From a virus: a DNA stretch of 64,000 nt. The notes below the pieces were generated by a model that did no database searches, had not been told where the DNA came from, and worked only from the letters and a program-made list of their open reading frames with translations. The translations under genes were made by a program, and so were the position numbers. How positions within the stretch are numbered: the first letter of the stretch is position 1; each line of letters opens with the position of its first letter. The DNA is taken from IMG/VR virus record IMGVR_UViG_3300025133_000052, positions 1 through 64,000 of that record; one strand, written 5' to 3'. Shown in pieces: positions 1-64,000 of this stretch.

Positions 1-2145
1 TTGTGAATACTGTTTAATAGCTTGTACAGTAGAATCAGTAATATATGGTACCGGGCCATACCCGTTTATTAGAGTTTTAATAGCGTCTATACTACCTTTA
101 GATACTGCTTCATATCGTGTTCTTCCTGTTTGCTTGTCCTGTTCGTATATAACTTTAGCATTACCAACAGCAGTTCCTAATGATTTTACATCCTGAGAGA
201 TATATGTTTTTGCATCTATATACCAATATACACTGGTACTTTTATAATATAATTTTCTAACTCCACTTACCTCTCCATCATTAGCTTGCTGAGCTTGTTG
301 AGAAGTATCATAAAATACTATTTGATTAATGCTGGGTGGTGATGCACTTTTAAATACAGTCCATCCTATCTTCCATCCTTCAATAGATGCAGCTTGTTCA
401 TCCGTAATAGTATTTGTACTGGTGTTACTAGGTACCTGTACAGGAGCTCCTCCTGTATAAAAATTTTGTATTTCCTGGCTAACACCTGTCATGGATTTTG
501 CACCTCCAACAAATAGTGCTGTTGCCATTTTATCAGGTAATGTAGATTCCATTGATATATTACGTAATACAGAATTTACATTAAATGCTTGAAACACATA
601 CGGTGAAATAGATTTTGGATTACCATCTTTATCTTCTGCTTGTACATAATTTCCATCTCGTACTTCTATATAATTTTTTTGTTTACCGTCTGCATCTTTA
701 TCATCAGGTATCATTAACATAGGCTGTATTGCACCTCCTGTATTAAATGATATTTCTTTGAATAGTTCGTTTAAAAATACGTGTGCTTGGAATGGATTTT
801 CTTTTTTGTGATTATCTAAAATTTCATATACTGTCTCTACGTTAATAAAAACGCGACTTAATGAGCATATTAATGTATTCCCAAAGTTCCCCCAGTTAAA
901 GTTTGCAAAAGGTTGATCACTATTCAAGTTTATTTCTTCACCATAATTTCCACCTGATCCTAGCAACATTACTTTTGAGGGATCAGGTGCTACAAAATTA
1001 GGTGTCATTTGAGTTTTACTACATAAATCATCACATTTATAATAAAATTTATTACCAGTTAAAATTTCTGTATTTGTAGATTCACGAATAATATTATTAA
1101 TTAATATATCTACTATATAATGTAAGTTAACATAATATGTCCATTCACTCTCCCATAACAGTCCGTCAATCCCTATCGAGTCTTCTCCTTCTCCTCTTTT
1201 CACCTCTAACTGATCTTGATATGTATCTTCAGATTTATCTTTATCTGATTGAGCAATAAATTGAACAGCCGCAAGTAAATTTTTTGTATCATCAGTAGGG
1301 GTTACTAAATTACCTTTCAAAGATGTAGAGTCTTGATCATTATCGTCAATAGTTTTTGTCATGCCCTCTGATCCTGCTAATATTACAGTGGTTGTATCAT
1401 TTGGTGAGGTGGGTTCCCAGAAATTATCTTTACTACCCTCCTCTTGTGCTCCCCAGCGAGTACGACCACTATTAACATCGTCTTTATCTCTACCTTCTTT
1501 AAATTCTTGTATATCTTTTCTTAGTCTACCTATTGCACCAGTCTCAAGTAAAGGAGGATTACCGTCTGCACCGGGAGTAAACGTAGTTGTAGACTTAGAG
1601 TTTACATCTGTACTGGCTGGAAAATATCCTTCCCCAACTATTTCGAAATTACAGTTGTACCCACCATCTTCTTCCCTTAAGCTAAAACTAAAATTATATA
1701 CTCTACCGATTAATTTTCCGTTTTTAGCATCTACTCCAGTGTATCCCGTCCATCCATATTTAACTTGAATCCACGCTCCTGGTATAAAGAATATATCGTT
1801 AAGTCTATCTAAATCAGGTCGAGTAAATACAGTAAAATCAACTTGAGCTTTTCTTGTTGAACCGTATCTACCTAAATTAGATATTGAACATTTTGTTAAA
1901 ATAGGTTTTGGTAAGTACCTGTCATTGGATGCATAAGTATCAATAAAACCTCCTGTAAATATTGTTATACCTGTTGTAGGTGCACCACTACTATCTAACC
2001 CATGTACTTCAAGGTAAGGCTGTTTTTGATGAGCAAAATTTAAATCTTCAAGATTTTTATGATACTTACCATAATGACCTGCTCGATTTACAAGTTCAGT
2101 TTGTACAAAACCACTAACTTCGCTATAAAATGGATTTTTAGCCAT
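1..2145 (-). CDS. Baseplate hub-like tail protein, C-terminus cut by window edge
   Basis: An open frame runs from an ATG at 2143-2145 to the left edge of the window without a stop, giving 715 residues so far; it begins MAKNPFYSEVSGFVQTEL. Residues of about 55-170 look like beta-barrel tail-hub sequence, with PGAWIQVKYGW followed by a G-R-V-Y-N-F-S-F strand pattern. The gene follows gp53 by only a few bases and lies downstream of the tape measure and tube cap genes, which is where a hub or tube-initiator protein (gp27-like role) is expected. The assignment to gp27 is inference from position and general fold pattern; I do not see a clear motif. A large structural tail protein is the safe call. 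The gene is complete at the 5' end and partial only because of the window boundary. Confidence 0.6.
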   Translation of the reverse strand, partial: MAKNPFYSEVSGFVQTELVNRAGHYGKYHKNLEDLNFAHQKQPYLEVHGLDSSGAPTTGITIFTGGFIDTYASNDRYLPKPILTKCSISNLGRYGSTRKAQVDFTVFTRPDLDRLNDIFFIPGAWIQVKYGWTGYTGVDAKNGKLIGRVYNFSFSLREEDGGYNCNFEIVGEGYFPASTDVNSKSTTTFTPGADGNPPLLETGAIGRLRKDIQEFKEGRDKDDVNSGRTRWGAQEEGSKDNFWEPTSPNDTTTVILAGSEGMTKTIDDNDQDSTSLKGNLVTPTDDTKNLLAAVQFIAQSDKDKSEDTYQDQLEVKRGEGEDSIGIDGLLWESEWTYYVNLHYIVDILINNIIRESTNTEILTGNKFYYKCDDLCSKTQMTPNFVAPDPSKVMLLGSGGNYGEEINLNSDQPFANFNWGNFGNTLICSLSRVFINVETVYEILDNHKKENPFQAHVFLNELFKEISFNTGGAIQPMLMIPDDKDADGKQKNYIEVRDGNYVQAEDKDGNPKSISPYVFQAFNVNSVLRNISMESTLPDKMATALFVGGAKSMTGVSQEIQNFYTGGAPVQVPSNTSTNTITDEQAASIEGWKIGWTVFKSASPPSINQIVFYDTSQQAQQANDGEVSGVRKLYYKSTSVYWYIDAKTYISQDVKSLGTAVGNAKVIYEQDKQTGRTRYEAVSKGSIDAIKTLINGYGPVPYITDSTVQAIKQYSQ

Positions 2146-2148
2146 AGG

Positions 2149-2454
2149 TTACCTAGTTTTATTTAAATCATTATAATCTTGGATTATACCATCAACATTT
2201 TGAGGTATTCTTAGTTGGAGCCCAGCATCAATGCATAATGTGCCTTTACCAATTGCATTTGCTTGAGCAATAATCCACCACAACTCTACATTACCGTAAT
2301 AATCGAAAGCTAAACTATCTAACCTATCTCCTTCTCTACTAGTAATATAAATGTCTGATCCATCCTGTTGAATTTTAGGATAAAGTGTAGTAACAAACAT
2401 TCTTCGTTTAGTATCTAAGTCTCGTTTTATATTTGTATTATCGTATCTACCCAT
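2149..2454 (-). CDS. 53: Baseplate wedge protein, gp53-like with LysM-like domain
   Basis: The 101-residue product is about half the length of T4 gp53. Its central part, from EGDRLDSLAFDYYGNVELWW to the LRIP strand, is a LysM-like module: a glycine/aspartate turn, a short helix with paired tryptophans and a closing beta strand. In T4-like phages gp53 is a baseplate wedge component that joins wedges around the hub, and marine relatives often have this short LysM-containing form. The start codon overlaps the end of the upstream tube cap gene, so the two are probably translationally coupled. The first 30 residues are basic and polar with no domain I recognise. The identification rests on the LysM-like pattern, size and position between tube cap and hub genes. 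Confidence 0.7.
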   Translation of the reverse strand: MGRYDNTNIKRDLDTKRRMFVTTLYPKIQQDGSDIYITSREGDRLDSLAFDYYGNVELWWIIAQANAIGKGTLCIDAGLQLRIPQNVDGIIQDYNDLNKTR

Positions 2455-5400
2455 TATAATGGCCTGTAAAATCTACTACTTCTATTTCTTTCTTTATCTG
2501 CTTCAAACACAACTTCGGCTGTACCTTTTTTGTTTCTCTGTTCTTCAGCTTTTCTATTCTGTTCAGCTTGCTTAGCCTTAGCCTTTGCAGAAGCTTCTGC
2601 GGCTGCAGCATCATCTAAATCTTTTTGCGAAATATGACCTATATTATCTGCTAACCAATTACCTTCTTCAGCTTCTACACCTATATCACTACCATTAGGA
2701 GATAATGAATACATTCTACCGTGTAATTGTGGTCTGTAATCAAGGACAGGTGTAAATGATATTTGAACATCTACCATATGTGGTACCTGTTGCATGTTCT
2801 TGTCATCCTCTAGGTTAATTTCCCATGGTGAATTATCAGGAACTGTAAATGTTACAGATGTTAACAATCCTGGTGTGTTATTAAATAAGTCTCCAATAGT
2901 TAATCTTATAAATGGTGATTTCATTCTACCACCGGGAGTGTAATCAGGAGCAGTGTAAGATGCTAAATAATTTAGCTTCCTCCATATAGGCTTCATTTCA
3001 TCTCTACTAGTTGCTGCTACTCTAAATGAGAATGATACGCTCCTGTTAAATCCCTGATAAGTATGGACTGGATCACCTCTTCCTATCATTTTATTAGAAG
3101 ACCATTCCCCGTTAAATGTATCTGTAAACCCAGTTAATGTTGCTCTGAATAACATTACCTTATCTTTACCGGAATCCATACTAAGCATATTAGGACCTGT
3201 AAACCAAAACTTAATTAAATCTTTAAACCCTAATTCTTCAGCTTTAGTATTTAAATCACTTAATTTCATTTCTTGAAAATCATATGCATTTACTTTGTCA
3301 TTTAATCCAGTTGATTTTGTAAAGTTAGATCTATCGACTCCTGTTTTACCGGAATTGGGTACACCGAATTTTTTAACTAAATTATTTGTAGAATAAGGGG
3401 TATCTGACCCACCTTTTTTATCTGTTAAATTTCCTATAAATGTTGTACCATCTTTATCTTCAATTATGTCTTCTCTAAAATCATTATAATCCTTTACTCT
3501 GTTATTAAAATTATCAGATCCATTTTTTAATTTACCATATGATAGTACAGCATAATCTTTTAGTTTATTGTTATTAGATGCTGGTAGTGAATGTCCTATG
3601 GGCGCTGACTGTATTGGTGGTAATGTCGGTGTTGGCGCTGGAATACCGGAACCAGGGGTTATATTTGCACTTAAATCCCCTCTTACAGGATCTTTTTGGC
3701 TGTTAACAGCCCTCAGGTATGATGTTTTACCTAAACCGTAAACTGAACCAGGACCTGCTATTCCTGGAGCTCCTTTTATAACATTTGTATTTGAAAGTGT
3801 TTGTATTTCTTGACCTTCAATACCTAGTGCAGACCTAAAACTACTTATAGCATTATTAACAGGACTATTATTAGGATCTATAAGTTCATCCCTTAATTTT
3901 ATTATTCTATTATCTGTTTTATTGTTACGTTGTTTAACTACTTTTTCATAATCGAAGATTCCCTCTCCTACTGGTAATATACCGTGACGTTTAAAGTGTA
4001 ACCCAAATGCATTACCTGCAACATTGGCTAACATATTAAGTGGTGTCCACATCCGAGTCATTCTTGTTTGAACCGGGTACCCACCAACTAATGGTTGCTC
4101 AACTCCAGGATTTGACATTTGTAACCCAAATTGTTTAGCTGCAAATGTCAGACCTTGTGGTGATATTTGGAATTTTGCAATTCTCCCTAAATCATGTACA
4201 GCCCTATCTAATGCTGTTGAAATACCACCTCTTATAAAACCGCCATCCAATGCTTCAAGATATGAAACAGCCCCTGCTGTACCATTAGGTAATTCCCCTG
4301 CATCAGCTGAAGCGTAAAAATTACCTAATCCCCATCTTTGATTTTTACTCTTACCAGCTCTCTGTATGCCCCTAATAATATAGGGCTGTTTTATTGGTGT
4401 CGAGTTATACGATTCATCTCTTAACGAAAATTGGTTATATAAACCATCTAATGGTGTTGAGCCTATTGTGTATCTATTTCCTAATCGTTCAATACTTTGA
4501 ACTCCAGCTGGAAAATATGGAGAAGTTTCATTGTAATTTCCTTCACCTCCTTTAGTAAGAAAAGGTCCTATGCTTGGCTGTGATGTATTAGCTCCACTCA
4601 AACTTGTGAACGGTGACCCATTTCCTAATTGATTGTCTAGACTGCCTATACCAGCATATCCAGAAAATTTAGTATTGGTTCTAGGCACGTTCATTAAACG
4701 TTTACTCTTACCACCCTCTATAATATTAGGATAATCAAATTTACCATTTTCAATTCCTTTAAATTGAGATTTTTCATCTGTAGTTAACAGTCCCATATTG
4801 GGTGTAAACCCACTTGCTACAGAACTGAATATTTCGTAATTCTTTAATTGGGTGTTTAAGCGCGGACTATTAAATTGTAGATTCCCAATTTGGCCAGTTA
4901 TGGTTTTATATTGACCTAATTCTATTGAACTTACATTAGAGGTAAATCCAGTAGCATGTGCATTATCAAAATAATCAACTAAACCTAATTGTGTATTTAA
5001 TATAGGAGAATTAAATTTAAGATTCCCTGGCGTACCTGTTATAATGTTATACTGTGTAGAGCTTATATTAGATGTGAACCCACCAGCATTAAAGTTGTCA
5101 AAATAATCAACTAAACCTAATGTGGGTGTTGTTTTAACAGGCGCAGTTGCTAATGGGTTAACGCTAACACCTTGTTTTATTGGTATTACAGGATTAAGGC
5201 CTGGTATTACAGTAGTTTTATTTGGTGTTGGTGGTAATATATCGACTGATCTGCCTGGTTTATTTGGTGTCGGGGATAGTAAATTAACAACCTTACCTGG
5301 TTTACTTGGTGTTGGTGTTACAGGATTAGTTATATTAATCGTTTTTTCAGGTGTAGGTGCTAATGAATCAACTGTTTTACCTACTCTTTCAAATATTTTT

Positions 5401-5705
5401 GTAGTGGGTTGTAACTGTATGTTAGATGTTGTATGTCTACCTAACTGTGTACTTGTATTGGTTACTTCTTTTCCGGGCTTTTCTGGTGTTGCTGATAAAT
5501 TATCAACATCCTTTCCTTGTTTTTTAGGTGTTGTAGGATTAACTGATAATCCCGGTGTTGCCTTCAGTAAACTATCTAAAGGTTGTTTGCTACCGAAATT
5601 ACGATCTATACTGATAGTCTCAGTACCTGATTGTTTAGTTACGTCTGTTTTAGGATAAAAATTCCTGTACTTACTTAAGTCTGATTTTTGATCTAATATA
5701 CCCAT
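2454..5705 (-). CDS. Tail tube cap / baseplate tube initiator (gp48/gp54-like) with long repetitive N-terminus
   Basis: This 1083-residue protein is about three times the length of T4 gp48 or gp54. Its C-terminal third has the family pattern: residues around 900-1010 include RKLNYLASYTAPDYTPGG, then FIRLTIGDLFNNTPG, a PWEINLE segment and VDVQISFTPV. This is the tube-like fold that polymerises the tail tube on the baseplate. The first 300 residues are different: a proline/lysine-rich region with repeated PTPxKPGK-type units, then two copies of a roughly 45-residue unit starting LGLVDYFDN. The last 50 residues are a charged A/K/E-rich coiled coil. The gene lies between tape measure and gp53 and overlaps both by a base or so. 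I cannot tell gp48 from gp54; a single gene may cover both roles. Confidence 0.72.
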   Translation of the reverse strand: MGILDQKSDLSKYRNFYPKTDVTKQSGTETISIDRNFGSKQPLDSLLKATPGLSVNPTTPKKQGKDVDNLSATPEKPGKEVTNTSTQLGRHTTSNIQLQPTTKIFERVGKTVDSLAPTPEKTINITNPVTPTPSKPGKVVNLLSPTPNKPGRSVDILPPTPNKTTVIPGLNPVIPIKQGVSVNPLATAPVKTTPTLGLVDYFDNFNAGGFTSNISSTQYNIITGTPGNLKFNSPILNTQLGLVDYFDNAHATGFTSNVSSIELGQYKTITGQIGNLQFNSPRLNTQLKNYEIFSSVASGFTPNMGLLTTDEKSQFKGIENGKFDYPNIIEGGKSKRLMNVPRTNTKFSGYAGIGSLDNQLGNGSPFTSLSGANTSQPSIGPFLTKGGEGNYNETSPYFPAGVQSIERLGNRYTIGSTPLDGLYNQFSLRDESYNSTPIKQPYIIRGIQRAGKSKNQRWGLGNFYASADAGELPNGTAGAVSYLEALDGGFIRGGISTALDRAVHDLGRIAKFQISPQGLTFAAKQFGLQMSNPGVEQPLVGGYPVQTRMTRMWTPLNMLANVAGNAFGLHFKRHGILPVGEGIFDYEKVVKQRNNKTDNRIIKLRDELIDPNNSPVNNAISSFRSALGIEGQEIQTLSNTNVIKGAPGIAGPGSVYGLGKTSYLRAVNSQKDPVRGDLSANITPGSGIPAPTPTLPPIQSAPIGHSLPASNNNKLKDYAVLSYGKLKNGSDNFNNRVKDYNDFREDIIEDKDGTTFIGNLTDKKGGSDTPYSTNNLVKKFGVPNSGKTGVDRSNFTKSTGLNDKVNAYDFQEMKLSDLNTKAEELGFKDLIKFWFTGPNMLSMDSGKDKVMLFRATLTGFTDTFNGEWSSNKMIGRGDPVHTYQGFNRSVSFSFRVAATSRDEMKPIWRKLNYLASYTAPDYTPGGRMKSPFIRLTIGDLFNNTPGLLTSVTFTVPDNSPWEINLEDDKNMQQVPHMVDVQISFTPVLDYRPQLHGRMYSLSPNGSDIGVEAEEGNWLADNIGHISQKDLDDAAAAEASAKAKAKQAEQNRKAEEQRNKKGTAEVVFEADKERNRSSRFYRPL
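4848..5120 (-). repeat. Tandem 45-codon repeats in tube cap gene
   Basis: Residues 196-239 and 240-286 of the tube cap protein are two aligned copies, each beginning LGLVDYFDN and continuing GFTSN-SS, then an IITG or TITG turn, GNL-FNSP and a final LNTQ. A third, decayed copy (FSSVASGFTPNMG) follows at 287-305. The copies have diverged in codons, so the duplication is not recent. Confidence 0.8.
5121..5564 (-). repeat. Proline-rich degenerate repeats in tube cap gene
   Basis: Residues 48-195 hold about eight degenerate units of 14-22 residues, most containing PTPxKPGK followed by a hydrophobic-polar run such as VVNLLS or SVDILP. The unit resembles an extended linker or binding array. The opposite strand stays open through this repeat, which explains a spurious plus-strand frame here. 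Confidence 0.75.
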
Positions 5706-7675
5706 TATCTCCCTGTACCTACTTTGCTACCGTCATTATACTTATTCTGATGTTTTGTAGTGTTAGTAGCTATTTGTTTCCCGTCCATATGAAGAGTATT
5801 ATGATTTACCACCTCAATTCTTTGTTGGGAATTAGCTGCTTCAATACCTGCTATTCTATTAGTTGCTGCTGCTCCAGTACTTACACTCGGTACACTCCCT
5901 ACACCCATACCAGTCATATAACCACCTATTACCGCTGCTCCTGCTGCCATAGCTATTGTTGCTGCACCTAAAGTAAGACCTGATGCAGCTATTGCAGCTA
6001 CTGCTAGTGCTCCTGCAACTACTGTTAATGCACCTGCAGCAGCGCCAATCAGGGCTGGGTATTCTTTAAAGAATGATCCTATTCCACCTGCAATACTAGA
6101 TAAGCCCTGCATTATAGGCAACATTCCTTCTGCTAAAGGTATTAATGCTTCTTGCAAGCTTAATTTTAAACTCTCCATAGTAGCATTCATTTCTTGCTGT
6201 CTCATTGCAGATTGTGCCTCTTGTATTACTCGGTCAGCTGTAAGTTTGTTTTGATTATCCAGGGATGCTTCAGCTGCTTGTAATTGAGCTTTTTGAGTAG
6301 CAGTCATATTATTAATAATACGCTGGCGCTCAGTAACTTTTTGAAGCTGGTCTGCCTCTAGCCCTGTAAGTTCAACAAGTGATTGTTTTTCCAACATATT
6401 CAACTTATTGAAATCTCTACCTTTAGCGATCTGCTGTACCACATCTTCAGTAGCAGCTTTCATATTACCTTCAAGTGCTAGTAAACGAGCTCTGTCAAAA
6501 TTAAAGTTTTGACCTAACATTACTGATGCTTGCATTTCACTAGCTAATGAGCCTTGGATATCCAATATCTTGTCTGATATCTTACCTACGTCACTTAAAG
6601 ACAGTCCTAATTGTTTAGCATATACAGCTGATTTAATTAATTCTTCTTTTGAACCTTTAAAGTATGTTGCTGCTACCCCTGCATTTTGAGCTATATCTTT
6701 TGTTATCGCTGGGAGCGGTACCCCAGCTGCATCTGCTAAATTTTTAGCTAATGCTATTGTTTGGAATGCTTCACTCGATGAAGCCCCCATTTCCATAAAT
6801 GATCTTTGAACTGCTGCTGCATCACTAACTGATACACCCAATAATCTATTTAGCATTAATGTATTGGTTACTAACTCCCCAGAGGCTTTAGGTATTTTAT
6901 CAAATTGTTCCGCTATTACAGATGCAGCTGTGGTTACATCTTGTAATGTAACACCGAATTGTGTCATATTGTGTACAGTATCACGTGTATCTCTAGATAA
7001 ACGAAGTGCTTGATCTGCTGATAGTCCTATATTGTCTTGAAATGCACGTTGTTCTGAAGTTAATTGTTGTAGTGCATCAAATGCTGCATTAAATAACATG
7101 GTTACGGCACCTATAGCAGCTCCAGCAGCTACCCACTTCTTCATAATACCCTCTGTCTTTTTCTCCATCTCTTCAGCTGATAATGATGCATCATGAATAT
7201 GATCGGTTATAGAACTAATAAGAGCTTCTGATAACTTACCTCCAAACATCTTATCGAGAATTGCTCCACCGGGTATCGCTCCTATTATATCATCTGTTAT
7301 CGTCTTAGCGTATTCTTTAGATACATCTAAAGTAGCTTTTTGTGCGTCGTGTACTGCTTCAGTTGCTGTTACTGAATCTTGTATAAGCTGAACAATATCA
7401 GCCATTTTGTCTTTTTGAGATTGAAGTCGACCATCGGTAATCTCTTCAAGTTTAGATTTTACAAGTGTTAACTTATTCTGAACTTCTTGTACGCGGGTTA
7501 TATCAACCATCGTACCTTCGCTGTCATTTAATAGCTGTAAATATTCTTTAGTTACATCGACTATCTCTTTCTGTTGTTTATTAATCTCTTTGTTCTGTGA
7601 AGCAATATTTTTTGTAGCTTCAAGAGCTTTTTTAGTTAAGTCAACCTGATCTCGTATTTCGTCATTATCAGCCAT
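5705..7675 (-). CDS. 29: Tail tape measure protein (gp29-like)
   Basis: The 656-residue product is close in length to T4 gp29. It begins with a long heptad-rich coiled coil (about residues 5-130), continues in mostly helical sequence rich in A, Q, E and K, and carries a strongly hydrophobic glycine/alanine stretch near residues 535-600 (segments such as ALTVVAGALAVAAIAASG), typical of tape measure proteins. The gene sits directly upstream of the tube cap gene and downstream of the tail assembly chaperone, the standard order in tailed phages. The protein fixes tail length and is ejected through the tube. Its length would correspond to a tail of about 100 nm using the usual 1.5 angstroms per residue; that figure is inference. 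Confidence 0.8.
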   Translation of the reverse strand: MADNDEIRDQVDLTKKALEATKNIASQNKEINKQQKEIVDVTKEYLQLLNDSEGTMVDITRVQEVQNKLTLVKSKLEEITDGRLQSQKDKMADIVQLIQDSVTATEAVHDAQKATLDVSKEYAKTITDDIIGAIPGGAILDKMFGGKLSEALISSITDHIHDASLSAEEMEKKTEGIMKKWVAAGAAIGAVTMLFNAAFDALQQLTSEQRAFQDNIGLSADQALRLSRDTRDTVHNMTQFGVTLQDVTTAASVIAEQFDKIPKASGELVTNTLMLNRLLGVSVSDAAAVQRSFMEMGASSSEAFQTIALAKNLADAAGVPLPAITKDIAQNAGVAATYFKGSKEELIKSAVYAKQLGLSLSDVGKISDKILDIQGSLASEMQASVMLGQNFNFDRARLLALEGNMKAATEDVVQQIAKGRDFNKLNMLEKQSLVELTGLEADQLQKVTERQRIINNMTATQKAQLQAAEASLDNQNKLTADRVIQEAQSAMRQQEMNATMESLKLSLQEALIPLAEGMLPIMQGLSSIAGGIGSFFKEYPALIGAAAGALTVVAGALAVAAIAASGLTLGAATIAMAAGAAVIGGYMTGMGVGSVPSVSTGAAATNRIAGIEAANSQQRIEVVNHNTLHMDGKQIATNTTKHQNKYNDGSKVGTGR

Positions 7676-7690
7676 CAGTATTGGTTATCC

Positions 7691-7906
7691 CTAGCAACCG
7701 TGCTTTTTGCAAAAATCTTCTAATGATTTTTTAGCTATATCGTTAGCGTCTTTAGCTTTTTTCATCGCATCAACTACTCTAGGATCGTTGTTTACAGCTT
7801 TAGCGGCTTTTTTGATATCTCCTTTGAATACCATACCGATAAGTTTATCAAATAAAGATTCACGGAGTACCTGTTTTTGTTGTTCTGTTAGAGTTTTTTT
7901 GTTCAT
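7691..7906 (-). CDS. Small hypothetical protein between chaperone and tape measure
   Basis: A 71-residue, lysine-rich, mainly helical protein (MNKKTLTEQQKQVLRESLFD at the start). It contains the pattern KGDIKKAAKAVNNDPRVVDA and a conserved-looking C-terminal CKKHGC with two cysteines. There is no signal peptide or membrane segment. An upstream AT-rich motif (7931-7942) and a spacing of about 15 bases to the tape measure gene suggest it heads a unit with that gene. I do not recognise a family. A structural or assembly role is inferred only from position. Confidence 0.6.
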   Translation of the reverse strand: MNKKTLTEQQKQVLRESLFDKLIGMVFKGDIKKAAKAVNNDPRVVDAMKKAKDANDIAKKSLEDFCKKHGC

Positions 7907-7930
7907 AACTTTATTCCTATAGTTTTACAA

Positions 7931-7942
7931 TAATAAATATAA
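7931..7942 (-). promoter_or_regulatory. Candidate late promoter upstream of the 71-residue gene
   Basis: The coding strand reads TTATATTTATTA about 25 bases before the start at 7906. It is one instance of the ATATTTAT motif found throughout the window. Confidence 0.4.
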
Positions 7943-7955
7943 GAAAACGTAATTC

Positions 7956-8180
7956 TTACTTCTTAGGAAACCCACTAAAATTAGGCTTTGTTGTTTTAGT
8001 TTGAGCCTTCTTCATTTCTTGATTTTCCTTCTTTAAGGCGTCGTTAATTTTCCCAATATAGTACTTTCGTAACCATACAGGCATGTTGTAAGCTTCAGAG
8101 TGTGTAAAGCCACCTCGACCGTAGTAGATTAGATCAAATAATTGATCGTGCAGAATGGGCCTATAGTTAGGCCCTAGGCC
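7956..8180 (-). CDS. Frameshift-dependent extension of the tail assembly chaperone
   Basis: This 74-codon frame has no good start of its own at the 5' end. It is open from the T-run at 8181-8187 and ends at TAA 7956-7958. The sequence includes HDQLFDLIYYGRGGFTHSEA and then YNMPVWLRKYYIGKIN, a pattern typical of the second product of tail assembly chaperone pairs. The frame lies +1 (equivalently -2) relative to the upstream 276-residue gene and overlaps its last five codons. Slippage on the T-run would give a product of about 346 residues. Placement just upstream of the tape measure gene matches lambda G/GT and equivalents. An alternative is separate initiation at the internal ATG (YNMPVW), which would give a 42-residue protein. 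Confidence 0.65.
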   Translation of the reverse strand, partial: GLGPNYRPILHDQLFDLIYYGRGGFTHSEAYNMPVWLRKYYIGKINDALKKENQEMKKAQTKTTKPNFSGFPKK

Positions 8181-8997
8181 AAAAAAAGTCGATTGTCATC
8201 GGTACTGGCATTGAATCGTTTTCGTGAGAACATGAATCACATTCAAAGTAAAACGACATATCGATATCTGGTGTAACGTCGAGTGCGTAAGTTCTTAGGG
8301 CTCTGGAGTCAATTGCAAATAATTCATTTTCAACAAAATCTCTAACAACTTTTCTGTCCCTGTTACCATCTATGGATGTGATAGTGTAAGCCAATCGAGT
8401 AGATAATGTAGGATCTATACCTGATCGTTTAGTTGTCTTTTTTAAAGATTTAATTTCTTGCTCAATTGCTCGGTCATCACCGTGAGTTAACACTTTAAAT
8501 GTTACATCTCTTTTTGAAGATGGTAATGAAAAATGAAATTCAGTTGTGCCTTTTGTAATTTTATTTAAATCAATTTCTTTATTTTCAATAGTAGTTAAAT
8601 CGATATTAATTTCATTCTTTGCATCACAATTAGGACATTTTAATTCAGCATTGTAATCCTTACCGTATCCTAGTACTCTTGCTGCGACCATGATAGCATT
8701 TTTATCACCTATTAAGATATCATTGTAATTAACTGGTGTAACAATCAATGATTTCAACAATTTATCTAATACAACTCCTTGTTTAATTAAATTAGCGGAA
8801 GTTAAAATATCTTCTTCCTTAGCTGTCATGTACTTCATTTCAATAACACCAGTAGCTAAAACGTGTCCCTCAGGGTACAGTAATCCTCGTGAAGGTAATT
8901 CTATAACTTCAGTTGGAAAATTTGTTTTTTTAACCTCGTCTTGTCTAAATTCTTGTCTTAGTTGTTCTGCTATTTGCTTGTCAGATGTATTATCCAT
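8167..8997 (-). CDS. 26: Tail assembly chaperone / baseplate hub assembly protein (gp26-like)
   Basis: The 276-residue protein resembles the gp26 family of T4-like phages. Two CxxC pairs are present, CPNC near residue 121 and CDSC near residue 256, which could bind zinc. The middle contains a conserved-looking MTAKEEDILTSANLIKQG segment and a GYGKDY motif. The gene lies between gp19 and the tape measure, as tail assembly chaperones do, and ends in a T-run that allows a shift into a second frame. The short form would therefore be the G-like product and the shifted form the GT-like product. Inferred role: coating the tape measure during tail tube growth. The gene has its own candidate promoter and no Shine-Dalgarno that I can see. 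Confidence 0.75.
   Translation of the reverse strand: MDNTSDKQIAEQLRQEFRQDEVKKTNFPTEVIELPSRGLLYPEGHVLATGVIEMKYMTAKEEDILTSANLIKQGVVLDKLLKSLIVTPVNYNDILIGDKNAIMVAARVLGYGKDYNAELKCPNCDAKNEINIDLTTIENKEIDLNKITKGTTEFHFSLPSSKRDVTFKVLTHGDDRAIEQEIKSLKKTTKRSGIDPTLSTRLAYTITSIDGNRDRKVVRDFVENELFAIDSRALRTYALDVTPDIDMSFYFECDSCSHENDSMPVPMTIDFFWPRA
8181..8187 (-). other. Putative slippery heptamer for programmed frameshift
   Basis: On the coding strand a run of seven T follows GAC (codons 270-272, D-F-F, of the chaperone gene). Moving one base forward or two bases back while decoding TTT keeps the tRNA paired and enters the open extension frame; a -1 shift meets a TAG two codons later. Confidence 0.55.
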
Positions 8998-9022
8998 GTT
9001 AAATGTTTAAGTGTGCTTATAT

Positions 9023-9034
9023 ATAATAAATATG
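9023..9034 (-). promoter_or_regulatory. Candidate late promoter of the chaperone gene
   Basis: The coding strand reads CATATTTATTAT about 26 bases upstream of the ATG at 8997. It lies between the gp19 terminator hairpin and the gene. Confidence 0.45.
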
Positions 9035-9070
9035 CTAAGTGTATTAAATATAATAAAAATATTGCATAAA

Positions 9071-9103
9071 AACAAAAAAAGCCCTCATAAAATGAAGGCC
9101 TTT
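9071..9103 (-). terminator. Intrinsic terminator after gp19
   Basis: On the minus strand a 12-bp stem (AAAGGCCTTCAT with ATGAGGGCTTTT, two G-U pairs) closes a three-base TTT loop and is followed by a run of T (plus-strand 9072-9080). It lies about 25 bases after the gp19 stop. Confidence 0.8.
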
Positions 9104-9128
9104 AGTATGTTCTACGGAACTATATATT

Positions 9129-9617
9129 TTAGTACTGTAATATCGCGTAATCGTACTGTAACGTTACTGATATTTGAGCAGGATCGTTAGATGCCCAATC
9201 TAAATCACCAAAAGCAGCTGATTGTACGTAAGCTCCTTTTAATGTCCATTCTTCTACTTTATCTCCAACAGGTCCTAACATATTGAAAGTAACATCTTTC
9301 TTATAGAAATCAGAGTAACCGTCTCTACCTGTTACGCTTTCATGTGAAAGTCTAACCCATTCCATTACTGCTTGTGCTGCAGATGGTACTACAGGATCAA
9401 AAAGTGTAATTTCTAATGTTTGCCAATCCCCTTTTCCTTTAAGGTGTCTTCTTACGTTAATGTGATCTAAAGGTACATCTTCGAATTGAATTGTCGGTCT
9501 GTTTGCGGCCTTGATAAGATAAGCAGGAACACCATCTACGTACATGATGAATCTGTTTTTCATTTTCGGCTCAAACGCCGTAAACATTATTTCATTTGGA
9601 TCTAATAAGTCTGCCAT
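9129..9617 (-). CDS. 19: Tail tube protein gp19
   Basis: The 162-residue product matches T4 gp19 (163 residues) in length and pattern. It begins MADLLDPNEIMFTAFEPKMK, then FIMYVDGVPAYLIKAANRP, a common start for marine T4-like tube proteins. It continues with WQTLEITLFDPVVPSA and ends with a beta-rich WTLKGAYVQS-FGDLDW-ISVTLQYDYA pattern. The protein stacks in hexameric rings to make the inner tail tube. A good ribosome site (GAGGAAG) lies upstream. The gene is followed by a strong terminator, so it closes the sheath-tube unit or is expressed alone at high level. Confidence 0.93.
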   Translation of the reverse strand: MADLLDPNEIMFTAFEPKMKNRFIMYVDGVPAYLIKAANRPTIQFEDVPLDHINVRRHLKGKGDWQTLEITLFDPVVPSAAQAVMEWVRLSHESVTGRDGYSDFYKKDVTFNMLGPVGDKVEEWTLKGAYVQSAAFGDLDWASNDPAQISVTLQYDYAILQY

Positions 9618-9669
9618 TGTATATCTTCCTCTTTATATATATAATTATATATTTTTTAAATTTTTGTTA

Positions 9670-12078
9670 CTATTCTGGAAAACTAGCTCCTGTTGGTAGT
9701 ATGTTGAAATCCAATACGATAAATTCAGCAGTTTTAGTTGGTTGTAAATACAAGTCACCTTTCAATATATTTCTATCGATTACATCTGGTGTATTGTTTG
9801 TTTCATCCATTACAACTTTAAAGGAATATAATCCCTGTCTTTGCTGAATTGATTCTAAATAAGGATTAACAATATTTAAAAATCTATTTCTTGTTGCTGC
9901 GCTGTTTTGTTCAAATACCAAGTACCTTGAAGAACTTGCAATAAACTTTTTAACAGCTATTAATAATCTTCTAACGTTAATTCTGTCTAACGCGCTTGCT
10001 TTTCCTTGAAGTGTTTTTTGACCCCAAACTACAACTCCTTGATTAGGGAATGTTGCAATTGGATTAACTCTACCTTCGTAAAGTGTGTCTCTTTCATCAT
10101 GAGTTAGTCTTGTGTACACCTGTGATACAGCTGTCAACCCTCCTCTGTTTAATCCTGCAGGGGCAAACCATTCGTGTGCAACTCTATCAGTGTAAGCAAT
10201 TACACTTGGTAGCACTACTGAAGGTGGAACCCATACTGGTTTATTTCTGTCAGCATCTAATATCTTAACCCATGGGTAATAAGTACCTGCGTAATTAGAA
10301 TCAAAGGTCTCTACTGATGTAACTGCTGTAGCTATATTATCCGCTATTGCATTATTGTCCATTACGTAGAACGCGTCTCCTCTATCTTCACACATATCTT
10401 TACCTACTGTAGTCACAGCTGAGTGTAATCTGTGTAACACTCCTGGGGTAACTAGCATATTAATATCGTACTCATCAGGATTACTGACTGCGTCAATTGC
10501 TCTTTTGTAGGCTGTGTAGCCTGCAGCTGAAGTTGTTGAGCAATCGTAACCTTGTGTGTTGGTTGTTTTTATATCCGTACCGACTAATTTTCTTGTATTT
10601 GGTTTTAATCCATCAAACCCTCCCTGTAACGGTATCATAAACTTTCTAGAATCAGTAGATGTGTTTGTTGATAGATCAATTGCTCCGGTATACGGAGAAG
10701 CTGCAGTTGGGTAATTGGCTCCGGTGTTTTGATTATGATCACCTAAGTAGAAAGCAGCGTTGCTACCTGTACCGCTATTTGCTGCTGGTAAAGGCTTGAG
10801 ATAGTTAACATTGTCTGTATTTGAAAAGTCGTAATCAAATCCCCAATATTTTTTCTTATTGTAAATACTGTTAATTGTTTGATCTGTAACTACTGAAGAT
10901 GATGGGCAAGTACCAAAGGTTGTAGGTATTGGTTGTATTACTTTTGCGTAACCAAATGGTACTAGTGATGCATTATATGCCTTATCCCCTACTGAACTGT
11001 CTACCTCTACTCTAATATAAGCTGAAAGGTTAGGATAGTCACCGTTAACACTTACTTTTCCGTTAGTATCAGTTGTTAAATACCTATCCCCGATTCTTCT
11101 TGAAATATAATTAGGTGAATCTGGATTTAAATTTAAATTGCTATATGTTTCAAGTACGTTTGGTTTTTGATCTGTGTCATCGTAAGTGTAAGGTGAGTTA
11201 GGAATTTTGTCCTGATCTACTGCTCTGACTACTAATGTAAATGACCCGTAATCTGTACCTGCTAATGTACCACCAGCTTTAATTTCACTAATACCGATTT
11301 TAGTTTCGTAATTTGTAGTATCACCGTGTGACAGCGTATGTATTTTAAGTAAGTTATTTACGTTATTACCATTTACCTTTTGAGAAGTAATCCATGGGGT
11401 ACTAGCAGATGAAAATTCATCACTAAAATCCCAGGTTGAACTACCAGTGTCTACTGATGCTGAGTAAGCTCCTGATATAGCTAATTGCCCAGTTCCGTAA
11501 TTTTTAAAATTAACGTAATTATATACTGGCTCAACACCTTCTGGAGAATCACCAAATACTTTATTTATATTATTTGAATTACTTGTTACATAAGAAGCTG
11601 AATAATACGTACCTACTTTATTTGTAAAATCAGAGTCTGTTTGTGCTGACCCTGATACTAGTAATACGAAAGATCCACTTTCATTTGATGTTAGTGCTGC
11701 TCCTTCGAAAAGTTCAGTTGTCCCTGTACTTGTAATTGTTTTTGTTGGGTGTAATAATGAAATTACATTTCCACCTTCAATACCAAGAGCTATTGGTTTG
11801 GTTAGACTGTATCCTGCTGTTCCTAATAATCTAACGATCGTAACTCTACCTGCACTTTTTAGATATTCTCTTACTGTGTAAGGTATGTATGTTTTTTCGC
11901 TTGATGGACCGAACTTTTGTACAAATTCATCGTACGATTCAACCACTGTAGGTACAAATGCTGGGCCTTTTGTAGTTGGTCCTATGATAGCTGCACCTAT
12001 TTCGCTTATACCCGTTGGTAGAAATGATAAATCATTTTCTGTTGTGAAAACACCGGGGCTTATAATTTTTTCTGCCAT
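9670..12078 (-). CDS. 18: Contractile tail sheath protein gp18
   Basis: An 802-residue sheath protein, about 140 residues longer than T4 gp18. The N-terminus (ISPGVFTTENDLSFLPTGIS, then GAAIIGPTTKGPAFVPT) is diagnostic of T4-like sheaths. The C-terminal domain contains WGQKTLQGKASALDRINVRR, FIASSSRYLVFEQN and DRNILKGDLYLQP-K-AEFIVLDF, the conserved inner domain. The extra length lies in the middle (about residues 100-480), a beta-rich, G/S/T/N-rich outer domain that varies between phages. The sheath contracts around the gp19 tube. AGGA precedes the start, and an ATATTTATA motif is at 12125-12138. The order gp18-gp19 is as in T4. Confidence 0.95.
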   Translation of the reverse strand: MAEKIISPGVFTTENDLSFLPTGISEIGAAIIGPTTKGPAFVPTVVESYDEFVQKFGPSSEKTYIPYTVREYLKSAGRVTIVRLLGTAGYSLTKPIALGIEGGNVISLLHPTKTITSTGTTELFEGAALTSNESGSFVLLVSGSAQTDSDFTNKVGTYYSASYVTSNSNNINKVFGDSPEGVEPVYNYVNFKNYGTGQLAISGAYSASVDTGSSTWDFSDEFSSASTPWITSQKVNGNNVNNLLKIHTLSHGDTTNYETKIGISEIKAGGTLAGTDYGSFTLVVRAVDQDKIPNSPYTYDDTDQKPNVLETYSNLNLNPDSPNYISRRIGDRYLTTDTNGKVSVNGDYPNLSAYIRVEVDSSVGDKAYNASLVPFGYAKVIQPIPTTFGTCPSSSVVTDQTINSIYNKKKYWGFDYDFSNTDNVNYLKPLPAANSGTGSNAAFYLGDHNQNTGANYPTAASPYTGAIDLSTNTSTDSRKFMIPLQGGFDGLKPNTRKLVGTDIKTTNTQGYDCSTTSAAGYTAYKRAIDAVSNPDEYDINMLVTPGVLHRLHSAVTTVGKDMCEDRGDAFYVMDNNAIADNIATAVTSVETFDSNYAGTYYPWVKILDADRNKPVWVPPSVVLPSVIAYTDRVAHEWFAPAGLNRGGLTAVSQVYTRLTHDERDTLYEGRVNPIATFPNQGVVVWGQKTLQGKASALDRINVRRLLIAVKKFIASSSRYLVFEQNSAATRNRFLNIVNPYLESIQQRQGLYSFKVVMDETNNTPDVIDRNILKGDLYLQPTKTAEFIVLDFNILPTGASFPE

Positions 12079-12124
12079 TTAATTTCCTGCTTGAGTTTAT
12101 GTAGTTATAACTATATAATTTACT

Positions 12125-12138
12125 TATATAAATATAAG
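12125..12138 (-). promoter_or_regulatory. Candidate late promoter of gp18
   Basis: The coding strand reads CTTATATTTATATA about 48 bases before the gp18 ATG. It is one of the clearest copies of the repeated motif. Confidence 0.5.
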
Positions 12139-12173
12139 ATATTTTTTGGAAACACTATGTTAATAGGCTTATA

Positions 12174-12464
12174 TTAACTATTTGTATCAGTATCTATTGG
12201 AGTAAATTCTCCTGTCTCTAAATTCAACTGACCAGTACCGTATTTTCCATTAAGACTTTCTACTATTGTTGTCTCTGTTTTCTGTAAAGTAGCGTATTGC
12301 TGCTCGAGATCAAACTCAAATTTTTCTAAGTTTTCGAGCTGTTGTTGCAACATCATTTTTTCTACCCTAGCTTGACCAAATTGAGTAGTTGTTTTTGCGT
12401 ACCCTTCTCTTAGGTCCATAAGTTGTTGTAATTCTTCTTGTGTTAGTTTTTTTGTTTCTGACAT
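12174..12464 (-). CDS. Small coiled-coil protein between gp15 and gp18
   Basis: A 96-residue protein that is almost entirely helical: the first 75 residues have heptad spacing of L, M and F with many Q, E and K (ELQQLMDLREGYAKTTTQFG; MLQQQLENLEKFEFDLEQQY). The last 20 residues, NGKYGTGQLNLETGEFTP, look like a small beta hairpin. A similar small coiled-coil gene sits near the sheath in many marine T4-like genomes, but I cannot name a function. It has its own candidate promoter and is flanked by one on the gp18 side, so it may be a single-gene unit. Confidence 0.65.
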   Translation of the reverse strand: MSETKKLTQEELQQLMDLREGYAKTTTQFGQARVEKMMLQQQLENLEKFEFDLEQQYATLQKTETTIVESLNGKYGTGQLNLETGEFTPIDTDTNS

Positions 12465-12500
12465 AACTGTATTTTGTGTATTAAAAATGTACTTTTTCTA

Positions 12501-12513
12501 TATAATAAATATC
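12501..12513 (-). promoter_or_regulatory. Candidate late promoter of the 96-residue gene
   Basis: The coding strand reads GATATTTATTATA about 37 bases before the start at 12464. A second, weaker copy of the pattern lies next to it. Confidence 0.4.
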
Positions 12514-12532
12514 TTATAAATATTCAAAAAAC

Positions 12533-13372
12533 CTATTTAGTCGGTATATCGTTGATATTGTTGATAGTAGTTTCTCCTATAACAATCTGTGCGTTTGTAA
12601 ACCCTTTTCGTACATTATGTTGAGTACCAAAGTCCTTAGGCATTAACGGTGCTTTAGTTTGTAGGGTGATTGTAGACTTATTTATTCTGTCAACTCCCTC
12701 TGTATTAACTGTTTCAAAATTATATGACTGACCTGTTGTTATAAACTTGTATGTATCTCCCCAAGCCATTCCTTCCCAGAATATAAACATCTCGGCAAGC
12801 TTGTTAACCTGATAGGTATATTCTGTCCAGCATATTACTTCATATTCAATATCAACAAAATCAGGTAGATTCATTTCCCATATTTCATCTAATGGTTTTC
12901 TACCTTGTAATACTGAAAATTGATCGTATTTATTTTGTTTAGAGTAATTTTTTCTAAATGTTAATTTATTATCTCGTTTTGCTGCTACTTCATTTTTAGC
13001 TAGTGCTTCTCTTGGAGACATTGAAATTCTTCTAATAGTAATTAAAGGTATTATTAACTTACCTTTATTATCCCTTAGAAATCCGTGTGTTTGTATTGAT
13101 GACCATTTTTCTGGAGAAGCGTACATTACAGGAACGGGGATTCTGGCTCCGTTTTCTTCTACGTATGGTTTAATTTGATTTTCTATAAAGTGAATTATAG
13201 CTGTATCAACGGTTTCGAGTGTAATTTCAAAACTCTGAACTATATCATCATCTCTTCTTACTTGATCAGCTCTGTTTAACCGATCATTGTTTTCTGATGC
13301 AATGTACCCAAATTCATCTATATCGCTAAACGTACTTTGACGCCTTCTCTTTTTTGGTAATCTTGACATCAT
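12533..13372 (-). CDS. 15: Tail sheath terminator / stabiliser gp15
   Basis: The 279-residue protein is near the 272 residues of T4 gp15. Shared patterns include the N-terminal-half IPVPVMYASPEKWSS segment (IRVPITYAS in T4), a proline-containing IPLITIRRISMSP strand, and IWEMNLPDFVDIEYEVICWT followed by LAEMFIFWEG, which corresponds to the YELSIFTRYEDD/ILPYF region. The gp15 hexamer caps the tail and connects it to the neck. The extreme N-terminus (MMSRLPKKRRRQ) is very basic. AAGGA precedes the start, and the gene overlaps gp14 by one base. The order gp13-gp14-gp15 along the transcript is the same as in T4. Confidence 0.82.
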   Translation of the reverse strand: MMSRLPKKRRRQSTFSDIDEFGYIASENNDRLNRADQVRRDDDIVQSFEITLETVDTAIIHFIENQIKPYVEENGARIPVPVMYASPEKWSSIQTHGFLRDNKGKLIIPLITIRRISMSPREALAKNEVAAKRDNKLTFRKNYSKQNKYDQFSVLQGRKPLDEIWEMNLPDFVDIEYEVICWTEYTYQVNKLAEMFIFWEGMAWGDTYKFITTGQSYNFETVNTEGVDRINKSTITLQTKAPLMPKDFGTQHNVRKGFTNAQIVIGETTINNINDIPTK

Positions 13373-13893
13373 TATGAATCCTTAGCTATTTCAATTGTTT
13401 TAGTAATGCCCGATCTAACATCTAATATATTAATTCTACTTTTTCTTGAAAGGTGACCTGTGCACACAAATGATACATTCCACCCGTGAGTCCCACTATT
13501 AAAATCTGTATCTGGATTTTTACCTGCTACGTAAGTATTTTCTACTATACCGTCTATTTCAAAATAATCTAAATCCCATTCTACTATATCCCCGACTTCA
13601 GGGAATATGTTTTGGTCATTCATAGTGTCTCTTAGGAATCCGAATGTAATTGCTTGATTGTAATCCATTCCAAATTCATCTCCTGTGTACGCTTGATCTT
13701 CCCTACCTACTAAGCATTTAATCTTCATTGGATTGTAATATACTTTTTGAGAGCTTTCCCCGTAAACATTTTCTTCAGTATCGTTCAGTGAGAGTTTAAA
13801 GTAAACGATATCTACACTTACAATATTATTTATAAGTTCTTTATTTAGGTGCCTAAATAAACTTGCGTCTCTTGATGATCCAAATAATGCCAT
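13372..13893 (-). CDS. 14: Neck protein gp14
   Basis: A 173-residue protein shorter than T4 gp14 (256). It contains IVSVDIVYFKLSL near the N-terminus, then NVYGESSQKVYYNP, VGREDQAYTGDEFGMDYNQA and FPEVGDIVEWDLDYFEIDG, the pattern of neck proteins in marine T4-like phages. It works with gp13 to form the head completion ring to which tails join. It lies between gp13 and gp15 with a six-base gap and a one-base overlap respectively, so the three are probably co-transcribed. Confidence 0.78.
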   Translation of the reverse strand: MALFGSSRDASLFRHLNKELINNIVSVDIVYFKLSLNDTEENVYGESSQKVYYNPMKIKCLVGREDQAYTGDEFGMDYNQAITFGFLRDTMNDQNIFPEVGDIVEWDLDYFEIDGIVENTYVAGKNPDTDFNSGTHGWNVSFVCTGHLSRKSRINILDVRSGITKTIEIAKDS

Positions 13894-13899
13894 TTAATT

Positions 13900-15063
13900 T
13901 TACCCTGTATAAATCTTAAGTGGTGATTTATTTAACTGTTCTTGTAGGAATTCAGACTCTTCTTTTTTACGTTCAAGTAGATTACGTTTACTCATTGAAT
14001 CTAAATGTTCCCTTAATTCAGTCATAAGTGATTCTAATTCCGTTGAAGCTTGAGATAGTAAGTCTGCTCCGTTTAAGCTTATTTCAGCATTAGGTATTGG
14101 GATTGTCCCGTACTTACTTCTTATGTTACCTAACATTTCTTTTGCAAGTGCTAATGTATATTTAAATATCCATTGTCTCCCAACGTCGTTTATCTTAGTG
14201 TACTCTATCCTATCGTACGGGACATTACTGTAATCAGTTATAACTCCATCCGTAGATGTTGTATTTGTAGCTTTTATTGGATTAGATCTGTCTGATTTTA
14301 CAATATATTCAAAATATAAATTATAGTCATTTACTGGTAAAGGGAATAAGGTTAATTTATTATTTATTAATTGAAACGAATATTGTGATTTACGTATTAT
14401 ATCGTTAAATTCAATTGCCTGTAATCTTAACAAGTCTGCATGCATAGGCATCATCATAAACGATACGCCCGGTGAATAATTTCCCCAACCAAAAGCGTCT
14501 AGCATTTGATTTGCACCCATTCCTGTACCTACAAATGGATCAAAATATCTTGATATCGCGGGTGGTGGATCGTGAAAAATTCTTTTAATTTCAATTTGGT
14601 TTCCAGATTCATGAACGTCTCTAAATAATACATCGAGATCGTAATACTGAGTACCATCTTTAACGGCAAGTGATCCTGTTTTCCAATTTACGTTACCACC
14701 GGTACCGGATTCAACCCCATATTCTTCGGATAACGTTATTACGTGTCCTAAATTATTTGATATTTCTTTACCGGTAAGATTTGATCCTGTAGGAGCTCCT
14801 CGAAGTTCTAGTAAGTAATCTTTAATATTAAATGAATTAACTTGATTTCCATATTCTGATGTTGCTTCTTCAAAACAAGCGTAAAAGTTAATATCTTGTA
14901 GCTCGACTTCAGTGATAGGATATCCTAAACGTCGTGCACAGAAATCTGCAGCTTTGTCAGCTGATGACGTAAATGCTGTATCTGAATCAAAAAAACCAAA
15001 CGGTGTTGGGTTTGTTACTTCTCCAAATGAGCTACTACCTGGCCAAATTGGTATATTTGCCAT
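13900..15063 (-). CDS. 13: Neck protein gp13
   Basis: The 387-residue protein is longer than T4 gp13 (309). Conserved-looking parts are DFCARRLGYPITEVELQDIN, FYACFEEATSEYGNQVN, a RIFHDPPPAISRYFDP motif and a C-terminal KYTLALAKEMLGNIRSKYG segment, all typical of head-tail joining proteins in T4-like phages. The last 60 residues are a charged coiled coil. The start is well supported: AGAGGA lies nine bases before ATG, and the motif at 15079-15090 lies just upstream, overlapping the end of phoH. Inferred role: forms the neck with gp14 beneath the portal. Confidence 0.8.
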   Translation of the reverse strand: MANIPIWPGSSSFGEVTNPTPFGFFDSDTAFTSSADKAADFCARRLGYPITEVELQDINFYACFEEATSEYGNQVNSFNIKDYLLELRGAPTGSNLTGKEISNNLGHVITLSEEYGVESGTGGNVNWKTGSLAVKDGTQYYDLDVLFRDVHESGNQIEIKRIFHDPPPAISRYFDPFVGTGMGANQMLDAFGWGNYSPGVSFMMMPMHADLLRLQAIEFNDIIRKSQYSFQLINNKLTLFPLPVNDYNLYFEYIVKSDRSNPIKATNTTSTDGVITDYSNVPYDRIEYTKINDVGRQWIFKYTLALAKEMLGNIRSKYGTIPIPNAEISLNGADLLSQASTELESLMTELREHLDSMSKRNLLERKKEESEFLQEQLNKSPLKIYTG

Positions 15064-15078
15064 TTATAATTCCTCTTT

Positions 15079-15090
15079 TATATAAATATT
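15079..15090 (-). promoter_or_regulatory. Candidate late promoter of the gp13-14-15 unit
   Basis: The coding strand reads AATATTTATATA, 16 bases before the gp13 ATG and overlapping the phoH stop codon. Confidence 0.5.
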
Positions 15091-15764
15091 TATTTTTTTG
15101 TTAAAGCGTTATATTCACGTAGAATTTCATCGACTATTGAGTGTCTATGATTTTTTTGTAATTCTATTACGTCAAAATCGTTTACCTTATCTTTGAGTTG
15201 ACAAAGAAAATCAAACCCCGAAGATGATTGTACTTTTAAATCGTTTTGTCTTAAATCACCACATATAACCATCTTACTGTTTATTCCAATTCTGGATAGT
15301 ATCATTTCCATTTGATCATCAGTTACGTTTTGAGCTTCATCTACTATTATAAATGAATTTAAAAAAGTCCGACCTCTCATAAATGATAGCGGGACAATTT
15401 CAACTAAACCTTCATGTACGATCGCGTCTATTTTATCTCGGTTATATAAATTGTACATATTAGCATATATTGGACTTACCCACGGATCCATTTTTTCAGC
15501 TAAGGAACCAGGTAGGAAACCTATATCTTCTTTTGATACAGTTGGTCGAGTAATTATTATTGAATCTACTCTCCTCGTAAATAACATATCAAGCGCAGCT
15601 TGACAAGCTACTAATGTTTTACCACTTCCAGCCTTTCCTTTTATTACTGTAATTGCATTTGATAATATAAGACGCTTAGCTTCCTTTTGTTCTTCGTTAA
15701 GTGAAAGTTGAAATTTAATCGGATTTTTTGGTACTCTCTTTTGAGAATTTTGCTTAATTGCCAT
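15090..15764 (-). CDS. phoH: PhoH-family P-loop ATPase
   Basis: The 224-residue protein is the core PhoH ATPase. Walker A is GKAGSGKT near residue 44; IIITRPTVSKEDIGFLPGS follows, the signature of the family; Walker B is FIIVDEAQNV near residue 140; and a sensor-like ICGDLRQND is near residue 168, with a C-terminal arginine-containing QKNHRHSIV. PhoH genes are widespread in marine phages, but their role is unsettled (RNA metabolism or phosphate stress have been proposed). Here the gene sits between capsid and neck genes rather than with metabolic genes. It has no clear Shine-Dalgarno; a candidate promoter is 15 bases upstream. Confidence 0.92.
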   Translation of the reverse strand: MAIKQNSQKRVPKNPIKFQLSLNEEQKEAKRLILSNAITVIKGKAGSGKTLVACQAALDMLFTRRVDSIIITRPTVSKEDIGFLPGSLAEKMDPWVSPIYANMYNLYNRDKIDAIVHEGLVEIVPLSFMRGRTFLNSFIIVDEAQNVTDDQMEMILSRIGINSKMVICGDLRQNDLKVQSSSGFDFLCQLKDKVNDFDVIELQKNHRHSIVDEILREYNALTKK

Positions 15765-15778
15765 GTATTAATTATTTG

Positions 15779-15789
15779 TTATAAATATG
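15779..15789 (-). promoter_or_regulatory. Candidate promoter of phoH
   Basis: The coding strand reads CATATTTATAA 15 bases before the phoH ATG, just after the terminator hairpin of the capsid gene. Confidence 0.45.
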
Positions 15790-15809
15790 TAAGGTATACA
15801 CTTAAAAAC

Positions 15810-15842
15810 ACAAAAAAAGGTAGCCAAATTAATGACTACCTT
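15810..15842 (-). terminator. Intrinsic terminator after the major capsid gene
   Basis: On the minus strand AAGGTAGTCA pairs with TGGCTACCTT (10 bp, one G-U) around a six-base loop and is followed by TTTTTTT. It lies about 25 bases after the gp23 stop. Confidence 0.82.
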
Positions 15843-15866
15843 CTTATATTAAAGAATTATACTAGA

Positions 15867-17510
15867 TTAAAGTCTATCAAGTCCTGAGACGTAAACTTTA
15901 CCATAGAATTCTGGTCTAACCATTTTCTTAGCATATCTAGTCATTACACCTTTACGCGGAGTAAAGTTGGTTGGATCGTAGATAAGTGGAGTCATGATTA
16001 ATGGTACATATGGAGCGTAGACAGCACCAGTTTCTAAGAACTGAGTACCTCTATATCCCATTAGTACAGTGTTTTCTAGCATGTAAGGGTTCTTGTAAAC
16101 GGTCCATCTGTTATTTAATGCACCGATTTTTTGAACACCCATTGCAAATTGCATTTTATCACCATCAGTATCAGCAGCATATCCTGGGATAGACTCGATA
16201 ATAGTAGCAACAGTTGGGGAACAACATATAAAGTTAGCTCCACCTCTCATTGTTAATTGGTGAATTTTGTTAGAAACTTTCTGTAACTTAGTACCTAGAG
16301 TTTGGAACCATGTTCCTTGGTTGTAAGCTTGTCCACTTGAAGCAGCATTTTCGAATGCAGTTGTAGCGGCGTTATACTGATAACCAACTCTTGCTGACCA
16401 GTAGTCAGTTGTTTGAGCACTTTCGATTAACATATCTAAAATCTCTAAATCAATCTCTTGTGAGATGTATTCAGAAAGCATAGAAGTTAATTCTGCTTCA
16501 GCGTCGATAGAATGATAAGCATTCAAGTCTTGTGCGAACTCAGGAGTCCATACAGCTTTAAGCTTTCTAGTCTTAGCAACGATTGGCACAGAATTCATTG
16601 TTACGTTAATTTCTGGAATGTCAATTGTAGTATCTTGCAATTGTGAATTACCTTCCTCAAAATCACCTCTACTAGTATCGGTAGGTTGAGCTTGGTAAGA
16701 AACTTTTGCGTTAGCTGGATCACCTGTACCAGTACCTTGTACGATAAAAGTAACTTGTGATTCGTCACTATTCACAGATGTGAATTGTGGGAAATAAGCA
16801 TTAATGCCTGATCCAGAGATTTCAAATGCTCTTGATCCTTTCATGTCAGGTCTAGTTAAAGATGCTGATGGAAAGGTAAGCTTAAATAGTCCATTTGAAG
16901 ATTGATCAGCTGCGTACGATGCAGAAAAATCAGAATCAAAATTGATGTCTGAAGTACTAGCTGCAGCAACAACAACTGTAGTTGCAATTGAACCTGATGA
17001 AACAATAGATGTAGTTGCCTCGTTAATAGAGTAACCAAATCTGCCAGCGCCGTAAAGACCTTCAGAAGGTGCAGTACCGCTTGCTGCGTCTGTAATACCA
17101 AACGTTGAATCGGCTTGGCTTGAGTTTGCAGCACCAGTGTTAAATCCTGGTTGAGCTGTTCCATATTTAAAATCTAAATAAAATACTAGTCCCGATGGTA
17201 GGTTCATTGGTTGAACTGATACCATTTCTTTCGCTGCTATTTCAGCGAAAACCCTTCTTACTAATGGAAGTGCAACACCTGACCACTCTTCAGAGTTAGA
17301 TGCTGTTCCAGTTTTTGATGCCTCATCAATTAACTGTTTTGCTTGGTTTTCCAATAGGATAGCCATACCGTGTTTTTCGTATTCGCTATCAAGACCTTCT
17401 AAAAGTCCTGTTCTTTCCCATTTTGATACCAACTCACGTGTTTCCTCTTTGAGTTTACGTGAATGGTCACCTGCACTTGCCATTAAATTTGAAATATTCA
17501 TGTTTGCCAT
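15867..17510 (-). CDS. 23: Major capsid protein gp23
   Basis: The 547-residue product matches the gp23 family (521 in T4). The N-terminal prosequence is helical, and the prohead protease motif I-D-E at residues 61-63 (QAKQLIDE then ASKTG) lies at the same place as the T4 cleavage site after residue 65. Downstream are VALPLVRRVFAEIAAKEMVS and VQPMNLPSGLVFYLDFKYG, the core start of T4-like capsids, and near the C-terminus a VLMGYRGTQFLETGAVYAPY-type segment with YVPLIMTPLIYDP. Mature capsomers form the head shell. AAGGGAT precedes the ATG. The gene follows gp22 by 33 bases and ends in a strong terminator, consistent with high expression. Confidence 0.96.
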   Translation of the reverse strand: MANMNISNLMASAGDHSRKLKEETRELVSKWERTGLLEGLDSEYEKHGMAILLENQAKQLIDEASKTGTASNSEEWSGVALPLVRRVFAEIAAKEMVSVQPMNLPSGLVFYLDFKYGTAQPGFNTGAANSSQADSTFGITDAASGTAPSEGLYGAGRFGYSINEATTSIVSSGSIATTVVVAAASTSDINFDSDFSASYAADQSSNGLFKLTFPSASLTRPDMKGSRAFEISGSGINAYFPQFTSVNSDESQVTFIVQGTGTGDPANAKVSYQAQPTDTSRGDFEEGNSQLQDTTIDIPEINVTMNSVPIVAKTRKLKAVWTPEFAQDLNAYHSIDAEAELTSMLSEYISQEIDLEILDMLIESAQTTDYWSARVGYQYNAATTAFENAASSGQAYNQGTWFQTLGTKLQKVSNKIHQLTMRGGANFICCSPTVATIIESIPGYAADTDGDKMQFAMGVQKIGALNNRWTVYKNPYMLENTVLMGYRGTQFLETGAVYAPYVPLIMTPLIYDPTNFTPRKGVMTRYAKKMVRPEFYGKVYVSGLDRL

Positions 17511-17543
17511 GTTTTTATCCCTTTTAATGTGTTTTTAAAAATA

Positions 17544-18509
17544 TTATCTAATTAAACCGGCTAATTTCTTAAATCTATTAGCTAGTTCGTTACCTTCAGT
17601 AATTACTTGTTTTGAAGGTGCAGTTGATGCAACTGTTTTACTCGCTGTACCTTCGTTAACAGTTCTTTTGTTACCGTTAGCGTAAGATTCTGCGATTGTA
17701 GCATAAACCAATTTAACTTCTCGTAAGGTTGTAGCCCTATCGAAGTTCTCAATGACCTTAATTTTTTGAGATTCATTTAAATTGTATGCTTTAAATAGTT
17801 TATTTGAAAACAAAAGTTTTGCATTCAATAAATTAATCTCATTAATTTTGTCTTTTAAGAATTTGATAACGCCGTAAGCTTCTTTAAGTTCAGCTGCTTT
17901 TACCTCTAAAGTAACACCAGCATCAGACATACCTTTAGATAAATCAGAGCCAAGATGTCCTGGATCGTTTTCGTCTTCGTCTTCGTCTTCTTCTTTTAGA
18001 GCTGCGATAATTTCGTCAAGGTCAACTTCTTCTTCGTCCTCACCTTCTTCTTCGGTAAGTTCATCGTCTTCTTCATCAGTTGGATCAACAGCTTCTATAG
18101 CTACTTCTTCTTCTTCTGCGTCAACTTCTAATTCGTCTTCCTCTTCTAATTCTAGCTCTTTGATGATTGATTCTAGATCAAGTTCGTCTTCGACTTCGTC
18201 TCCGATTTCTTCTTCACCTTCGATCTCATCACCAATTGGTGCTTCTTCTGTGGCCACTTCTAGGTCTTCGAGTTCATCTTCGCCCTCGATTGCTTCTAGA
18301 TCTTCTATTTCTCCTTCTTCTTCCATTCCTAATTCTTCGTCTTCAATAGTATCTACATCGTCTTCTTCCATTTCGTTTTGAAGTTTAGCGGATAACATTG
18401 ATTGAAGTTTTGGTGTGAAAGCTTCTTCGAGAGCAAGTTTAGCGTTAGCCATAGCAGTTTCTCTTACAGCTTTTGCGTCAGCAATTGCTTCTTTTAATAA
18501 ATCGTTCAT
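17544..18509 (-). CDS. 22: Prohead core scaffold protein gp22
   Basis: A 321-residue protein dominated by acid: residues of roughly 50-190 are mostly D and E. The N-terminus is helical (LKEAIADAKAVRETAMANAK) and the C-terminal third is helical and more balanced, including LNAKLLFSNKLFKAYNLNES and a final ANRFKKLAGLI. This pattern, and the position immediately upstream of gp23, identify the T4-like scaffold, which is digested by gp21 during maturation. The strong acid repeats make the opposite strand open, giving serine-rich false frames. AAAGGG precedes the ATG. Confidence 0.88.
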   Translation of the reverse strand: MNDLLKEAIADAKAVRETAMANAKLALEEAFTPKLQSMLSAKLQNEMEEDDVDTIEDEELGMEEEGEIEDLEAIEGEDELEDLEVATEEAPIGDEIEGEEEIGDEVEDELDLESIIKELELEEEDELEVDAEEEEVAIEAVDPTDEEDDELTEEEGEDEEEVDLDEIIAALKEEDEDEDENDPGHLGSDLSKGMSDAGVTLEVKAAELKEAYGVIKFLKDKINEINLLNAKLLFSNKLFKAYNLNESQKIKVIENFDRATTLREVKLVYATIAESYANGNKRTVNEGTASKTVASTAPSKQVITEGNELANRFKKLAGLIR

Positions 18510-18624
18510 AATAAAACCCTTTATTATTGTATTGGGATTCTACAACTATTGAGACTGTGCAAGTTGTAATAGGAAATTATAAAAATCTGTTTTGACCTCT
18601 ATAGGAATAGAGTATTGTTAAAAC

Positions 18625-18637
18625 ATATATAAATATG
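18625..18637 (-). promoter_or_regulatory. Candidate late promoter of gp22-gp23
   Basis: The coding strand reads CATATTTATATAT about 115 bases before the gp22 start. This gap of about 170 bases between gp22 and the bS21 gene contains no frame I can support, so the head unit may have an unusually long leader. Confidence 0.42.
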
Positions 18638-18680
18638 TCTTTTATTTCAAAACACTCTAATGTGTTGAGTCGGATTGTAG

Positions 18681-18947
18681 TTAGAATAATTTAGAATCTC
18701 TATCTTCCTTAGACATTCTTTTTTGTATTAAAATAGCGTGCTCATTTTGAAGTCGCTTTGTGTGAGATTTTTTTACGAAAAATCGATTTTCTCGTACTTT
18801 AATTAGTACTTCAGTATCTTTTATTTTTCTTTTAAAAATCTTAAGGGCCATTTCAACGTTATTATTATTGACTCGAACCCCGTTGGAGGAACCAGGCAGT
18901 GTATGATCGTTCTTTTTTCGAAAGTAATTATAACTAGGTAATCTCAT
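18681..18947 (-). CDS. rpsU: Ribosomal protein bS21 homologue
   Basis: The 88-residue basic protein has, after a 22-residue N-terminal extension, the bS21 pattern: VRVNNNNVEMALKIFKRKIK, then EVLIKVRENRFFVKKSHTKR. Cellular bS21 reads VxVRxNEPFxxALRRFKR, then GxLxExRxRxxYEKPSxxRK, so the spacing of the conserved asparagine, ALxxFKR, the arginine-rich turn and the KxSxxR end all agree. bS21 binds the small subunit near the anti-Shine-Dalgarno of 16S rRNA and affects initiation. Phage copies are known from environmental phage surveys. Here it lies between the scaffold gene and prohead genes. The product ends in a basic helix (QKRMSKEDRDSKLF). Confidence 0.72.
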   Translation of the reverse strand: MRLPSYNYFRKKNDHTLPGSSNGVRVNNNNVEMALKIFKRKIKDTEVLIKVRENRFFVKKSHTKRLQNEHAILIQKRMSKEDRDSKLF

Positions 18948-18962
18948 TTATATTAAAAATTA

Positions 18963-19487
18963 TTATTTATCAGATTGTTTAGCTATTACGCTAAGCTTGT
19001 GATGTAAGTACTCATCTGAGTCATCACTATCCCCGTCGTTATCAACATCTTGATCTTCCATATCTTCAAGATCTCCTTCTGCCTCCTTATCATCAATAAA
19101 ATCAGCTTCGTTGATATTGTAATATTTTGAAAGTGTAGTTCCTATATCTTCGTAGGATCCCTCTAACCGTTGTTGCAGTACGGTAATTTCTTTTGCAGTT
19201 TTTTCAAATAACTTAACAGAGTCGTTAAGATGTTTCATGTGTCGACCGACAGTAACATTATCAAACCAATCTTCAGATTCACCCAATGTTACATCTTTAG
19301 CACTGTTACATAATTCCTTAATTGCATTTGTAACGTCTTTAAGATCAGATTCTCTGTAAATAGATTTATTAAAATCATTAAATTTAGAAACTGCCTCTAT
19401 AAAGGTTTTTTTATCTTCATTAGTGAATTTAGCTTTAGTTTCTTCATCTGTAAGCCATGATTCATTTATTAGTTTTGATAATTTCAT
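18963..19487 (-). CDS. Acidic helical protein, possible prohead core component
   Basis: A 174-residue protein with a helical N-terminal two thirds (MKLSKLINESWLTDEETKAK, SKFNDFNKSIYRESDLKD, a coiled coil near residues 90-115) and a very acidic stretch, EAEGDLEDMEDQDVDNDGDS, before a short basic end. Acidic tails and position next to the protease gp21 suggest an internal core protein, like T4 gp67/gp68 in role, that could be processed on maturation. No sequence signature supports a specific T4 gene. It follows gp21 on the transcript with a 14-base gap. Confidence 0.6.
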   Translation of the reverse strand: MKLSKLINESWLTDEETKAKFTNEDKKTFIEAVSKFNDFNKSIYRESDLKDVTNAIKELCNSAKDVTLGESEDWFDNVTVGRHMKHLNDSVKLFEKTAKEITVLQQRLEGSYEDIGTTLSKYYNINEADFIDDKEAEGDLEDMEDQDVDNDGDSDDSDEYLHHKLSVIAKQSDK

Positions 19488-19501
19488 AATAACTGCTTTC
19501 T

Positions 19502-20119
19502 TTATTTGCTTTCTTTAATAATATCAGTTATGATACTGTTAATTTTTGCATATTTGTTGTTTTGTATTTTTTTGCTTTTATCAGTACCTTCATTTACTGG
19601 TGATAAAAAAGCTCCTTGAGTAGATGGATTCGAAACAAAATCAAATGCAATTAATTCAAAGTCAGGTTGTACCTGTACAGTATCTTCTCCGTTATCTTCA
19701 TGAATCTCTTTTACACTTCCTAATCCCCTAGATGATATACCTAATTTTATACCAGCTTTAAATAGTTCTTTGAGTATATTACCTGCAGGTGTGGACAGTA
19801 CCTCAACAACTCCTACTAAATCGTTCCCTTTCCAGTCCATTGAAACTACATTGTGAGATACGTTACCTAGATTCACTACTGACGATTCAGGATGATCAAG
19901 TTCTCCGAGAGCTCTTCTTTCTTTAATTTGAGTATCTGAATATTTAGCTGCTTCTCGCTGCAGCGTTTTCATAGGATATACCCGATTGTTGTGATTTTTA
20001 GCTTCTGCCCTTTGTAGAACACCTCGCACAATTAACTTACCATTTTTAGCTAATGATTCATTAATTTGTTCGGGCGAAACTTCAAATGGAATGTAATCTA
20101 CTAATAGTTGTTTATTCAT
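19502..20119 (-). CDS. 21: Prohead maturation protease gp21
   Basis: The protein belongs to the T4-type (S78) prohead proteases. I place the start at ATG 20119 (MNKQLLVDYIPFEVSPEQIN), preceded by AAAAGGA eight bases away; a longer frame back to TTG 20167 overlaps a small upstream gene and is not needed. The catalytic pattern is visible: histidine in RALGELDHPESS and serine in IKLGISSRGLGS, with the conserved NHNNRVYPMKTLQRE early in the protein and a FELIAFDFVSNPSTQGAF end. It cleaves scaffold, capsid and core proteins. The product of 205 residues is close to the 212 of T4 gp21. Downstream neighbours are core and scaffold genes, as expected. Confidence 0.93.
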   Translation of the reverse strand: MNKQLLVDYIPFEVSPEQINESLAKNGKLIVRGVLQRAEAKNHNNRVYPMKTLQREAAKYSDTQIKERRALGELDHPESSVVNLGNVSHNVVSMDWKGNDLVGVVEVLSTPAGNILKELFKAGIKLGISSRGLGSVKEIHEDNGEDTVQVQPDFELIAFDFVSNPSTQGAFLSPVNEGTDKSKKIQNNKYAKINSIITDIIKESK

Positions 20120-20132
20120 ATTAATTATCCTT

Positions 20133-20294
20133 TTAAACCCAGGTTCCTTTTTTCTTGTAAAGATCAAATAAGATATAAGCTACTTCATTACGAATTAAAG
20201 ACCTAATTTTATCTAAATCCTTAATACTTAAATCCTCGTCGACTCTTTTATCGTATTCACCTTTAATTATATTTATGATTTCTTCCCTTAACAC
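20133..20294 (-). CDS. Small helical protein upstream of gp21
   Basis: A 53-codon frame begins with GTG at 20292-20294, one base after the stop of the upstream gene, and ends at TAA 20133-20135, 13 bases before the gp21 ATG. The product (VLREEIINIIKGEYDKRVDE, then LDKIRSLIRNEVAYILFDLY) is a compact amphipathic helical protein ending KKKGTWV. It is too short for a standard frame search. Its codon use and tight packing match its neighbours, and it fills a gap that would otherwise be 160 bases long. Similar short frames upstream of gp21 may exist in relatives. Function unknown, possibly a core protein. Confidence 0.55.
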   Translation of the reverse strand: MLREEIINIIKGEYDKRVDEDLSIKDLDKIRSLIRNEVAYILFDLYKKKGTWV

Positions 20295-20295
20295 T

Positions 20296-20793
20296 TTAGC
20301 TTCCTAAATATTTAAGTTTATTAGAAATCCTAACCATTTTTTCAGAAATCTTTAACATCTTACTTTTTGTAGATTTCCAGTACTGACTCGAATTTACACC
20401 TGTTTCAGTTTTTAGTTTAATATTTCTGTTAATTGTTTTTTCTATTTCGTATAACTTTCGATTTACCTCAGATATAGATTTATTTACTTTTTGTTTAGAT
20501 GTAAATGAATCATCGGATTTATATTCCTTGTAAGTAATCTCGTTAAGGTGCATCATGGATATAATTTGTTTGTATGTACTCATTTTTACCTCATCTATAT
20601 CTTTAACAACGGTATACCCTGTACTGTCAGTAGCAGACTTCATACGTTTCTTTTTACCTTTTTTTGATTTACCTGTAAATGCATTCGGTGTATTATATCC
20701 TGCTACATTTCCTGTAACATTCATTTCCTCTATATCATCAGCTGATTCGAGTTCCTTTAACTTATTTTCTATGTCCTTATTTAATGTCTTCAT
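20296..20793 (-). CDS. Basic head-region protein, possible prohead core component
   Basis: A 165-residue, lysine-rich protein. A low-complexity linker in the N-terminal half reads VTGNVAGYNTPNAFTGKSKK followed by GKKKRMK and TGYTVVKDIDEV; this GYNTPNAF-KKxxKKRMK type of segment occurs in proteins beside the prohead genes of T4-like phages, as I recall. The C-terminal half is a coiled coil. It lies three genes upstream of gp22 and next to gp21. Function inferred only from context. The start (MKTLNKDIENKLKELES) has no clear ribosome site. Confidence 0.55.
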   Translation of the reverse strand: MKTLNKDIENKLKELESADDIEEMNVTGNVAGYNTPNAFTGKSKKGKKKRMKSATDSTGYTVVKDIDEVKMSTYKQIISMMHLNEITYKEYKSDDSFTSKQKVNKSISEVNRKLYEIEKTINRNIKLKTETGVNSSQYWKSTKSKMLKISEKMVRISNKLKYLGS

Positions 20794-20803
20794 CTAGGTT
20801 TAA

Positions 20804-21124
20804 TTAAAATCCGTTTTGACGTTTCAGGACGTAAATTGCTTTATTCCCGCTTTCAACTATTTTTGAAGGAGATAATTCATATAGTTGACCGACGGTTAAA
20901 TGTGCTATATTAATTGATCCGCCACTCGATAATGTAATTGTTCCAGCAGCTGCAGCATCACTTTTAATAACGGCTCCGTACCCGTAATTTGATCCTGTAA
21001 AATTTACTGTAGTATTTTGGACCGTAATTGATTGGAAATACTTACCTGGGTCACCTAATCTATCGAAATCATTCCCGTTTTCTTGTCCGGCATAACTCCA
21101 GCCTGGTTTTGGATTTGCAGCCAT
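20804..21124 (-). CDS. Small beta-rich protein, possible capsid decoration or structural protein
   Basis: A 106-residue protein with few charged residues and a beta pattern: FQSITVQNTTVNFTGSNYGY, then GAVIKSDAAAAGTITLSSGG and SINIAHLTVGQLYELSPSKI. It starts MAANPKPGWSY. This looks like a small jelly-roll or beta-sandwich unit. It is located between prohead genes and could be a head decoration protein, although no family is recognised. It is separated by one base from the upstream 284-residue gene, so both are likely made together. Confidence 0.55.
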   Translation of the reverse strand: MAANPKPGWSYAGQENGNDFDRLGDPGKYFQSITVQNTTVNFTGSNYGYGAVIKSDAAAAGTITLSSGGSINIAHLTVGQLYELSPSKIVESGNKAIYVLKRQNGF

Positions 21125-21125
21125 A

Positions 21126-21980
21126 TTATTTATCTAAGTTTTTTAGTTCTTTAATTAATTCATAATATCTTAATAAGCCAAGAATATGTGAATCTTTAAC
21201 TGTTCTTATTTTACTAAAATTATTAGTTAAATTAGATACTTCATTTAATTTAATTTTAACTACCTTATCACTTACCTTTTTAGATAATTTAATTATTTCT
21301 TTATTTAGTAATTTAGATTCCTTTTGAACATAGTCCTTTAAGGTAGTTGTATTGGATATATTATTAATATATTCCTTAAGCAAAGCTTTTTGTTTTCTGT
21401 TTAAGCCTGTGTACTTACCGTTAAATCTATCTACCAATATTTTATAAGATAATAGCCTTAAGTCCTTATCTGCCTTTGTGTAAGATTCTAAAGCTTTTTG
21501 TTTGTCTACTTCTTTAATTGGTTTATTTGTAATATGTTCTAATATTGTAAATTTACAGTTAACAGTCTCTGTTGGATTTTCGTGAGAGCTATATTCAAAT
21601 ATTTTAAAGATAGAAGCTGATTCTTTATAATCACGTACACGAGTTTTAAAAAAATCTTCTAAATCAAAACTATGCTTAATATCCTTAATTAGCTCATACT
21701 TAGCTTTGGTTAATCTTTTACTGTCAATACGTTTTCTAGCTTTAACAACCTCTTCGACTAATTTATCGGCCTTAGATTGATTATTAAAATTAGTATCTAA
21801 CAGGGCTTTATATAAATCTAATTCTTTTGTTAAAATAGAAGTTTTATTAAAGTGTTTTTTTATAATCTCTAATACTGTTAATTCACTTGTATTATTGAGA
21901 GTATCAGAAGTAAGTTGTCTTACTAATAACTCAAATAACACCCCTGTATTCTTAAATTTTGAGTGACGGAGTTTCTTCAT
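21126..21980 (-). CDS. Conserved helical protein beside the portal gene
   Basis: A 284-residue, lysine- and leucine-rich protein without a signal peptide or membrane segment. It begins MKKLRHSKFKNTGVLFELLV followed by RQLTSDTLNN, and contains the helical sections ELDLYKALLDTNFNNQSKAD and DRFNGKYTGLNRKQKALLKE. Proteins beginning with this kind of KFKNTGVLFELLVRQ are frequent beside gp20/gp21 in marine T4-like phages, from memory, and have no assigned role. The position suggests a head assembly or core function. The gene ends right before the small beta-rich protein. A candidate promoter lies about 43 bases upstream. Confidence 0.6.
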   Translation of the reverse strand: MKKLRHSKFKNTGVLFELLVRQLTSDTLNNTSELTVLEIIKKHFNKTSILTKELDLYKALLDTNFNNQSKADKLVEEVVKARKRIDSKRLTKAKYELIKDIKHSFDLEDFFKTRVRDYKESASIFKIFEYSSHENPTETVNCKFTILEHITNKPIKEVDKQKALESYTKADKDLRLLSYKILVDRFNGKYTGLNRKQKALLKEYINNISNTTTLKDYVQKESKLLNKEIIKLSKKVSDKVVKIKLNEVSNLTNNFSKIRTVKDSHILGLLRYYELIKELKNLDK

Positions 21981-22022
21981 TTTTTACTGTGTCCAATTTT
22001 TTTAAAATATATACTTATTTCC

Positions 22023-22035
22023 TATATAAATATAT
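22023..22035 (-). promoter_or_regulatory. Candidate late promoter of the prohead unit
   Basis: The coding strand reads ATATATTTATATA about 43 bases before the start at 21980. The next genes down to bS21 have no further copy, so this one may drive gp21 and its neighbours. Confidence 0.5.
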
Positions 22036-22059
22036 AGAAAAACAACAATCCATTATTTA

Positions 22060-23931
22060 TTAATCAATTAATCTATCTTCATCTAAAAGTGTACCAGTAT
22101 CTGTATTAGATTTTTTATTAGTTAAGGTTTCTTGAATTACCTTTTTACTTTTAAACCGGCTTTTTAATACCTTTAATAAATCCTTAACATCATTATTTAC
22201 CTCACTGGTACTTTCCATAGCTAATGGACTATTTTTCTTAAAATTATGCTTAATTGATCTATCTACATTAAATGTTTTTGACAAATCTTTTTTACCTAAT
22301 GGATCTAATCCCCGCGAGTGTTTTTGTGAACCGTACTTTGTATGTTCTTTTGGTCTGCCTGCTCCGGGCCAGCCATCATCGGGCATTTCCTCGTCATTTA
22401 AAGGCGTGTTAAGTTTATTAGATACGTGCATAGATGCAATATCATGTGCAGTTCCGTACGATTCATTTGTTACGGCTGGATCATTTCCTTCACTTTCAAT
22501 TTGTTCTTTTCTGAATGTTTGTTTAGCGTCTTCAATAACTCCAATTTGTTGTTTGTGCCATTCATCCTTAGACATATTAAATATATTTTCGTACATCCAT
22601 TCCTCTGAAACCATCTTTAAATCCTTCATGGATGATATTAAGCTCACCTTTTCGTTAAGGAGATTTATTTTTTCTTGTTCATATATTATTGATGGATTTG
22701 TTAACTGTAACTTAAAATTAATTAAATCGTCATCAGTGTATCCTTGAGAAAATAAATGTACTACTGCTATTTTATATAATTCAGATAATGTAATTTTTTG
22801 TATACGCTCTATTGTTCGTGCAAACCTAACATCTTCTGCAGCCAATGTAGCTTTTCCTTCGACTTGCTCGTCATACCCCAAGAATGCTTTCGGCACCTTT
22901 AGCGCCGCCATCATTTTGTTTTTCAAATATTCAATATCATCGATACCACCGAACTCCATTCCATTTAAGGTATCAATTTCAGTACCACTTTGACCACCAC
23001 GAACAGGAAGGTAATAATCCTCCAACATATTCATCATATTGAACTTTAAATTATATTCCCCAGTAGCGTTATCTACGTAAGGAATTTTTTTCATTTTATT
23101 CATAATTTGTTGCATGTAACTGTCAACTTCACCAGGTGCGATATTACCAATGTCCACTTTAAAGATCCTTCTTTCAGGAGCTCTCATGATTCTATGGATC
23201 AACATTGCATCTTCCATTAACGTTAATTGTTTCCATGTCTTTCTAGCAGGCTCGATCATCGCTTTACCGTACGGTAAGAAATTAGAGTCATTTAATAATC
23301 TAAAGTGAGCTACTTCAAAATTCTCCAATTCTGTTTTACCCATTTCTGATTCATAAAAGAATTTTACTTCATATGGTTTTTCTGGGTCTAGTCCTTCAAT
23401 TCTTTGAACCTCATATGCAGACATAGGGACTACATTTACGATACCTACTCCTTCTTGTATATCTAATTTAAGGTACATATCTCCGTATTTACACATATTA
23501 CGGATCCAGGGCCAAAGGTTAAATTCAATATTAAGTATATCGTAAAATAAATTATGCAGCAATTTTCTGATATCTTCATTATCAGAAACTACACGCAATA
23601 CATCTCCTTCATCATTTTTTAATGTACACTCATCACTATATATGTCAAGCGCAGATGCTAATATTGGATCAGTATCCATTGCTTCGTAATCAGAATATAA
23701 TTCTAATTTAGATGAATAATAATTGTATTGTTGATTGTATGAACCCCACTGACCCTTTACCCCGTGTAACCGACTGTATCGATCATTGTACGAACTTTTA
23801 CCGTAAACATTACCAGAAGATTGTAAATGATCAGTGTCAACTACGTAACTCTTACCCTTTCCGATCCTTCTTACTATTACGTTATTTGAAAATAGTCGTT
23901 GTAATCTGTTAAAAAATGATTTATCTGCCAT
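22060..23931 (-). CDS. 20: Portal vertex protein gp20
   Basis: The 623-residue protein matches T4 gp20 (524) in its core, with a longer C-terminus. Characteristic segments are YEAMDTDPILASALDIYSDE, an NLWPWIRNMCKYGDMYLKLD stretch, FRLLNDSNFLPYGKAMIEPA, MLIHRIMRAPERRIFKVDIG, and VPKAFLGYDEQVEGKATLAA followed by EDVRFARTIERIQ. These are strongly conserved in T4-like portals. It forms the dodecameric portal through which DNA enters and leaves and on which the prohead starts. The last 150 residues are polar and low in complexity (a DDGWPGAGRPKEHTKYGSQK segment). Candidate promoter 20 bases upstream. Confidence 0.95.
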   Translation of the reverse strand: MADKSFFNRLQRLFSNNVIVRRIGKGKSYVVDTDHLQSSGNVYGKSSYNDRYSRLHGVKGQWGSYNQQYNYYSSKLELYSDYEAMDTDPILASALDIYSDECTLKNDEGDVLRVVSDNEDIRKLLHNLFYDILNIEFNLWPWIRNMCKYGDMYLKLDIQEGVGIVNVVPMSAYEVQRIEGLDPEKPYEVKFFYESEMGKTELENFEVAHFRLLNDSNFLPYGKAMIEPARKTWKQLTLMEDAMLIHRIMRAPERRIFKVDIGNIAPGEVDSYMQQIMNKMKKIPYVDNATGEYNLKFNMMNMLEDYYLPVRGGQSGTEIDTLNGMEFGGIDDIEYLKNKMMAALKVPKAFLGYDEQVEGKATLAAEDVRFARTIERIQKITLSELYKIAVVHLFSQGYTDDDLINFKLQLTNPSIIYEQEKINLLNEKVSLISSMKDLKMVSEEWMYENIFNMSKDEWHKQQIGVIEDAKQTFRKEQIESEGNDPAVTNESYGTAHDIASMHVSNKLNTPLNDEEMPDDGWPGAGRPKEHTKYGSQKHSRGLDPLGKKDLSKTFNVDRSIKHNFKKNSPLAMESTSEVNNDVKDLLKVLKSRFKSKKVIQETLTNKKSNTDTGTLLDEDRLID

Positions 23932-23950
23932 AACTCTTTATCTTGTGTAT

Positions 23951-23962
23951 AATATAAATATC
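23951..23962 (-). promoter_or_regulatory. Candidate late promoter of gp20
   Basis: The coding strand reads GATATTTATATT 20 bases before the gp20 ATG; a second partial copy (TATATTTACAT) is just upstream. Confidence 0.48.
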
Positions 23963-23998
23963 ATGTAAATATATAAAAAATAATTGAAAAAAACAAAT

Positions 23999-25171
23999 TT
24001 AAATTAACCAAGTTAGGTCTTCATCACCTCCTTTAGTCTTCATACTCCATCCAGATTCCTTTCGTGTACTACCTGGTGTGTACGCTCCTTGGTACTTTCC
24101 GAAATGTCCAAGTGTTCGTTTATTTAGTTCAATACCCTCTTGTCTTAGTCTCAATGCTGTGTCTCTGACCCACAGAGCGATTGAAAAGCTCATTACTAGG
24201 TCATCGTGATATCCTACCTGTGCTTCTGGTCTGTTTCCTTTCCACACAAATACGTACAGTTCATCTAGTAGTCGCTTTGATTTAATTATTGGTGTTTTTT
24301 CTCTCATCATAGTATCAAGCTTAGATATAATGAGTGGTCGTGTTCTCGATGTTGTTGAAAACCCTGGTACCATTTGTGATTTATCTTTTAGATCGTAACC
24401 TTTACTTAACTGTGACTGTACATCTACTACTGATAAATCTTTAGCTGTGTAAAATAAGTTACTGTAGTCCCTATCTATCGCGGGTTGGATGGCCGCCCAT
24501 CCCACGTTAGAGTTCTCTATAACTAATAGTGCGTCGTTATATTCTGTAGCTGCGTTAACTAACATATTTCCGTAATCCTTGGTACCAATTTTTCCCTTAT
24601 ATTCTGCTACTTGTGTTAGACTTTCTACATCTATGATATGGAATGCAGAATAGTCACCTCCGTCTCCTCGCGCTACATCAGCTACTACAATATAATTTTT
24701 TGTGTAATCAGCTGGTTCCCATATCCAGTAATTACCGTCAAATCCTCTCTTTTCAATTGGATCACAACAATATGTCTCTTCGTACCATTTTAATATAGCT
24801 CCCTCTACAACTGAGTGACCGGATGTGATGAAATCGCAGTTATGTGATACAATACCATCTACATTAAATATATTGCCATTTTCAACCTGAACTACATCAT
24901 ATAACTTTATATTGTTCTTTATACGTTCGATTGATTTAATTAAAATATCTTGATTATTGGTTGAGTCTAATTTACATCCAATATATAATTCATTTGGATG
25001 TATTTTTATACCGTCCAACATAAATGGATGATCGTCAGAGCATTTTATTAGTGTACCGTTACTTAATGTAATGACCACGTGACTGGGTTTTTCCAATTTA
25101 CGAATACCATGGAATTTTTGGAACCCACTTGGTGTTAATATTTCATATTTACTATTAACTTTCAACTCCAT
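23999..25171 (-). CDS. 17: Terminase large subunit C-terminal half, fused to C-terminal split intein
   Basis: This is the second half of a split gp17. The first 111 residues are the C-terminal part of an intein, ending in ENGNIFNVDGIVSHN; splicing would occur before the cysteine of CDFITSGHSVVEG. The 279-residue C-extein is the terminase nuclease: YIVVADVARGDGGDYSAFHI supplies the first acidic cluster, ALLVIENSNVGWAAIQ the second, and GYHDDLVMSFSIALW the third, as in T4 gp17. I use ATG 25171 as the start, one base after the stop of the preceding homing endonuclease; an in-frame GTG at 25180 would add three residues and overlap that gene. Joined to the upstream half the mature terminase would be about 525 residues. 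Confidence 0.9.
   Translation of the reverse strand: MELKVNSKYEILTPSGFQKFHGIRKLEKPSHVVITLSNGTLIKCSDDHPFMLDGIKIHPNELYIGCKLDSTNNQDILIKSIERIKNNIKLYDVVQVENGNIFNVDGIVSHNCDFITSGHSVVEGAILKWYEETYCCDPIEKRGFDGNYWIWEPADYTKNYIVVADVARGDGGDYSAFHIIDVESLTQVAEYKGKIGTKDYGNMLVNAATEYNDALLVIENSNVGWAAIQPAIDRDYSNLFYTAKDLSVVDVQSQLSKGYDLKDKSQMVPGFSTTSRTRPLIISKLDTMMREKTPIIKSKRLLDELYVFVWKGNRPEAQVGYHDDLVMSFSIALWVRDTALRLRQEGIELNKRTLGHFGKYQGAYTPGSTRKESGWSMKTKGGDEDLTWLI
24839..25171 (-). other. C-terminal split-intein fragment (IntC) in terminase
   Basis: The fragment carries the block B-like SDDHPF histidine, normally in the N-terminal part of an intein, then block F (LYDVVQVENGNIFNVDGI) and block G (VSHN followed by cysteine). 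That distribution means the split lies very early, between blocks A and B, as in the atypical AceL-TerL class of terminase split inteins. Confidence 0.85.
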
Positions 25172-25172
25172 A

Positions 25173-25904
25173 TCACACACTAATTCTTATGAATTTACAA
25201 TTTAAAAAATCCTCTATTTCTTTTTGTCTTTGAATATCTCTATCCTTTAGCGTACCGTCAACGTTGTAATGATGTTTTTCATCTATTTCTAGCACAGTAT
25301 TTTTTTCATGGTCATATGCATCTACAAAATACCCAAGTACTTGATATTCTCCATTATTTTCTGCATGTTGAAAATTATACCCGTGTTTTTTCTCATACTG
25401 CTTTATGATTGGGATTGAAGATTTATTGTATCTAGGAACGCACGCCCCTTTTGCGCTTTTAATATACTCCAAAGTACTTTGTCGCATTTTTAGTTTAGTT
25501 TCCTGGGTATGTGGTTTACCTAGTTGGTTTCGTTTATAATCTGGACAATGTCTACAATATTTAGTAAAATTATATTTTCTACCACATGAACATTTCAATT
25601 TTTCTATATCCCCATTATATTGAACTATAAACAGAATCCTATATCTAAAACTATATTGACCTTTATATGAATTTTGATTCTTTATTGTTTTTTCTAATAT
25701 ACTTGAATGTTTATATATTGATTTATATAATCTTGGATTTTCCTTTATTATTGTTCTATTTTTAGCTTTACCAAATAAAATTTTATAATAATTATCCAAT
25801 TGCAATATCTGCTTAGTTTCATTAAACGTATATAGATCATTTATTTGATCTAATTTTTCTTGGATTTTAATATACCCCTGTTTAACATAATTACAATCTT
25901 CCAT
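25173..25904 (-). CDS. Homing endonuclease between the terminase halves (Vsr-like, EDxHD type)
   Basis: The 243-residue gene sits between the two terminase fragments, overlapping the first by 14 bases and ending two bases before the second. Residues 105-125 hold a zinc-ribbon-like CSCGRKYNFTKYCRHC, followed by GKPHTQETKLKMRQS, a NUMOD3-like DNA-binding repeat. The C-terminal 70 residues match the Vsr-like fold of the EDxHD homing endonucleases: NFQHAENNGEYQVLGYFVDA, then VLEIDEKHHYNVDG with the catalytic E-x-D-E-x-H-H, and DIQRQKEIEDFLNCKFIRI at the end. Such enzymes were described in fractured genes together with split inteins. It probably cuts intein-less terminase genes and spreads the insertion. 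It may also be non-mobile now; the sequence shows no break. Confidence 0.85.
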   Translation of the reverse strand: MEDCNYVKQGYIKIQEKLDQINDLYTFNETKQILQLDNYYKILFGKAKNRTIIKENPRLYKSIYKHSSILEKTIKNQNSYKGQYSFRYRILFIVQYNGDIEKLKCSCGRKYNFTKYCRHCPDYKRNQLGKPHTQETKLKMRQSTLEYIKSAKGACVPRYNKSSIPIIKQYEKKHGYNFQHAENNGEYQVLGYFVDAYDHEKNTVLEIDEKHHYNVDGTLKDRDIQRQKEIEDFLNCKFIRISV

Positions 25905-26721
25905 ACAAATCCTCTAAATTAATATCTTTAATTTTCCCAGTAACAATATCTCGGATAGTGACAAATGCATCACCCCACAGACAATCACACTCCTGAGCTG
26001 CGAATTTAGGTCCCAGTAACTCATCTTGCTTATCCCTCCATTCTTGATCTCTTTCTGGATGTAATGACCAGTGAAGTTTGATTGGGTTGAATTGCCCTCC
26101 GGCCATTGCATCGGTCCAGGATTTGTGAAAAAAGTTACCTACACCGTTTGGTGTTGAAAGTATAATGGCCTTACCACCCGTCGCTAATGTTTGTTGAGAT
26201 GAAGCCCATATCTCTTCGATTCTATCTACAAAAGCAGCCTCATCTATTATAAGTAATGAAAGTGCTTCTGAACGGCCTGCATCTCCTCCGGATGATATCG
26301 CCTTGATTTGTGAACCATTTGCAAATCTTAATGATAATTTATTATCTTCAACTGACTTACCCTTTAACCAGCTAGGTAAATTGTCGTGCATAACCCTTAC
26401 CTTTGTTACAAGATTTTTAGCTACTTCCTGTTTTGTTGCTATTACAAGTATATTTTTATCTTCCCCAAACACCATTGTCCATAACGAATACCCAGCTGAT
26501 AGTGTTGATATCCCTAATTGTCTAGATTTTAATATTATATTATAATCGTGGTGCTTCAAAGCGTCTAGGGTTTTTTCCTGGAAATCGTATAGATTAAAAT
26601 TAATTTTTCCTTTTGTTGGATGTTGAATCATACAGTACTTGCGCATAAAGTACACAGGGTCCTTTGCACACTTACGAAATTCATCTTTAATTATATCTTT
26701 TATTGATTTACTAGTGGCCAT
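25891..26721 (-). CDS. 17: Terminase large subunit N-terminal half, fused to N-terminal split intein
   Basis: The 276-residue protein consists of a 246-residue N-extein and a 30-residue intein start. The N-extein is the gp17 packaging ATPase: MRKYCMIQHPTKGKINFNLY adenine-binding region, Walker A KSRQLGISTLSAGYS, Walker B SLLIIDEAAFVD and the coupling motif ILSTPNGVGNFFHKSW. After AAQECD the intein begins with cysteine 247 and ends at a stop after 30 residues (C-L-W-G-D-A-F at the start, KIKDINLEDLYGRL at the end). The short block A fragment followed by a stop is what an atypically split intein predicts. The gene begins one base after the stop of the preceding gene. It must be joined to the downstream half to package DNA. 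Confidence 0.92.
   Translation of the reverse strand: MATSKSIKDIIKDEFRKCAKDPVYFMRKYCMIQHPTKGKINFNLYDFQEKTLDALKHHDYNIILKSRQLGISTLSAGYSLWTMVFGEDKNILVIATKQEVAKNLVTKVRVMHDNLPSWLKGKSVEDNKLSLRFANGSQIKAISSGGDAGRSEALSLLIIDEAAFVDRIEEIWASSQQTLATGGKAIILSTPNGVGNFFHKSWTDAMAGGQFNPIKLHWSLHPERDQEWRDKQDELLGPKFAAQECDCLWGDAFVTIRDIVTGKIKDINLEDLYGRL
25894..25983 (-). other. N-terminal split-intein fragment (IntN) in terminase
   Basis: Thirty codons starting with TGT at 25981-25983 and ending before TAA 25891-25893. The pattern CxxGD-x-V-GKIK-x-EDLYxRL matches the short IntN of AceL-TerL-like inteins as I remember it, with a few inserted residues. The extein junction would become AQECD-CDFITSG, which fits uninterrupted terminases. 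Confidence 0.83.
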
Positions 26722-26722
26722 G

Positions 26723-27121
26723 TTATCTTACGTTCTTAACTACCCAGCTACTTCCGAATATTGTTGCTGCGCCACCAATAAAGTAAATTATTTTTGATTC
26801 GTACCATTTTGGTCTTGTGTTTTCAATGTGATCTAGATAAAGATCTATATTTCTTTCTAGTAAATGTATTTGACGGTCGTACGCGTAAAATGTCATTGTA
26901 TCCATATTTAACATGACATCTTGTTTTGTTATAATAGTTTCAAGCGTTACAATCTTGTACTCTAAGGAACTTATTACTGTATCCTGCTTAGTGATCTTCT
27001 CCTTGTATTTAGAGATTAATTCTAATTTTAAAGAATCAACTATTTCAAGTGAGTCGCAATTAATTTGTGATGTTCCTGTAATAAAACTAAATACTAATAG
27101 TAACGATAACCATATTTTCAT
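26723..27121 (-). CDS. Secreted coiled-coil protein with C-terminal membrane segment
   Basis: A 132-residue protein. The N-terminus MKIWLSLLLVFSFITGTSQ is a signal peptide with a TSQ end of the kind common in Flavobacteriia. Residues 22-110 are a charged coiled coil (KLELISKYKEKITKQDTVIS). The end, ESKIIYFIGGAATIFGSSWV, is a hydrophobic segment followed by KNVR. The topology would be periplasmic with a membrane anchor. It precedes the terminase gene by one base and follows a TM-plus-coiled-coil gene, a combination reminiscent of spanin pairs, but no spanin motif is certain. Other possibilities are an envelope or superinfection protein. Confidence 0.6.
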   Translation of the reverse strand: MKIWLSLLLVFSFITGTSQINCDSLEIVDSLKLELISKYKEKITKQDTVISSLEYKIVTLETIITKQDVMLNMDTMTFYAYDRQIHLLERNIDLYLDHIENTRPKWYESKIIYFIGGAATIFGSSWVVKNVR

Positions 27122-27129
27122 AACACATA

Positions 27130-27453
27130 TTATTTAATACCTAATTTTGCTTCTAAGTCTGCTATTTGATCATCAACGGCTTTAACTGCTTTTTTAGCGT
27201 CTTTAACTTTTTTAGTTCTACCGTCAAGCGTTTCTTTTAATTTATTTACTTCAGCTTCAAGATGACTTCTGTCTGTTTTTATATCCTTTAACTGTTTTTT
27301 AAGTAATTCAACCTCTCTATTGTTCCCTGCTTCTTCCCGGTCAATTTCAACGTGCTTTTTTCTCTTACTTACGTTAAGTAGAAATATTGCCCCTAAAATG
27401 GTCCCGATTCCTGCAAAAATATAAACAAGAGTATCTTTTATTTTCTTAAACAT
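27130..27453 (-). CDS. Membrane-anchored coiled-coil protein (spanin-like topology)
   Basis: A 107-residue protein with one N-terminal transmembrane helix (VYIFAGIGTILGAIFLLNVS) and a long basic-acidic coiled coil to the C-terminus (VELLKKQLKDIKTDRSHLEA). This is the topology of Rz-type inner-membrane spanins, but also of many unrelated phage proteins. The neighbouring 132-residue secreted protein could be a partner. There is no clear ribosome site; a candidate promoter lies 22 bases before the start. Confidence 0.55.
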   Translation of the reverse strand: MFKKIKDTLVYIFAGIGTILGAIFLLNVSKRKKHVEIDREEAGNNREVELLKKQLKDIKTDRSHLEAEVNKLKETLDGRTKKVKDAKKAVKAVDDQIADLEAKLGIK

Positions 27454-27475
27454 ATTATTGACTCAATATTATTTT

Positions 27476-27488
27476 ATATATAAATATG
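27476..27488 (-). promoter_or_regulatory. Candidate promoter of the 107-residue gene and terminase unit
   Basis: The coding strand reads CATATTTATATAT about 23 bases before the start at 27453. Confidence 0.48.
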
Positions 27489-27491
27489 TAG

Positions 27492-27929
27492 CTACAACCA
27501 ATTTACTGGTACCCCTGTTGTAGAGTTTACTGCTATACCGGTTCTGAACCATGCATGTATTATATTTGCGAAGCTTTGCATAACCTGCTGCTTGGTTCCA
27601 CCGTTTTGACCTAACTGTAATGCTGGTGTAATAATTGGTGGTGATGGTGGTGGTGTAGCAGTAAATGCAGGAGCCATTCCTAAACCTAGCGTTGTAGCGT
27701 ATGCTGTTAAGGCTTGTGGGAGAATTATATTAAATGCTCCAGGTGCACCTATACCTAGTAGTGTTGTTTGTAGTGTTCCTAATGCAACCTGTGAAGTTAT
27801 TGATAATGGCAGTATTGAACTAGCATATGTATTAATAGCGTTTGCCCACTCTCCTGCAGCTGCTGCTACATTATCTGTAGGCTCCATTTGTACTAATGCT
27901 TGTTGTAACGTGCTTTTTACTAATGGCAT
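27492..27929 (-). CDS. Small A/P/T-rich protein, probable structural
   Basis: A 145-residue protein with low charge, beginning MPLVKSTLQQALVQMEPTDN. It has helical segments with AAAAGEWANAINTYASSILP and a proline-rich linker (FTATPPPSPPIITPALQ), then a C-terminal NIIHAWFRTGIAV followed by a short NWL end. Similar proteins with an AxxWAxAI start and a proline linker are familiar from T4-like phages, but I cannot give a function. No membrane helix is definite. It is translated just after the 107-residue coiled-coil protein gene, with a three-base gap. Confidence 0.55.
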   Translation of the reverse strand: MPLVKSTLQQALVQMEPTDNVAAAAGEWANAINTYASSILPLSITSQVALGTLQTTLLGIGAPGAFNIILPQALTAYATTLGLGMAPAFTATPPPSPPIITPALQLGQNGGTKQQVMQSFANIIHAWFRTGIAVNSTTGVPVNWL

Positions 27930-27932
27930 TTA

Positions 27933-28256
27933 TTATTCGTCTTCAAGTTCGACTGGCTCGTTCATAATAGCTGCAGTGTAAGCTCTTTCGGCTTTTGCTA
28001 TTTTAGAATTTAATGCTCCAACCTCCTTGTGTAAAGAAATTAACTCAGGTTTCATTTTTTGTTTATCTGCAGGATTAGCATTTTTGAATTTACCAACAAT
28101 TTTTTTCTGCTTTTTTAAAAGCTCTTGTCGTTGATATAATAAAGCTTGATATTCCTCTACTGATTTTTTGAATTTTTTTGATACTTTAAATTCCTGTAGT
28201 ACCTTTTCTATTTCATCTTTAATTAAAGACTTAAACTCCTGTAACTTGTTTTCCAT
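27933..28256 (-). CDS. Coiled-coil protein
   Basis: A 107-residue, highly charged helical protein (LQEFKSLIKDEIEKVLQEFK; LLKKQKKIVGKFKNANPADK) with an acidic C-terminus. No signal peptide and no membrane segment. It belongs to the small-gene cluster before the terminase. Function unknown. The opposite strand is open over part of it, which I regard as a shadow. Confidence 0.5.
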   Translation of the reverse strand: MENKLQEFKSLIKDEIEKVLQEFKVSKKFKKSVEEYQALLYQRQELLKKQKKIVGKFKNANPADKQKMKPELISLHKEVGALNSKIAKAERAYTAAIMNEPVELEDE

Positions 28257-28277
28257 TTTTATTTTTACTTCTTATTA

Positions 28278-28661
28278 TTATTCGTCAAAAAATAACATTT
28301 TTGCTACTAATGCAATAATAGATGAATATACAAGCCAGATTGCCTTTGTTACATTTCGCTTCCAGTCATTTAAATCATCTACATCGTTCTTTATATCATT
28401 TATCTTAGGTACGAAAGCTTTTCTTTCGTTTTCGTGATCCCTTACTATTTCAATATTACGATTTAATTTTACAATTACCCCATCTTCTGGTGAAAAAAGC
28501 TTTTTTCTTATATGAGATAAATCATCTCTCATATCCTTTTGATGGTCATTTATCCTTTCAATCTTTTCTTGAATGATCTTTAGCTCCCCATTTGGGAGTT
28601 TCTTTTTCATCTCCTCTAAAGTTTCAAGAACTTTCCTAAAATCCTTTTCTCCTACCGGCAT
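28278..28661 (-). CDS. Coiled-coil protein with C-terminal transmembrane helix
   Basis: A 127-residue protein: an N-terminal coiled coil (DFRKVLETLEEMKKKLPNGE; IQEKIERINDHQKDMRDDLS), a short middle section with EDGVIVKLNRN and a C-terminal tail-anchor AIWLVYSSIIALVAKMLFFD. It could oligomerise at the inner membrane with its helical part in the cytoplasm. Located next to a two-helix holin-like gene. No function can be assigned; a lysis accessory role is speculative. Confidence 0.5.
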   Translation of the reverse strand: MPVGEKDFRKVLETLEEMKKKLPNGELKIIQEKIERINDHQKDMRDDLSHIRKKLFSPEDGVIVKLNRNIEIVRDHENERKAFVPKINDIKNDVDDLNDWKRNVTKAIWLVYSSIIALVAKMLFFDE

Positions 28662-28667
28662 ATCAAT

Positions 28668-28868
28668 TTACTCTTTTTTTGGTTCGGATGGCCTTGATGT
28701 TTCTCCCCAAATATAACCTAGTACTGGTACTGATCCTGCACTGTAGTATGCTGCTAATTCAGTTAAACTAGCTTCAAATACAATTGCTACAATACCTAAT
28801 ACAAACCAAATTCCTATCATTATATAGGCTAAAGTTTGTCTTTTACTTTTCGTAAATAAATTATTCAT
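28668..28868 (-). CDS. Small two-helix membrane protein, holin-like
   Basis: I choose ATG 28868, which overlaps the stop of the upstream gene and is preceded by GGAGAAAGTA; the earlier GTG at 28880 lies inside the upstream gene. The 66-residue product has hydrophobic segments YIMIGIWFVLGIVAIVFEAS and ELAAYYSAGSVPVLGYIWGE, with a basic start and a charged tail SRPSEPKKE. Size and topology suit a holin, but also other small phage membrane proteins, and no endolysin is present in this window. Holin is therefore a tentative call. Confidence 0.5.
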   Translation of the reverse strand: MNNLFTKSKRQTLAYIMIGIWFVLGIVAIVFEASLTELAAYYSAGSVPVLGYIWGETSRPSEPKKE

Positions 28869-29478
28869 TACTTTCTCCACTACTCTTTAATTTACTTAAA
28901 AAATCTGTTTTAAACTTTTCGAATCCTTCCTCGATCTGTTTTTTAATATCACCTTTATTTGCATCTCCATTCCATTTTTCAATAGAACCATCTTTGTTTA
29001 CAAATTCTGTTTTTTCTAATTCACGTAAAACACCATCTTTATCCTTTTCAGCTGATTTCATCCATGATAATGCATTTTCGTATATCTTTCCCTGTTCGTA
29101 TTTTTTCCAAGCTTCAGGTCCTTGAATTTTAATCTTATGTTCCATGTCTATGACACAATCTAAACATTTACCGTGTACCCTCTTCATCTTAAGATCAGCT
29201 CGACTAGGACTAGAACAAGTACATATCTCTTTAGTACAATTAGGAAACGATACTAAATATTTTCTTAAAGTATCCATCTTACCGTGTTTTACTTTAAACC
29301 CGTTTTTTTGTTCCCATTTATACCCTTGATCATCAAACCAGGTATCACCTACCTCTTTATGTTCCGTTACCTTATCGTATCCAACACTAGATTTGGTTTG
29401 AAATTTATGTGTACCATCTAACATCTGTTTGACGGCCTTAACATTTTGTAATTTGCTATTTGCTTTACTTTTAGCCAT
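28861..29478 (-). CDS. Cysteine-cluster protein, putative zinc-binding
   Basis: A 205-residue soluble protein. The first 95 residues (AKSKANSKLQNVKAVKQMLDG; VGDTWFDDQGYKWEQKNGFK) are basic and polar. Residues 80-112 contain a cysteine cluster: C-TKE-I-C-T-C-SSPSRADLK followed by HGKCLDC, which probably binds zinc. The C-terminal part is charged and helical. Proteins with a FxDDxGYxWEQKxGxK start and this cysteine pattern occur in marine T4-like phages, as I recall, without known role. The candidate promoter at 29495-29507 is 17 bases upstream, so this gene seems to head the small-gene unit. Confidence 0.58.
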   Translation of the reverse strand: MAKSKANSKLQNVKAVKQMLDGTHKFQTKSSVGYDKVTEHKEVGDTWFDDQGYKWEQKNGFKVKHGKMDTLRKYLVSFPNCTKEICTCSSPSRADLKMKRVHGKCLDCVIDMEHKIKIQGPEAWKKYEQGKIYENALSWMKSAEKDKDGVLRELEKTEFVNKDGSIEKWNGDANKGDIKKQIEEGFEKFKTDFLSKLKSSGESNE

Positions 29479-29494
29479 TTTTAATAGTTTTATT

Positions 29495-29507
29495 ATATAT
29501 AAATATT
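29495..29507 (-). promoter_or_regulatory. Candidate promoter of the small-gene unit
   Basis: The coding strand reads AATATTTATATAT 17 bases before the start at 29478. Confidence 0.48.
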
Positions 29508-29540
29508 AAATTTTTTTTGTAAAAACTACTGTATAAATAA

Positions 29541-32318
29541 CTACCAAAGGGCATTAATTATTTGATTGACTGGTCCGAATATACCTGTTATCTTATATGT
29601 TTTACCGTTATATATTATAACAATACCCTCAGTTGGTACTATATTTTTGAATCCTCCGGCCTGTTGAACCTTTTGTAAGTTATCTTTAACTTTCTTTAAT
29701 TTACTTAAATCCCCACCTTTTCTGACAGCTGATATTGATGACGCTATTTTTTTTCTAATGTTTTGTACAGACTTTGCTGGATTGGCTGCTAGTAGGTTTT
29801 CTGCATTTTTTAAAATATCTGCTCCTAATTCAAACATAAGTGTTTCGAATGGTAACATATTCTTTTTAACTTGAGCGGTTACTTTTATTTTATCTTCTTT
29901 TTTGATCTTATCTAACAGGTCTTTGTCTGAAATATTTGTACCATTTAATCTAAAAGATTTATCCCCAAAAGCCCATCGCTTAACCAATCCCATTTTGATT
30001 GTGTTATCGATACCTTTAAATTTATTATCAATATAGTTTTCCCACCACGCTTGATGATATTCGGCTAATGTTGATGTATCTTTTAGATTAAATTGTTTTT
30101 GTAATTTGTTTAGTTTTGATAGATATATCGATTTCCTCGCTGCAAAATCAAGATGTGGTTTCATCTTTATAATTTGTGGTGGAATTATTTTGAATGTTTT
30201 TTGTATGTTTTGATTTACTTGAGTTATCATACCAGTCAACATTCTCCCACTATCAGGAACTGCCCCGATTGGAGTAGCCGTCTTTAAATCATATTCTATA
30301 GCTCCATGAAATTGTAATCGGGCTACATCATAACTAATTATATTTTCTGATGCTGGGTAGATTATTTCTAAATTCATAAATGCACTACCTCCTTTAAAGA
30401 TCTTTTCTTTTTGAGCATCTGATAATGATGATACTGCTTTTTCGAGATCTTGCATAGAATACACGAAGGCTTTTTCGATATCACCTCTACCAGCAAATTT
30501 AGATTTCATTTGTTTGATATCCATGGGCTTCTTAATGGTGGATTTATTACGTGCTGCTTTTAACTTACCATCCTTCCACGTAACCATTAAATTTTGACCA
30601 TCCGTTTTTTCGCTTGCAGCTTCATCTACATCCAATCTTCCCTGTAATCCTAAATCAATTAGATTTTTAAAATCTCCGAAAGTCATGCCCTTATCATCAA
30701 ATGGATGGCTCATATGCCCGTATGCTCCTCCCTCAGTAATTAATCCTTCCTTAATACCTTCTTGTTTTGCAAAAGGGTTATTACCTTGACCGTAAGAAAC
30801 AAAAAATAATCTTTGCTTGCCTACTTTTTTAGAAACAACCTTCCCCTCTCTTCCCGATTTCTCAAGTTCTTTAGTTGCATTATCATGTTTTAAATAAAAA
30901 TTTCTTTTTTGCTTCATAAGTGAAGCTTTTTTACTTTTCTTAGGTTTTTTCTTTTTTTTAGCTTCGTCGAATATATTTGATTTAGGTAGTACTCTCATTC
31001 TCATAGCAGATTTGCCATTGATTAATAGATCTCCTTTTTCATTCCAACCTATTGTCTTTACAACCACTTTTTTATTTTTAAACTTTCCCATTAAAACAGT
31101 GTCACCAATATTAACTGGGATTGTTATATCTTCCATTATTCCAGACCACCATTCTTTAGTTAAGACCTGTTCGTTTACTTTTGTGTCTGGTAGTTCAACT
31201 TCAGTATCTTTTTTACGTTGCTTATCAACAAGTTTCGTAACTTTTTTTAATTCTCTATCTAGCTTATTAGGTTCTTTTTTACTTGTTACGGCAGATGATT
31301 CTGCTCCCATGAAACTAACAAATTCGTATCCTAACCTTAGAGCTACTTGAGATATACGCTTAACATATTTTTTCCAGGCTCGAGTACCTTTAATATCGTC
31401 ACGATTGATCGGGGTAGTAACTCCTGCTTGACCTGCAGGAAAATATGTTACTGAGTGTACTTCTCTATCTGATATAGAGTCGAATTCGACAGCACCATCT
31501 AGTATATAGTCAACAACATCCCATCCCATTTGTTTTGCGTAAAAATCACCAGTTTTCGAGTACCCCTTGAATGTAGTAAATTGCAGGGCGGGCCCGTCAT
31601 CAACTAATTGTTTTGCTGGGGATCCAGTGTTACTACTTTCATTTAAAATATTAGGTATGTCTATGGTAGATATAAAGGATTGCATTATCTCATTGATAGC
31701 TAATAACTTATCAGTTATCAACTTATAATTCTTAGTGTGACCGAATATACCACTAAAGAGCTTCTTTCGTGTCTTATCGTCAATCCCTTGATCTCCTAGT
31801 GCCTTCCTGATTTTAGTACCACTCATTTCACCGTAACCTGGTACTTTGAGAGACTTGTGCTTTGCAGTATATACGTACGCTCCTTCCCTGTACCCAACTT
31901 CTACTGGATCTCCTTTCTTCCATTTTTTAAAATGCTTACCACCTGATAATCTATCTGCGTCTTTTTTACCTAACATAAATACAGCTGCAGTTGTTTCAGG
32001 ATCAAATTTAGAGAGTAACTCCTGTGCCTTGTAAGGACTGTTTACTTTAATAACATTTTTAATCCCGTGAGATTTAATTATTTTTGCTTTTTCTTGATAT
32101 GAAAACGGAGATTTAGGCATTTCAACTTTATCTGATGTTGCTACCCATACTTCATCAAATCCTAATTTTTTTAATTCATCGTAAGTTTGTGCGTGGTGCT
32201 TACCCATAGGTTGGAACCTACCCGGGTAAATACCAATTACCTTTTTGATACCGTTTTCTTTCTTAACAGTACCTTCTGTAACTATTTGCTTTACTATCCA
32301 ATCTCCTATAGTGTTCAT
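29541..32318 (-). CDS. Two-headed nucleotidyltransferase: HIGH-type plus ligase-like domain
   Basis: A 925-residue multidomain protein. Residues 25-180 are a HIGH-type nucleotidyltransferase (NMNAT/cytidylyltransferase fold): IGIYPGRFQPMGKHH at 28-42 replaces the usual HxGH, and MSGTKIRKAL at 165-174 is the ISSTxxR equivalent. Residues 400-450 look like a small SH3-like unit (NIGDTVLMGKFKNKKVVVKT). From about 525 onward is a ligase-like domain: motif I ASEKTDGQN with lysine 571, a motif III-like FMNLEIIYP near 647-655, and motif IV/V-like TEGIVIIYNG and YKITGIFG near the C-terminus. Lysine 571 would be the adenylylated residue of a polynucleotide ligase. A predicted role in NAD or RNA/DNA end metabolism follows; the true substrate is unknown. 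The promoter motif almost touches the ATG, suggesting a very short leader. Confidence 0.75.
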   Translation of the reverse strand: MNTIGDWIVKQIVTEGTVKKENGIKKVIGIYPGRFQPMGKHHAQTYDELKKLGFDEVWVATSDKVEMPKSPFSYQEKAKIIKSHGIKNVIKVNSPYKAQELLSKFDPETTAAVFMLGKKDADRLSGGKHFKKWKKGDPVEVGYREGAYVYTAKHKSLKVPGYGEMSGTKIRKALGDQGIDDKTRKKLFSGIFGHTKNYKLITDKLLAINEIMQSFISTIDIPNILNESSNTGSPAKQLVDDGPALQFTTFKGYSKTGDFYAKQMGWDVVDYILDGAVEFDSISDREVHSVTYFPAGQAGVTTPINRDDIKGTRAWKKYVKRISQVALRLGYEFVSFMGAESSAVTSKKEPNKLDRELKKVTKLVDKQRKKDTEVELPDTKVNEQVLTKEWWSGIMEDITIPVNIGDTVLMGKFKNKKVVVKTIGWNEKGDLLINGKSAMRMRVLPKSNIFDEAKKKKKPKKSKKASLMKQKRNFYLKHDNATKELEKSGREGKVVSKKVGKQRLFFVSYGQGNNPFAKQEGIKEGLITEGGAYGHMSHPFDDKGMTFGDFKNLIDLGLQGRLDVDEAASEKTDGQNLMVTWKDGKLKAARNKSTIKKPMDIKQMKSKFAGRGDIEKAFVYSMQDLEKAVSSLSDAQKEKIFKGGSAFMNLEIIYPASENIISYDVARLQFHGAIEYDLKTATPIGAVPDSGRMLTGMITQVNQNIQKTFKIIPPQIIKMKPHLDFAARKSIYLSKLNKLQKQFNLKDTSTLAEYHQAWWENYIDNKFKGIDNTIKMGLVKRWAFGDKSFRLNGTNISDKDLLDKIKKEDKIKVTAQVKKNMLPFETLMFELGADILKNAENLLAANPAKSVQNIRKKIASSISAVRKGGDLSKLKKVKDNLQKVQQAGGFKNIVPTEGIVIIYNGKTYKITGIFGPVNQIINALW

Positions 32319-32320
32319 AT

Positions 32321-32335
32321 TATATATAAATATTT
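32321..32335 (-). promoter_or_regulatory. Candidate promoter almost touching the nucleotidyltransferase start
   Basis: The coding strand reads AAATATTTATATATA, ending two bases before the ATG. If it works as a promoter the transcript would have almost no leader, or the true start lies downstream. Confidence 0.42.
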
Positions 32336-32344
32336 ATATTAATA

Positions 32345-32410
32345 AGATGACCCCGGAAAAAGTTGAGTATATTATCGTTTTAAAAGGATAAAAATTTCCC
32401 AGGGCCATCT
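32345..32410 (-). ncRNA. Strand-specific 16-bp RNA hairpin with nested stem
   Basis: On the minus strand AGATGGCCCTGGGAAA (32395-32410) pairs with TTTCCGGGGTCATCT and one more base (32345-32360): sixteen pairs including three G-U. The same positions on the plus strand would be A-C mismatches, so the structure is favoured only in the transcribed strand. Inside the 34-base loop TTATC and GATAA form a further five-base stem. It lies right after the stop of the 124-residue gene and before the nucleotidyltransferase. A poor T-tract makes it a weak terminator; it may also be a processing site. Confidence 0.6.
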
Positions 32411-32412
32411 GA

Positions 32413-32787
32413 TTATGTTATTTCAAAATCCTCTCCTATTGTCATCTCTCCGATTTCATCAATTGGATTGGATGTAGTTAGCTGTATCTCTGCTATGTTA
32501 GCTGTGTTATTTGTTACATCATCAATTATAAGTTTTTTGTCATTTGTAATTCTTAATCTATATTTAGTGTAATCTTCTGATTGTAACACAACACCTTTTT
32601 GAGAATTTAATATAGATATATCGTTATTATGCACAGAACCGGTGATCTGCATTAAATTAGTTTGTAATTGAAGATCTATTATTTGTTGTTGGAGAGTAGT
32701 TATTTTATCTTCATTTCCCTTTATTTGGTTAAAGAGACTAAGATGTTTTTGACCTATAAATTTACCTAATTCCGATAATATACTCAT
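32413..32787 (-). CDS. Small coiled-coil/beta protein, possible tail-associated
   Basis: A 124-residue protein. The first 45 residues are a coiled coil (HLSLFNQIKGNEDKITTLQQ followed by QIIDLQLQ). The rest is beta-rich (GVVLQSEDYTKYRLRITNDK, then KLIIDDVTNNTANIAEIQLT) with an acidic end. No signal peptide. A coiled coil followed by a small beta unit is typical of trimeric tail accessories, but there is no family match I recognise. It has its own candidate promoter about 60 bases upstream and a structured RNA at its 3' end, so it seems to be a single-gene unit. Confidence 0.55.
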   Translation of the reverse strand: MSILSELGKFIGQKHLSLFNQIKGNEDKITTLQQQIIDLQLQTNLMQITGSVHNNDISILNSQKGVVLQSEDYTKYRLRITNDKKLIIDDVTNNTANIAEIQLTTSNPIDEIGEMTIGEDFEIT

Positions 32788-32846
32788 TGACGTAACGCCC
32801 GGTTTGGGTTATTTTTTCTTTTAGATATACATAACCGTTATAATTG

Positions 32847-32860
32847 TATATAAATATTTA
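32847..32860 (-). promoter_or_regulatory. Candidate promoter of the 124-residue gene
   Basis: The coding strand reads TAAATATTTATATA about 60 bases before the start at 32787, just downstream of the terminator of the previous unit. Confidence 0.46.
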
Positions 32861-32867
32861 GAATTAA

Positions 32868-32899
32868 TAAAAAAAGGGGGAAATTGCTTTCCCCCTTTT
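32868..32899 (-). terminator. Strong intrinsic terminator, probably bidirectional
   Basis: AAAAGGGGGAAA and TTTCCCCCTTTT form a perfect 12-bp stem with a four-base loop (32872-32899). A T-run follows on the minus strand. It separates the alanine-rich gene group from the 124-residue gene. Confidence 0.9.
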
Positions 32900-33002
32900 A
32901 ATTTGAATGGTTGTTAGAATTAAACCACTACCCGATTACAATATTATATATTGTTAAATCTTAGTCGTCATTTGCTTCTTCATCCCCATCATCACTTGCT
33001 AT

Positions 33003-33464
33003 TTATGCAGCTCCGCCTGAAAAAACAAGATCAAATGCAACTTGCATTTCAGTTTCTGAACCTTGATCAGCAATAATGTCATTAGCCATGGTTTCAATGT
33101 TTGCTACTTCTGTAGAAATAACCCCGTTATATTCACTAGCTTCTTGACCTATAGTAATCGCGGCTTTTGCAAGGTTTGACTGGATTACCATACCAGTCTG
33201 AAGAGCAGATCCTTCCCTTATACCTGCTGCGAGATTCGCGAATTCATCCTCTCTGGCTGCTTGTTCAACGCGCCACACGCCACTATGCTTGGCTTTCATA
33301 GCTTCTGTTTGGCCAGTAACTGAGTCATCCATCTCCTGTTTTTTAGTATTTCTGAAGGTGCCTGCAACATCAGTGATACTTGTAATTGCATCATTGTTAG
33401 CTGTTACTTGCTCTCTTAGTTTTACAACCAGATTACCCGCGATTGCACTCATATTTGTCATCAT
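33003..33464 (-). CDS. Alanine-rich coiled-coil protein, smallest of three
   Basis: A 153-residue protein of helical character with many A, E, Q and T (MSAIAGNLVVKLREQVTANN; KAAITIGQEASEYNGVISTE). It starts with ATGATG and is preceded by the same leader as the next gene. The frame ends with SGGAA and TAA, yet the following codons continue in frame as I-A-S-D-D-G-D-E-E-A-N-D-D before another TAA at 32961-32963, suggesting a lost or suppressible stop. No membrane or signal sequence. Related in style to the two genes upstream on the transcript. Function unknown; a fibrous virion component is possible. Confidence 0.6.
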   Translation of the reverse strand: MMTNMSAIAGNLVVKLREQVTANNDAITSITDVAGTFRNTKKQEMDDSVTGQTEAMKAKHSGVWRVEQAAREDEFANLAAGIREGSALQTGMVIQSNLAKAAITIGQEASEYNGVISTEVANIETMANDIIADQGSETEMQVAFDLVFSGGAA

Positions 33465-33480
33465 AATTATTTTCTCTATT
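33459..33480 (-). repeat. Identical leader, copy 1 (22 bases)
   Basis: The segment covering the ATGATG start and the preceding AATAGAGAAAATAATT is identical to 34302-34323. A looser copy (AGAGAACAAATTATGATG) precedes the third gene at about 35638-35655. AGAG probably acts as the ribosome site. Confidence 0.85.
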
Positions 33481-33527
33481 TATGTTTTGTTAAAATATTA
33501 TTTTTAAGTTATATATACTATTTTTAG

Positions 33528-34307
33528 CTAGCTAGCTGCATAAGCTTCTAACTCGGACTTAGCTATAGCTAAGCTATCCTGTGCATATGTCTTAGCAGCT
33601 AATGCTTTAGCTAAATCAGCTGATGCATCAGCTTTGTTCGTCGCTGATTTCGTGAGTTGTGCTTGAGCGGCTTCAATAGCAGCTGTATCTTCACTTGCTG
33701 TAGCTACGGCAAGAGCTTTTGTTGATTCTTTTAATTCAGCTTCAGCAGCTACAAGGTTTGCTTCTGCATCAGCAAACTCGGTCAATGACTTATCAGCTTC
33801 AGCTTGTGCTGACATTACTGCGGCTTCAAGTTCTGCAAAAGATGCTGCTGCAGGTGGTGATCCGAAAGCTGCTGTAAATCCCATAACGATAGAATCGATA
33901 CCATCAACAGATCCTGTGTGATCACTTACACGGCCTACGTCGATTATTCCATCACTGAAAAAAGAACTGTATCTTGTTATGGCTGCACCGTTGGAAGCGT
34001 CTATTGCAGATTTACAGTCTTCAAGTGACTCGAAGGTTGCTTCTGCAACTTCATCATCGACTCTAATACTATCGCTTGTAGCAGCTGCTATAGCGTTATA
34101 CCTCTCTATAGCTGTTAGTCTTTCCGCTCTATAAGCTGTTATTTTTCTTTGCAAAGGGAACATTGCGTTTTCAAGCTCCAGCGCGAACACTTCCGCGTTC
34201 TGTACTTCTATTTCACCTTGTGCAGATAATGCAGCATAGCAATTTTCTTTAGAAGCTAAAAGGGCCTTAGCGGCACTTTCCCCTAATTTTTTTGAGTTTG
34301 ACATCAT
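33528..34307 (-). CDS. Alanine-rich coiled-coil protein, middle of three
   Basis: A 259-residue protein, very rich in alanine with glutamate and serine (ALLASKENCYAALSAQGEIE; AEADKSLTEFADAEANLVAA). The first 90 and last 110 residues are predicted coiled coil with a short non-helical middle (YSSFFSDGIIDVGRVSDHTG). Codon use (many GCT and GCA) and composition differ from neighbours. Two neighbouring genes have the same start context and similar composition, so they probably came from duplication or were acquired together. No family recognised. Confidence 0.6.
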   Translation of the reverse strand: MMSNSKKLGESAAKALLASKENCYAALSAQGEIEVQNAEVFALELENAMFPLQRKITAYRAERLTAIERYNAIAAATSDSIRVDDEVAEATFESLEDCKSAIDASNGAAITRYSSFFSDGIIDVGRVSDHTGSVDGIDSIVMGFTAAFGSPPAAASFAELEAAVMSAQAEADKSLTEFADAEANLVAAEAELKESTKALAVATASEDTAAIEAAQAQLTKSATNKADASADLAKALAAKTYAQDSLAIAKSELEAYAAS

Positions 34308-34323
34308 AATTATTTTCTCTATT
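34302..34323 (-). repeat. Identical leader, copy 2 (22 bases)
   Basis: Second copy of the 22-base leader described at 33459-33480, including the double ATG. Conservation outside the coding region suggests that the expression signal was duplicated with the genes. Confidence 0.85.
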
Positions 34324-34360
34324 TTTTATTTTTATGTTAATTTTAAACTATAAGTTATTT

Positions 34361-35641
34361 TTAAGCTTCATTACCACCGAAGTTAGCATCTTTCCACGCC
34401 AATACAGTAGATAGAGCTGCGTTAACAAGCGCTAGTTCTACCTCAGCACGCTCTTTTATACCAATATATCTGTATTTGTCCAACATAAGTGGAAAATTAG
34501 CATCGCTAGCGTCGTTCACCTCTTGTTGTTTTGCAGTCACTGCGTCTACAAGTGCTAGGTGAGCTGCATCTGTTTCATCTGAATTTGGATCAGCTGCGAA
34601 CTTTTCATCATAGCTTGTTTGTGCTGCAGAAACGACAGCTGCCAGTTTTTCTAATGAGGATGCTGCAGAAGCTTCATTGGCTGCAATGTCGTTTGTCCTT
34701 TCATTGATTAAATCATCATAGCTAGCTATAACAGATTTTAGCGAAGACTTTTTCTCATTAGTTGTATCAATTGCAGAGTCAACAGGACCTAATTCTGTAG
34801 CCATTACTTTTTGCTCTGATGATTTTACCCCTTCATACATATTGATCCTTGCATCGGCCAGGTTTTGCTGTGCGGTATAGTGAGATACATCCTCAGCTCT
34901 ATTGCTTATTAAAGCTGCCTTGTCAGCTGTCAATTCAGACACTTTTTCTATCGAATCTGGACCAACTGCTAACCATTCTTGATTAGTCATTGTACCTGCA
35001 GCGTGAGATGCTTTGTGCCCATTTAACTGCGCAGTACTCTCTGCTAGTTGTTTTTCTTTTTCAGCTAAATCGCTTGCATAAAGGGCAGCAGCTGAAACGT
35101 CTTCACTTGCTCGTTTTGCTTTTTCAGAATTCTCTTGAGCGATCATTGCCTCTGCATTTGTAATGTTGGCTGTATGCCTTTCCATTCTTTGGTTTGCAGA
35201 CCCATTCTCACCGTAGGCCGCAGTATAAAGTTCAGTAAATGACCCTAAATCAACCCTTACTTGAGTGAATTCAGATGCTATTTTCTCAGCCTTTGCAGCT
35301 GCAGCTGCATTTGCATCGCCTTCATTTTTAGTCAATAATGACATAAGACCGGTAAATTCACTACTTTCTACCAGCTGGCTTGCACCTTGACCGAAAAATG
35401 CTTGCTGTAGTGCTGTCGTTGCAGCTTTATGGGCTTCAACTGCTGCTGTTTCATCAGCTGAATATTCTGCGGCATCATTCGCTACTGCACTATTGTAGTT
35501 TGCTACTGATGTATTATTCTTTGCTGTATGGTTAGCTGAAATTTCGGCCCATTTGGCCTCTAAGTCAGCTATTCTACCTGTTTCGATCTCTGCTAGTTTG
35601 TTTGTTACTAGGTTCACGAAGAGTTTATTGTTACTCATCAT
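34361..35641 (-). CDS. Alanine-rich coiled-coil protein, largest of three
   Basis: A 426-residue protein with nearly continuous coiled-coil character (MERHTANITNAEAMIAQENS; LAEKEKQLAESTAQLNGHKA), dominated by A, E, S, N and D. It starts ATGATG with an AGAGAAC leader related to that of its two neighbours. The long helix would measure some tens of nanometres, so a fibre, whisker or head-linked filament is possible. It lies upstream of the receptor-binding genes only across a 280-base gap, and has a candidate promoter about 230 bases before its start. Confidence 0.62.
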   Translation of the reverse strand: MMSNNKLFVNLVTNKLAEIETGRIADLEAKWAEISANHTAKNNTSVANYNSAVANDAAEYSADETAAVEAHKAATTALQQAFFGQGASQLVESSEFTGLMSLLTKNEGDANAAAAAKAEKIASEFTQVRVDLGSFTELYTAAYGENGSANQRMERHTANITNAEAMIAQENSEKAKRASEDVSAAALYASDLAEKEKQLAESTAQLNGHKASHAAGTMTNQEWLAVGPDSIEKVSELTADKAALISNRAEDVSHYTAQQNLADARINMYEGVKSSEQKVMATELGPVDSAIDTTNEKKSSLKSVIASYDDLINERTNDIAANEASAASSLEKLAAVVSAAQTSYDEKFAADPNSDETDAAHLALVDAVTAKQQEVNDASDANFPLMLDKYRYIGIKERAEVELALVNAALSTVLAWKDANFGGNEA

Positions 35642-35920
35642 AATTTGTTCTCTTGTTTATGATTGTTAAAAAAAATAAAAATACTACCTGTGCGCAATCA
35701 GTAGTAATGTCGTATGTATTGTGTATTATGTGTTTCCTCTGTATGGTGTTATATACTTGATATTATTATTATATTAAGATATTATTTTTAAAAATAATTA
35801 ACCTCTATTTGTAATAACCCTTAAATTTATTTGGAAACTTTATTAGGAAAGTTTATGTGTGTCATTTTCAAATATAAATATCATTTTACATTGAAAACAA
35901 CTGCTGTATAAAAAAATAAT
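35642..35920 (-). promoter_or_regulatory. 280-base non-coding gap with candidate promoter
   Basis: No frame is supported in this AT-rich gap. A copy of the motif (GATATTTATATT on the coding strand) lies at 35871-35882, and a further run with homopolymer A and T follows. The 230-base distance to the alanine-rich gene would be a long leader. I see no strong hairpin. Confidence 0.4.
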
Positions 35921-36751
35921 TTACAGAGATATACCGGGATTTGTGAAATCTAGAGAGTCAAGACCTTCTTCAAATGACGTAACATCTTCTGCACTGATGC
36001 CGCCCTCTTGTTCCCATTTTTCACGCTCAAATTCAGTAGTGGATGTATGAGCTTCAATACAGTTGTAAAGCACTAAATTGTATATGATATCATCTCCTAT
36101 ATTGTAATATGTGCTAGAACTCCAGTCTGTGACTCCTGTGGAAGATCCTAGGGCTACTTCTCGGATAGCTTGTATAGATACTCTGATTTCATCAGTGCTA
36201 TCTACTTTTGTGTACTTAAAGGTAAGGAAGTTTATAAATCCGACTTGAAATACACCGTCATTTTGTAGTACGACGAATTTTGATTTACCCGTCTTGTACT
36301 GGGAATTTATTTCTTCAATACCGTATCCGTTGATCTTAACAGGGGCCCCGTTACAGTACAATCTAATAGTAATTGTTACTCCGGATTCACCAAAGTCAGA
36401 TGAATCAAAGTCAAAGTCTAAAGCTCCTTCCTGGTATATTATATACTCTTTATCTTTATTAAAGAGAATCTTATTTGTACCTGTATTACTTGTTACTTCA
36501 ATGTCACGGTCTACGACAATCTTCTTTTCAGTTTCTTGTAAATTGTCATATCCACCTCTATCGGTCATTAATGACTGCATAGCTGCTTCAACAACTTGTT
36601 TACTTAACCCGACTTTACGTGCCATTCGATTTAAATTAGCTATAGATGTTATATCGTAGTAATCACCATCACTTAGATTAGAAACGTACGTAAATTTAGA
36701 TTTACCTTCACGCTTCCACTTTGTTCTATCTTTTATTATACCGAATTTCAT
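35921..36751 (-). CDS. Tail protein with C-terminal chitin-binding-like module
   Basis: A 276-residue protein. Residues of about 70-205 are beta-rich (VTITIRLYCNGAPVKINGYG). Near the C-terminus DWSSSTYYNIGDDIIYNLVL followed by YNCIEAHTST-FEREKWEQ has the carbohydrate-binding type 3 pattern (W, YxxGDxVxY, Y-x-C, HTS, F, W). This suggests binding of a surface polysaccharide. The N-terminal MKFGIIKDRTKWKREGKSKF section may join to the tail. It is adjacent to other fibre genes and is probably a receptor-binding or adhesin component. The module assignment is from pattern only. Confidence 0.65.
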   Translation of the reverse strand: MKFGIIKDRTKWKREGKSKFTYVSNLSDGDYYDITSIANLNRMARKVGLSKQVVEAAMQSLMTDRGGYDNLQETEKKIVVDRDIEVTSNTGTNKILFNKDKEYIIYQEGALDFDFDSSDFGESGVTITIRLYCNGAPVKINGYGIEEINSQYKTGKSKFVVLQNDGVFQVGFINFLTFKYTKVDSTDEIRVSIQAIREVALGSSTGVTDWSSSTYYNIGDDIIYNLVLYNCIEAHTSTTEFEREKWEQEGGISAEDVTSFEEGLDSLDFTNPGISL

Positions 36752-36763
36752 AATATATACATT

Positions 36764-37381
36764 CTACAGACCTAATGCTTCGTTTTGAAACATTGTTGAA
36801 AATATTCTAATGTTATCAATAGCTATTGGAGGATTATTAGCAGCTAATTCGCTTCCGGTGTTTACCCATGTAAACAATATACGTTTAGAGTCACCTCTGT
36901 AATCAGATATATCAAGTTCGATAAACTCTCTCATCCAAACACTTTGCAGTGCGTACGCTTTACCAGTTGTTGTAGTATATCCTAAATTTGGATCCCAACC
37001 AAGGGGCTCTCCGTCATATGGGTCGTATTGAGTACCTGCTGAAACACCAGCTATAGTCTCTATTTGAAATACATTTAAGTATGATGAGTCTGCAGATCCT
37101 ATACCTTTATAGTAAAATTCAAGATATGATTTTGCTGATACTTCAGGAATATCTACATCTATGTAAAAATGACTAACTTGTAGTGATGTGTGATCGTAGG
37201 TATTAGTGGTACCGGTATCAGAGCTAATGTAAAGAGCAGTGTCTCCGGTATGTGTCTCAGCTGATCCAAGTGTCCATGTATTAGTAGTGTCATTGACTAG
37301 TGTAATGTCACTTGGTAACCCAGATTCAAAATCAGTTTTAAATAAATCTACTCTAACAGTTTGTAATGGATTGTAAGTCAT
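36764..37381 (-). CDS. Jelly-roll-like tail protein, possible carbohydrate-binding
   Basis: A 205-residue, beta-rich protein. The pattern FKTDFESGLPSDITLVNDTT, then WTLGSAETHTGDTALYISSD and a YLEFYYKGIGSADSSYLNVF segment matches MAM/CBM-like jelly rolls, where a W and a GxxALYIS turn are typical. A later WMREFIELDISDYRGDSKRI strand also fits. Placed between the chitin-binding-like protein and a long fibre, it is likely a host-recognition module. AAAGGTGA precedes the start. No signal peptide. Confidence 0.6.
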   Translation of the reverse strand: MTYNPLQTVRVDLFKTDFESGLPSDITLVNDTTNTWTLGSAETHTGDTALYISSDTGTTNTYDHTSLQVSHFYIDVDIPEVSAKSYLEFYYKGIGSADSSYLNVFQIETIAGVSAGTQYDPYDGEPLGWDPNLGYTTTTGKAYALQSVWMREFIELDISDYRGDSKRILFTWVNTGSELAANNPPIAIDNIRIFSTMFQNEALGL

Positions 37382-37413
37382 TTTTTATTTCACCTTTTTT
37401 TCTTGTACATCGT

Positions 37414-40344
37414 TTAATATGGTACCCATGATTTTCCTGTATTTACCACGGATAATGTAGTACCACCACTGGTTAGTGTGAATGCATCCATGTGTTCTTG
37501 CCCACCACCACCGTAACACTGCCCTGCAATTGAGGAACTTAGGTAAAGTGTTTCATATCGTAAATTATTTATTACGTCGTAAACTCTACCAACATCTGTT
37601 GCTGTAGCATCCGGTAGTACGGTAAATATACCAGCGCTTTGAATTACACTATCTGATCCAGAAGCTATATAAAAGCGAGTATCGACGGGGATATTAAATG
37701 ATTGACCGTCAGCTGTGTATTCTTGCTCTGTTAATTTAAATGTCGTGGATCCTTGAATATTTATTGATCCTGTTACATTTAATGAGCCTGTTACGTCAGC
37801 GCTTCTTTTTGTTCTAACTTTTCCAGTTGGTTCTATAAACATACTTTCTACTGCATTGGTGAATCCATTAGAATTTCCTGTTAAAAAACTAATACCTCCT
37901 TCATAGACAAATGAGTTTGCAATACAAAGATTATTTGGTGTTGCATGTCCCGCTCCGTGGTAAATTGCTGATCCTGTTATTCCTCCATCTTGTACTAATT
38001 CTATTCTTGGATTATCATTTTCATCTGTATCTGAATCATCAGCTTGTAATTTTAATACTACATCTCCACTCCCTGATGATATTATATGTAATACAGCATC
38101 TGATCCGCTAGGAGAAATCATTTCTGTTAAGCTTCCTGCAACTTTAAGTGAGCCTGTTATTTGATTCTCTGCAGTTGATTTAACGTATCCTCTCCCGTCG
38201 ACCAGTAATAAATCATTTTCATTGGTGTATCCGTAAGATGGACTAGTTACCCTAAATACCGGGCCATTGTCTGAACCAGTTATATGTAATCCTCCACTCG
38301 GTAGCGATGCCATGGAATCTCCATTAATTATAGGTCCTATGCATACATCACCGTACGCTCCGATGAATATACGCTGTGTGTTAAATGTAGAGAGTGTTAA
38401 TCGATTTCCTAAAGACCCATGTAGTGTATTATTATACGCTCCTATGTCTATACCACTCCAGCTATGCTGGACTGAAAATCTGTTACTCCAATCGCTATCT
38501 TGTGAAACTATTGCAGTTGAATTACCCCCTGTAGGGGATATAACTAAGTGTGGGTATGTGGATAATCCACTAGTGTAGTGATTTGTACCTGTTATCGCGA
38601 TATAACTCGCGGTTAACGGACCAGTTATATTGATTGCTGTAGAAGATTCAATATCACCGGTTATGCTTAATGATCCTGTTATATAGGTATCACCTTCAAT
38701 GTCTAATGTTGTTGCTGGTACAGTTTTCCCAATCCCTACATATCCGTAATTGTTAGAATCTACAGTAATTCCATTATTTATTTGTTTTGTATAAAACCCT
38801 GCATCGGTTTCACCACCTAGTGTAGCTCCTACTATAGATGAAGAAAATTGAAAGTCTGTATTACCTATAGATGTTATGAAAGGACTGGTGTATTCTTCAT
38901 CAATATAGATATAAAAGTTAATTGACCCGGAATGCATATTACCATCCCGTAACACAGCAATTGAACTTGAAGGTAAAGCCTCTCTTCCGTAACTATTAAT
39001 AATTGAATAGAAACTCGCTGTACTCGGGAGCCCACCGCTTCCACTTTGATGTTTAAAGCTCCAATCTAGTTCAGCCATTTTAGCTTGAGCTGCTGAACCT
39101 CCGTATAGTTGAACTAAAAATCTTCCTGATTTTGAAGTATAATCTGAGTAGGCGAAGCTTCCGATGGTTTGCCATTTATTATCATTCGCTGTGTCAGAAT
39201 TTATACCATGCCAACTATAGTACCCATTTCGAAGCATTCCGGTTTGACCACTTTGAAAATCGAACCCCATATCACTGCTTCCAGATGATATAAATTTAAT
39301 TGAACTTATATTTCCTGATGATGTTATATTATTTATTACAGTTGCATCTAAAGCACCTGATATATGTGTTTGGTAAGCTTGGTTTGAACCTGATCCATAG
39401 AATATTTGATTTTCTAGGAGGTTAGGGATGTCATTTGTTCTATCTATTGACGATACTTTTAATCCTTGTATTATTGTACCATTTGTTTTTAAAATGATAC
39501 CCATATTTTGTATGAGATTAGTACCTATTGGTTTTGTTGTGGTTAAGGTGCTACCGCTGGCGACATAAACTGTATCACCATCAGATAAGCCGGTAAATCC
39601 AGTTATATTTTCATTTAAAACGCCAGTGACGACAGCATAACCATCTTTGTTACCTGTAGTGTCTAGGTCTTGAGCCAATATACCAATGGATGGCATTTTT
39701 GATGTATCAGATGCATCTGCCTTCCCCACTAATATTCTATTACTACCACCAATCTCCCCTTTAGAATAGACAGGAGTACCAGCATCTAAATTAACGCCCT
39801 CATCATTTCTTACTTGTAAATCTAATCTTTCACCATTTCCTAGGGTTAAATTACCTGCACCATCTGTTACTATAACTTGGCCCTCATCTCCATCTGTTGA
39901 TGGATATGTTAAGTCGTTTAATATAATTGATGAGCCAGAGGCTTTAAATGAGCCTGTAATTTGTACTTCAGCTGAAGCTGTTGCGTACGTCCCGCCATCA
40001 TACCATACATCACTACCTCCAACTGTAGGTAGGTTTACTAGACCTGCTCCGTCACCTATAAAATAATCTGATGTTGTTGATCCGGTAATATTTACTGATC
40101 CTGTAAATTCGTGGATATCTGATAACTCATCTCCGAATATAGTTGAACCACTCGTAAAAATTATTGAATGTGATACACGCATCCTTTCTGCGAATAACGT
40201 ATCTGTAATCGTAAGGGACCCTGATATTTTTAATGTCTCAAATGATCCCGAACCGTTTATTATAGTTACACCATCATCTGGATCTACTTGTAATAACCGT
40301 TGAAAGGAACTCGATATATATAAATTACTTAAATCTTTTGCCAT
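37414..40344 (-). CDS. Long tail fibre protein
   Basis: A 976-residue protein with repetitive beta motifs of the type I-x-G-S-L-x-I-T-G/D and S-S-G-S, starting DLSNLYISSSFQRLLQVDPD, then GVTIINGSGSFETLKISGSL. Such repeats form triple-stranded fibres. A hydrolase signature is not visible. The C-terminal 100 residues (TFKLTEQEYTADGQSFNIPV; TLYLSSSIAGQCYGGGGQEH) may be the tip. It has its own promoter and a good AGGA site. It sits with other host-recognition genes between the alanine-rich group and the S74 fibre. Confidence 0.75.
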   Translation of the reverse strand: MAKDLSNLYISSSFQRLLQVDPDDGVTIINGSGSFETLKISGSLTITDTLFAERMRVSHSIIFTSGSTIFGDELSDIHEFTGSVNITGSTTSDYFIGDGAGLVNLPTVGGSDVWYDGGTYATASAEVQITGSFKASGSSIILNDLTYPSTDGDEGQVIVTDGAGNLTLGNGERLDLQVRNDEGVNLDAGTPVYSKGEIGGSNRILVGKADASDTSKMPSIGILAQDLDTTGNKDGYAVVTGVLNENITGFTGLSDGDTVYVASGSTLTTTKPIGTNLIQNMGIILKTNGTIIQGLKVSSIDRTNDIPNLLENQIFYGSGSNQAYQTHISGALDATVINNITSSGNISSIKFISSGSSDMGFDFQSGQTGMLRNGYYSWHGINSDTANDNKWQTIGSFAYSDYTSKSGRFLVQLYGGSAAQAKMAELDWSFKHQSGSGGLPSTASFYSIINSYGREALPSSSIAVLRDGNMHSGSINFYIYIDEEYTSPFITSIGNTDFQFSSSIVGATLGGETDAGFYTKQINNGITVDSNNYGYVGIGKTVPATTLDIEGDTYITGSLSITGDIESSTAINITGPLTASYIAITGTNHYTSGLSTYPHLVISPTGGNSTAIVSQDSDWSNRFSVQHSWSGIDIGAYNNTLHGSLGNRLTLSTFNTQRIFIGAYGDVCIGPIINGDSMASLPSGGLHITGSDNGPVFRVTSPSYGYTNENDLLLVDGRGYVKSTAENQITGSLKVAGSLTEMISPSGSDAVLHIISSGSGDVVLKLQADDSDTDENDNPRIELVQDGGITGSAIYHGAGHATPNNLCIANSFVYEGGISFLTGNSNGFTNAVESMFIEPTGKVRTKRSADVTGSLNVTGSINIQGSTTFKLTEQEYTADGQSFNIPVDTRFYIASGSDSVIQSAGIFTVLPDATATDVGRVYDVINNLRYETLYLSSSIAGQCYGGGGQEHMDAFTLTSGGTTLSVVNTGKSWVPY

Positions 40345-40387
40345 TTAGGAATTCCTGCTTGTATTTTTCTAAAACTATAGTTTTTCG

Positions 40388-40399
40388 TATATAAATATC
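40388..40399 (-). promoter_or_regulatory. Candidate promoter of the long tail fibre
   Basis: The coding strand reads GATATTTATATA about 44 bases before the ATG at 40344. Confidence 0.46.
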
Positions 40400-40436
40400 A
40401 AGTAATTTCAATAATGTTTAAAATACTGTACCAACT

Positions 40437-43400
40437 CTATAATTTATGTTCTAACCGTTCAATTCTTGTTTGTAAATCTTCAATTATTTCTTGCTGCTCT
40501 TTGATTGCTTCTATAAGTAAAGCAGGTATTTTCCTGTAATGTACTCCTAAATACCCATTTTGTTCATTTTCAAATACTAATTCAGGTATATGCTGTTGTA
40601 CATTTTGAGCTATTAACCCTATATCTCTCATTTCTTGATTTGGTGTTTCATTCCATTTAAAGAATACACCGTTTAAATTTTTAACAATTTCTAAACTATT
40701 TGGGATTGGATTTATATTATTTTTTAATCTTTTATCTGATGAAACATATCCAAACTCACCAGTTACGTCTATTTGTAAATCCCTAACTGTTGATGTAATA
40801 ATATTAGAGTAGGTAGGTAGATTTAGTATTTCTCCACCACTGCCAGGTATTTGGTTGTGATAAAATGAGTATCTAGTCGTTCCACTTAATGATCCTACCT
40901 TTACACCATATACAGTTGTACCTGCACTGGCTTGTACGATATCTATTGCAGCTGCGGTACCAGTTCCTTTTGTTTGATGTATGTTTATACCTACAGCGTT
41001 AGTGCCTTCTGAAAGTATATCGTAGGCAATACTTGCTTTAGATCCAGATATATATGTTGAGTGTGCTATAGCGGTATCATCTGCACGATATACTTTCATT
41101 TGATCGAATGCGATCGAGCCAGCTGAGCCAGAATTAATAAACCATGTTTTACTGGTGGGAGTGTGTATTACTTCTCCTACATTAACATCTTCTATACCAC
41201 CTCCTCCTGAACCTGTTCGTTCTGTTCTTATTACTACACCAGCTACACTATTACCTTGTACACCTGGATGACCTTCATATTCTGAAGGTTGAACTATATT
41301 GATACCTGATTGTGTAAACTCTTGATTGGGTAAATAATATGGTGTAACAAATGGACTACCTACTTCAACGATAGGTTGTGTTAGCAGACTACCTGTTTCG
41401 TAAAATCTAAATGTATTGGTTTGATCTGATAATATAAATCGTTTAGGTAGGTTTTGTGGTGGGTTCATAGTCCTACCGTCATCGAACCTGGTTCGAATCT
41501 CTCCCTTAATGAATAGTTGTCTATTATCTGTTCTAAATTGTAGTACCCCGGGACTCGCTCCAATATTACCGAGCGTGGCTTGTCCTCCATGAAGATCTAA
41601 TCCTACACCACCATATTCCCCCGGAGCGATATCCTTTATTGCAGAACCAGACCACATCATCCATCCGGCAGGTCCAGTTCCTTTTGATGCAGATGTAAAC
41701 CCTAAGTATCCAGTTGATCTAATCATACCTGAGGATCTTCCAGATTGTTCTAGGCCTTTTCCGAATTCTCTTCCAATGTACATAGAACCTGTTAATAGAT
41801 TGTTAGCTCCATCTATATATGTGTTACCTCCTACAAAGGATTGATCTTTTAAATATGTTACGTGACTTGCTTGGTTGTTTTCGTAATCAAAATATTCAAA
41901 TTTAAAATCAAGTTTGTCTCCCAGCATTTGTGTTTCGATAGGGATAGTTATTGTTGTACTGTTTGGATTAAATCCCGTCTCTTCTCCCGACTTCACTGAT
42001 ACTTCACTTAAATACCACGTACCTTTTTCTATTTCAAATATTACTGTACCTTTTCCGTCAGCGTCTGCTTCAAACTCAATTTGGTGATCATCGTATCGAG
42101 TAGTGCTAGTTCCCGGGTTAAGGAACCCTATTTTCTTTCCTTTAATTTTTTCTGTACCGTCGTAATCAAATCCAGAACCTGACAAGAATATATTAATCTT
42201 ACTTGCACTACCTGTTTGTTCTGCGTACGCATCAAACTGTAACACATAATCTCCTTTTTGATAGAAATCAAATGATTGGGTAGTGAATAATCTTACCGCC
42301 TCTCTATCTGGTATTTCAGTGGTATTTACCTTAAGGGAGTCGTTTAGTGGATCAATGTGATATGACATTGAGGGCGGTGGTGATATACTATTGTCTGAAT
42401 TATCTATATTCCAGTACTGATTAACTACAGATGCATCAAGAAATAATCCTGTTCTTTTATTAATATTTAATGCTGTAGTATCTACTAGCATCTCTGAAGA
42501 TTCTAAAATATTATCATCAACCAGTTGCCACGTGGATATTACACCAGGAGATTGTCGAAATGTTTTTACTCTATATACGTCCCCTGTTATAGGTTCAATA
42601 TCACTTAACGTAATACTAGCGTAGGACATTGAATTTTGCGTTGCTGTATATGTAGGAGTATCTTTATATGTTATTGAATAATTTGATAAATCAAATTGAT
42701 TGTATGTATGTTTCTTTACTGCACTTTCATTTAGATCAACAGTATATGCTTTACTCAATAATAAGTTGTTAGTATTTAATACTTTTTTTATCTTAGTAGT
42801 GTACGTTGCATTGCTTACTGTTCCGTTTTCCGGTGTTGGTTGTGGGTTGGTTGGTGTAGTAACAGTTAATGTACCACCCACCATTGATGCAGAGAACTGA
42901 GCTCCTTCTAAGTATAGTGTAGGGGCCTCTTGAAGTAGTTGATATTTAACTTGACCCAACCCGAATGTAACAATTTCAGTACCGGTTGGAAATGTTCTAT
43001 TTAGATACGGGGATACTACTTCCTGTATACTAGCGGACGGAAATTTTTCTGGATCAAATAATATTTCTGTACTGTTTCTTTTATCTGATGCAACTAACAC
43101 TGATCTCTTCCACAGTACATTATATACGTTACTGTAATCAGATGATACTCTCCTACCATCTGGGAAGTACTTTGCTACACCAGTCATGTACATTGTTGCT
43201 AGACCAGGTGGTGTGTCGTTGTATATGTAGATTGATATTACGTGACTTTCTCCGTCCTTAGCTACATATTTTGTAAACTCACTATGTATGGGATCACCGT
43301 TAAAATCTAATATTTCAAATTTAATATCAGATCCTAATTCTAAGAAATTATTATTTAACCTAACTTTAATTAGATTTTTCCCTCCTGTGAGTAATATAGG

Positions 43401-43502
43401 TACATCTTTTAATCTAAAATAGTTTGGAGAATCTATAGAAGAGTCTTCTATTAGCGGTTTAATTTTATCTAAACCTTGGTATAAGCTTTTTTTCTTTATC
43501 AT
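40437..43502 (-). CDS. Tail fibre/spike with C-terminal S74 self-cleaving chaperone
   Basis: A 1021-residue fibre. Its end is a peptidase S74 intramolecular chaperone: YVSSDKRLKNNINPIPNSLE with the serine and the lysine five residues later (S-D-K-R-L-K) expected for self-cleavage, then NGVFFKWNETPN, GLIAQNVQQHIPELV and a final coiled coil (LIEAIKEQQEIIEDLQTRIE). The chaperone helps the trimer fold and is cut off. The N-terminal 220 residues have Ig-like features (ILLTGGKNLIKVRLNNNFLE; PPGLATMYMTGVAKYFPDGR). The body has beta-rich repeats. It is likely a tail spike or side fibre. It follows the recombination nuclease gene by about 30 bases. Confidence 0.88.
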   Translation of the reverse strand: MIKKKSLYQGLDKIKPLIEDSSIDSPNYFRLKDVPILLTGGKNLIKVRLNNNFLELGSDIKFEILDFNGDPIHSEFTKYVAKDGESHVISIYIYNDTPPGLATMYMTGVAKYFPDGRRVSSDYSNVYNVLWKRSVLVASDKRNSTEILFDPEKFPSASIQEVVSPYLNRTFPTGTEIVTFGLGQVKYQLLQEAPTLYLEGAQFSASMVGGTLTVTTPTNPQPTPENGTVSNATYTTKIKKVLNTNNLLLSKAYTVDLNESAVKKHTYNQFDLSNYSITYKDTPTYTATQNSMSYASITLSDIEPITGDVYRVKTFRQSPGVISTWQLVDDNILESSEMLVDTTALNINKRTGLFLDASVVNQYWNIDNSDNSISPPPSMSYHIDPLNDSLKVNTTEIPDREAVRLFTTQSFDFYQKGDYVLQFDAYAEQTGSASKINIFLSGSGFDYDGTEKIKGKKIGFLNPGTSTTRYDDHQIEFEADADGKGTVIFEIEKGTWYLSEVSVKSGEETGFNPNSTTITIPIETQMLGDKLDFKFEYFDYENNQASHVTYLKDQSFVGGNTYIDGANNLLTGSMYIGREFGKGLEQSGRSSGMIRSTGYLGFTSASKGTGPAGWMMWSGSAIKDIAPGEYGGVGLDLHGGQATLGNIGASPGVLQFRTDNRQLFIKGEIRTRFDDGRTMNPPQNLPKRFILSDQTNTFRFYETGSLLTQPIVEVGSPFVTPYYLPNQEFTQSGINIVQPSEYEGHPGVQGNSVAGVVIRTERTGSGGGGIEDVNVGEVIHTPTSKTWFINSGSAGSIAFDQMKVYRADDTAIAHSTYISGSKASIAYDILSEGTNAVGINIHQTKGTGTAAAIDIVQASAGTTVYGVKVGSLSGTTRYSFYHNQIPGSGGEILNLPTYSNIITSTVRDLQIDVTGEFGYVSSDKRLKNNINPIPNSLEIVKNLNGVFFKWNETPNQEMRDIGLIAQNVQQHIPELVFENEQNGYLGVHYRKIPALLIEAIKEQQEIIEDLQTRIERLEHKL

Positions 43503-43531
43503 ACACTATAACTGCATTATTATATATATAA

Positions 43532-46500
43532 TTATGTGTTATACTGTATTTTACTGTAGGAATTCTCTTTCTTAATCTCTATAAGATGATCCATTAGATC
43601 TCTCATAGTGTCAAGGTGGGATATTGTAATAAAGAAATCGAATCTAGATTTAAGATAATCAAATAGCATAAATATGGAATTTAGGTTATTTGAATCTAAT
43701 GTTCCAAATCCTTCATCAATTGCAATGAAGTTTGGTCGCGGTAAAGACGTTATCGATATTAATGAAGTTCTAATGGCTAGTGATGATATAAATTTTTCCA
43801 TACCAGATGTTAGTTCAAGTGGCCAGAATGTATCTTCATCGTAAGCTATTAATGCGTTTATATTTTTACCGTCAGTGTTTAGTATAATATTAAAATCAAC
43901 TAATCCAGTTAAGATTGAATTAACTTCATTTTCAATTTTAGGTAAAGCGCGAGTTATTAATTCATAAGGTACACCATCACGTTTAACGGCATCCATATAG
44001 TACTCATACGCTATATATTCATTTTCTAATTTTTTTAATTTATTAATTGAAGTGTTAATATTATTTTTATCATTTTTAATAACTGTAATATCAGAATTAA
44101 TGGCCCTGTGCTCAGTATCTATAACACTTAATCGTGAATCGGCTTCATCTATTATCTCATTAAAGTCTGATATTACACTATTAATAGCTACATTTGATTT
44201 AATTATATCTTCCTGTTTATAGTATACAGCTATATTATTATCTGTAACGGTTAATTTATTTTGTAAAGACTCTAATTCATATTTTAAGGTTGATGATTGT
44301 GCCTTAAATTGATACATTAATGTTTCGTATTTTTTTAAATCAGTCTGAAGATCATCTAACTCATCTTTTTCCTTTCGAATGTACATCGAAGCCTCTATAG
44401 TTGTATCGATTTCTCGTTGTTTTATTTTTAAATCACCTACAATTAATTTATCTCCATCCAATTCCTGCTTCGTTTGAATTGCATCTTTTACAAATATATT
44501 ATTCATACAGTACTGACATTCAGGATCGTATTCGTGCTCCTCTAACCTATGTAACTTTTCTAGTTTATGATCTACTTTAATTTTCATCATTTCAAGTTCG
44601 TTAGTAATTCCTACACTATTAGATTCTAATTGCGTTAAATTTCGAAACATATCATTAATGTACTCTTCATCATATTCATCTAACCCTTGCTGTGTTAGTT
44701 CTAATAATTCTTTTGCATTACTAAACTCCTCTAGTATTAAATTAAGTTTTTTGTTCTTGACAGCTATCTTTTCTGATGCATCCTCCCTTTCCTCTCTCAA
44801 GGTCTGGATACCACTTATATTCTTATCAATGGTTACTAATTTCGTTGATTCTTGTAAGACTTTATCTCTGTATTCATCTCTCAACGTAATTAACTTATTT
44901 CGCTGATTTTCTATTTTAAGTAATTTATTAGTGTATGTTTTAAGATCCTCATCTATACCTACTAGTTGTGTTGAAAAATCTTCATTTTGATAATTTTTAA
45001 TTAGTACCTGTACATCCCTTATCTCTGATGATGACAGGTCGTATAGGTCGTCAAATATATTAATATCTAAAAACTGTGCTAGTAACTCCTTTCTCTCTCT
45101 TTGGGGCATCTCTATAAATGATGCATTATTGTTTTGTAAGGATAGTGTAGTTAATATAAAATCTTCGTATTCCCCTAAATATGTTTTTATTACCGTGTTA
45201 GTGTCTTTCCGTTGTTCTCCATTGAGTGATACGCGCTCACCAGTTTCATTGATTACCCAGAAATTAACCTCAATACGCACGTGTCCTTTTTTACGTAAGG
45301 CTTTTCGTTCAATATAATAATCTAATCCGTTTATTTCAAAATTAAATTTACACCAAAATGTATTTTTTTTAGTGTTCATTATGTGACCGCCTTTTGTAGC
45401 TCTGCTACTTCTATCAAAACAACAAAATGTAAGTGCATCCAATAATGATGATTTACCTGATGTGTTAGGAGCAAATAATCCAAATGATCCTTTCATTTTA
45501 CCAAAATCAATTACATTATCCTCTCCGTACGAAAACATATTACTGAATTCAAACTTTTTTGGGGACCAAATAACATTGCGGGATATATCTACAGGTGGGA
45601 GTTGTTGATTTAGTCTATTATTAATATCATATATTTTATTCATAACACCTTCTTCAACACCAAACTGTCTATCTAGATAATCTTTAATTAATTTATTTTG
45701 AATATTTACATCTCGAATATTTCCAAAATTAATTTCTGATTCACGGTCACCGCTTTTTTGATTTGATAGAGTGTCAACTCTATTCAATACTACATCCTGT
45801 ACTTCATATTTCTTTTTTATTTTTGTAACAATTTTTTTTATGTCTGCAGCATCTGTTTCTGAAAACTTTATCCTTAATCTTGGTTTTTTAGGTATTCTAG
45901 ACATTTCCACCACCTCACCACAATCAACTTCTAGAGTTACGTATCCATAATCATTTTCAGCTGCTTTAAATGTATGGCTATAGTCATCTAAATCCCATAT
46001 TACGTACCCGTGATTATCTATCTTTTCCCCGTGATTTTGTTGTATTAAACTACTTGAATAACCGATACGTTCTTTTTTATCTAGGAACTGATGTAAGTGT
46101 ATATCACCTAACAATCCTAAATCACACCCATCAAACATATCTGTAGTTACTTTAGTATTTTCTAATTCAAACCCGTAATCAGTTTGAGAGTTATTTACAC
46201 ATCCATGGAATAATACTATTTTATGTTCCCCTTTAACAGTGTTAGGATCAATGAAATTTTCCTCCTTATCAAATATAGACCATACAATAAAATTGCACCC
46301 ACCTATTTCATACACACCGCTATCTCTTAGGTAGTGAAAGTTGTCGTGATCAAGAGCCTTTACGATTGGTGTTAGTGCGTCTAGTCTAGATTCGTTATTT
46401 AAGTTACAATCGTGGTTACCGGCTATTAGAATGGTCGGGGCTATATCAGCTAGATTTTTAAAAAAATCCTGTACCATATCGATTAGCTCTGGGCTCATAT

Positions 46501-46693
46501 CTGTTTTAGCGTGTACTATATCACCACCGAGGTAAATTAAACTATTATCAGTAACGTCATTTTTTAGTTCATTATATAACTTTTCAAACACCTGACGATA
46601 TTCTTTATGTCGTTTTAAATTTCTAATATGAATATCAGCAAAGTGATAAATCTTATTCACACTTCTCCCTATATCAATCTTAACCTTTTCCAT
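43532..46693 (-). CDS. Fused gp47-gp46 recombination nuclease (Mre11-Rad50 in one chain)
   Basis: A 1053-residue single chain that joins two usually separate T4 proteins. Residues 1-370 are the gp47/Mre11-type nuclease with all metal motifs: FADIHIR, LGGDIVHA, IAGNHDCN, VLFHGC and GDIHLHQF. From about 390 the gp46/Rad50-type ATPase begins: Walker A FGLFAPNTSGKSSLLDAL, a long coiled coil with a zinc hook ECQYC near the middle, then the signature SGMEKFISSLAIRTSL and Walker B NFIAIDEGFGTLDSNN. The complex resects DNA ends for recombination-dependent replication. The frame is continuous, so this is a true fusion. The start overlaps the primase stop by a TAATG junction. Confidence 0.92.
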   Translation of the reverse strand: MEKVKIDIGRSVNKIYHFADIHIRNLKRHKEYRQVFEKLYNELKNDVTDNSLIYLGGDIVHAKTDMSPELIDMVQDFFKNLADIAPTILIAGNHDCNLNNESRLDALTPIVKALDHDNFHYLRDSGVYEIGGCNFIVWSIFDKEENFIDPNTVKGEHKIVLFHGCVNNSQTDYGFELENTKVTTDMFDGCDLGLLGDIHLHQFLDKKERIGYSSSLIQQNHGEKIDNHGYVIWDLDDYSHTFKAAENDYGYVTLEVDCGEVVEMSRIPKKPRLRIKFSETDAADIKKIVTKIKKKYEVQDVVLNRVDTLSNQKSGDRESEINFGNIRDVNIQNKLIKDYLDRQFGVEEGVMNKIYDINNRLNQQLPPVDISRNVIWSPKKFEFSNMFSYGEDNVIDFGKMKGSFGLFAPNTSGKSSLLDALTFCCFDRSSRATKGGHIMNTKKNTFWCKFNFEINGLDYYIERKALRKKGHVRIEVNFWVINETGERVSLNGEQRKDTNTVIKTYLGEYEDFILTTLSLQNNNASFIEMPQRERKELLAQFLDINIFDDLYDLSSSEIRDVQVLIKNYQNEDFSTQLVGIDEDLKTYTNKLLKIENQRNKLITLRDEYRDKVLQESTKLVTIDKNISGIQTLREEREDASEKIAVKNKKLNLILEEFSNAKELLELTQQGLDEYDEEYINDMFRNLTQLESNSVGITNELEMMKIKVDHKLEKLHRLEEHEYDPECQYCMNNIFVKDAIQTKQELDGDKLIVGDLKIKQREIDTTIEASMYIRKEKDELDDLQTDLKKYETLMYQFKAQSSTLKYELESLQNKLTVTDNNIAVYYKQEDIIKSNVAINSVISDFNEIIDEADSRLSVIDTEHRAINSDITVIKNDKNNINTSINKLKKLENEYIAYEYYMDAVKRDGVPYELITRALPKIENEVNSILTGLVDFNIILNTDGKNINALIAYDEDTFWPLELTSGMEKFISSLAIRTSLISITSLPRPNFIAIDEGFGTLDSNNLNSIFMLFDYLKSRFDFFITISHLDTMRDLMDHLIEIKKENSYSKIQYNT

Positions 46694-47625
46694 TATGTAA
46701 ATAATTTATATTCCACCAACTTACGTAACGTGAGTGGTGTTGTACTTATAATTCTTTTTGTTATTTTTTCAAATCCTAATTCTGATGGATCCTTTATACC
46801 TAATTCAACAAAATATACATTTAAACCAGCGTTTAGAAACTGCTCTGCAAATTTGACTGCATTTTTAATAGCATCTTTATCTAAACAAATATATATTTCT
46901 TTTACTTTCTTATTTATAATTTTCCTCTTTAACCCTTCTGGTATTGTTTTACCGTAAAGTGGTATAGCGTTTCGTTTAATAGCTATAGCATCAAAACTCC
47001 CTTCAACTAATATTATAGGCATCGCCCAATTAATAAACATTTCAAATCCTATAATATCTTTACTTATTTTAGGGTTTTTATGTTTAAAGTTACACGCTGA
47101 ATAATATGACCTACCAACAAAGTAATTTAATTCCCCTGATGCATCGTATGACGGTACGATCACCATCTTACTGTACTCTCCTGATTCACAGTATCCTATT
47201 CTGTATTTTAATATATCGTATGGAGTGACACCTCTCTTATTAAGATAATATATAGCATTTTTATATTCAACTCCCTTATTAGGTACCCACAGTGGTTTAT
47301 ATTCTACTGGTAACGTTACGCTATCTATTACCTTTTTCTTTTTTGTAAGGTAATTTAAATTATTAGATCTATCCCCTACTTTTACTAGAGTCGTAAGTTC
47401 ATTAAACCTAGTACTATCAACTTTAAGCTTCTTAAATAATGTCAGTAATGATCTACCCTTGGTATTACATACCCAGCACTGGTAGTATTGTGTAGATAAA
47501 TTTACTTCTAATTTACGTTTATGGTGTCTGCAGAAAGGACAATAGTATGCTCTATTGTTACCACTAGTGGTGTATCCTTTACCTATTACTGAATCTAAGA
47601 GATTAGCTAACTTTATATCTGACAT
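46693..47625 (-). CDS. 61: DNA primase (DnaG/gp61-type)
   Basis: A 310-residue primase with an N-terminal zinc ribbon (YYCPFCRHHKRKLEVNLSTQ followed by YYQCWVCNTKG: CxxC...CxxC) and a TOPRIM domain: IILVEGSFDAIAIKRNAIPL provides the conserved glutamate and IYICLDKDAIKNA the DxD motif. An RNA polymerase-like region (MVIVPSYDASGELNYFVGRS) lies between. Length is near T4 gp61 (342). It makes RNA primers for lagging-strand synthesis. The upstream AT-rich gap is the natural promoter region. It is followed directly by the fused gp47-gp46 gene. Confidence 0.9.
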   Translation of the reverse strand: MSDIKLANLLDSVIGKGYTTSGNNRAYYCPFCRHHKRKLEVNLSTQYYQCWVCNTKGRSLLTLFKKLKVDSTRFNELTTLVKVGDRSNNLNYLTKKKKVIDSVTLPVEYKPLWVPNKGVEYKNAIYYLNKRGVTPYDILKYRIGYCESGEYSKMVIVPSYDASGELNYFVGRSYYSACNFKHKNPKISKDIIGFEMFINWAMPIILVEGSFDAIAIKRNAIPLYGKTIPEGLKRKIINKKVKEIYICLDKDAIKNAVKFAEQFLNAGLNVYFVELGIKDPSELGFEKITKRIISTTPLTLRKLVEYKLFT

Positions 47626-47862
47626 ACATTATTTGTATATAATTAAATATACGAACTATTTCTGAATAAAACAACTATTAACAATGTTATTCTTCAGCTG
47701 CGTACAGTTCGTATATGTTATATTATATAATTAATATATTAATTGTTAATTATTATTAATAATATTGTTTTTAATGTTTAATTAATTAAAGTTACTTTTT
47801 AATAATTAAATTATTTAAAATAATAAAAAATTTGCAGACTTCCAACTTTTCTGTAAATAAAG
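47626..47862 (-). other. AT-rich intergenic region with 11-bp inverted repeat
   Basis: A 237-base gap contains almost only A and T in its right half (about 47718-47830), including repeats of TTAAT and ATTAAT. Perfect 11-base inverted repeats lie at 47647-47657 (ATATACGAACT) and 47706-47716 (AGTTCGTATAT), 48 bases apart. A motif variant (TATATTTAATTATATA) lies between the left repeat and the primase start. No gene is supported. Possible roles: operator pair, hairpin, or origin-like element. Confidence 0.6.
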
Positions 47863-48285
47863 TTATTTACATTCTTTTAACCACTTTTCAGGTAACGGTG
47901 CTTTATCCCACAGTACACCTAACTTACCTGCAAAATCACCGTACGTAGTCTTAGATCCCTTACGTATCTTTACATTAGGATTTTGAAATAATATACGTAG
48001 ATCTATACCAGGGTTCTGCTCTATGATTAACTTTAATTTTTTTCTGTCCTCTGCAACCCACCTACCCTTTGTCTCAATAATCATATCACCGCCCTTTTTC
48101 TTCTGTAGGACAAAATCAGGAGTATATACGTGGTCCGTTGCTGGTTTAATGTACGAAATCTTTAAAGTTTCGTAACCGTATTTAATTTTATTTTCATCTA
48201 ATTGTGATGCTGTTCGATCTTCCAGGCCGGATCTAAACCCATGTTTCCGAGCGAGAGCTCGTATTGACAATTTCTTTCTTGGCAT
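47863..48285 (-). CDS. T7 endonuclease I-like Holliday junction resolvase
   Basis: A 140-residue protein aligning along its length with T7 gp3 (149). It reads FRSGLEDRTASQLDENKIKY, then ISYIKPATDHVYTPDFVLQK and IIETKGRWVAEDRKKLKLII; the catalytic set of T7 (E20, D55, E65, K67) corresponds to SGLE, TPDF and IETKG here. It should cut branched DNA, resolving recombination and replication intermediates before packaging. T4 itself uses the unrelated endonuclease VII for this job. The gene lies next to primase and gp47-46, consistent with a DNA-metabolism island. The start follows MPRKKLSIRALARKHG, a basic leader. Confidence 0.9.
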   Translation of the reverse strand: MPRKKLSIRALARKHGFRSGLEDRTASQLDENKIKYGYETLKISYIKPATDHVYTPDFVLQKKKGGDMIIETKGRWVAEDRKKLKLIIEQNPGIDLRILFQNPNVKIRKGSKTTYGDFAGKLGVLWDKAPLPEKWLKECK

Positions 48286-48302
48286 ATAGTATATTATTTA
48301 AA

Positions 48303-50054
48303 TTAAACATCCCATCTAACGATAATATTTAAATCAACGTTATCAGGATTCTTAATTGGTTGAGCTAGCTTTCCTATAGCTAACATTTGACCATTATCAT
48401 CATACAATCCTATAGTAGTTATGTACGGGTTAAATGCAGACGAGCTCACAAACCCATCCACAGCGTAACTGTCAGGATCGTTATCTGGTCTTAAAGTAGG
48501 GTTTATAGATAAATTAAAATCTGATGCATCAATCTTACATATAGCTTGATTTTCATATATAGTGTGACTACCTTTATAGCTTAAACTAAACCCATATTCA
48601 TCAACGGTACCATAATCCAGGTTCCCAGTCTGGCCAGTTAATATATATTTATACTTCGGTAATGTGGGAGTTATGCATACATGACCTGTACTGTAAAATA
48701 CATTACCCGCGACATTAGTTTGATACGCTGATGATGTTATGTAATGATTATTAGCTAGTGATAATATAGCTTCCGTTGGTAGCGCTTCATTATATATCCT
48801 TAATTCATCGATACTACCAGAGTACCAATAATCACCAATACCACTTCCTCCTATCCATAAATCACTCGCATTATGTGTATCTCCCACCGTAGTGTCCGGT
48901 ACCTGGTTACTTAAAACTCCATCCACCCATATCTGTAAATAACTTGATGATCTCTGACATAGTATGTGATGCTGTGTACCTCCATAATTAGGAAATAATG
49001 CAGCTGAAGAAGTTACTGTCGGGATATTATTTGTATCACTCCTACTAAATTGGATCTTACCTCTATCACCACTAGTTATTGCCCTGTGATTATTTAATTG
49101 AATTTTAAAAGGATAACATCCAGTCGACTCGACATCCTTTTTGAATGACAGTCCCTGTGTAAGTGAATAGGCAGGATATTCACCTCGACCATCTTTACAT
49201 ATAATAGTATTTTCCCTGTATATGTTTCCGAAACGATCTGTTGAATCCTGCTGATATCCAGCTTCAGCCCAAAACGATATCGCAAAATCCTTATTAGACC
49301 TAAAGTTAAAATCTTTATGATTATAGATCCTCATGCTCCCGGTTGTCGGGAAATTAGCTCTTACACCACTCCTCTCATTAACAGCACCTGTAGTAGTAAT
49401 ACCCTCACTAAATTTTACTTTATTCAGATACGCTGGATGTTTGTTTATTAAACCATCCTTAGCGTAATTAGTAAACCCTAAATACTCAGTACCTTGATCT
49501 TTATAAAATTCATTAAATCCCCAATATCCTACTAATGCACTTGAAGATGCAAATGAACCGGTTACTATGACCGCATCTAAAAGATTTTCTTTCCTATCAT
49601 CAGATAAACTTATAGTAGTTATATCACCATAGCTACCACTCCTACTACTATCTACTATAGTAACTGATCCCGGTTTTATATTCTCACCGTACATTTTTTG
49701 CGGTACAGATATAACGTTAACTCTTCCAGGTAAATTTCTTTTACTTAAAAATATATCATCTGTACCGTAACTCTCAAAAGGTTTATCAGATCGAGCATAA
49801 AACATATTATCGATTGAATTATGTATTACTTGCTGGTATTTCCCTAATGAAGTAGTTGGATAGGTTAAGGCATCATTTGCCCCTATTGGAATCTTAACAC
49901 TCGAAGTACTGTGGCCGACAAATATATTCGCACCATAACTAGCACTGTAATTACCTTGATTGAAGTAATAATTTTTATGCGCCTTGAATGGTGTTACTGA
50001 ATAATCGCTCGCGTCAATTGGTTTAAATACTGTAACTCTAGATTTACTTGTCAT
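48303..50054 (-). CDS. Tail protein with LamG-like domain and shared C-terminal domain
   Basis: A 583-residue virion protein. Residues of about 190-430 form a LamG/concanavalin-like domain: LVGYWGFNEFYKDQGTEYLG, FAISFWAEAGY, IQLNNHR, HHILCQRSSSYLQIWVDGVL and GSIDELRIYNEALPTEAILS. The last 80 residues (ASDFNLSINPTL; YITTIGLYDDNGQMLAIGKL) are homologous to the end of the next gene product, so the two likely occupy equivalent positions in the tail. LamG domains bind glycans, suggesting adhesion. Has AAAGGG before its ATG and a promoter 20 bases upstream. Probably a baseplate- or fibre-linked adhesin. Confidence 0.72.
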   Translation of the reverse strand: MTSKSRVTVFKPIDASDYSVTPFKAHKNYYFNQGNYSASYGANIFVGHSTSSVKIPIGANDALTYPTTSLGKYQQVIHNSIDNMFYARSDKPFESYGTDDIFLSKRNLPGRVNVISVPQKMYGENIKPGSVTIVDSSRSGSYGDITTISLSDDRKENLLDAVIVTGSFASSSALVGYWGFNEFYKDQGTEYLGFTNYAKDGLINKHPAYLNKVKFSEGITTTGAVNERSGVRANFPTTGSMRIYNHKDFNFRSNKDFAISFWAEAGYQQDSTDRFGNIYRENTIICKDGRGEYPAYSLTQGLSFKKDVESTGCYPFKIQLNNHRAITSGDRGKIQFSRSDTNNIPTVTSSAALFPNYGGTQHHILCQRSSSYLQIWVDGVLSNQVPDTTVGDTHNASDLWIGGSGIGDYWYSGSIDELRIYNEALPTEAILSLANNHYITSSAYQTNVAGNVFYSTGHVCITPTLPKYKYILTGQTGNLDYGTVDEYGFSLSYKGSHTIYENQAICKIDASDFNLSINPTLRPDNDPDSYAVDGFVSSSAFNPYITTIGLYDDNGQMLAIGKLAQPIKNPDNVDLNIIVRWDV

Positions 50055-50075
50055 AATAAACGGAACCCTTTATAT

Positions 50076-50087
50076 AATATAAATATG
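50076..50087 (-). promoter_or_regulatory. Candidate promoter of the LamG tail protein
   Basis: The coding strand reads CATATTTATATT about 22 bases before the start at 50054, followed by an AAAGGG ribosome site. Confidence 0.48.
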
Positions 50088-50103
50088 AAGGAGTTTTAAT
50101 TTA

Positions 50104-51390
50104 CTAGAAATCCAACTTAACTCGTACTAACGCTTCCCTGTCAAATGATTTAATTGTAGCTTTACTTAATTTACCTACTGCCAGTAATTCCTGTCTATCG
50201 TTATAAAGTCCGACAGTTGTAAGATATACTTTAGGATCCTTATAGAATGTAGGTTGTGTAAACTCTCCCGTAGACCCTGTAGCGAAAGTAGGGTTATTAG
50301 AAAAATTATAATCTCCATTCTTAACCCTTACAAAATAATTAGCTGAAGTTATAATTTCTGAATTCCTAGCTTGAAATCCCTTTGTTGCATCAACAACAGC
50401 TGATCCTGAAATTGAGTTAAATAGCTTAAATGCATTATACCCTTCAACAGCTGATGCTGTAACAGTATTAAATGAACATGATTGATTTAAAGGTAAATCA
50501 TCTAGTACTGCATATCCTGTATTAGGATATACTAATCCATAATAATGTATGGCTCCTGAACCGTCTTTATAGACTCCATTATTAATAGACCCACTAACTA
50601 CATTATATACTGCAGCTGTTTGTCCACCTGCAGTCGAAACTGTCTGTGCACTATCTCCTGAATCATCTATTAAAGATATAACAGTATTACATAAAGTAGC
50701 ATTAACAAACGACCCAGTTCCTATTGAACCACTATTAGGAGAAGCTTCATTAGAACCTGTAATTTGTGCTAAGTTTAATTCCCAGTTACCTGGATCAATC
50801 TTGTCTCTTAATCTCGCGCGCTGAATATTTACAATGTAAATACTATCAGAATTTCTCGTTGAGTCAACTCCCGTTTTAAAGGTAAATTGTGTATCGTTAG
50901 GATCTAATAATAGATTTCTATATTGAGAGTAAATAGCTTTTGTAGTGGAGTCATTTAACTGACCATCCGAATAAGACCCACTCCCTAATCTGTTACCGTA
51001 CGCTACAGCAAATTGTGTCGCTCCTCCATTACCAAGGGATGCACTATTCTGTACATCTACGTAGTATTTAAATTGTGTTGAAGTTTCAGTAGATGAAGTA
51101 TAAAAAGTAACCAACTCACCAACATTACCTGTCCACAATCCCCTCGTTACTGTTTTTTTCTGATTTAAAACCACATCATTTCCTACATCAAATATAGAGA
51201 ATACCTTACCACTGTTAGTTGTTTGTACTGCACGAGCGTTAGCTGTTTGAATTTTCTGAGCAATTATATTCGCCCTCTCCTCAACTGCAATATTAAATGC
51301 AGCTCGATCAGCCACATCACCTTTTGAAGCTTCACTAACCGATTGGACATCCCTACGTTGTTGTCTTAAATTTAATGATAATCTTGCCAT
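50104..51390 (-). CDS. Structural tail protein with shared C-terminal domain
   Basis: A 428-residue protein. The N-terminal 60 residues are helical (MARLSLNLRQQRRDVQSVSE, then ERANIIAQKIQTANARAVQT), the body is beta-rich and low in charge (GSIGTGSFVNATLCNTVISL; GAIHYYGLVYPNTGYAVLDD), and the C-terminus (NGDYNFSNNPTF; YLTTVGLYNDRQELLAVGKL) matches the end of the neighbouring LamG protein. This shared end may be an attachment or trimerisation domain. The protein lacks the LamG part. Likely a baseplate or fibre component. It starts about 20 bases after the stop of the upstream 222-residue gene. Confidence 0.68.
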   Translation of the reverse strand: MARLSLNLRQQRRDVQSVSEASKGDVADRAAFNIAVEERANIIAQKIQTANARAVQTTNSGKVFSIFDVGNDVVLNQKKTVTRGLWTGNVGELVTFYTSSTETSTQFKYYVDVQNSASLGNGGATQFAVAYGNRLGSGSYSDGQLNDSTTKAIYSQYRNLLLDPNDTQFTFKTGVDSTRNSDSIYIVNIQRARLRDKIDPGNWELNLAQITGSNEASPNSGSIGTGSFVNATLCNTVISLIDDSGDSAQTVSTAGGQTAAVYNVVSGSINNGVYKDGSGAIHYYGLVYPNTGYAVLDDLPLNQSCSFNTVTASAVEGYNAFKLFNSISGSAVVDATKGFQARNSEIITSANYFVRVKNGDYNFSNNPTFATGSTGEFTQPTFYKDPKVYLTTVGLYNDRQELLAVGKLSKATIKSFDREALVRVKLDF

Positions 51391-51411
51391 AACTGTTTAT
51401 CTGTTTTTATA

Positions 51412-52080
51412 TTATGTTGTACCTGACGTAAATACAGTCGCTTGTTTAACTGTTAGAGTAGCTGTCACTCTACCACCTGTTTCGTTTCCAATAATCGTTA
51501 TAGTAGCCGTAGCATCTGACGTCATTTGTGTTTTAGCTATTATATCAAATGAAAATCCACTTACTGCTACCGATTGAGCTGATTCCGTATCACCAATAAA
51601 TCTCGGTACTGATGGAGAAGCTCCTGCAGTTGTTAACGCTCCTCCGGAACTTACTACTAATTGTGCTGCATCTGAATTACTTAAAATACAAGTATATCCC
51701 AATGTTGCATTACCGTTCGCGAAGTTAGAAGTATTAGGTGCAATTGTAGCCACATCCCCACCCGATGTTAATACGATAGAAGAATTAGCGATATTAATAA
51801 CAGGAATTCTAGTCGTGTCTTTTGGTAGCGTCACTAATTTATATTTCATCATTTGTGATTCATCAGGTAACGCCTCTACTAGTGGCATATTTTCAATAAT
51901 AATACCGTAATAATTAGACCCTAGTGGATGTGCTGGGTTCCATAGATTATAATCTACTTCGTCATCTGCTAAAGCAAACTGAGTTATATTAAACTCATCT
52001 CTTCCCTTAGATAATAACTCTCTTCCTTTATTAGTTAAAATAGCGTCAACTGTAACGCTTGAATTATTTAAATACCCCAT
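51412..52080 (-). CDS. Structural tail protein with Ig-like C-terminus
   Basis: A 222-residue protein starting MGYLNNSSVTVDAILTNKGR followed by ELLSKGRDEFNITQFALADD, a start found in marine T4-like virion proteins. The C-terminal 90 residues are an Ig-like beta sandwich (TESAQSVAVSGFSFDIIAKT; TITIIGNETGGRVTATLTVK). Ig-like modules on tails often mediate weak carbohydrate or surface contacts. A good AAGGGAAG ribosome site precedes the ATG and a candidate promoter lies about 31 bases upstream. It begins the unit that includes the two proteins with shared C-termini. Confidence 0.65.
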   Translation of the reverse strand: MGYLNNSSVTVDAILTNKGRELLSKGRDEFNITQFALADDEVDYNLWNPAHPLGSNYYGIIIENMPLVEALPDESQMMKYKLVTLPKDTTRIPVINIANSSIVLTSGGDVATIAPNTSNFANGNATLGYTCILSNSDAAQLVVSSGGALTTAGASPSVPRFIGDTESAQSVAVSGFSFDIIAKTQMTSDATATITIIGNETGGRVTATLTVKQATVFTSGTT

Positions 52081-52110
52081 AACTTCCCTTGAATTAATTT
52101 ATTTTGTTCA

Positions 52111-52123
52111 TATATAAATATAT
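52111..52123 (-). promoter_or_regulatory. Candidate promoter of the 222-residue tail gene
   Basis: The coding strand reads ATATATTTATATA about 31 bases before the start at 52080. Confidence 0.5.
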
Positions 52124-52135
52124 TGAAATTAAAAA

Positions 52136-55100
52136 TTATAACACCTTGATACTTCCTGACGCTCCAGTCGGTGAAACTATAAATTTATTTGGATTTGCTT
52201 TTGTTATCTCTACCACTGGTCCACCGTCAATTGTATCAGGTGAATCCACATTAAAATCAGCAGACGTTACCTTACTTCCCTCATACCTGTGATTAGCTGT
52301 TCCTTGAGGTAAAAATTCTACCGTATCTGTAGCTTCGACATAGTACGGTGTTTTATAGTACAGTTTAAGTCCTATAGTATCCAGCGATGCCGTTGTATTA
52401 ATACTCGATGGTGGGAGAGCAAAGACCTTCGCGAAACTTACAGCTACGCCAAAGCTTGAAGATGTATATATACCTATATCCTGTTCCGGATTACCATAAT
52501 AACTACTCGTTAATCGATAGTTGGGAGATCCAGTATATACATCATACTCTCCAACAGGATACACATCACTCGTAGCGAACGCATTATTACTTTGACTTAA
52601 GTAATTCATCCCGTTTGATTCGTAATTCTTAACAAGTATAGTATTACTAATCGCCACTTTAGGTGGATTAGTGATAGTTACACCACTGACACTAAAAGGA
52701 AGGTGTATACGACATCCCATTAATATAGATTCAGACGGAAATGTAAACCCGTAATTACGGCCTACTATAAAGTTACCAACTAGTCCAGATATTGGATTAT
52801 CCGCATAAACATCATCCGGGGATCCTGTTACATTATTAATATTAAACCATGGCACGTCCCCCAATAACCCTATCGACTGAGTAACCTCCTTACAGTATTC
52901 CCAACCAGTCTCATGAGTTGTGTACCTAGTTATAGGATTATTCAATGAGCTAGATATACTGTGTGTTACAGTATTGTAAACTCCGGGATAAATTCTATTA
53001 TCCATTATTGTAGGAGTTAATCCCTCAGCTTCATAGTAAGGTATTTCTGCTTTTTTTAATTGATAATATACGGTAGTCTTAACACTATCAACATATACAT
53101 AGTGTGTACCCGCGCCACTATTTTGAGCCTTAAATGTAGCATATAAGCCACCTTCAACATTATATATAATTTCTCTCAGCACCTCCGCGGTAGTACCCCA
53201 CCTCTCTGTTGGTCCACCGTATGATCGAGTAACACCACCGTTTATGGATTGAGATGTAGCTAAATCACTAGGAAAAAATCCATCATCATTAGCTAGCCGT
53301 ACACTATAATCATACATCCTATCATTCTTAGAAGCAGACAAATGATATGTACACTCTATACCCATTATATCGATGCTCTCACTAGGTGGTAGCGAAGCTT
53401 TATTAATACCATCAAATGTATAACTCAATAATTTCTTAGAATAAGCACCAGCAGATAAATATGCACTGGTGTACTTGTTATCAAAACTTCCTGTTGCGTT
53501 ACTAAGTATTGTCCAGTCTGTACCTGAACCATTATTTACTGGCAGCACTAGCGGATAACCACTAACAATGTTACTGTAAAATGAATCCACAGAATAAACA
53601 GCAGGGTTAACGGACAGGCTTAAGCTTATATGCGCGGTAGGTAAATTATCGTAACTACCTGATATATTATCTGCAGGGTAAAGAGACATAGACGCTTCAT
53701 TTAATATAAAACTTCCAGTCGGTGTTGGGTTGATCTGAGATTGATCCAGTGACATACTGTAGAAGGGCTCCTCCCAAGTCATTTGATCTATTACTCTATC
53801 CTTACTCCTTTCCAGTATGTTAGGCTCAATCAGTACCCCGTCTAGCTTTTTAGTACGTGCAGGTAGTAGTTGTTCGATTTGTTTAAATAACGACATATCG
53901 TACTGATATATCATCCTTAAGTATTCGTTATAATTATTTCTGTCAGAATATTTTTTCCAGTAATCCCATGACAGTGATTTTAATTCAGGATAGTCATCTT
54001 CATATACTGAATCAGGAGCTCCAATGTAATCATCTATTTCAAAAAACCCTAATTGATTAAAAATATCTTCGTTAATGGAATTTTGAGGTGAGAAGTATAT
54101 TCCTAATCTCGGTGAATCAACCGGAGCTGTATCGTATGTTGATTTCTCTTTCCTTGTATCAGTATTTAAAAATCCTGTTAAAGTACTACTCTCAGCTCTT
54201 ACCTTTTCACTCCATAAGTTATTACCACCCATTGATGGGTTTTCTATATAATATGTTTCATCGACACCGTAAAAACTACTTTGACTAACAAATCCTGCAA
54301 AGCTAGCTGATGTAACATATCCTCCCTCAAACTCTAATATATTTTGATTCGGGTGCTGAGACATTAAGCTCGATGAGATTGAAAGATCGAATTTCTGTCT
54401 TAAAGGTATTCTAAATCTTAATTGCTGATACGATGATGTTATTGAATTACCGTCATACGCAGATGGGGATGTAACGTGGTTAGCAAAATCCTCCTCATCA
54501 AGTGGCTTTGCCCAATATCTTATTTCTTGATACGAACCTGAAAAATGACTTATACCTGAAGGATTATCTCCCCACCCGATGTGTACCTTTGGCACTGATA
54601 CGGTCCCTGCACTATCCGGTCGTTTCCATGCATGATTATATGAATACTCCGTTGCCCCGTTAATAGCAATACTCGCAGATGCATCAGTGGTTAATTTACT
54701 ATATTTATGTTTTTTAAGAAATACAGTATAAGAGTTATTCGAACCTGTAATATCAGTACTCGTATCCCTCCTAACCATTAAACCTGCCCAGTTACCATCA
54801 AATAAGTATTCATCAGTAATTGAGCCCGTTTTATATCCACTAGAACCTGATAGATAGAAATTTAAATTTCCCTTTTGTTTATTACTACCGGATGGAACAG
54901 CTGTGACGTACCATTCAGGTCTCGGTCCAAACCCTCCCTGTAATACAGTTACACCACTAATAGATTCCTTTAGACCATCCTTCGTCCTAAACCTCAACTC
55001 TAAAGTGTCTGGTGTTTTATATGAGCCAGTCTTTACTGGTAACCAAGCCGACGAAATATACTGACCACCATTCACCCTAAGTGCGTACGAATAATCATCT

Positions 55101-56938
55101 TTTACGTAAACTGGTTTTTTTGTTGAAATCGGTAACTTAGGTCCACCGTACTCCCTTATAGATAATAAAGTTTGAGGAATCCCGTAACAAGCTAAAAGTG
55201 CCTTAACAGAACGAGCTGTACCTTTCGTTTTTAATAGAAACGGTAAGTTGTTAACAATCCTTCTCCATATTTCCTTCGTAACCTGTCCCCTAGGTTTACT
55301 CTCTACTGATCCCGTTTGTTGTGTCGCACCAGCTTGATTCGTCCCTAAAGTATATTCCCAAAGATCCGTTGTATTGTTTCCTAGAGATAAATTCCATCCC
55401 ATCGATTTAGCTACGTTAAATAATAGCTCGTTAGCCATCCCTTCAGTAGGATGCTCCTCCCTAGTAATTGTTTTATTTAAGTGAGATATATAGGTCCACA
55501 GTATATCAAAATGATGGCCCATCATATTAACAAATACATCATACTGTTCATTACCAGAATCGACTCTAATATGCTCCGGTATTGTTTTTACTAAACTACT
55601 ATCGTTGTATTTATCGTAAAGAGACGCTGATGATATTGCAGCATTGTACCAGTTAGTAGATATCGATGATGTTACATCGTATAGCGTATAGGGCTTAATA
55701 GCTGGATACGTATCAACTACACCTCCTTGCTGGAATGAAAAATTAGCATTACTCCATTGCTGCTGAGCCTGTTGCCAAGTAAGCGGGGTAGTAACCCTCG
55801 AGTCCGGTTTCTTAGGCCACGGGTGTATAGAACAACTTCCAAAAGTAAATGTACCGCTACCGCTTTGAAAATATAAATAATTTTCAAAATCATCAAATCC
55901 AGATATTATCTCATTACGTTTCTTTGTAGTAACCGTGGTGTTATCACCTACAGATCCCGTATATGTATTAATCGACGTTAACGTAGCATCATACTGCTCT
56001 ATTAATTCAAGCTTATATTTAAAATTCTTAATCCTCTCTTCAGCTGAACTAAAATGCACGAAGTTTTCGAATTCACAGTAATCGATATTTAATTTAATAC
56101 CACTTAAACTACCGCTAAAGTACGTATCTATTAATTGTTGGGATGTTGACACTCCGGAACCTAATAGCTGATTCCATGTTTTAAAATCCGTCTCTGTCTT
56201 TAATCTATAGTCAGTAACAATATCGAAATTTGGACCTTTGACATTATTTTGTAGTACTGGTACGGGAGCTCCTATCACTTTAATATTATCAATATAGGGT
56301 GAAGACACCTCATCTGCAATCCAAGACTCATCCCCAATCTCAATATCATCTGAAAGTGGTTCGTACAATCGTATGACTATCGTTGTTTCTGTATCCGTTG
56401 TTCCGTCGACCAACCAATTAACTGCCGTAGCGGTTAAGTCGTTACCAAAGTTAACTATAAAATCAACATCGTTAATTGCATCTAAGGTACTAAGCCCACC
56501 AGTGTAATTTGAAAAATCATCTACTGGCTTTAATCGTATCTCCTTTCTTGATGGGGATATCTCTGTTAACGCTAACTTAATACCGTCAAATGATCCTATA
56601 ATATTTTTGTAAAAATTAAGTGAAAATTTATATTCACCTGATAGTAATCCTAAATCTCTTACCGCTTCATGTATATCAAAATAATAATTTCTAACGATGC
56701 TGTCTGTAACATCTGATTTAGGTTTCTTTTTCTTGTACTCCGCGTTATGATTAGAAGTAATATAATTACCGTCAATATCATATACATGAAATTCAATTAA
56801 TTCATTTTCGTTGGCATCAAATGAAGGTGTAGTATTTTCATATTTAAGAACTAATAAGTCCTTTTCCGTAAGTCTATCCCCTCGAGTAGGTTGTGTACTA
56901 ACTAGTATTGAATCTATATTTTTATAATCCTTTAACAT
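52136..56938 (-). CDS. Giant baseplate/tail adhesion protein with LamG-like region
   Basis: A 1600-residue protein, the largest in the window. Residues 180-230 hold TETTIVIRLYEPLSDDIEIG, a pattern repeated in large tail proteins of marine T4-like phages. At about 540-600 lie EEHPTEGMANELLFNVAKSM, then IWRRIVNNLPFLLKTKGTAR and SVKALLACYGIPQTLLSIRE, a well-known baseplate-type segment. A LamG-like domain follows (about 620-830: LELRFRTKDGLKESISGVTV; SHFSGSYQEIRYWAKPLDEE). It replaces T4 gp7-gp12-type genes in position and is probably a baseplate wedge with adhesive parts. TAATG overlap couples it to the upstream gene. Confidence 0.7.
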   Translation of the reverse strand: MLKDYKNIDSILVSTQPTRGDRLTEKDLLVLKYENTTPSFDANENELIEFHVYDIDGNYITSNHNAEYKKKKPKSDVTDSIVRNYYFDIHEAVRDLGLLSGEYKFSLNFYKNIIGSFDGIKLALTEISPSRKEIRLKPVDDFSNYTGGLSTLDAINDVDFIVNFGNDLTATAVNWLVDGTTDTETTIVIRLYEPLSDDIEIGDESWIADEVSSPYIDNIKVIGAPVPVLQNNVKGPNFDIVTDYRLKTETDFKTWNQLLGSGVSTSQQLIDTYFSGSLSGIKLNIDYCEFENFVHFSSAEERIKNFKYKLELIEQYDATLTSINTYTGSVGDNTTVTTKKRNEIISGFDDFENYLYFQSGSGTFTFGSCSIHPWPKKPDSRVTTPLTWQQAQQQWSNANFSFQQGGVVDTYPAIKPYTLYDVTSSISTNWYNAAISSASLYDKYNDSSLVKTIPEHIRVDSGNEQYDVFVNMMGHHFDILWTYISHLNKTITREEHPTEGMANELLFNVAKSMGWNLSLGNNTTDLWEYTLGTNQAGATQQTGSVESKPRGQVTKEIWRRIVNNLPFLLKTKGTARSVKALLACYGIPQTLLSIREYGGPKLPISTKKPVYVKDDYSYALRVNGGQYISSAWLPVKTGSYKTPDTLELRFRTKDGLKESISGVTVLQGGFGPRPEWYVTAVPSGSNKQKGNLNFYLSGSSGYKTGSITDEYLFDGNWAGLMVRRDTSTDITGSNNSYTVFLKKHKYSKLTTDASASIAINGATEYSYNHAWKRPDSAGTVSVPKVHIGWGDNPSGISHFSGSYQEIRYWAKPLDEEDFANHVTSPSAYDGNSITSSYQQLRFRIPLRQKFDLSISSSLMSQHPNQNILEFEGGYVTSASFAGFVSQSSFYGVDETYYIENPSMGGNNLWSEKVRAESSTLTGFLNTDTRKEKSTYDTAPVDSPRLGIYFSPQNSINEDIFNQLGFFEIDDYIGAPDSVYEDDYPELKSLSWDYWKKYSDRNNYNEYLRMIYQYDMSLFKQIEQLLPARTKKLDGVLIEPNILERSKDRVIDQMTWEEPFYSMSLDQSQINPTPTGSFILNEASMSLYPADNISGSYDNLPTAHISLSLSVNPAVYSVDSFYSNIVSGYPLVLPVNNGSGTDWTILSNATGSFDNKYTSAYLSAGAYSKKLLSYTFDGINKASLPPSESIDIMGIECTYHLSASKNDRMYDYSVRLANDDGFFPSDLATSQSINGGVTRSYGGPTERWGTTAEVLREIIYNVEGGLYATFKAQNSGAGTHYVYVDSVKTTVYYQLKKAEIPYYEAEGLTPTIMDNRIYPGVYNTVTHSISSSLNNPITRYTTHETGWEYCKEVTQSIGLLGDVPWFNINNVTGSPDDVYADNPISGLVGNFIVGRNYGFTFPSESILMGCRIHLPFSVSGVTITNPPKVAISNTILVKNYESNGMNYLSQSNNAFATSDVYPVGEYDVYTGSPNYRLTSSYYGNPEQDIGIYTSSSFGVAVSFAKVFALPPSSINTTASLDTIGLKLYYKTPYYVEATDTVEFLPQGTANHRYEGSKVTSADFNVDSPDTIDGGPVVEITKANPNKFIVSPTGASGSIKVL

Positions 56939-58380
56939 TATTGTAATCCCGCCAACTCACTCTGTTTATTAGCTAAATCAGTCTTGAGTACTATACTTAT
57001 ATTACTTACCTCTTGAAGTGAGTCCTCACTATCAGGTCCATACCCTGCTTGGCGATAATTTTTCGATATCCGTCGAACCGCAGATCCTGACTGTAAATCT
57101 CCATTACCGTCAACAAAATTACTGTACTCACCGTTATTTACACGAGCTTTCCATATACCTGTATTAGTGTCGTTAAACCCTGTATCATCTATAGCTTGAA
57201 TCATACGTGCATTCAACTCACCCATCCTAGTCTCAATCTCGACTATCTCTGCCTGTAATGTAGCTATTGCATCAGCATTATTTATAGCTGCTGTTTCAGC
57301 CGCGGCGGCCGCTCCGGACTGCGTCCCTATATTAACTGTTTGACTAGGTGGAGTGCTACCAATCTTAACCGGATCCGCAGGACCCATCTCAACCTTAGTA
57401 CGCTCTATCGGATACCCGTCTTCATCTAATTCTACGTTCCCGTTTTCATCGTACGATAATCCTAGATTGACTGTGTACGGTTGTGGTTGGTCTGGTATTT
57501 TAATTGTAACAGTATCACGGGTTGGATTAACTATATATTCTGTAACGTATCCCTCATCCATTAACCTTAAATCATCTAAAGTAACTGTCTTAATAGAACC
57601 CTGGTATGCATTCAATATAGTCTCTAACAATGACTTACCAGTGACGGGCTGCGTTACAGTGATAGGATACCCGGACTGTTGAGCTGAATACGTGTTGTCC
57701 TGCACGAAAATATCTGGTATAAATCTTAACTTACCTTTATGTACGATATAAGACCAAGTCTTTTCAGGTATTGTTAATATTGTACCGTCAGGGTATACCT
57801 GATCATCCTGTCCCGTTAAACCCTCGAGTTGATCGTTAAGTCGTCCCAATTCATCATCCTTATCATCCAATTGTCCTTGTAATGCAGCTAACTGTTCCTC
57901 GAGTGTCATTAACTCCGTTTCGACTCTATCACTTAACCTTGAAACATCCACGGGTACTAATTCACGTATTAATACATCGATCTTCTTATCAAATATCTCT
58001 ACGTCAAATTTTTGATTTTTTAATTCTATCCGTAACGGTACCTGTTCAGTTTTATCCTGATTACTTAGTATATAACCTGATGGAGTCCTATCTACACTCC
58101 TTACAGGTGGTTGGTTGCCTTGATCTTGTGTAGTGGAAGTAGCTGGATTATCCTCTGGATTAGATGTTATTGCATCATACCCATCCTGCCCGGCATATTT
58201 TTTAATAAGCTTCCTTGTTATTTCCTCAAGGTCAATACTCTCACCCCAAATATCATATACATTTTCCTTAGACTCAACAGCACTTATCTTCTCCTCAACC
58301 TCCTGTTTTTCTTTATCAATCGATTGAAGGTCCCATAACGCTCTATTGACCTTGTCTTGTATTTTTGGATCCTTGAACAC
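56938..58380 (-). CDS. Coiled-coil baseplate-region protein
   Basis: A 480-residue protein starting with GTG just after the stop of the upstream gene. It has coiled coils at the N-terminus (LWDLQSIDKEKQEVEEKISA), in the middle (LMTLEEQLAALQGQLDDKDD) and near the C-terminus (DAIATLQAEIVEIETRMGEL). Between them is a beta-rich part with YPDGTILTIPEKTWSYIVHK and GKLRFIPDIFVQDN. The arrangement suits a trimeric rod linking wedge to fibre. No family is recognised; function inferred from its place between the giant protein and a domain of fibre type. Confidence 0.6.
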   Translation of the reverse strand: MFKDPKIQDKVNRALWDLQSIDKEKQEVEEKISAVESKENVYDIWGESIDLEEITRKLIKKYAGQDGYDAITSNPEDNPATSTTQDQGNQPPVRSVDRTPSGYILSNQDKTEQVPLRIELKNQKFDVEIFDKKIDVLIRELVPVDVSRLSDRVETELMTLEEQLAALQGQLDDKDDELGRLNDQLEGLTGQDDQVYPDGTILTIPEKTWSYIVHKGKLRFIPDIFVQDNTYSAQQSGYPITVTQPVTGKSLLETILNAYQGSIKTVTLDDLRLMDEGYVTEYIVNPTRDTVTIKIPDQPQPYTVNLGLSYDENGNVELDEDGYPIERTKVEMGPADPVKIGSTPPSQTVNIGTQSGAAAAAETAAINNADAIATLQAEIVEIETRMGELNARMIQAIDDTGFNDTNTGIWKARVNNGEYSNFVDGNGDLQSGSAVRRISKNYRQAGYGPDSEDSLQEVSNISIVLKTDLANKQSELAGLQ

Positions 58381-58382
58381 TT

Positions 58383-59471
58383 TTATCTAACCAATTTAAA
58401 TATATAATCATTGTCAAAATATTCTATATCTGTATCACTTCGTTTTATCTTTATTATAAATCTATAAAATCTTTCAGGGTGTAACCCATCCATCCATAAA
58501 TTAAAGTAATTCCCATTTGAGTCGCAACTCAATTTAGTGTGGTTATCGTCAAATGGAACAATAATTTCCTCTGTATATGCATCTCTCAAGGAGTAGTACG
58601 ACGAAGTTGGTAGGTATTTAACATCTAGATAAGCTGAAGAAGTTGCAAATGTTTTAGTCGGAAATTTAGCTCTTCCATAGACTCTGAGCTTAGCCTTAGC
58701 TCCTGATTTATATTCTGTTTTTAGATTTCGAAAATATAAAGTCACATCTTCATCAGTTAACGGTGTTAATGAACCTGTACTAAAGGTACTGTCATCCCAC
58801 CTAACCTCCAATTTAGGTTGATATACTGTATGTGTCTGTGTTGAGAAGAATTGTATGTTCCCTAAACTTGTTAAACTCTGCTCGTCGCTCGTCAACCTCT
58901 TCACTATAAACCCATTGTTAGTTATAGAGCTTGATAACCAAGCTTGAACTATCGTAGTAGTGTTCATATCGATATCTACGGCTGAGTAAGAGTAACTCTG
59001 TGTTGCAAAGCTCGTAGTGTACCAATTAGCTCCTCCAACAACAGCTGCATACGAACCAGTTACACCCGCTGTAAACGAACTAGTAGCCCACTGTGTACCT
59101 GCATCTACACCATCCCTATATTTCCAACTCGCTCCCTCAGTAACAGACGGTTTATTATATCTTCTACCTATCCCTCTATCCCAGCTCTCAGACACAGGGT
59201 AAGCCCTTAATGTATATATAGCAGGTATTTCCTGTTGATCGTCTGTAGCAAACATTCTTAAATGAAAGGATGGTGAAGTAATTAGCCCGTCTACAATTGA
59301 CTGAGATATACTCGCTAGATCAAATTTTACTAGTGCTCTCGAATTATAAGATTGTGAAGTTGCAGGCTTAACAGCCTTGTCGAGCTCAAGTATCTGGTCT
59401 AAGCCTGTATTTAGACTTGACGAAGCTTCGTAAAGTGTTGTATCGAAATCTGCGAATATAGAATAAATCAT
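58383..59471 (-). CDS. Beta-rich structural tail protein (DNRLRE-like)
   Basis: A 362-residue protein. Residues 1-200 show the pattern of an extracellular DNRLRE-type beta domain: IFADFDTTLYEASSSLNTGL, then RALVKFDLASISQSIVDG, SFHLRMFATDD and TLRAYPVSESWDRGIGRRYN, with a WATSSF strand. The second half is beta-rich with YLDVKYLPTSSYYSLRDAYT and a DGLHPERFYRFIIKIKRSDT end. Similar proteins lie beside gp6 in marine T4-like phages. It overlaps gp6 by four bases and is probably a baseplate or fibre attachment protein. Confidence 0.65.
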   Translation of the reverse strand: MIYSIFADFDTTLYEASSSLNTGLDQILELDKAVKPATSQSYNSRALVKFDLASISQSIVDGLITSPSFHLRMFATDDQQEIPAIYTLRAYPVSESWDRGIGRRYNKPSVTEGASWKYRDGVDAGTQWATSSFTAGVTGSYAAVVGGANWYTTSFATQSYSYSAVDIDMNTTTIVQAWLSSSITNNGFIVKRLTSDEQSLTSLGNIQFFSTQTHTVYQPKLEVRWDDSTFSTGSLTPLTDEDVTLYFRNLKTEYKSGAKAKLRVYGRAKFPTKTFATSSAYLDVKYLPTSSYYSLRDAYTEEIIVPFDDNHTKLSCDSNGNYFNLWMDGLHPERFYRFIIKIKRSDTDIEYFDNDYIFKLVR

Positions 59472-61345
59472 AAGCTTACTGTTCTACCTTTAATGTTAGA
59501 ATCTAAATATTTTATTTCAAATATTGACGGATCCAGTGACGGGTAAATAATACCATTTTTAGTAGCAGTTTCAATATTATAAATATTACCACTGTACCCC
59601 TGTGTTGAATCCCATAAATTAATTATTTCACAATTAGTAACTGTTTGTACTCCATCAACCTTATCTAATTCAGTATAAATATCTGCCTTTATTATTGGTT
59701 GGTTAATTTGCCATTTCTTAACTGCGAACATATCCCTCAATGTTGCAATACATCTTAATATAACTTCATTATCGTTATAGTTAGGCCTTGAAATAATTTC
59801 AAAATTGATACCTATATTAATTATAAATGCATCCTTAATATTAACAGCATCGGTTAGCATTCTAAATTGATCTAAATATGTTTTTAAATTCTCCTTAACA
59901 GCTAAATTAAGTCTGGTTAAATTTGTGTTACTATCGTATCCTAATGTGTACAGATTTAGAGCTAAAGGATTTGGTATTCTAGTACCTGCAGGAGTGGAGC
60001 TGTCTAATTGATCGTCAGGTACAATATACGCTTTAGCGATTGCTCCAAACTTTGAAGGCATTGAATACGCCCTGACAATATAATCCTCTCTTGTAATAAT
60101 CCTATTCTGCGCAGCAAAATGAGCCAATGCATTGTTTCTTACCTCGTCAATATCCTGTGATGTTCTACCACCGCTAGCAGCAACTGGATTTGTACACGCG
60201 ACAGATCCCTTTACTTGATTGAGTAAACTATTATTTAATCCTGTACTATTTGTTGTGTACGTTACTGAAGTAATATCCGTTAATGTATTTGATGCAACAT
60301 TGTCAGTAACACCATTACCCACGGTATATCTAACTGTTAATGTAGTGTCGGATGGTGCTAGACCATATGCTCGAGTAAATGTAAAGTTAGATGGATCGAT
60401 TGATGTCTCACCATTCACACCGTACGGTAAAGCTAAACCTACATTATCAGGGTTCGGTATAATTGTTTCGTCGTCCCCAGCACTAATACCTGCACCAAAC
60501 TGAATCATCATTTTATCGTCCTTATCGAAACGAGATATAAATCTTCTTGGTGTTTTTTTAATTTTTAATAAATAAGGAGCAGTGTCATTATATTGATTTA
60601 GATCTGGATCATTAGCAGCTATATTTCTTAAGCTATCAAATACACCCTCTTGCGCTAGATACTGTACCTCTGTCCATCTATTATCGTCACTGTCGTATAT
60701 ATCAACAACCTCAATAACTTGATCGTCAGATAGATTAATTTTATCGTATTGCTTTGGACTTCCGAATGTATATGTAGATGTTTTAACTGTACCAGAAACA
60801 ACCTTAGTCGATTTCTTCAGTAAATAAAATGTAGGTTCACTGGTATTGGAATCGACCTGATATACTGTAACCTCGGTAGGATCGAGGGAGGATGAATATT
60901 GAAAATCAATATCATGTATTGTCCTAAAACTTACAGTCGTGTTCTCAGTTGATGAGACCTGCATCCCAGCTGGGATAGTAAGCGCGTAATTATAGTCAGG
61001 TGATGTACTCCCACCACTTCCGACTGAAGGTACTATTTGAAATATATCTAAGCTAGTAGCTGCAGCGACATAATTTTTTGGTTTATACCCTAACCCGTAT
61101 GCTATGGAATATACATTAGCTTTTTCTTCTGCAAATTCAGTTAACGTTTCCTTTAACTGTGAGTCCATATAAAAGGATAGCACATCTCCAACGTACGCCG
61201 CCATTTCAATAAACATCATTCCTGGTGATGATTCATTAAAATCATTATATGTATCCGGAAAATACGTTTTAGCGAAATCAATTAGATTAGATCTAAATTG
61301 ACTAAAATCCTTTTCTAAATATTTTATGTTTTTCTTTTCTGCCAT
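59468..61345 (-). CDS. 6: Baseplate wedge protein gp6
   Basis: The 625-residue product is close to T4 gp6 (660). The N-terminus is diagnostic: YLEKDFSQFRSNLIDFAKTY followed by FPDTYNDFNESSPGMMFIEM and AAYVGDVLSFYMDSQLKETL. The middle belongs to the baseplate J-like superfamily (TSQDIDEVRNNALAHFAAQN followed by RIITREDYIVRAYSMPSKFG). The protein forms the ring linking baseplate wedges and undergoes the hexagon-to-star change. It is followed by the DNRLRE-like protein and preceded by gp25. Confidence 0.93.
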   Translation of the reverse strand: MAEKKNIKYLEKDFSQFRSNLIDFAKTYFPDTYNDFNESSPGMMFIEMAAYVGDVLSFYMDSQLKETLTEFAEEKANVYSIAYGLGYKPKNYVAAATSLDIFQIVPSVGSGGSTSPDYNYALTIPAGMQVSSTENTTVSFRTIHDIDFQYSSSLDPTEVTVYQVDSNTSEPTFYLLKKSTKVVSGTVKTSTYTFGSPKQYDKINLSDDQVIEVVDIYDSDDNRWTEVQYLAQEGVFDSLRNIAANDPDLNQYNDTAPYLLKIKKTPRRFISRFDKDDKMMIQFGAGISAGDDETIIPNPDNVGLALPYGVNGETSIDPSNFTFTRAYGLAPSDTTLTVRYTVGNGVTDNVASNTLTDITSVTYTTNSTGLNNSLLNQVKGSVACTNPVAASGGRTSQDIDEVRNNALAHFAAQNRIITREDYIVRAYSMPSKFGAIAKAYIVPDDQLDSSTPAGTRIPNPLALNLYTLGYDSNTNLTRLNLAVKENLKTYLDQFRMLTDAVNIKDAFIINIGINFEIISRPNYNDNEVILRCIATLRDMFAVKKWQINQPIIKADIYTELDKVDGVQTVTNCEIINLWDSTQGYSGNIYNIETATKNGIIYPSLDPSIFEIKYLDSNIKGRTVSL

Positions 61346-61353
61346 ATCTTACT

Positions 61354-61815
61354 CTATAATATTGCTGCTTTACCTGACTCTAGCACTATAAATGTAATAG
61401 ATTGATTAGCACCTTGCTCTGTTACTTTAAATTTAATATCGATCTGGATACCATGTCCAAATTGTCCCAATTCTCCTTCAAGCTTAGGAACGACGTTGAT
61501 ATTATCTATTATAATATACGGTAACCAGTACTTTATATCATATGCTAGTCCATCAGATATCCTACCGGTTATATCTTCAGTATTTTGTTCAAATAATACA
61601 TCGTATATAGATGATCCAAAATTAGGCTGCATCACCCTTTCTCCTTTCCTAGTAAGTAATAGATTCTTTAAATTAGATATAGCTTGTTCTTCAGTAGTGT
61701 ACGATAGTGTAAAAACACCACCGCTGTTATTATTTAAAGGTAGTTTAATTCCTATAGCCTTATTAGGCCTTAAATCTAATACGTTATAAAATTTTTCCTC
61801 CCTAGATCGAGCCAT
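61354..61815 (-). CDS. 25: Baseplate wedge protein gp25
   Basis: The 153-residue product fits gp25 (132 in T4). It has the lysozyme-like conserved pattern EEQAISNLKNLLLTRKGERV followed by MQPNFGSSIYDVLFEQN, then an aspartate-rich IIIDNINVVP strand. gp25 joins gp6 and the tail tube in the baseplate inner wedge. An AAGG site precedes the start, and it is two bases from the next gene and nine from gp6. Relatives exist in all contractile injection systems. Confidence 0.92.
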   Translation of the reverse strand: MARSREEKFYNVLDLRPNKAIGIKLPLNNNSGGVFTLSYTTEEQAISNLKNLLLTRKGERVMQPNFGSSIYDVLFEQNTEDITGRISDGLAYDIKYWLPYIIIDNINVVPKLEGELGQFGHGIQIDIKFKVTEQGANQSITFIVLESGKAAIL

Positions 61816-61817
61816 TA

Positions 61818-62336
61818 CTATTTAATACCTTTTTTCTTATCTATAGCCTTCATTAATTGAGAATAATCTCTTGTTAAGGCATTCGCAACATCATCAGTTA
61901 CCCCTGCAGGATTCATTCCCTTAGGTACCATATCCTGTACTGTCGGTTGAGGTGGTTGCATATCACCGTATCCTAACATACTAGCTAAATCCCCAGTATT
62001 AAGCGCGCTACCACCCATCGTTGGATACTCTTCCTGTTGAGCTGGCTTTGGTTGACTATACTCCCTTGCAGTTTCATTCAATATTCCGTTAATCATAGGA
62101 TTAGATGAATATTCAACTTCAGGTTCACTGGCTTGTACTACACTAGAACCATTTCCTAGCGATGCACGTACCTCTTCAGTTAAACTCAATTCCCTGGTTT
62201 TAGGTCGTTTTTTAGGTAGCTTATTCACAGGCTTAACATTACCGTTAATCACATTTTGAATTTCAATCCTTACTGCTCGCTGGACCTCTTCTCTAATAAC
62301 TTTTCTTAATGAAGTAAAAAAACTTTTCGCTTTCAT
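61818..62336 (-). CDS. Basic/proline-rich protein beside gp25
   Basis: A 172-residue protein: a helical, basic N-terminus (FFTSLRKVIREEVQRAVRIE), then a low-complexity linker with many P, Q, S and N, and a short helical end (VANALTRDYSQLMKAIDKKK). No known domain. Genes with this layout and place occur beside gp25 in marine T4-like phages, from memory, and a virion assembly role is only inferred. A good AAGGG site precedes its ATG. It has its own promoter motif upstream. Confidence 0.55.
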   Translation of the reverse strand: MKAKSFFTSLRKVIREEVQRAVRIEIQNVINGNVKPVNKLPKKRPKTRELSLTEEVRASLGNGSSVVQASEPEVEYSSNPMINGILNETAREYSQPKPAQQEEYPTMGGSALNTGDLASMLGYGDMQPPQPTVQDMVPKGMNPAGVTDDVANALTRDYSQLMKAIDKKKGIK

Positions 62337-62358
62337 AATACCCTTGTTTACTTTGTTT

Positions 62359-62372
62359 ATAAATAAATATTT
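62359..62372 (-). promoter_or_regulatory. Candidate promoter of the gp25-gp6 unit
   Basis: The coding strand reads AAATATTTATTTAT about 23 bases before the start at 62336. Confidence 0.42.
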
Positions 62373-62397
62373 GCTTATTGATTTTTATGGTATATTA

Positions 62398-63576
62398 TTA
62401 TCTTACGCTAACGATACCAGACAGTGCGTTAGCTATTTTTCGTTTAACACTAATAATAGCTCCTGAATTAACAGGTGGACCTGATGGACCAGTACCTGTT
62501 GGTACTGATATCTTAACTATTTCATCAATTAATGTATTTAATGCATCCTGTAGCTTATTACCTAGTACAGCTGGTTCCTCTGCATCTAACCCTATTATAA
62601 TTTTAGGAGAATTTATATGTACATTAGATTTAGTATCCATGGTGATAGATTTATTGGCTGTTAATCCAATACCTCCTTCTCCAAATATAATTGTTTCGTT
62701 ATCGGATGAAAATACCACTCTACCTGATTTTATTATTATTTGGTTTCCGTTAAATCCATCCTTGTATGTATCTATCTCTTCAGCTGTCTGAGCTTTATTA
62801 AATTTAGCTGCAACAAGTTTAGGACTGAAAGTTGTTAGTTTTTGATTTTTAGTCAACCAAATAGATGATGCATCATTATTTTGATTTTCAACCTCATACT
62901 TATTAAATGTTTTCTCAAAACCCGTAGTACCATGTCCATTAGAAATTATCAAGATAGGATCACCATCTTCACTTGAACTGTTATCATCATCTTTCAACCA
63001 ATTTGGATTCCTACTAAATAAATTAAAATTCTTACTCAACGTACTACCGAACCTAATTGAGCTACCAAATCTACTCTCTATTAACATATCACCTTCAAAC
63101 GGCTGCATAGGCTTTATATTAGTCTTTTCTACGAAATTAATCCCGAGTTTAGCCTGTTGCTCACTATCCATAGTAGCAGTTTCACTCTCACCAGTACGCA
63201 CGTTACCAGCCGATACTTGATTATAGTTACCTGCGCTAGCTTCTTTATTAGTAACAGGCTTGGTTAGCGATAGGTTAGGAGCTGCATTTTGATGTACAGA
63301 GTTTTGTACATTCAGGGATGCTGGTAGGTAATACCAGGAGCCTTTTGGATTAAATGCCATTGAATCTTGATCAGCTGCTTTAAATACTAGAATAGTTTCA
63401 CCCAGCAGTGGTACTCTCTTAATATTAAGGTCAGCCGGTCTTGCTACTAGTGAATCGGTGTAACTACTGTCCTTGTGTTTAACTAATTTAAATCTAACTG
63501 AATAAAGGTTTAAGGGATTCTTATCCGTAAGATTAACACCTACTACTTCAGCTTGTTCGTAATTAATACTACTCAT
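62398..63576 (-). CDS. 5: Baseplate hub/spike protein gp5-like without lysozyme domain
   Basis: A 392-residue protein with the gp5 layout minus the lysozyme domain (T4 gp5 has 575). The N-terminal OB-fold-like part (VVGVNLTDKNPLNLYSVRFK; VPLLGETILVFKAADQDSMA) leads to FEGDMLIESRFGSSIRFGST and PILIISNGHG, a conserved gp5-like segment. The C-terminus has repeating short strands (VVFSSDNETIIFGEGGIGLT; SITMDTKSNVHINSPKIIIG) that would form a triple beta-helix spike. It punctures the cell envelope. Loss of the lysozyme domain is common in marine relatives. It overlaps the next gene upstream by eight bases. Confidence 0.83.
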   Translation of the reverse strand: MSSINYEQAEVVGVNLTDKNPLNLYSVRFKLVKHKDSSYTDSLVARPADLNIKRVPLLGETILVFKAADQDSMAFNPKGSWYYLPASLNVQNSVHQNAAPNLSLTKPVTNKEASAGNYNQVSAGNVRTGESETATMDSEQQAKLGINFVEKTNIKPMQPFEGDMLIESRFGSSIRFGSTLSKNFNLFSRNPNWLKDDDNSSSEDGDPILIISNGHGTTGFEKTFNKYEVENQNNDASSIWLTKNQKLTTFSPKLVAAKFNKAQTAEEIDTYKDGFNGNQIIIKSGRVVFSSDNETIIFGEGGIGLTANKSITMDTKSNVHINSPKIIIGLDAEEPAVLGNKLQDALNTLIDEIVKISVPTGTGPSGPPVNSGAIISVKRKIANALSGIVSVR

Positions 63577-63991
63577 TATCTAGCTCCTTTAATCTCACTC
63601 TTGCGTCCTCTACATCCCTATTAACATCGATATCATTATTAACATCTATATCATCCTGTATATTTTCCAGTTCCCGGAGCAATTGTTCTTTTTCTTCATC
63701 AGTGATTAAAGTATTCTCACCACCCGCAATCGCTGCCTTGGTGTTAGTGGACATCCATCTTTGAGTAACAGCCAGTAACTTGACTAAGTGATCGTCATTC
63801 TTTACACTTACCTCTAGATATTCTTTTATTAGCGGTACTATAATCGTAGCGTCACTTATAGATTGAATAAGTGGTTTTAATTCAGCTATAAGTAAATTAA
63901 TTTGCCTATCCTTCTTACGTTGATTGGAATGTATCTCTTGCATAAGATCCGCAAAAGATGTTTTTTTAAATAACGGTGAGTCCTTGTCCAT
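63569..63991 (-). CDS. Acidic helical protein upstream of gp5
   Basis: A 140-residue protein with helical character (SFADLMQEIHSNQRKKDRQI; LIAELKPLIQSISDATIIVP) and a low-complexity acidic end IDVNNDIDVNRDVEDAR. The ATG at 63991 leaves nine bases to the window edge, so the start is complete if no upstream start is used. No known family. It overlaps gp5-like by eight bases and is probably co-expressed with it. Confidence 0.55.
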   Translation of the reverse strand: MDKDSPLFKKTSFADLMQEIHSNQRKKDRQINLLIAELKPLIQSISDATIIVPLIKEYLEVSVKNDDHLVKLLAVTQRWMSTNTKAAIAGGENTLITDEEKEQLLRELENIQDDIDVNNDIDVNRDVEDARVRLKELDNE

Positions 63992-64000
63992 AACATTCTT

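What the first reader, a model, noticed from the sequence alone, without database searches (positions are those of the whole stretch)
23999..26721. Terminase gene broken into two halves by an atypical split intein, with a homing endonuclease gene nested in the break
Seen: the gp17 ATPase half ends in a 30-residue intein start and a stop; 243 codons of a Vsr-like EDxHD endonuclease follow, and then a gene that begins with 111 residues of intein (including the block B-like histidine) and ends with the terminase nuclease. Known: naturally split inteins with inter-fragment endonucleases were described from environmental data, and the AceL-TerL class splits this early in a phage terminase. Inferred: the two proteins must be joined by trans-splicing at CDFITSGHS before DNA packaging. 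The unusually early split and the fully intact endonuclease make this a good new member for protein-splicing work and for studying how the element spreads.
Basis: partly seen in the sequence, partly recalled or inferred. Interest (0 to 1): 0.86.

Follow-up and report, generated by a model that had tools for sequence, protein, structure and literature searches.

The report
Split-intein phage terminase carrying a nuclease
A phage's essential DNA-packaging gene is cut in two by a self-splicing protein element (a split intein) with a DNA-cutting gene tucked into the break; it is a real and probably working new example of a known kind, and its relatives capture how such elements spread, lose their nuclease and fuse again.

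Summary
On the minus strand, a T4-type large terminase (TerL) is interrupted by a 1,145-bp insert: a 30-aa N-intein (25894-25983), a 243-aa endonuclease ORF (25173-25904) and a 111-aa C-intein (24839-25171). Removing it joins QECD to CDFITSGHS exactly as in 131 uninterrupted TerL loci. The C-intein matches the engineered consensus atypical split intein CatC (E=1.2e-15). A naturally fused relative, modelled with these C-inteins, matches Cat and VidaL first. The nuclease carries EDxHD-type catalytic residues, and its best nuclease match is I-Bth0305I. No second terminase was found in the 93-kb partial genome. So it is a naturally split intein of the AceL/GOS/Cat-TerL type in a 'fractured gene' arrangement: a new member of a known kind. 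The early split is normal for that class (15-37 aa). A survey of 67 distinct inserted alleles shows purifying selection, inserts more alike than their flanking TerL, nuclease-less alleles that stay split, single-chain (fused) forms, other nuclease families in such breaks, and terminases broken in three. Trans-splicing and homing remain inferred.

The parts
25984..26721 (-). N-terminal half (246 aa, ATPase) of the T4-type large terminase, N-extein
   Evidence: Pfam Terminase_6N E=3.5e-9; PHROG terminase large subunit E=3.9e-45; 66% to Mel-JY01 TerL
25894..25983 (-). IntN, 30 aa, Cys1 to Leu30, followed by stop at 25891-25893
   Evidence: C1, W3, G4, V8, I21, L26, Y27 invariant in 13 relatives; aligns with CatN of 6DSL along its length, not significant by itself (E=0.72)
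25173..25904 (-). 243-aa EDxHD (Vsr-like) homing-endonuclease ORF in the break; start overlaps the IntN stop by 14 nt
   Evidence: Catalytic-type residues invariant or nearly so in 25 relatives; fold match to I-Bth0305I catalytic domain 3r3p; Pfam MTES_1575/DUF559 hits in relatives
24839..25171 (-). IntC, 111 aa from ATG 25171 (1 nt after the nuclease stop) to SHN
   Evidence: CatC 6DSL E=1.2e-15; C44-S45-x-x-H48, D92, S109-H110-N111 invariant
23999..24838 (-). C-terminal half (279 aa, nuclease domain) of TerL, C-extein beginning Cys+1 (CDFITSGHS), with stop
   Evidence: PHROG terminase E=1.2e-15; 53% to Mel-JY01; contiguous with the N half in 131 relatives

Best explanation
A mobile, naturally split intein of the atypical (S2-split) TerL type, with a free-standing EDxHD homing-endonuclease gene in its break, sits in the terminase gene of a T4-like phage. 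TerL-N-IntN, the nuclease and IntC-TerL-C are read as one run of overlapping or abutting ORFs. IntN docks onto IntC, Cys1 and Cys+1 carry out class-1 splicing with Asn cyclisation at SHN, and the joined TerL (QECD-CDFITSGHS) packages DNA. In mixed infections the nuclease is expected to cut intein-free terL alleles, and the whole 1.1-kb cassette is copied in by recombination. Shown: anatomy, residues, homology, exact junction, selection, phylogenetic conflict. Inferred: splicing activity, nuclease target, homing, coupling of translation.
For: Exact ORFs and junction; IntC to CatC E=1.2e-15; invariant splicing residues; fused relative L170 folds as an intein with Cat and VidaL as first matches; nuclease fold match to I-Bth0305I; only one TerL in G000; purifying selection on all parts in relatives, dN/dS mostly 0.03-0.3; window TerL is sister to empty L010 while its intein/nuclease groups with L004 and L182, and the extein data reject window+L010+L004 (AU p about 1e-9); inserts 97% identical between TerLs that are 81-89% identical nearby (L253/L269).
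Against: No splicing or cleavage has been measured. The I-Bth0305I match has Foldseek E=0.024, and sequence or profile searches of the PDB give no credible nuclease hit. The intein trees do not themselves reject the extein grouping (AU p 0.095 and 0.27). The genome is incomplete, so a second terL is not excluded.
Confidence: 0.9

Rival explanations
1. The intein splices, but the nuclease is no longer an active homing enzyme; the cassette is now inherited vertically in this phage.
For: Nuclease decay is common in relatives: 11 partial and 10 absent of 67 alleles.
Against: The window ORF is full length with the conserved residues of the family; nuclease dN/dS is low in relatives; the closest TerL is empty, so the cassette was gained or lost recently.
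Confidence: 0.1
2. The gene is simply broken, and the two terminase halves work as separate subunits without protein splicing, as in the T4-group genes-in-pieces ribonucleotide reductase.
For: A nuclease-split phage enzyme that works as two peptides is known for a ribonucleotide reductase (cited in PMC10448857); ATPase and nuclease are separate TerL domains.
Against: Intein residues are invariant across divergent alleles and under purifying selection; nuclease-less alleles keep both intein parts; L170 and L233 have an in-frame single-chain intein that would disrupt TerL unless spliced.
Confidence: 0.04
3. The break is a group I intron or other RNA-spliced element rather than an intein.
For: Phage terL introns with nearby homing endonucleases are known (ICP1, PMC10448857).
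Against: No Rfam family anywhere in the window; intein residues at both junctions; the insert is coding from end to end.
Confidence: 0.01

Closest known systems
AceL-TerL, GOS-TerL and Cat (consensus atypical TerL) split inteins
   Same: Inserted in TerL; short IntN (25, 37 and 30 aa; here 30) and IntC of 104-115 aa (here 111); Cys+1; split at the S2 position; CatC E=1.2e-15 (PMC11766414, PMC13014065)
   Different: Diverged sequence; natural locus with a full-length nuclease ORF in the break; Cys1 as in AceL and Cat, not Ser1 as in GOS-TerL
'Fractured genes' with split inteins and an intervening homing endonuclease (Dassa et al. 2009, not readable here; AceL-NrdHF in PMC7891396)
   Same: A conserved phage enzyme gene broken by a split intein with a free-standing endonuclease ORF in between
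   Different: AceL-NrdHF is split at the usual site (98+48 aa) with a GIY-YIG nuclease; here the split is at 30 aa with an EDxHD-type nuclease
I-Bth0305I (EDxHD homing endonuclease, PDB 3r3p)
   Same: Catalytic-domain fold and motif type
   Different: 13% identity in the fold alignment; I-Bth0305I is grouped with group I intron endonucleases (PMC3943268), whereas this ORF lies inside a split intein
VidaL split intein (PDB 6vgv)
   Same: Atypical early split; second fold match of the fused relative
   Different: IntN of only 16 aa, split at the S1 position (PMC13014065)

Membership tests
Atypically split TerL inteins (AceL/GOS/Cat type) | Short IntN (15-37 aa) and long IntC encoded in separate ORFs, split at the S2 position | tested here: met
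   30 + 111 aa; the window IntC starts at residue 31 of the naturally fused relative
Atypically split TerL inteins (AceL/GOS/Cat type) | Sequence relationship to the class | tested here: met
   CatC E=1.2e-15; CatN aligns but is not significant at 30 aa
Atypically split TerL inteins (AceL/GOS/Cat type) | Class-1 splicing residues: nucleophile 1, block B S/TxxH, penultimate His, terminal Asn, nucleophile +1 | tested here: met
   C1, S45-x-x-H48, H110, N111 invariant in relatives; Cys+1 present
Atypically split TerL inteins (AceL/GOS/Cat type) | HINT (intein) fold on assembly | tested here: met
   Shown for the fused relative L170 with window IntC in its alignment, not for the window pair itself
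Atypically split TerL inteins (AceL/GOS/Cat type) | Protein trans-splicing activity | not testable with these tools
   Needs co-expression
Fractured gene with split intein and nested endonuclease | Conserved enzyme gene interrupted so that removal restores it exactly, with an endonuclease ORF between the intein halves | tested here: met
   Gap 0 in 131 loci; 243-aa ORF between IntN and IntC
Fractured gene with split intein and nested endonuclease | Mobility into intein-free alleles | tested here: inconclusive
   Patchy distribution, extein-tree conflict and identity steps agree with it; intein-tree AU tests are not significant; no experiment
EDxHD (Vsr-like) homing endonuclease | Conserved catalytic-type residues (E, D, H, D) | tested here: met
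   E186, D195, E206, H212, D223 invariant and D208 nearly so in 25 relatives; their assignment to the named motif is by eye
EDxHD (Vsr-like) homing endonuclease | I-Bth0305I/Vsr catalytic fold | tested here: met
   3r3p probability 1.00 but E=0.024; 1vsr and 1cw0 probability 0.63
EDxHD (Vsr-like) homing endonuclease | Site-specific DNA cleavage | not testable with these tools
   Needs enzyme assay
Group I intron | Conserved intron RNA in the insert | tested here: not met
   No Rfam match in the window

The most novel reading that the evidence does not exclude
The early (S2-type) break of TerL inteins is a general landing place for nucleases. In related phages EDxHD, GIY-YIG (L239), HNH (L234) and TnsA-like (L222) ORFs occupy such breaks, some terminases are cut in three by two such inteins, and the intein can stay split after the nuclease is lost or exist as one chain. 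This would give a gain-decay-refusion cycle that can be read from natural alleles.
Probability: 0.5. Interest if true: 0.66.

Novelty: new member of a known kind. Interest (0 to 1): 0.55.

Why it matters
Atypical split inteins with short N-fragments are prized for protein labelling, but few natural ones are characterised. The window gives one with its genome context and a full-length nuclease, and it leads to 67 distinct inserted alleles. These include nuclease-plus/minus pairs (L214/L213: 766-nt deletion, the 454 shared insert bases identical, flanks about 98%) and single-chain forms, which make the open question of how split inteins arise and persist directly testable.

Tried and rejected
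Group I intron (Rfam none). Cellular homologues of the C-intein (genome-contig scan: none confirmed). Single-sequence and profile PDB searches with the nuclease (nothing credible); only the fold search was informative. NCBIfam and Pfam intein models do not recognise the fragments at their cut-offs. An alignment mixing IntN and IntC rows misaligned and was dropped. AU tests on the intein tree did not reject grouping the window with its extein neighbours, so horizontal transfer rests on the extein-side test and on the identity step. A first extein test (window+L004 without L010) was set aside because the sister L010 forces rejection. A Shine-Dalgarno argument is weak: only 8 of 40 genes here show such a motif. 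Dassa 2009, Bachmann & Mootz 2015 and Stevens 2018 were not held.

Full report
Observation. On the minus strand the window holds TerL-N + IntN (25891-26721), a 243-codon ORF (25173-25904) and IntC + TerL-C (23999-25171). The insert between the two TerL parts is 1,145 nt.

Context. The window is part of a 93,284-bp linear virus record, G000. Neighbouring genes are T4-like: portal gp20 next to terL, major capsid gp23, tail sheath, baseplate. The nearest named phages with an uninterrupted terminase are Microcystis phage Mel-JY01 (66% and 53% over the two halves; one 1,599-nt gene) and the Flavobacterium phages vB_FspM_immuto (57% and 50%). Only one terminase was found in G000, but the record is probably incomplete.

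Junction. In 131 related IMG/VR loci (with duplicates) the two TerL parts are contiguous at exactly this codon boundary (most often QECD|CDF), so the reconstructed extein aligns without a gap. Two further contigs carry the same insert with 2 and 4 differences in 8,828 bp, one of them I10T in IntN.

Intein. IntC matches CatC of PDB 6DSL at E=1.2e-15. IntN aligns with CatN along its length but is too short for significance (E=0.72). Across relatives C1, block B C-S-x-x-H, D92 and SHN are invariant. L170 is a natural single-chain form in which IntN runs straight into the Met that starts IntC in the split forms. Its model (pLDDT 77, pTM 0.62) has Cat and VidaL, both atypically split inteins, as first and second PDB matches. 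Split position and lengths fit the published class: AceL-TerL 25+104, GOS-TerL 37+115, Cat 30+104, natural range 15-37 aa for IntN, S2 position for AceL and GOS (PMC11766414, PMC13014065). The split is therefore early, but not unusually so for its class.

Nuclease. The ORF has a helical N-terminal part, a CxC...CxxC motif and a C-terminal catalytic domain; residues of the EDxHD type are invariant or nearly so in 25 homologues. The model (pLDDT 87) matches I-Bth0305I, the characterised EDxHD homing endonuclease, with probability 1.00 but E=0.024, and more weakly Vsr. A homologous catalytic domain occurs as a free-standing ORF in LR756508.1, with an N-terminus that looks like helix-turn-helix by eye.

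Selection and movement. dN/dS of IntN, nuclease and IntC is mostly 0.03-0.3 in close pairs where dS is measurable; the tiny IntN gave no dS in two pairs. On a TerL tree of 137 sequences, inserted and empty states need 7 changes, at least 5 of them forced by strongly supported branches. The window's TerL is sister to the empty L010 (83% identity), whereas its intein+nuclease groups with L004 and L182. The extein data reject window+L010+L004 as a clade (AU p about 1e-9). The reverse tests on the intein data are not significant (p=0.095 and 0.27). In L253/L269 the insert is 97% identical, dropping to 81-89% in the flanking TerL, with dS 0.12 against about 1: the pattern expected if the cassette moves as a unit.

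Life cycle among relatives. Of 67 distinct inserted alleles, 46 have a nuclease ORF of at least 220 aa, 11 have a partial or interrupted one and 10 have none by this search (some 'partial' calls may be start-codon choices, and at least L239 of the 'none' group carries a nuclease of another family). L214/L213 differ by a 766-nt deletion in the nuclease with the 454 shared insert bases identical; L220/L067 and L174/L073 differ by 782-nt deletions. After loss the intein stays split, and in L067/L073 the IntC ATG takes over the 14-nt overlap that the nuclease start has in the window, which fits translational coupling. L287 and L303 fuse TerL-N-IntN with the nuclease. L221/L222/L224/L226 have TerL in three pieces with two such inteins; the first break holds a TnsA-like ORF, the second the EDxHD one. 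L234 has three pieces with an HNH/NUMOD3 ORF fused to the first IntN, and L239 has a GIY-YIG ORF.

Verdict. The finding is real and its interpretation sound. It is a new member of a known kind. AceL-NrdHF is a published, probably phage-borne example of the fractured arrangement at the usual split site (PMC7891396), and Dassa et al. 2009 described the class (not readable here; content from own knowledge). What goes beyond a single new member is the family-wide series of states, whose novelty could not be fully checked because key papers are not held.

Noticed in passing
L222:67-4170 (also L221, L224, L226): Related phage whose TerL is broken into three ORFs by two atypical split inteins, with a TnsA-like endonuclease ORF in the first break and an EDxHD one in the second.
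   Followed up: partly
L234:797-4200; L239:526-3906: L234: TerL in three pieces, first IntN fused in frame to an HNH/NUMOD3 nuclease. L239: GIY-YIG ORF in the early break, plus a long insertion, apparently a contiguous intein, near the Walker A motif.
   Followed up: partly
L170:2911-3339; L233:2890-3321: Single-chain mini-inteins at the same TerL site; in L170 the join falls exactly at the Met that starts IntC in split relatives.
   Followed up: partly
L214 vs L213; L220 vs L067; L174 vs L073: Near-identical phages with and without the nuclease ORF; the intein stays split after the deletion.
   Followed up: yes
L236:2088-3011 and 4470-6329: ORF in the TerL break shares the N-terminal region of the window nuclease (37% over residues 1-125) but not its catalytic end, suggesting domain swapping; the portal gene of the same phage carries an intein-like insertion.
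   Followed up: no
window 29541-32318 (-): 925-aa protein with an N-terminal cytidylyltransferase-like domain; the rest has no Pfam match at E<=0.001, though one stretch (SEKTDGQNLMVTWKDGKLKAARN) looks RNA-ligase-like by eye.
   Followed up: no
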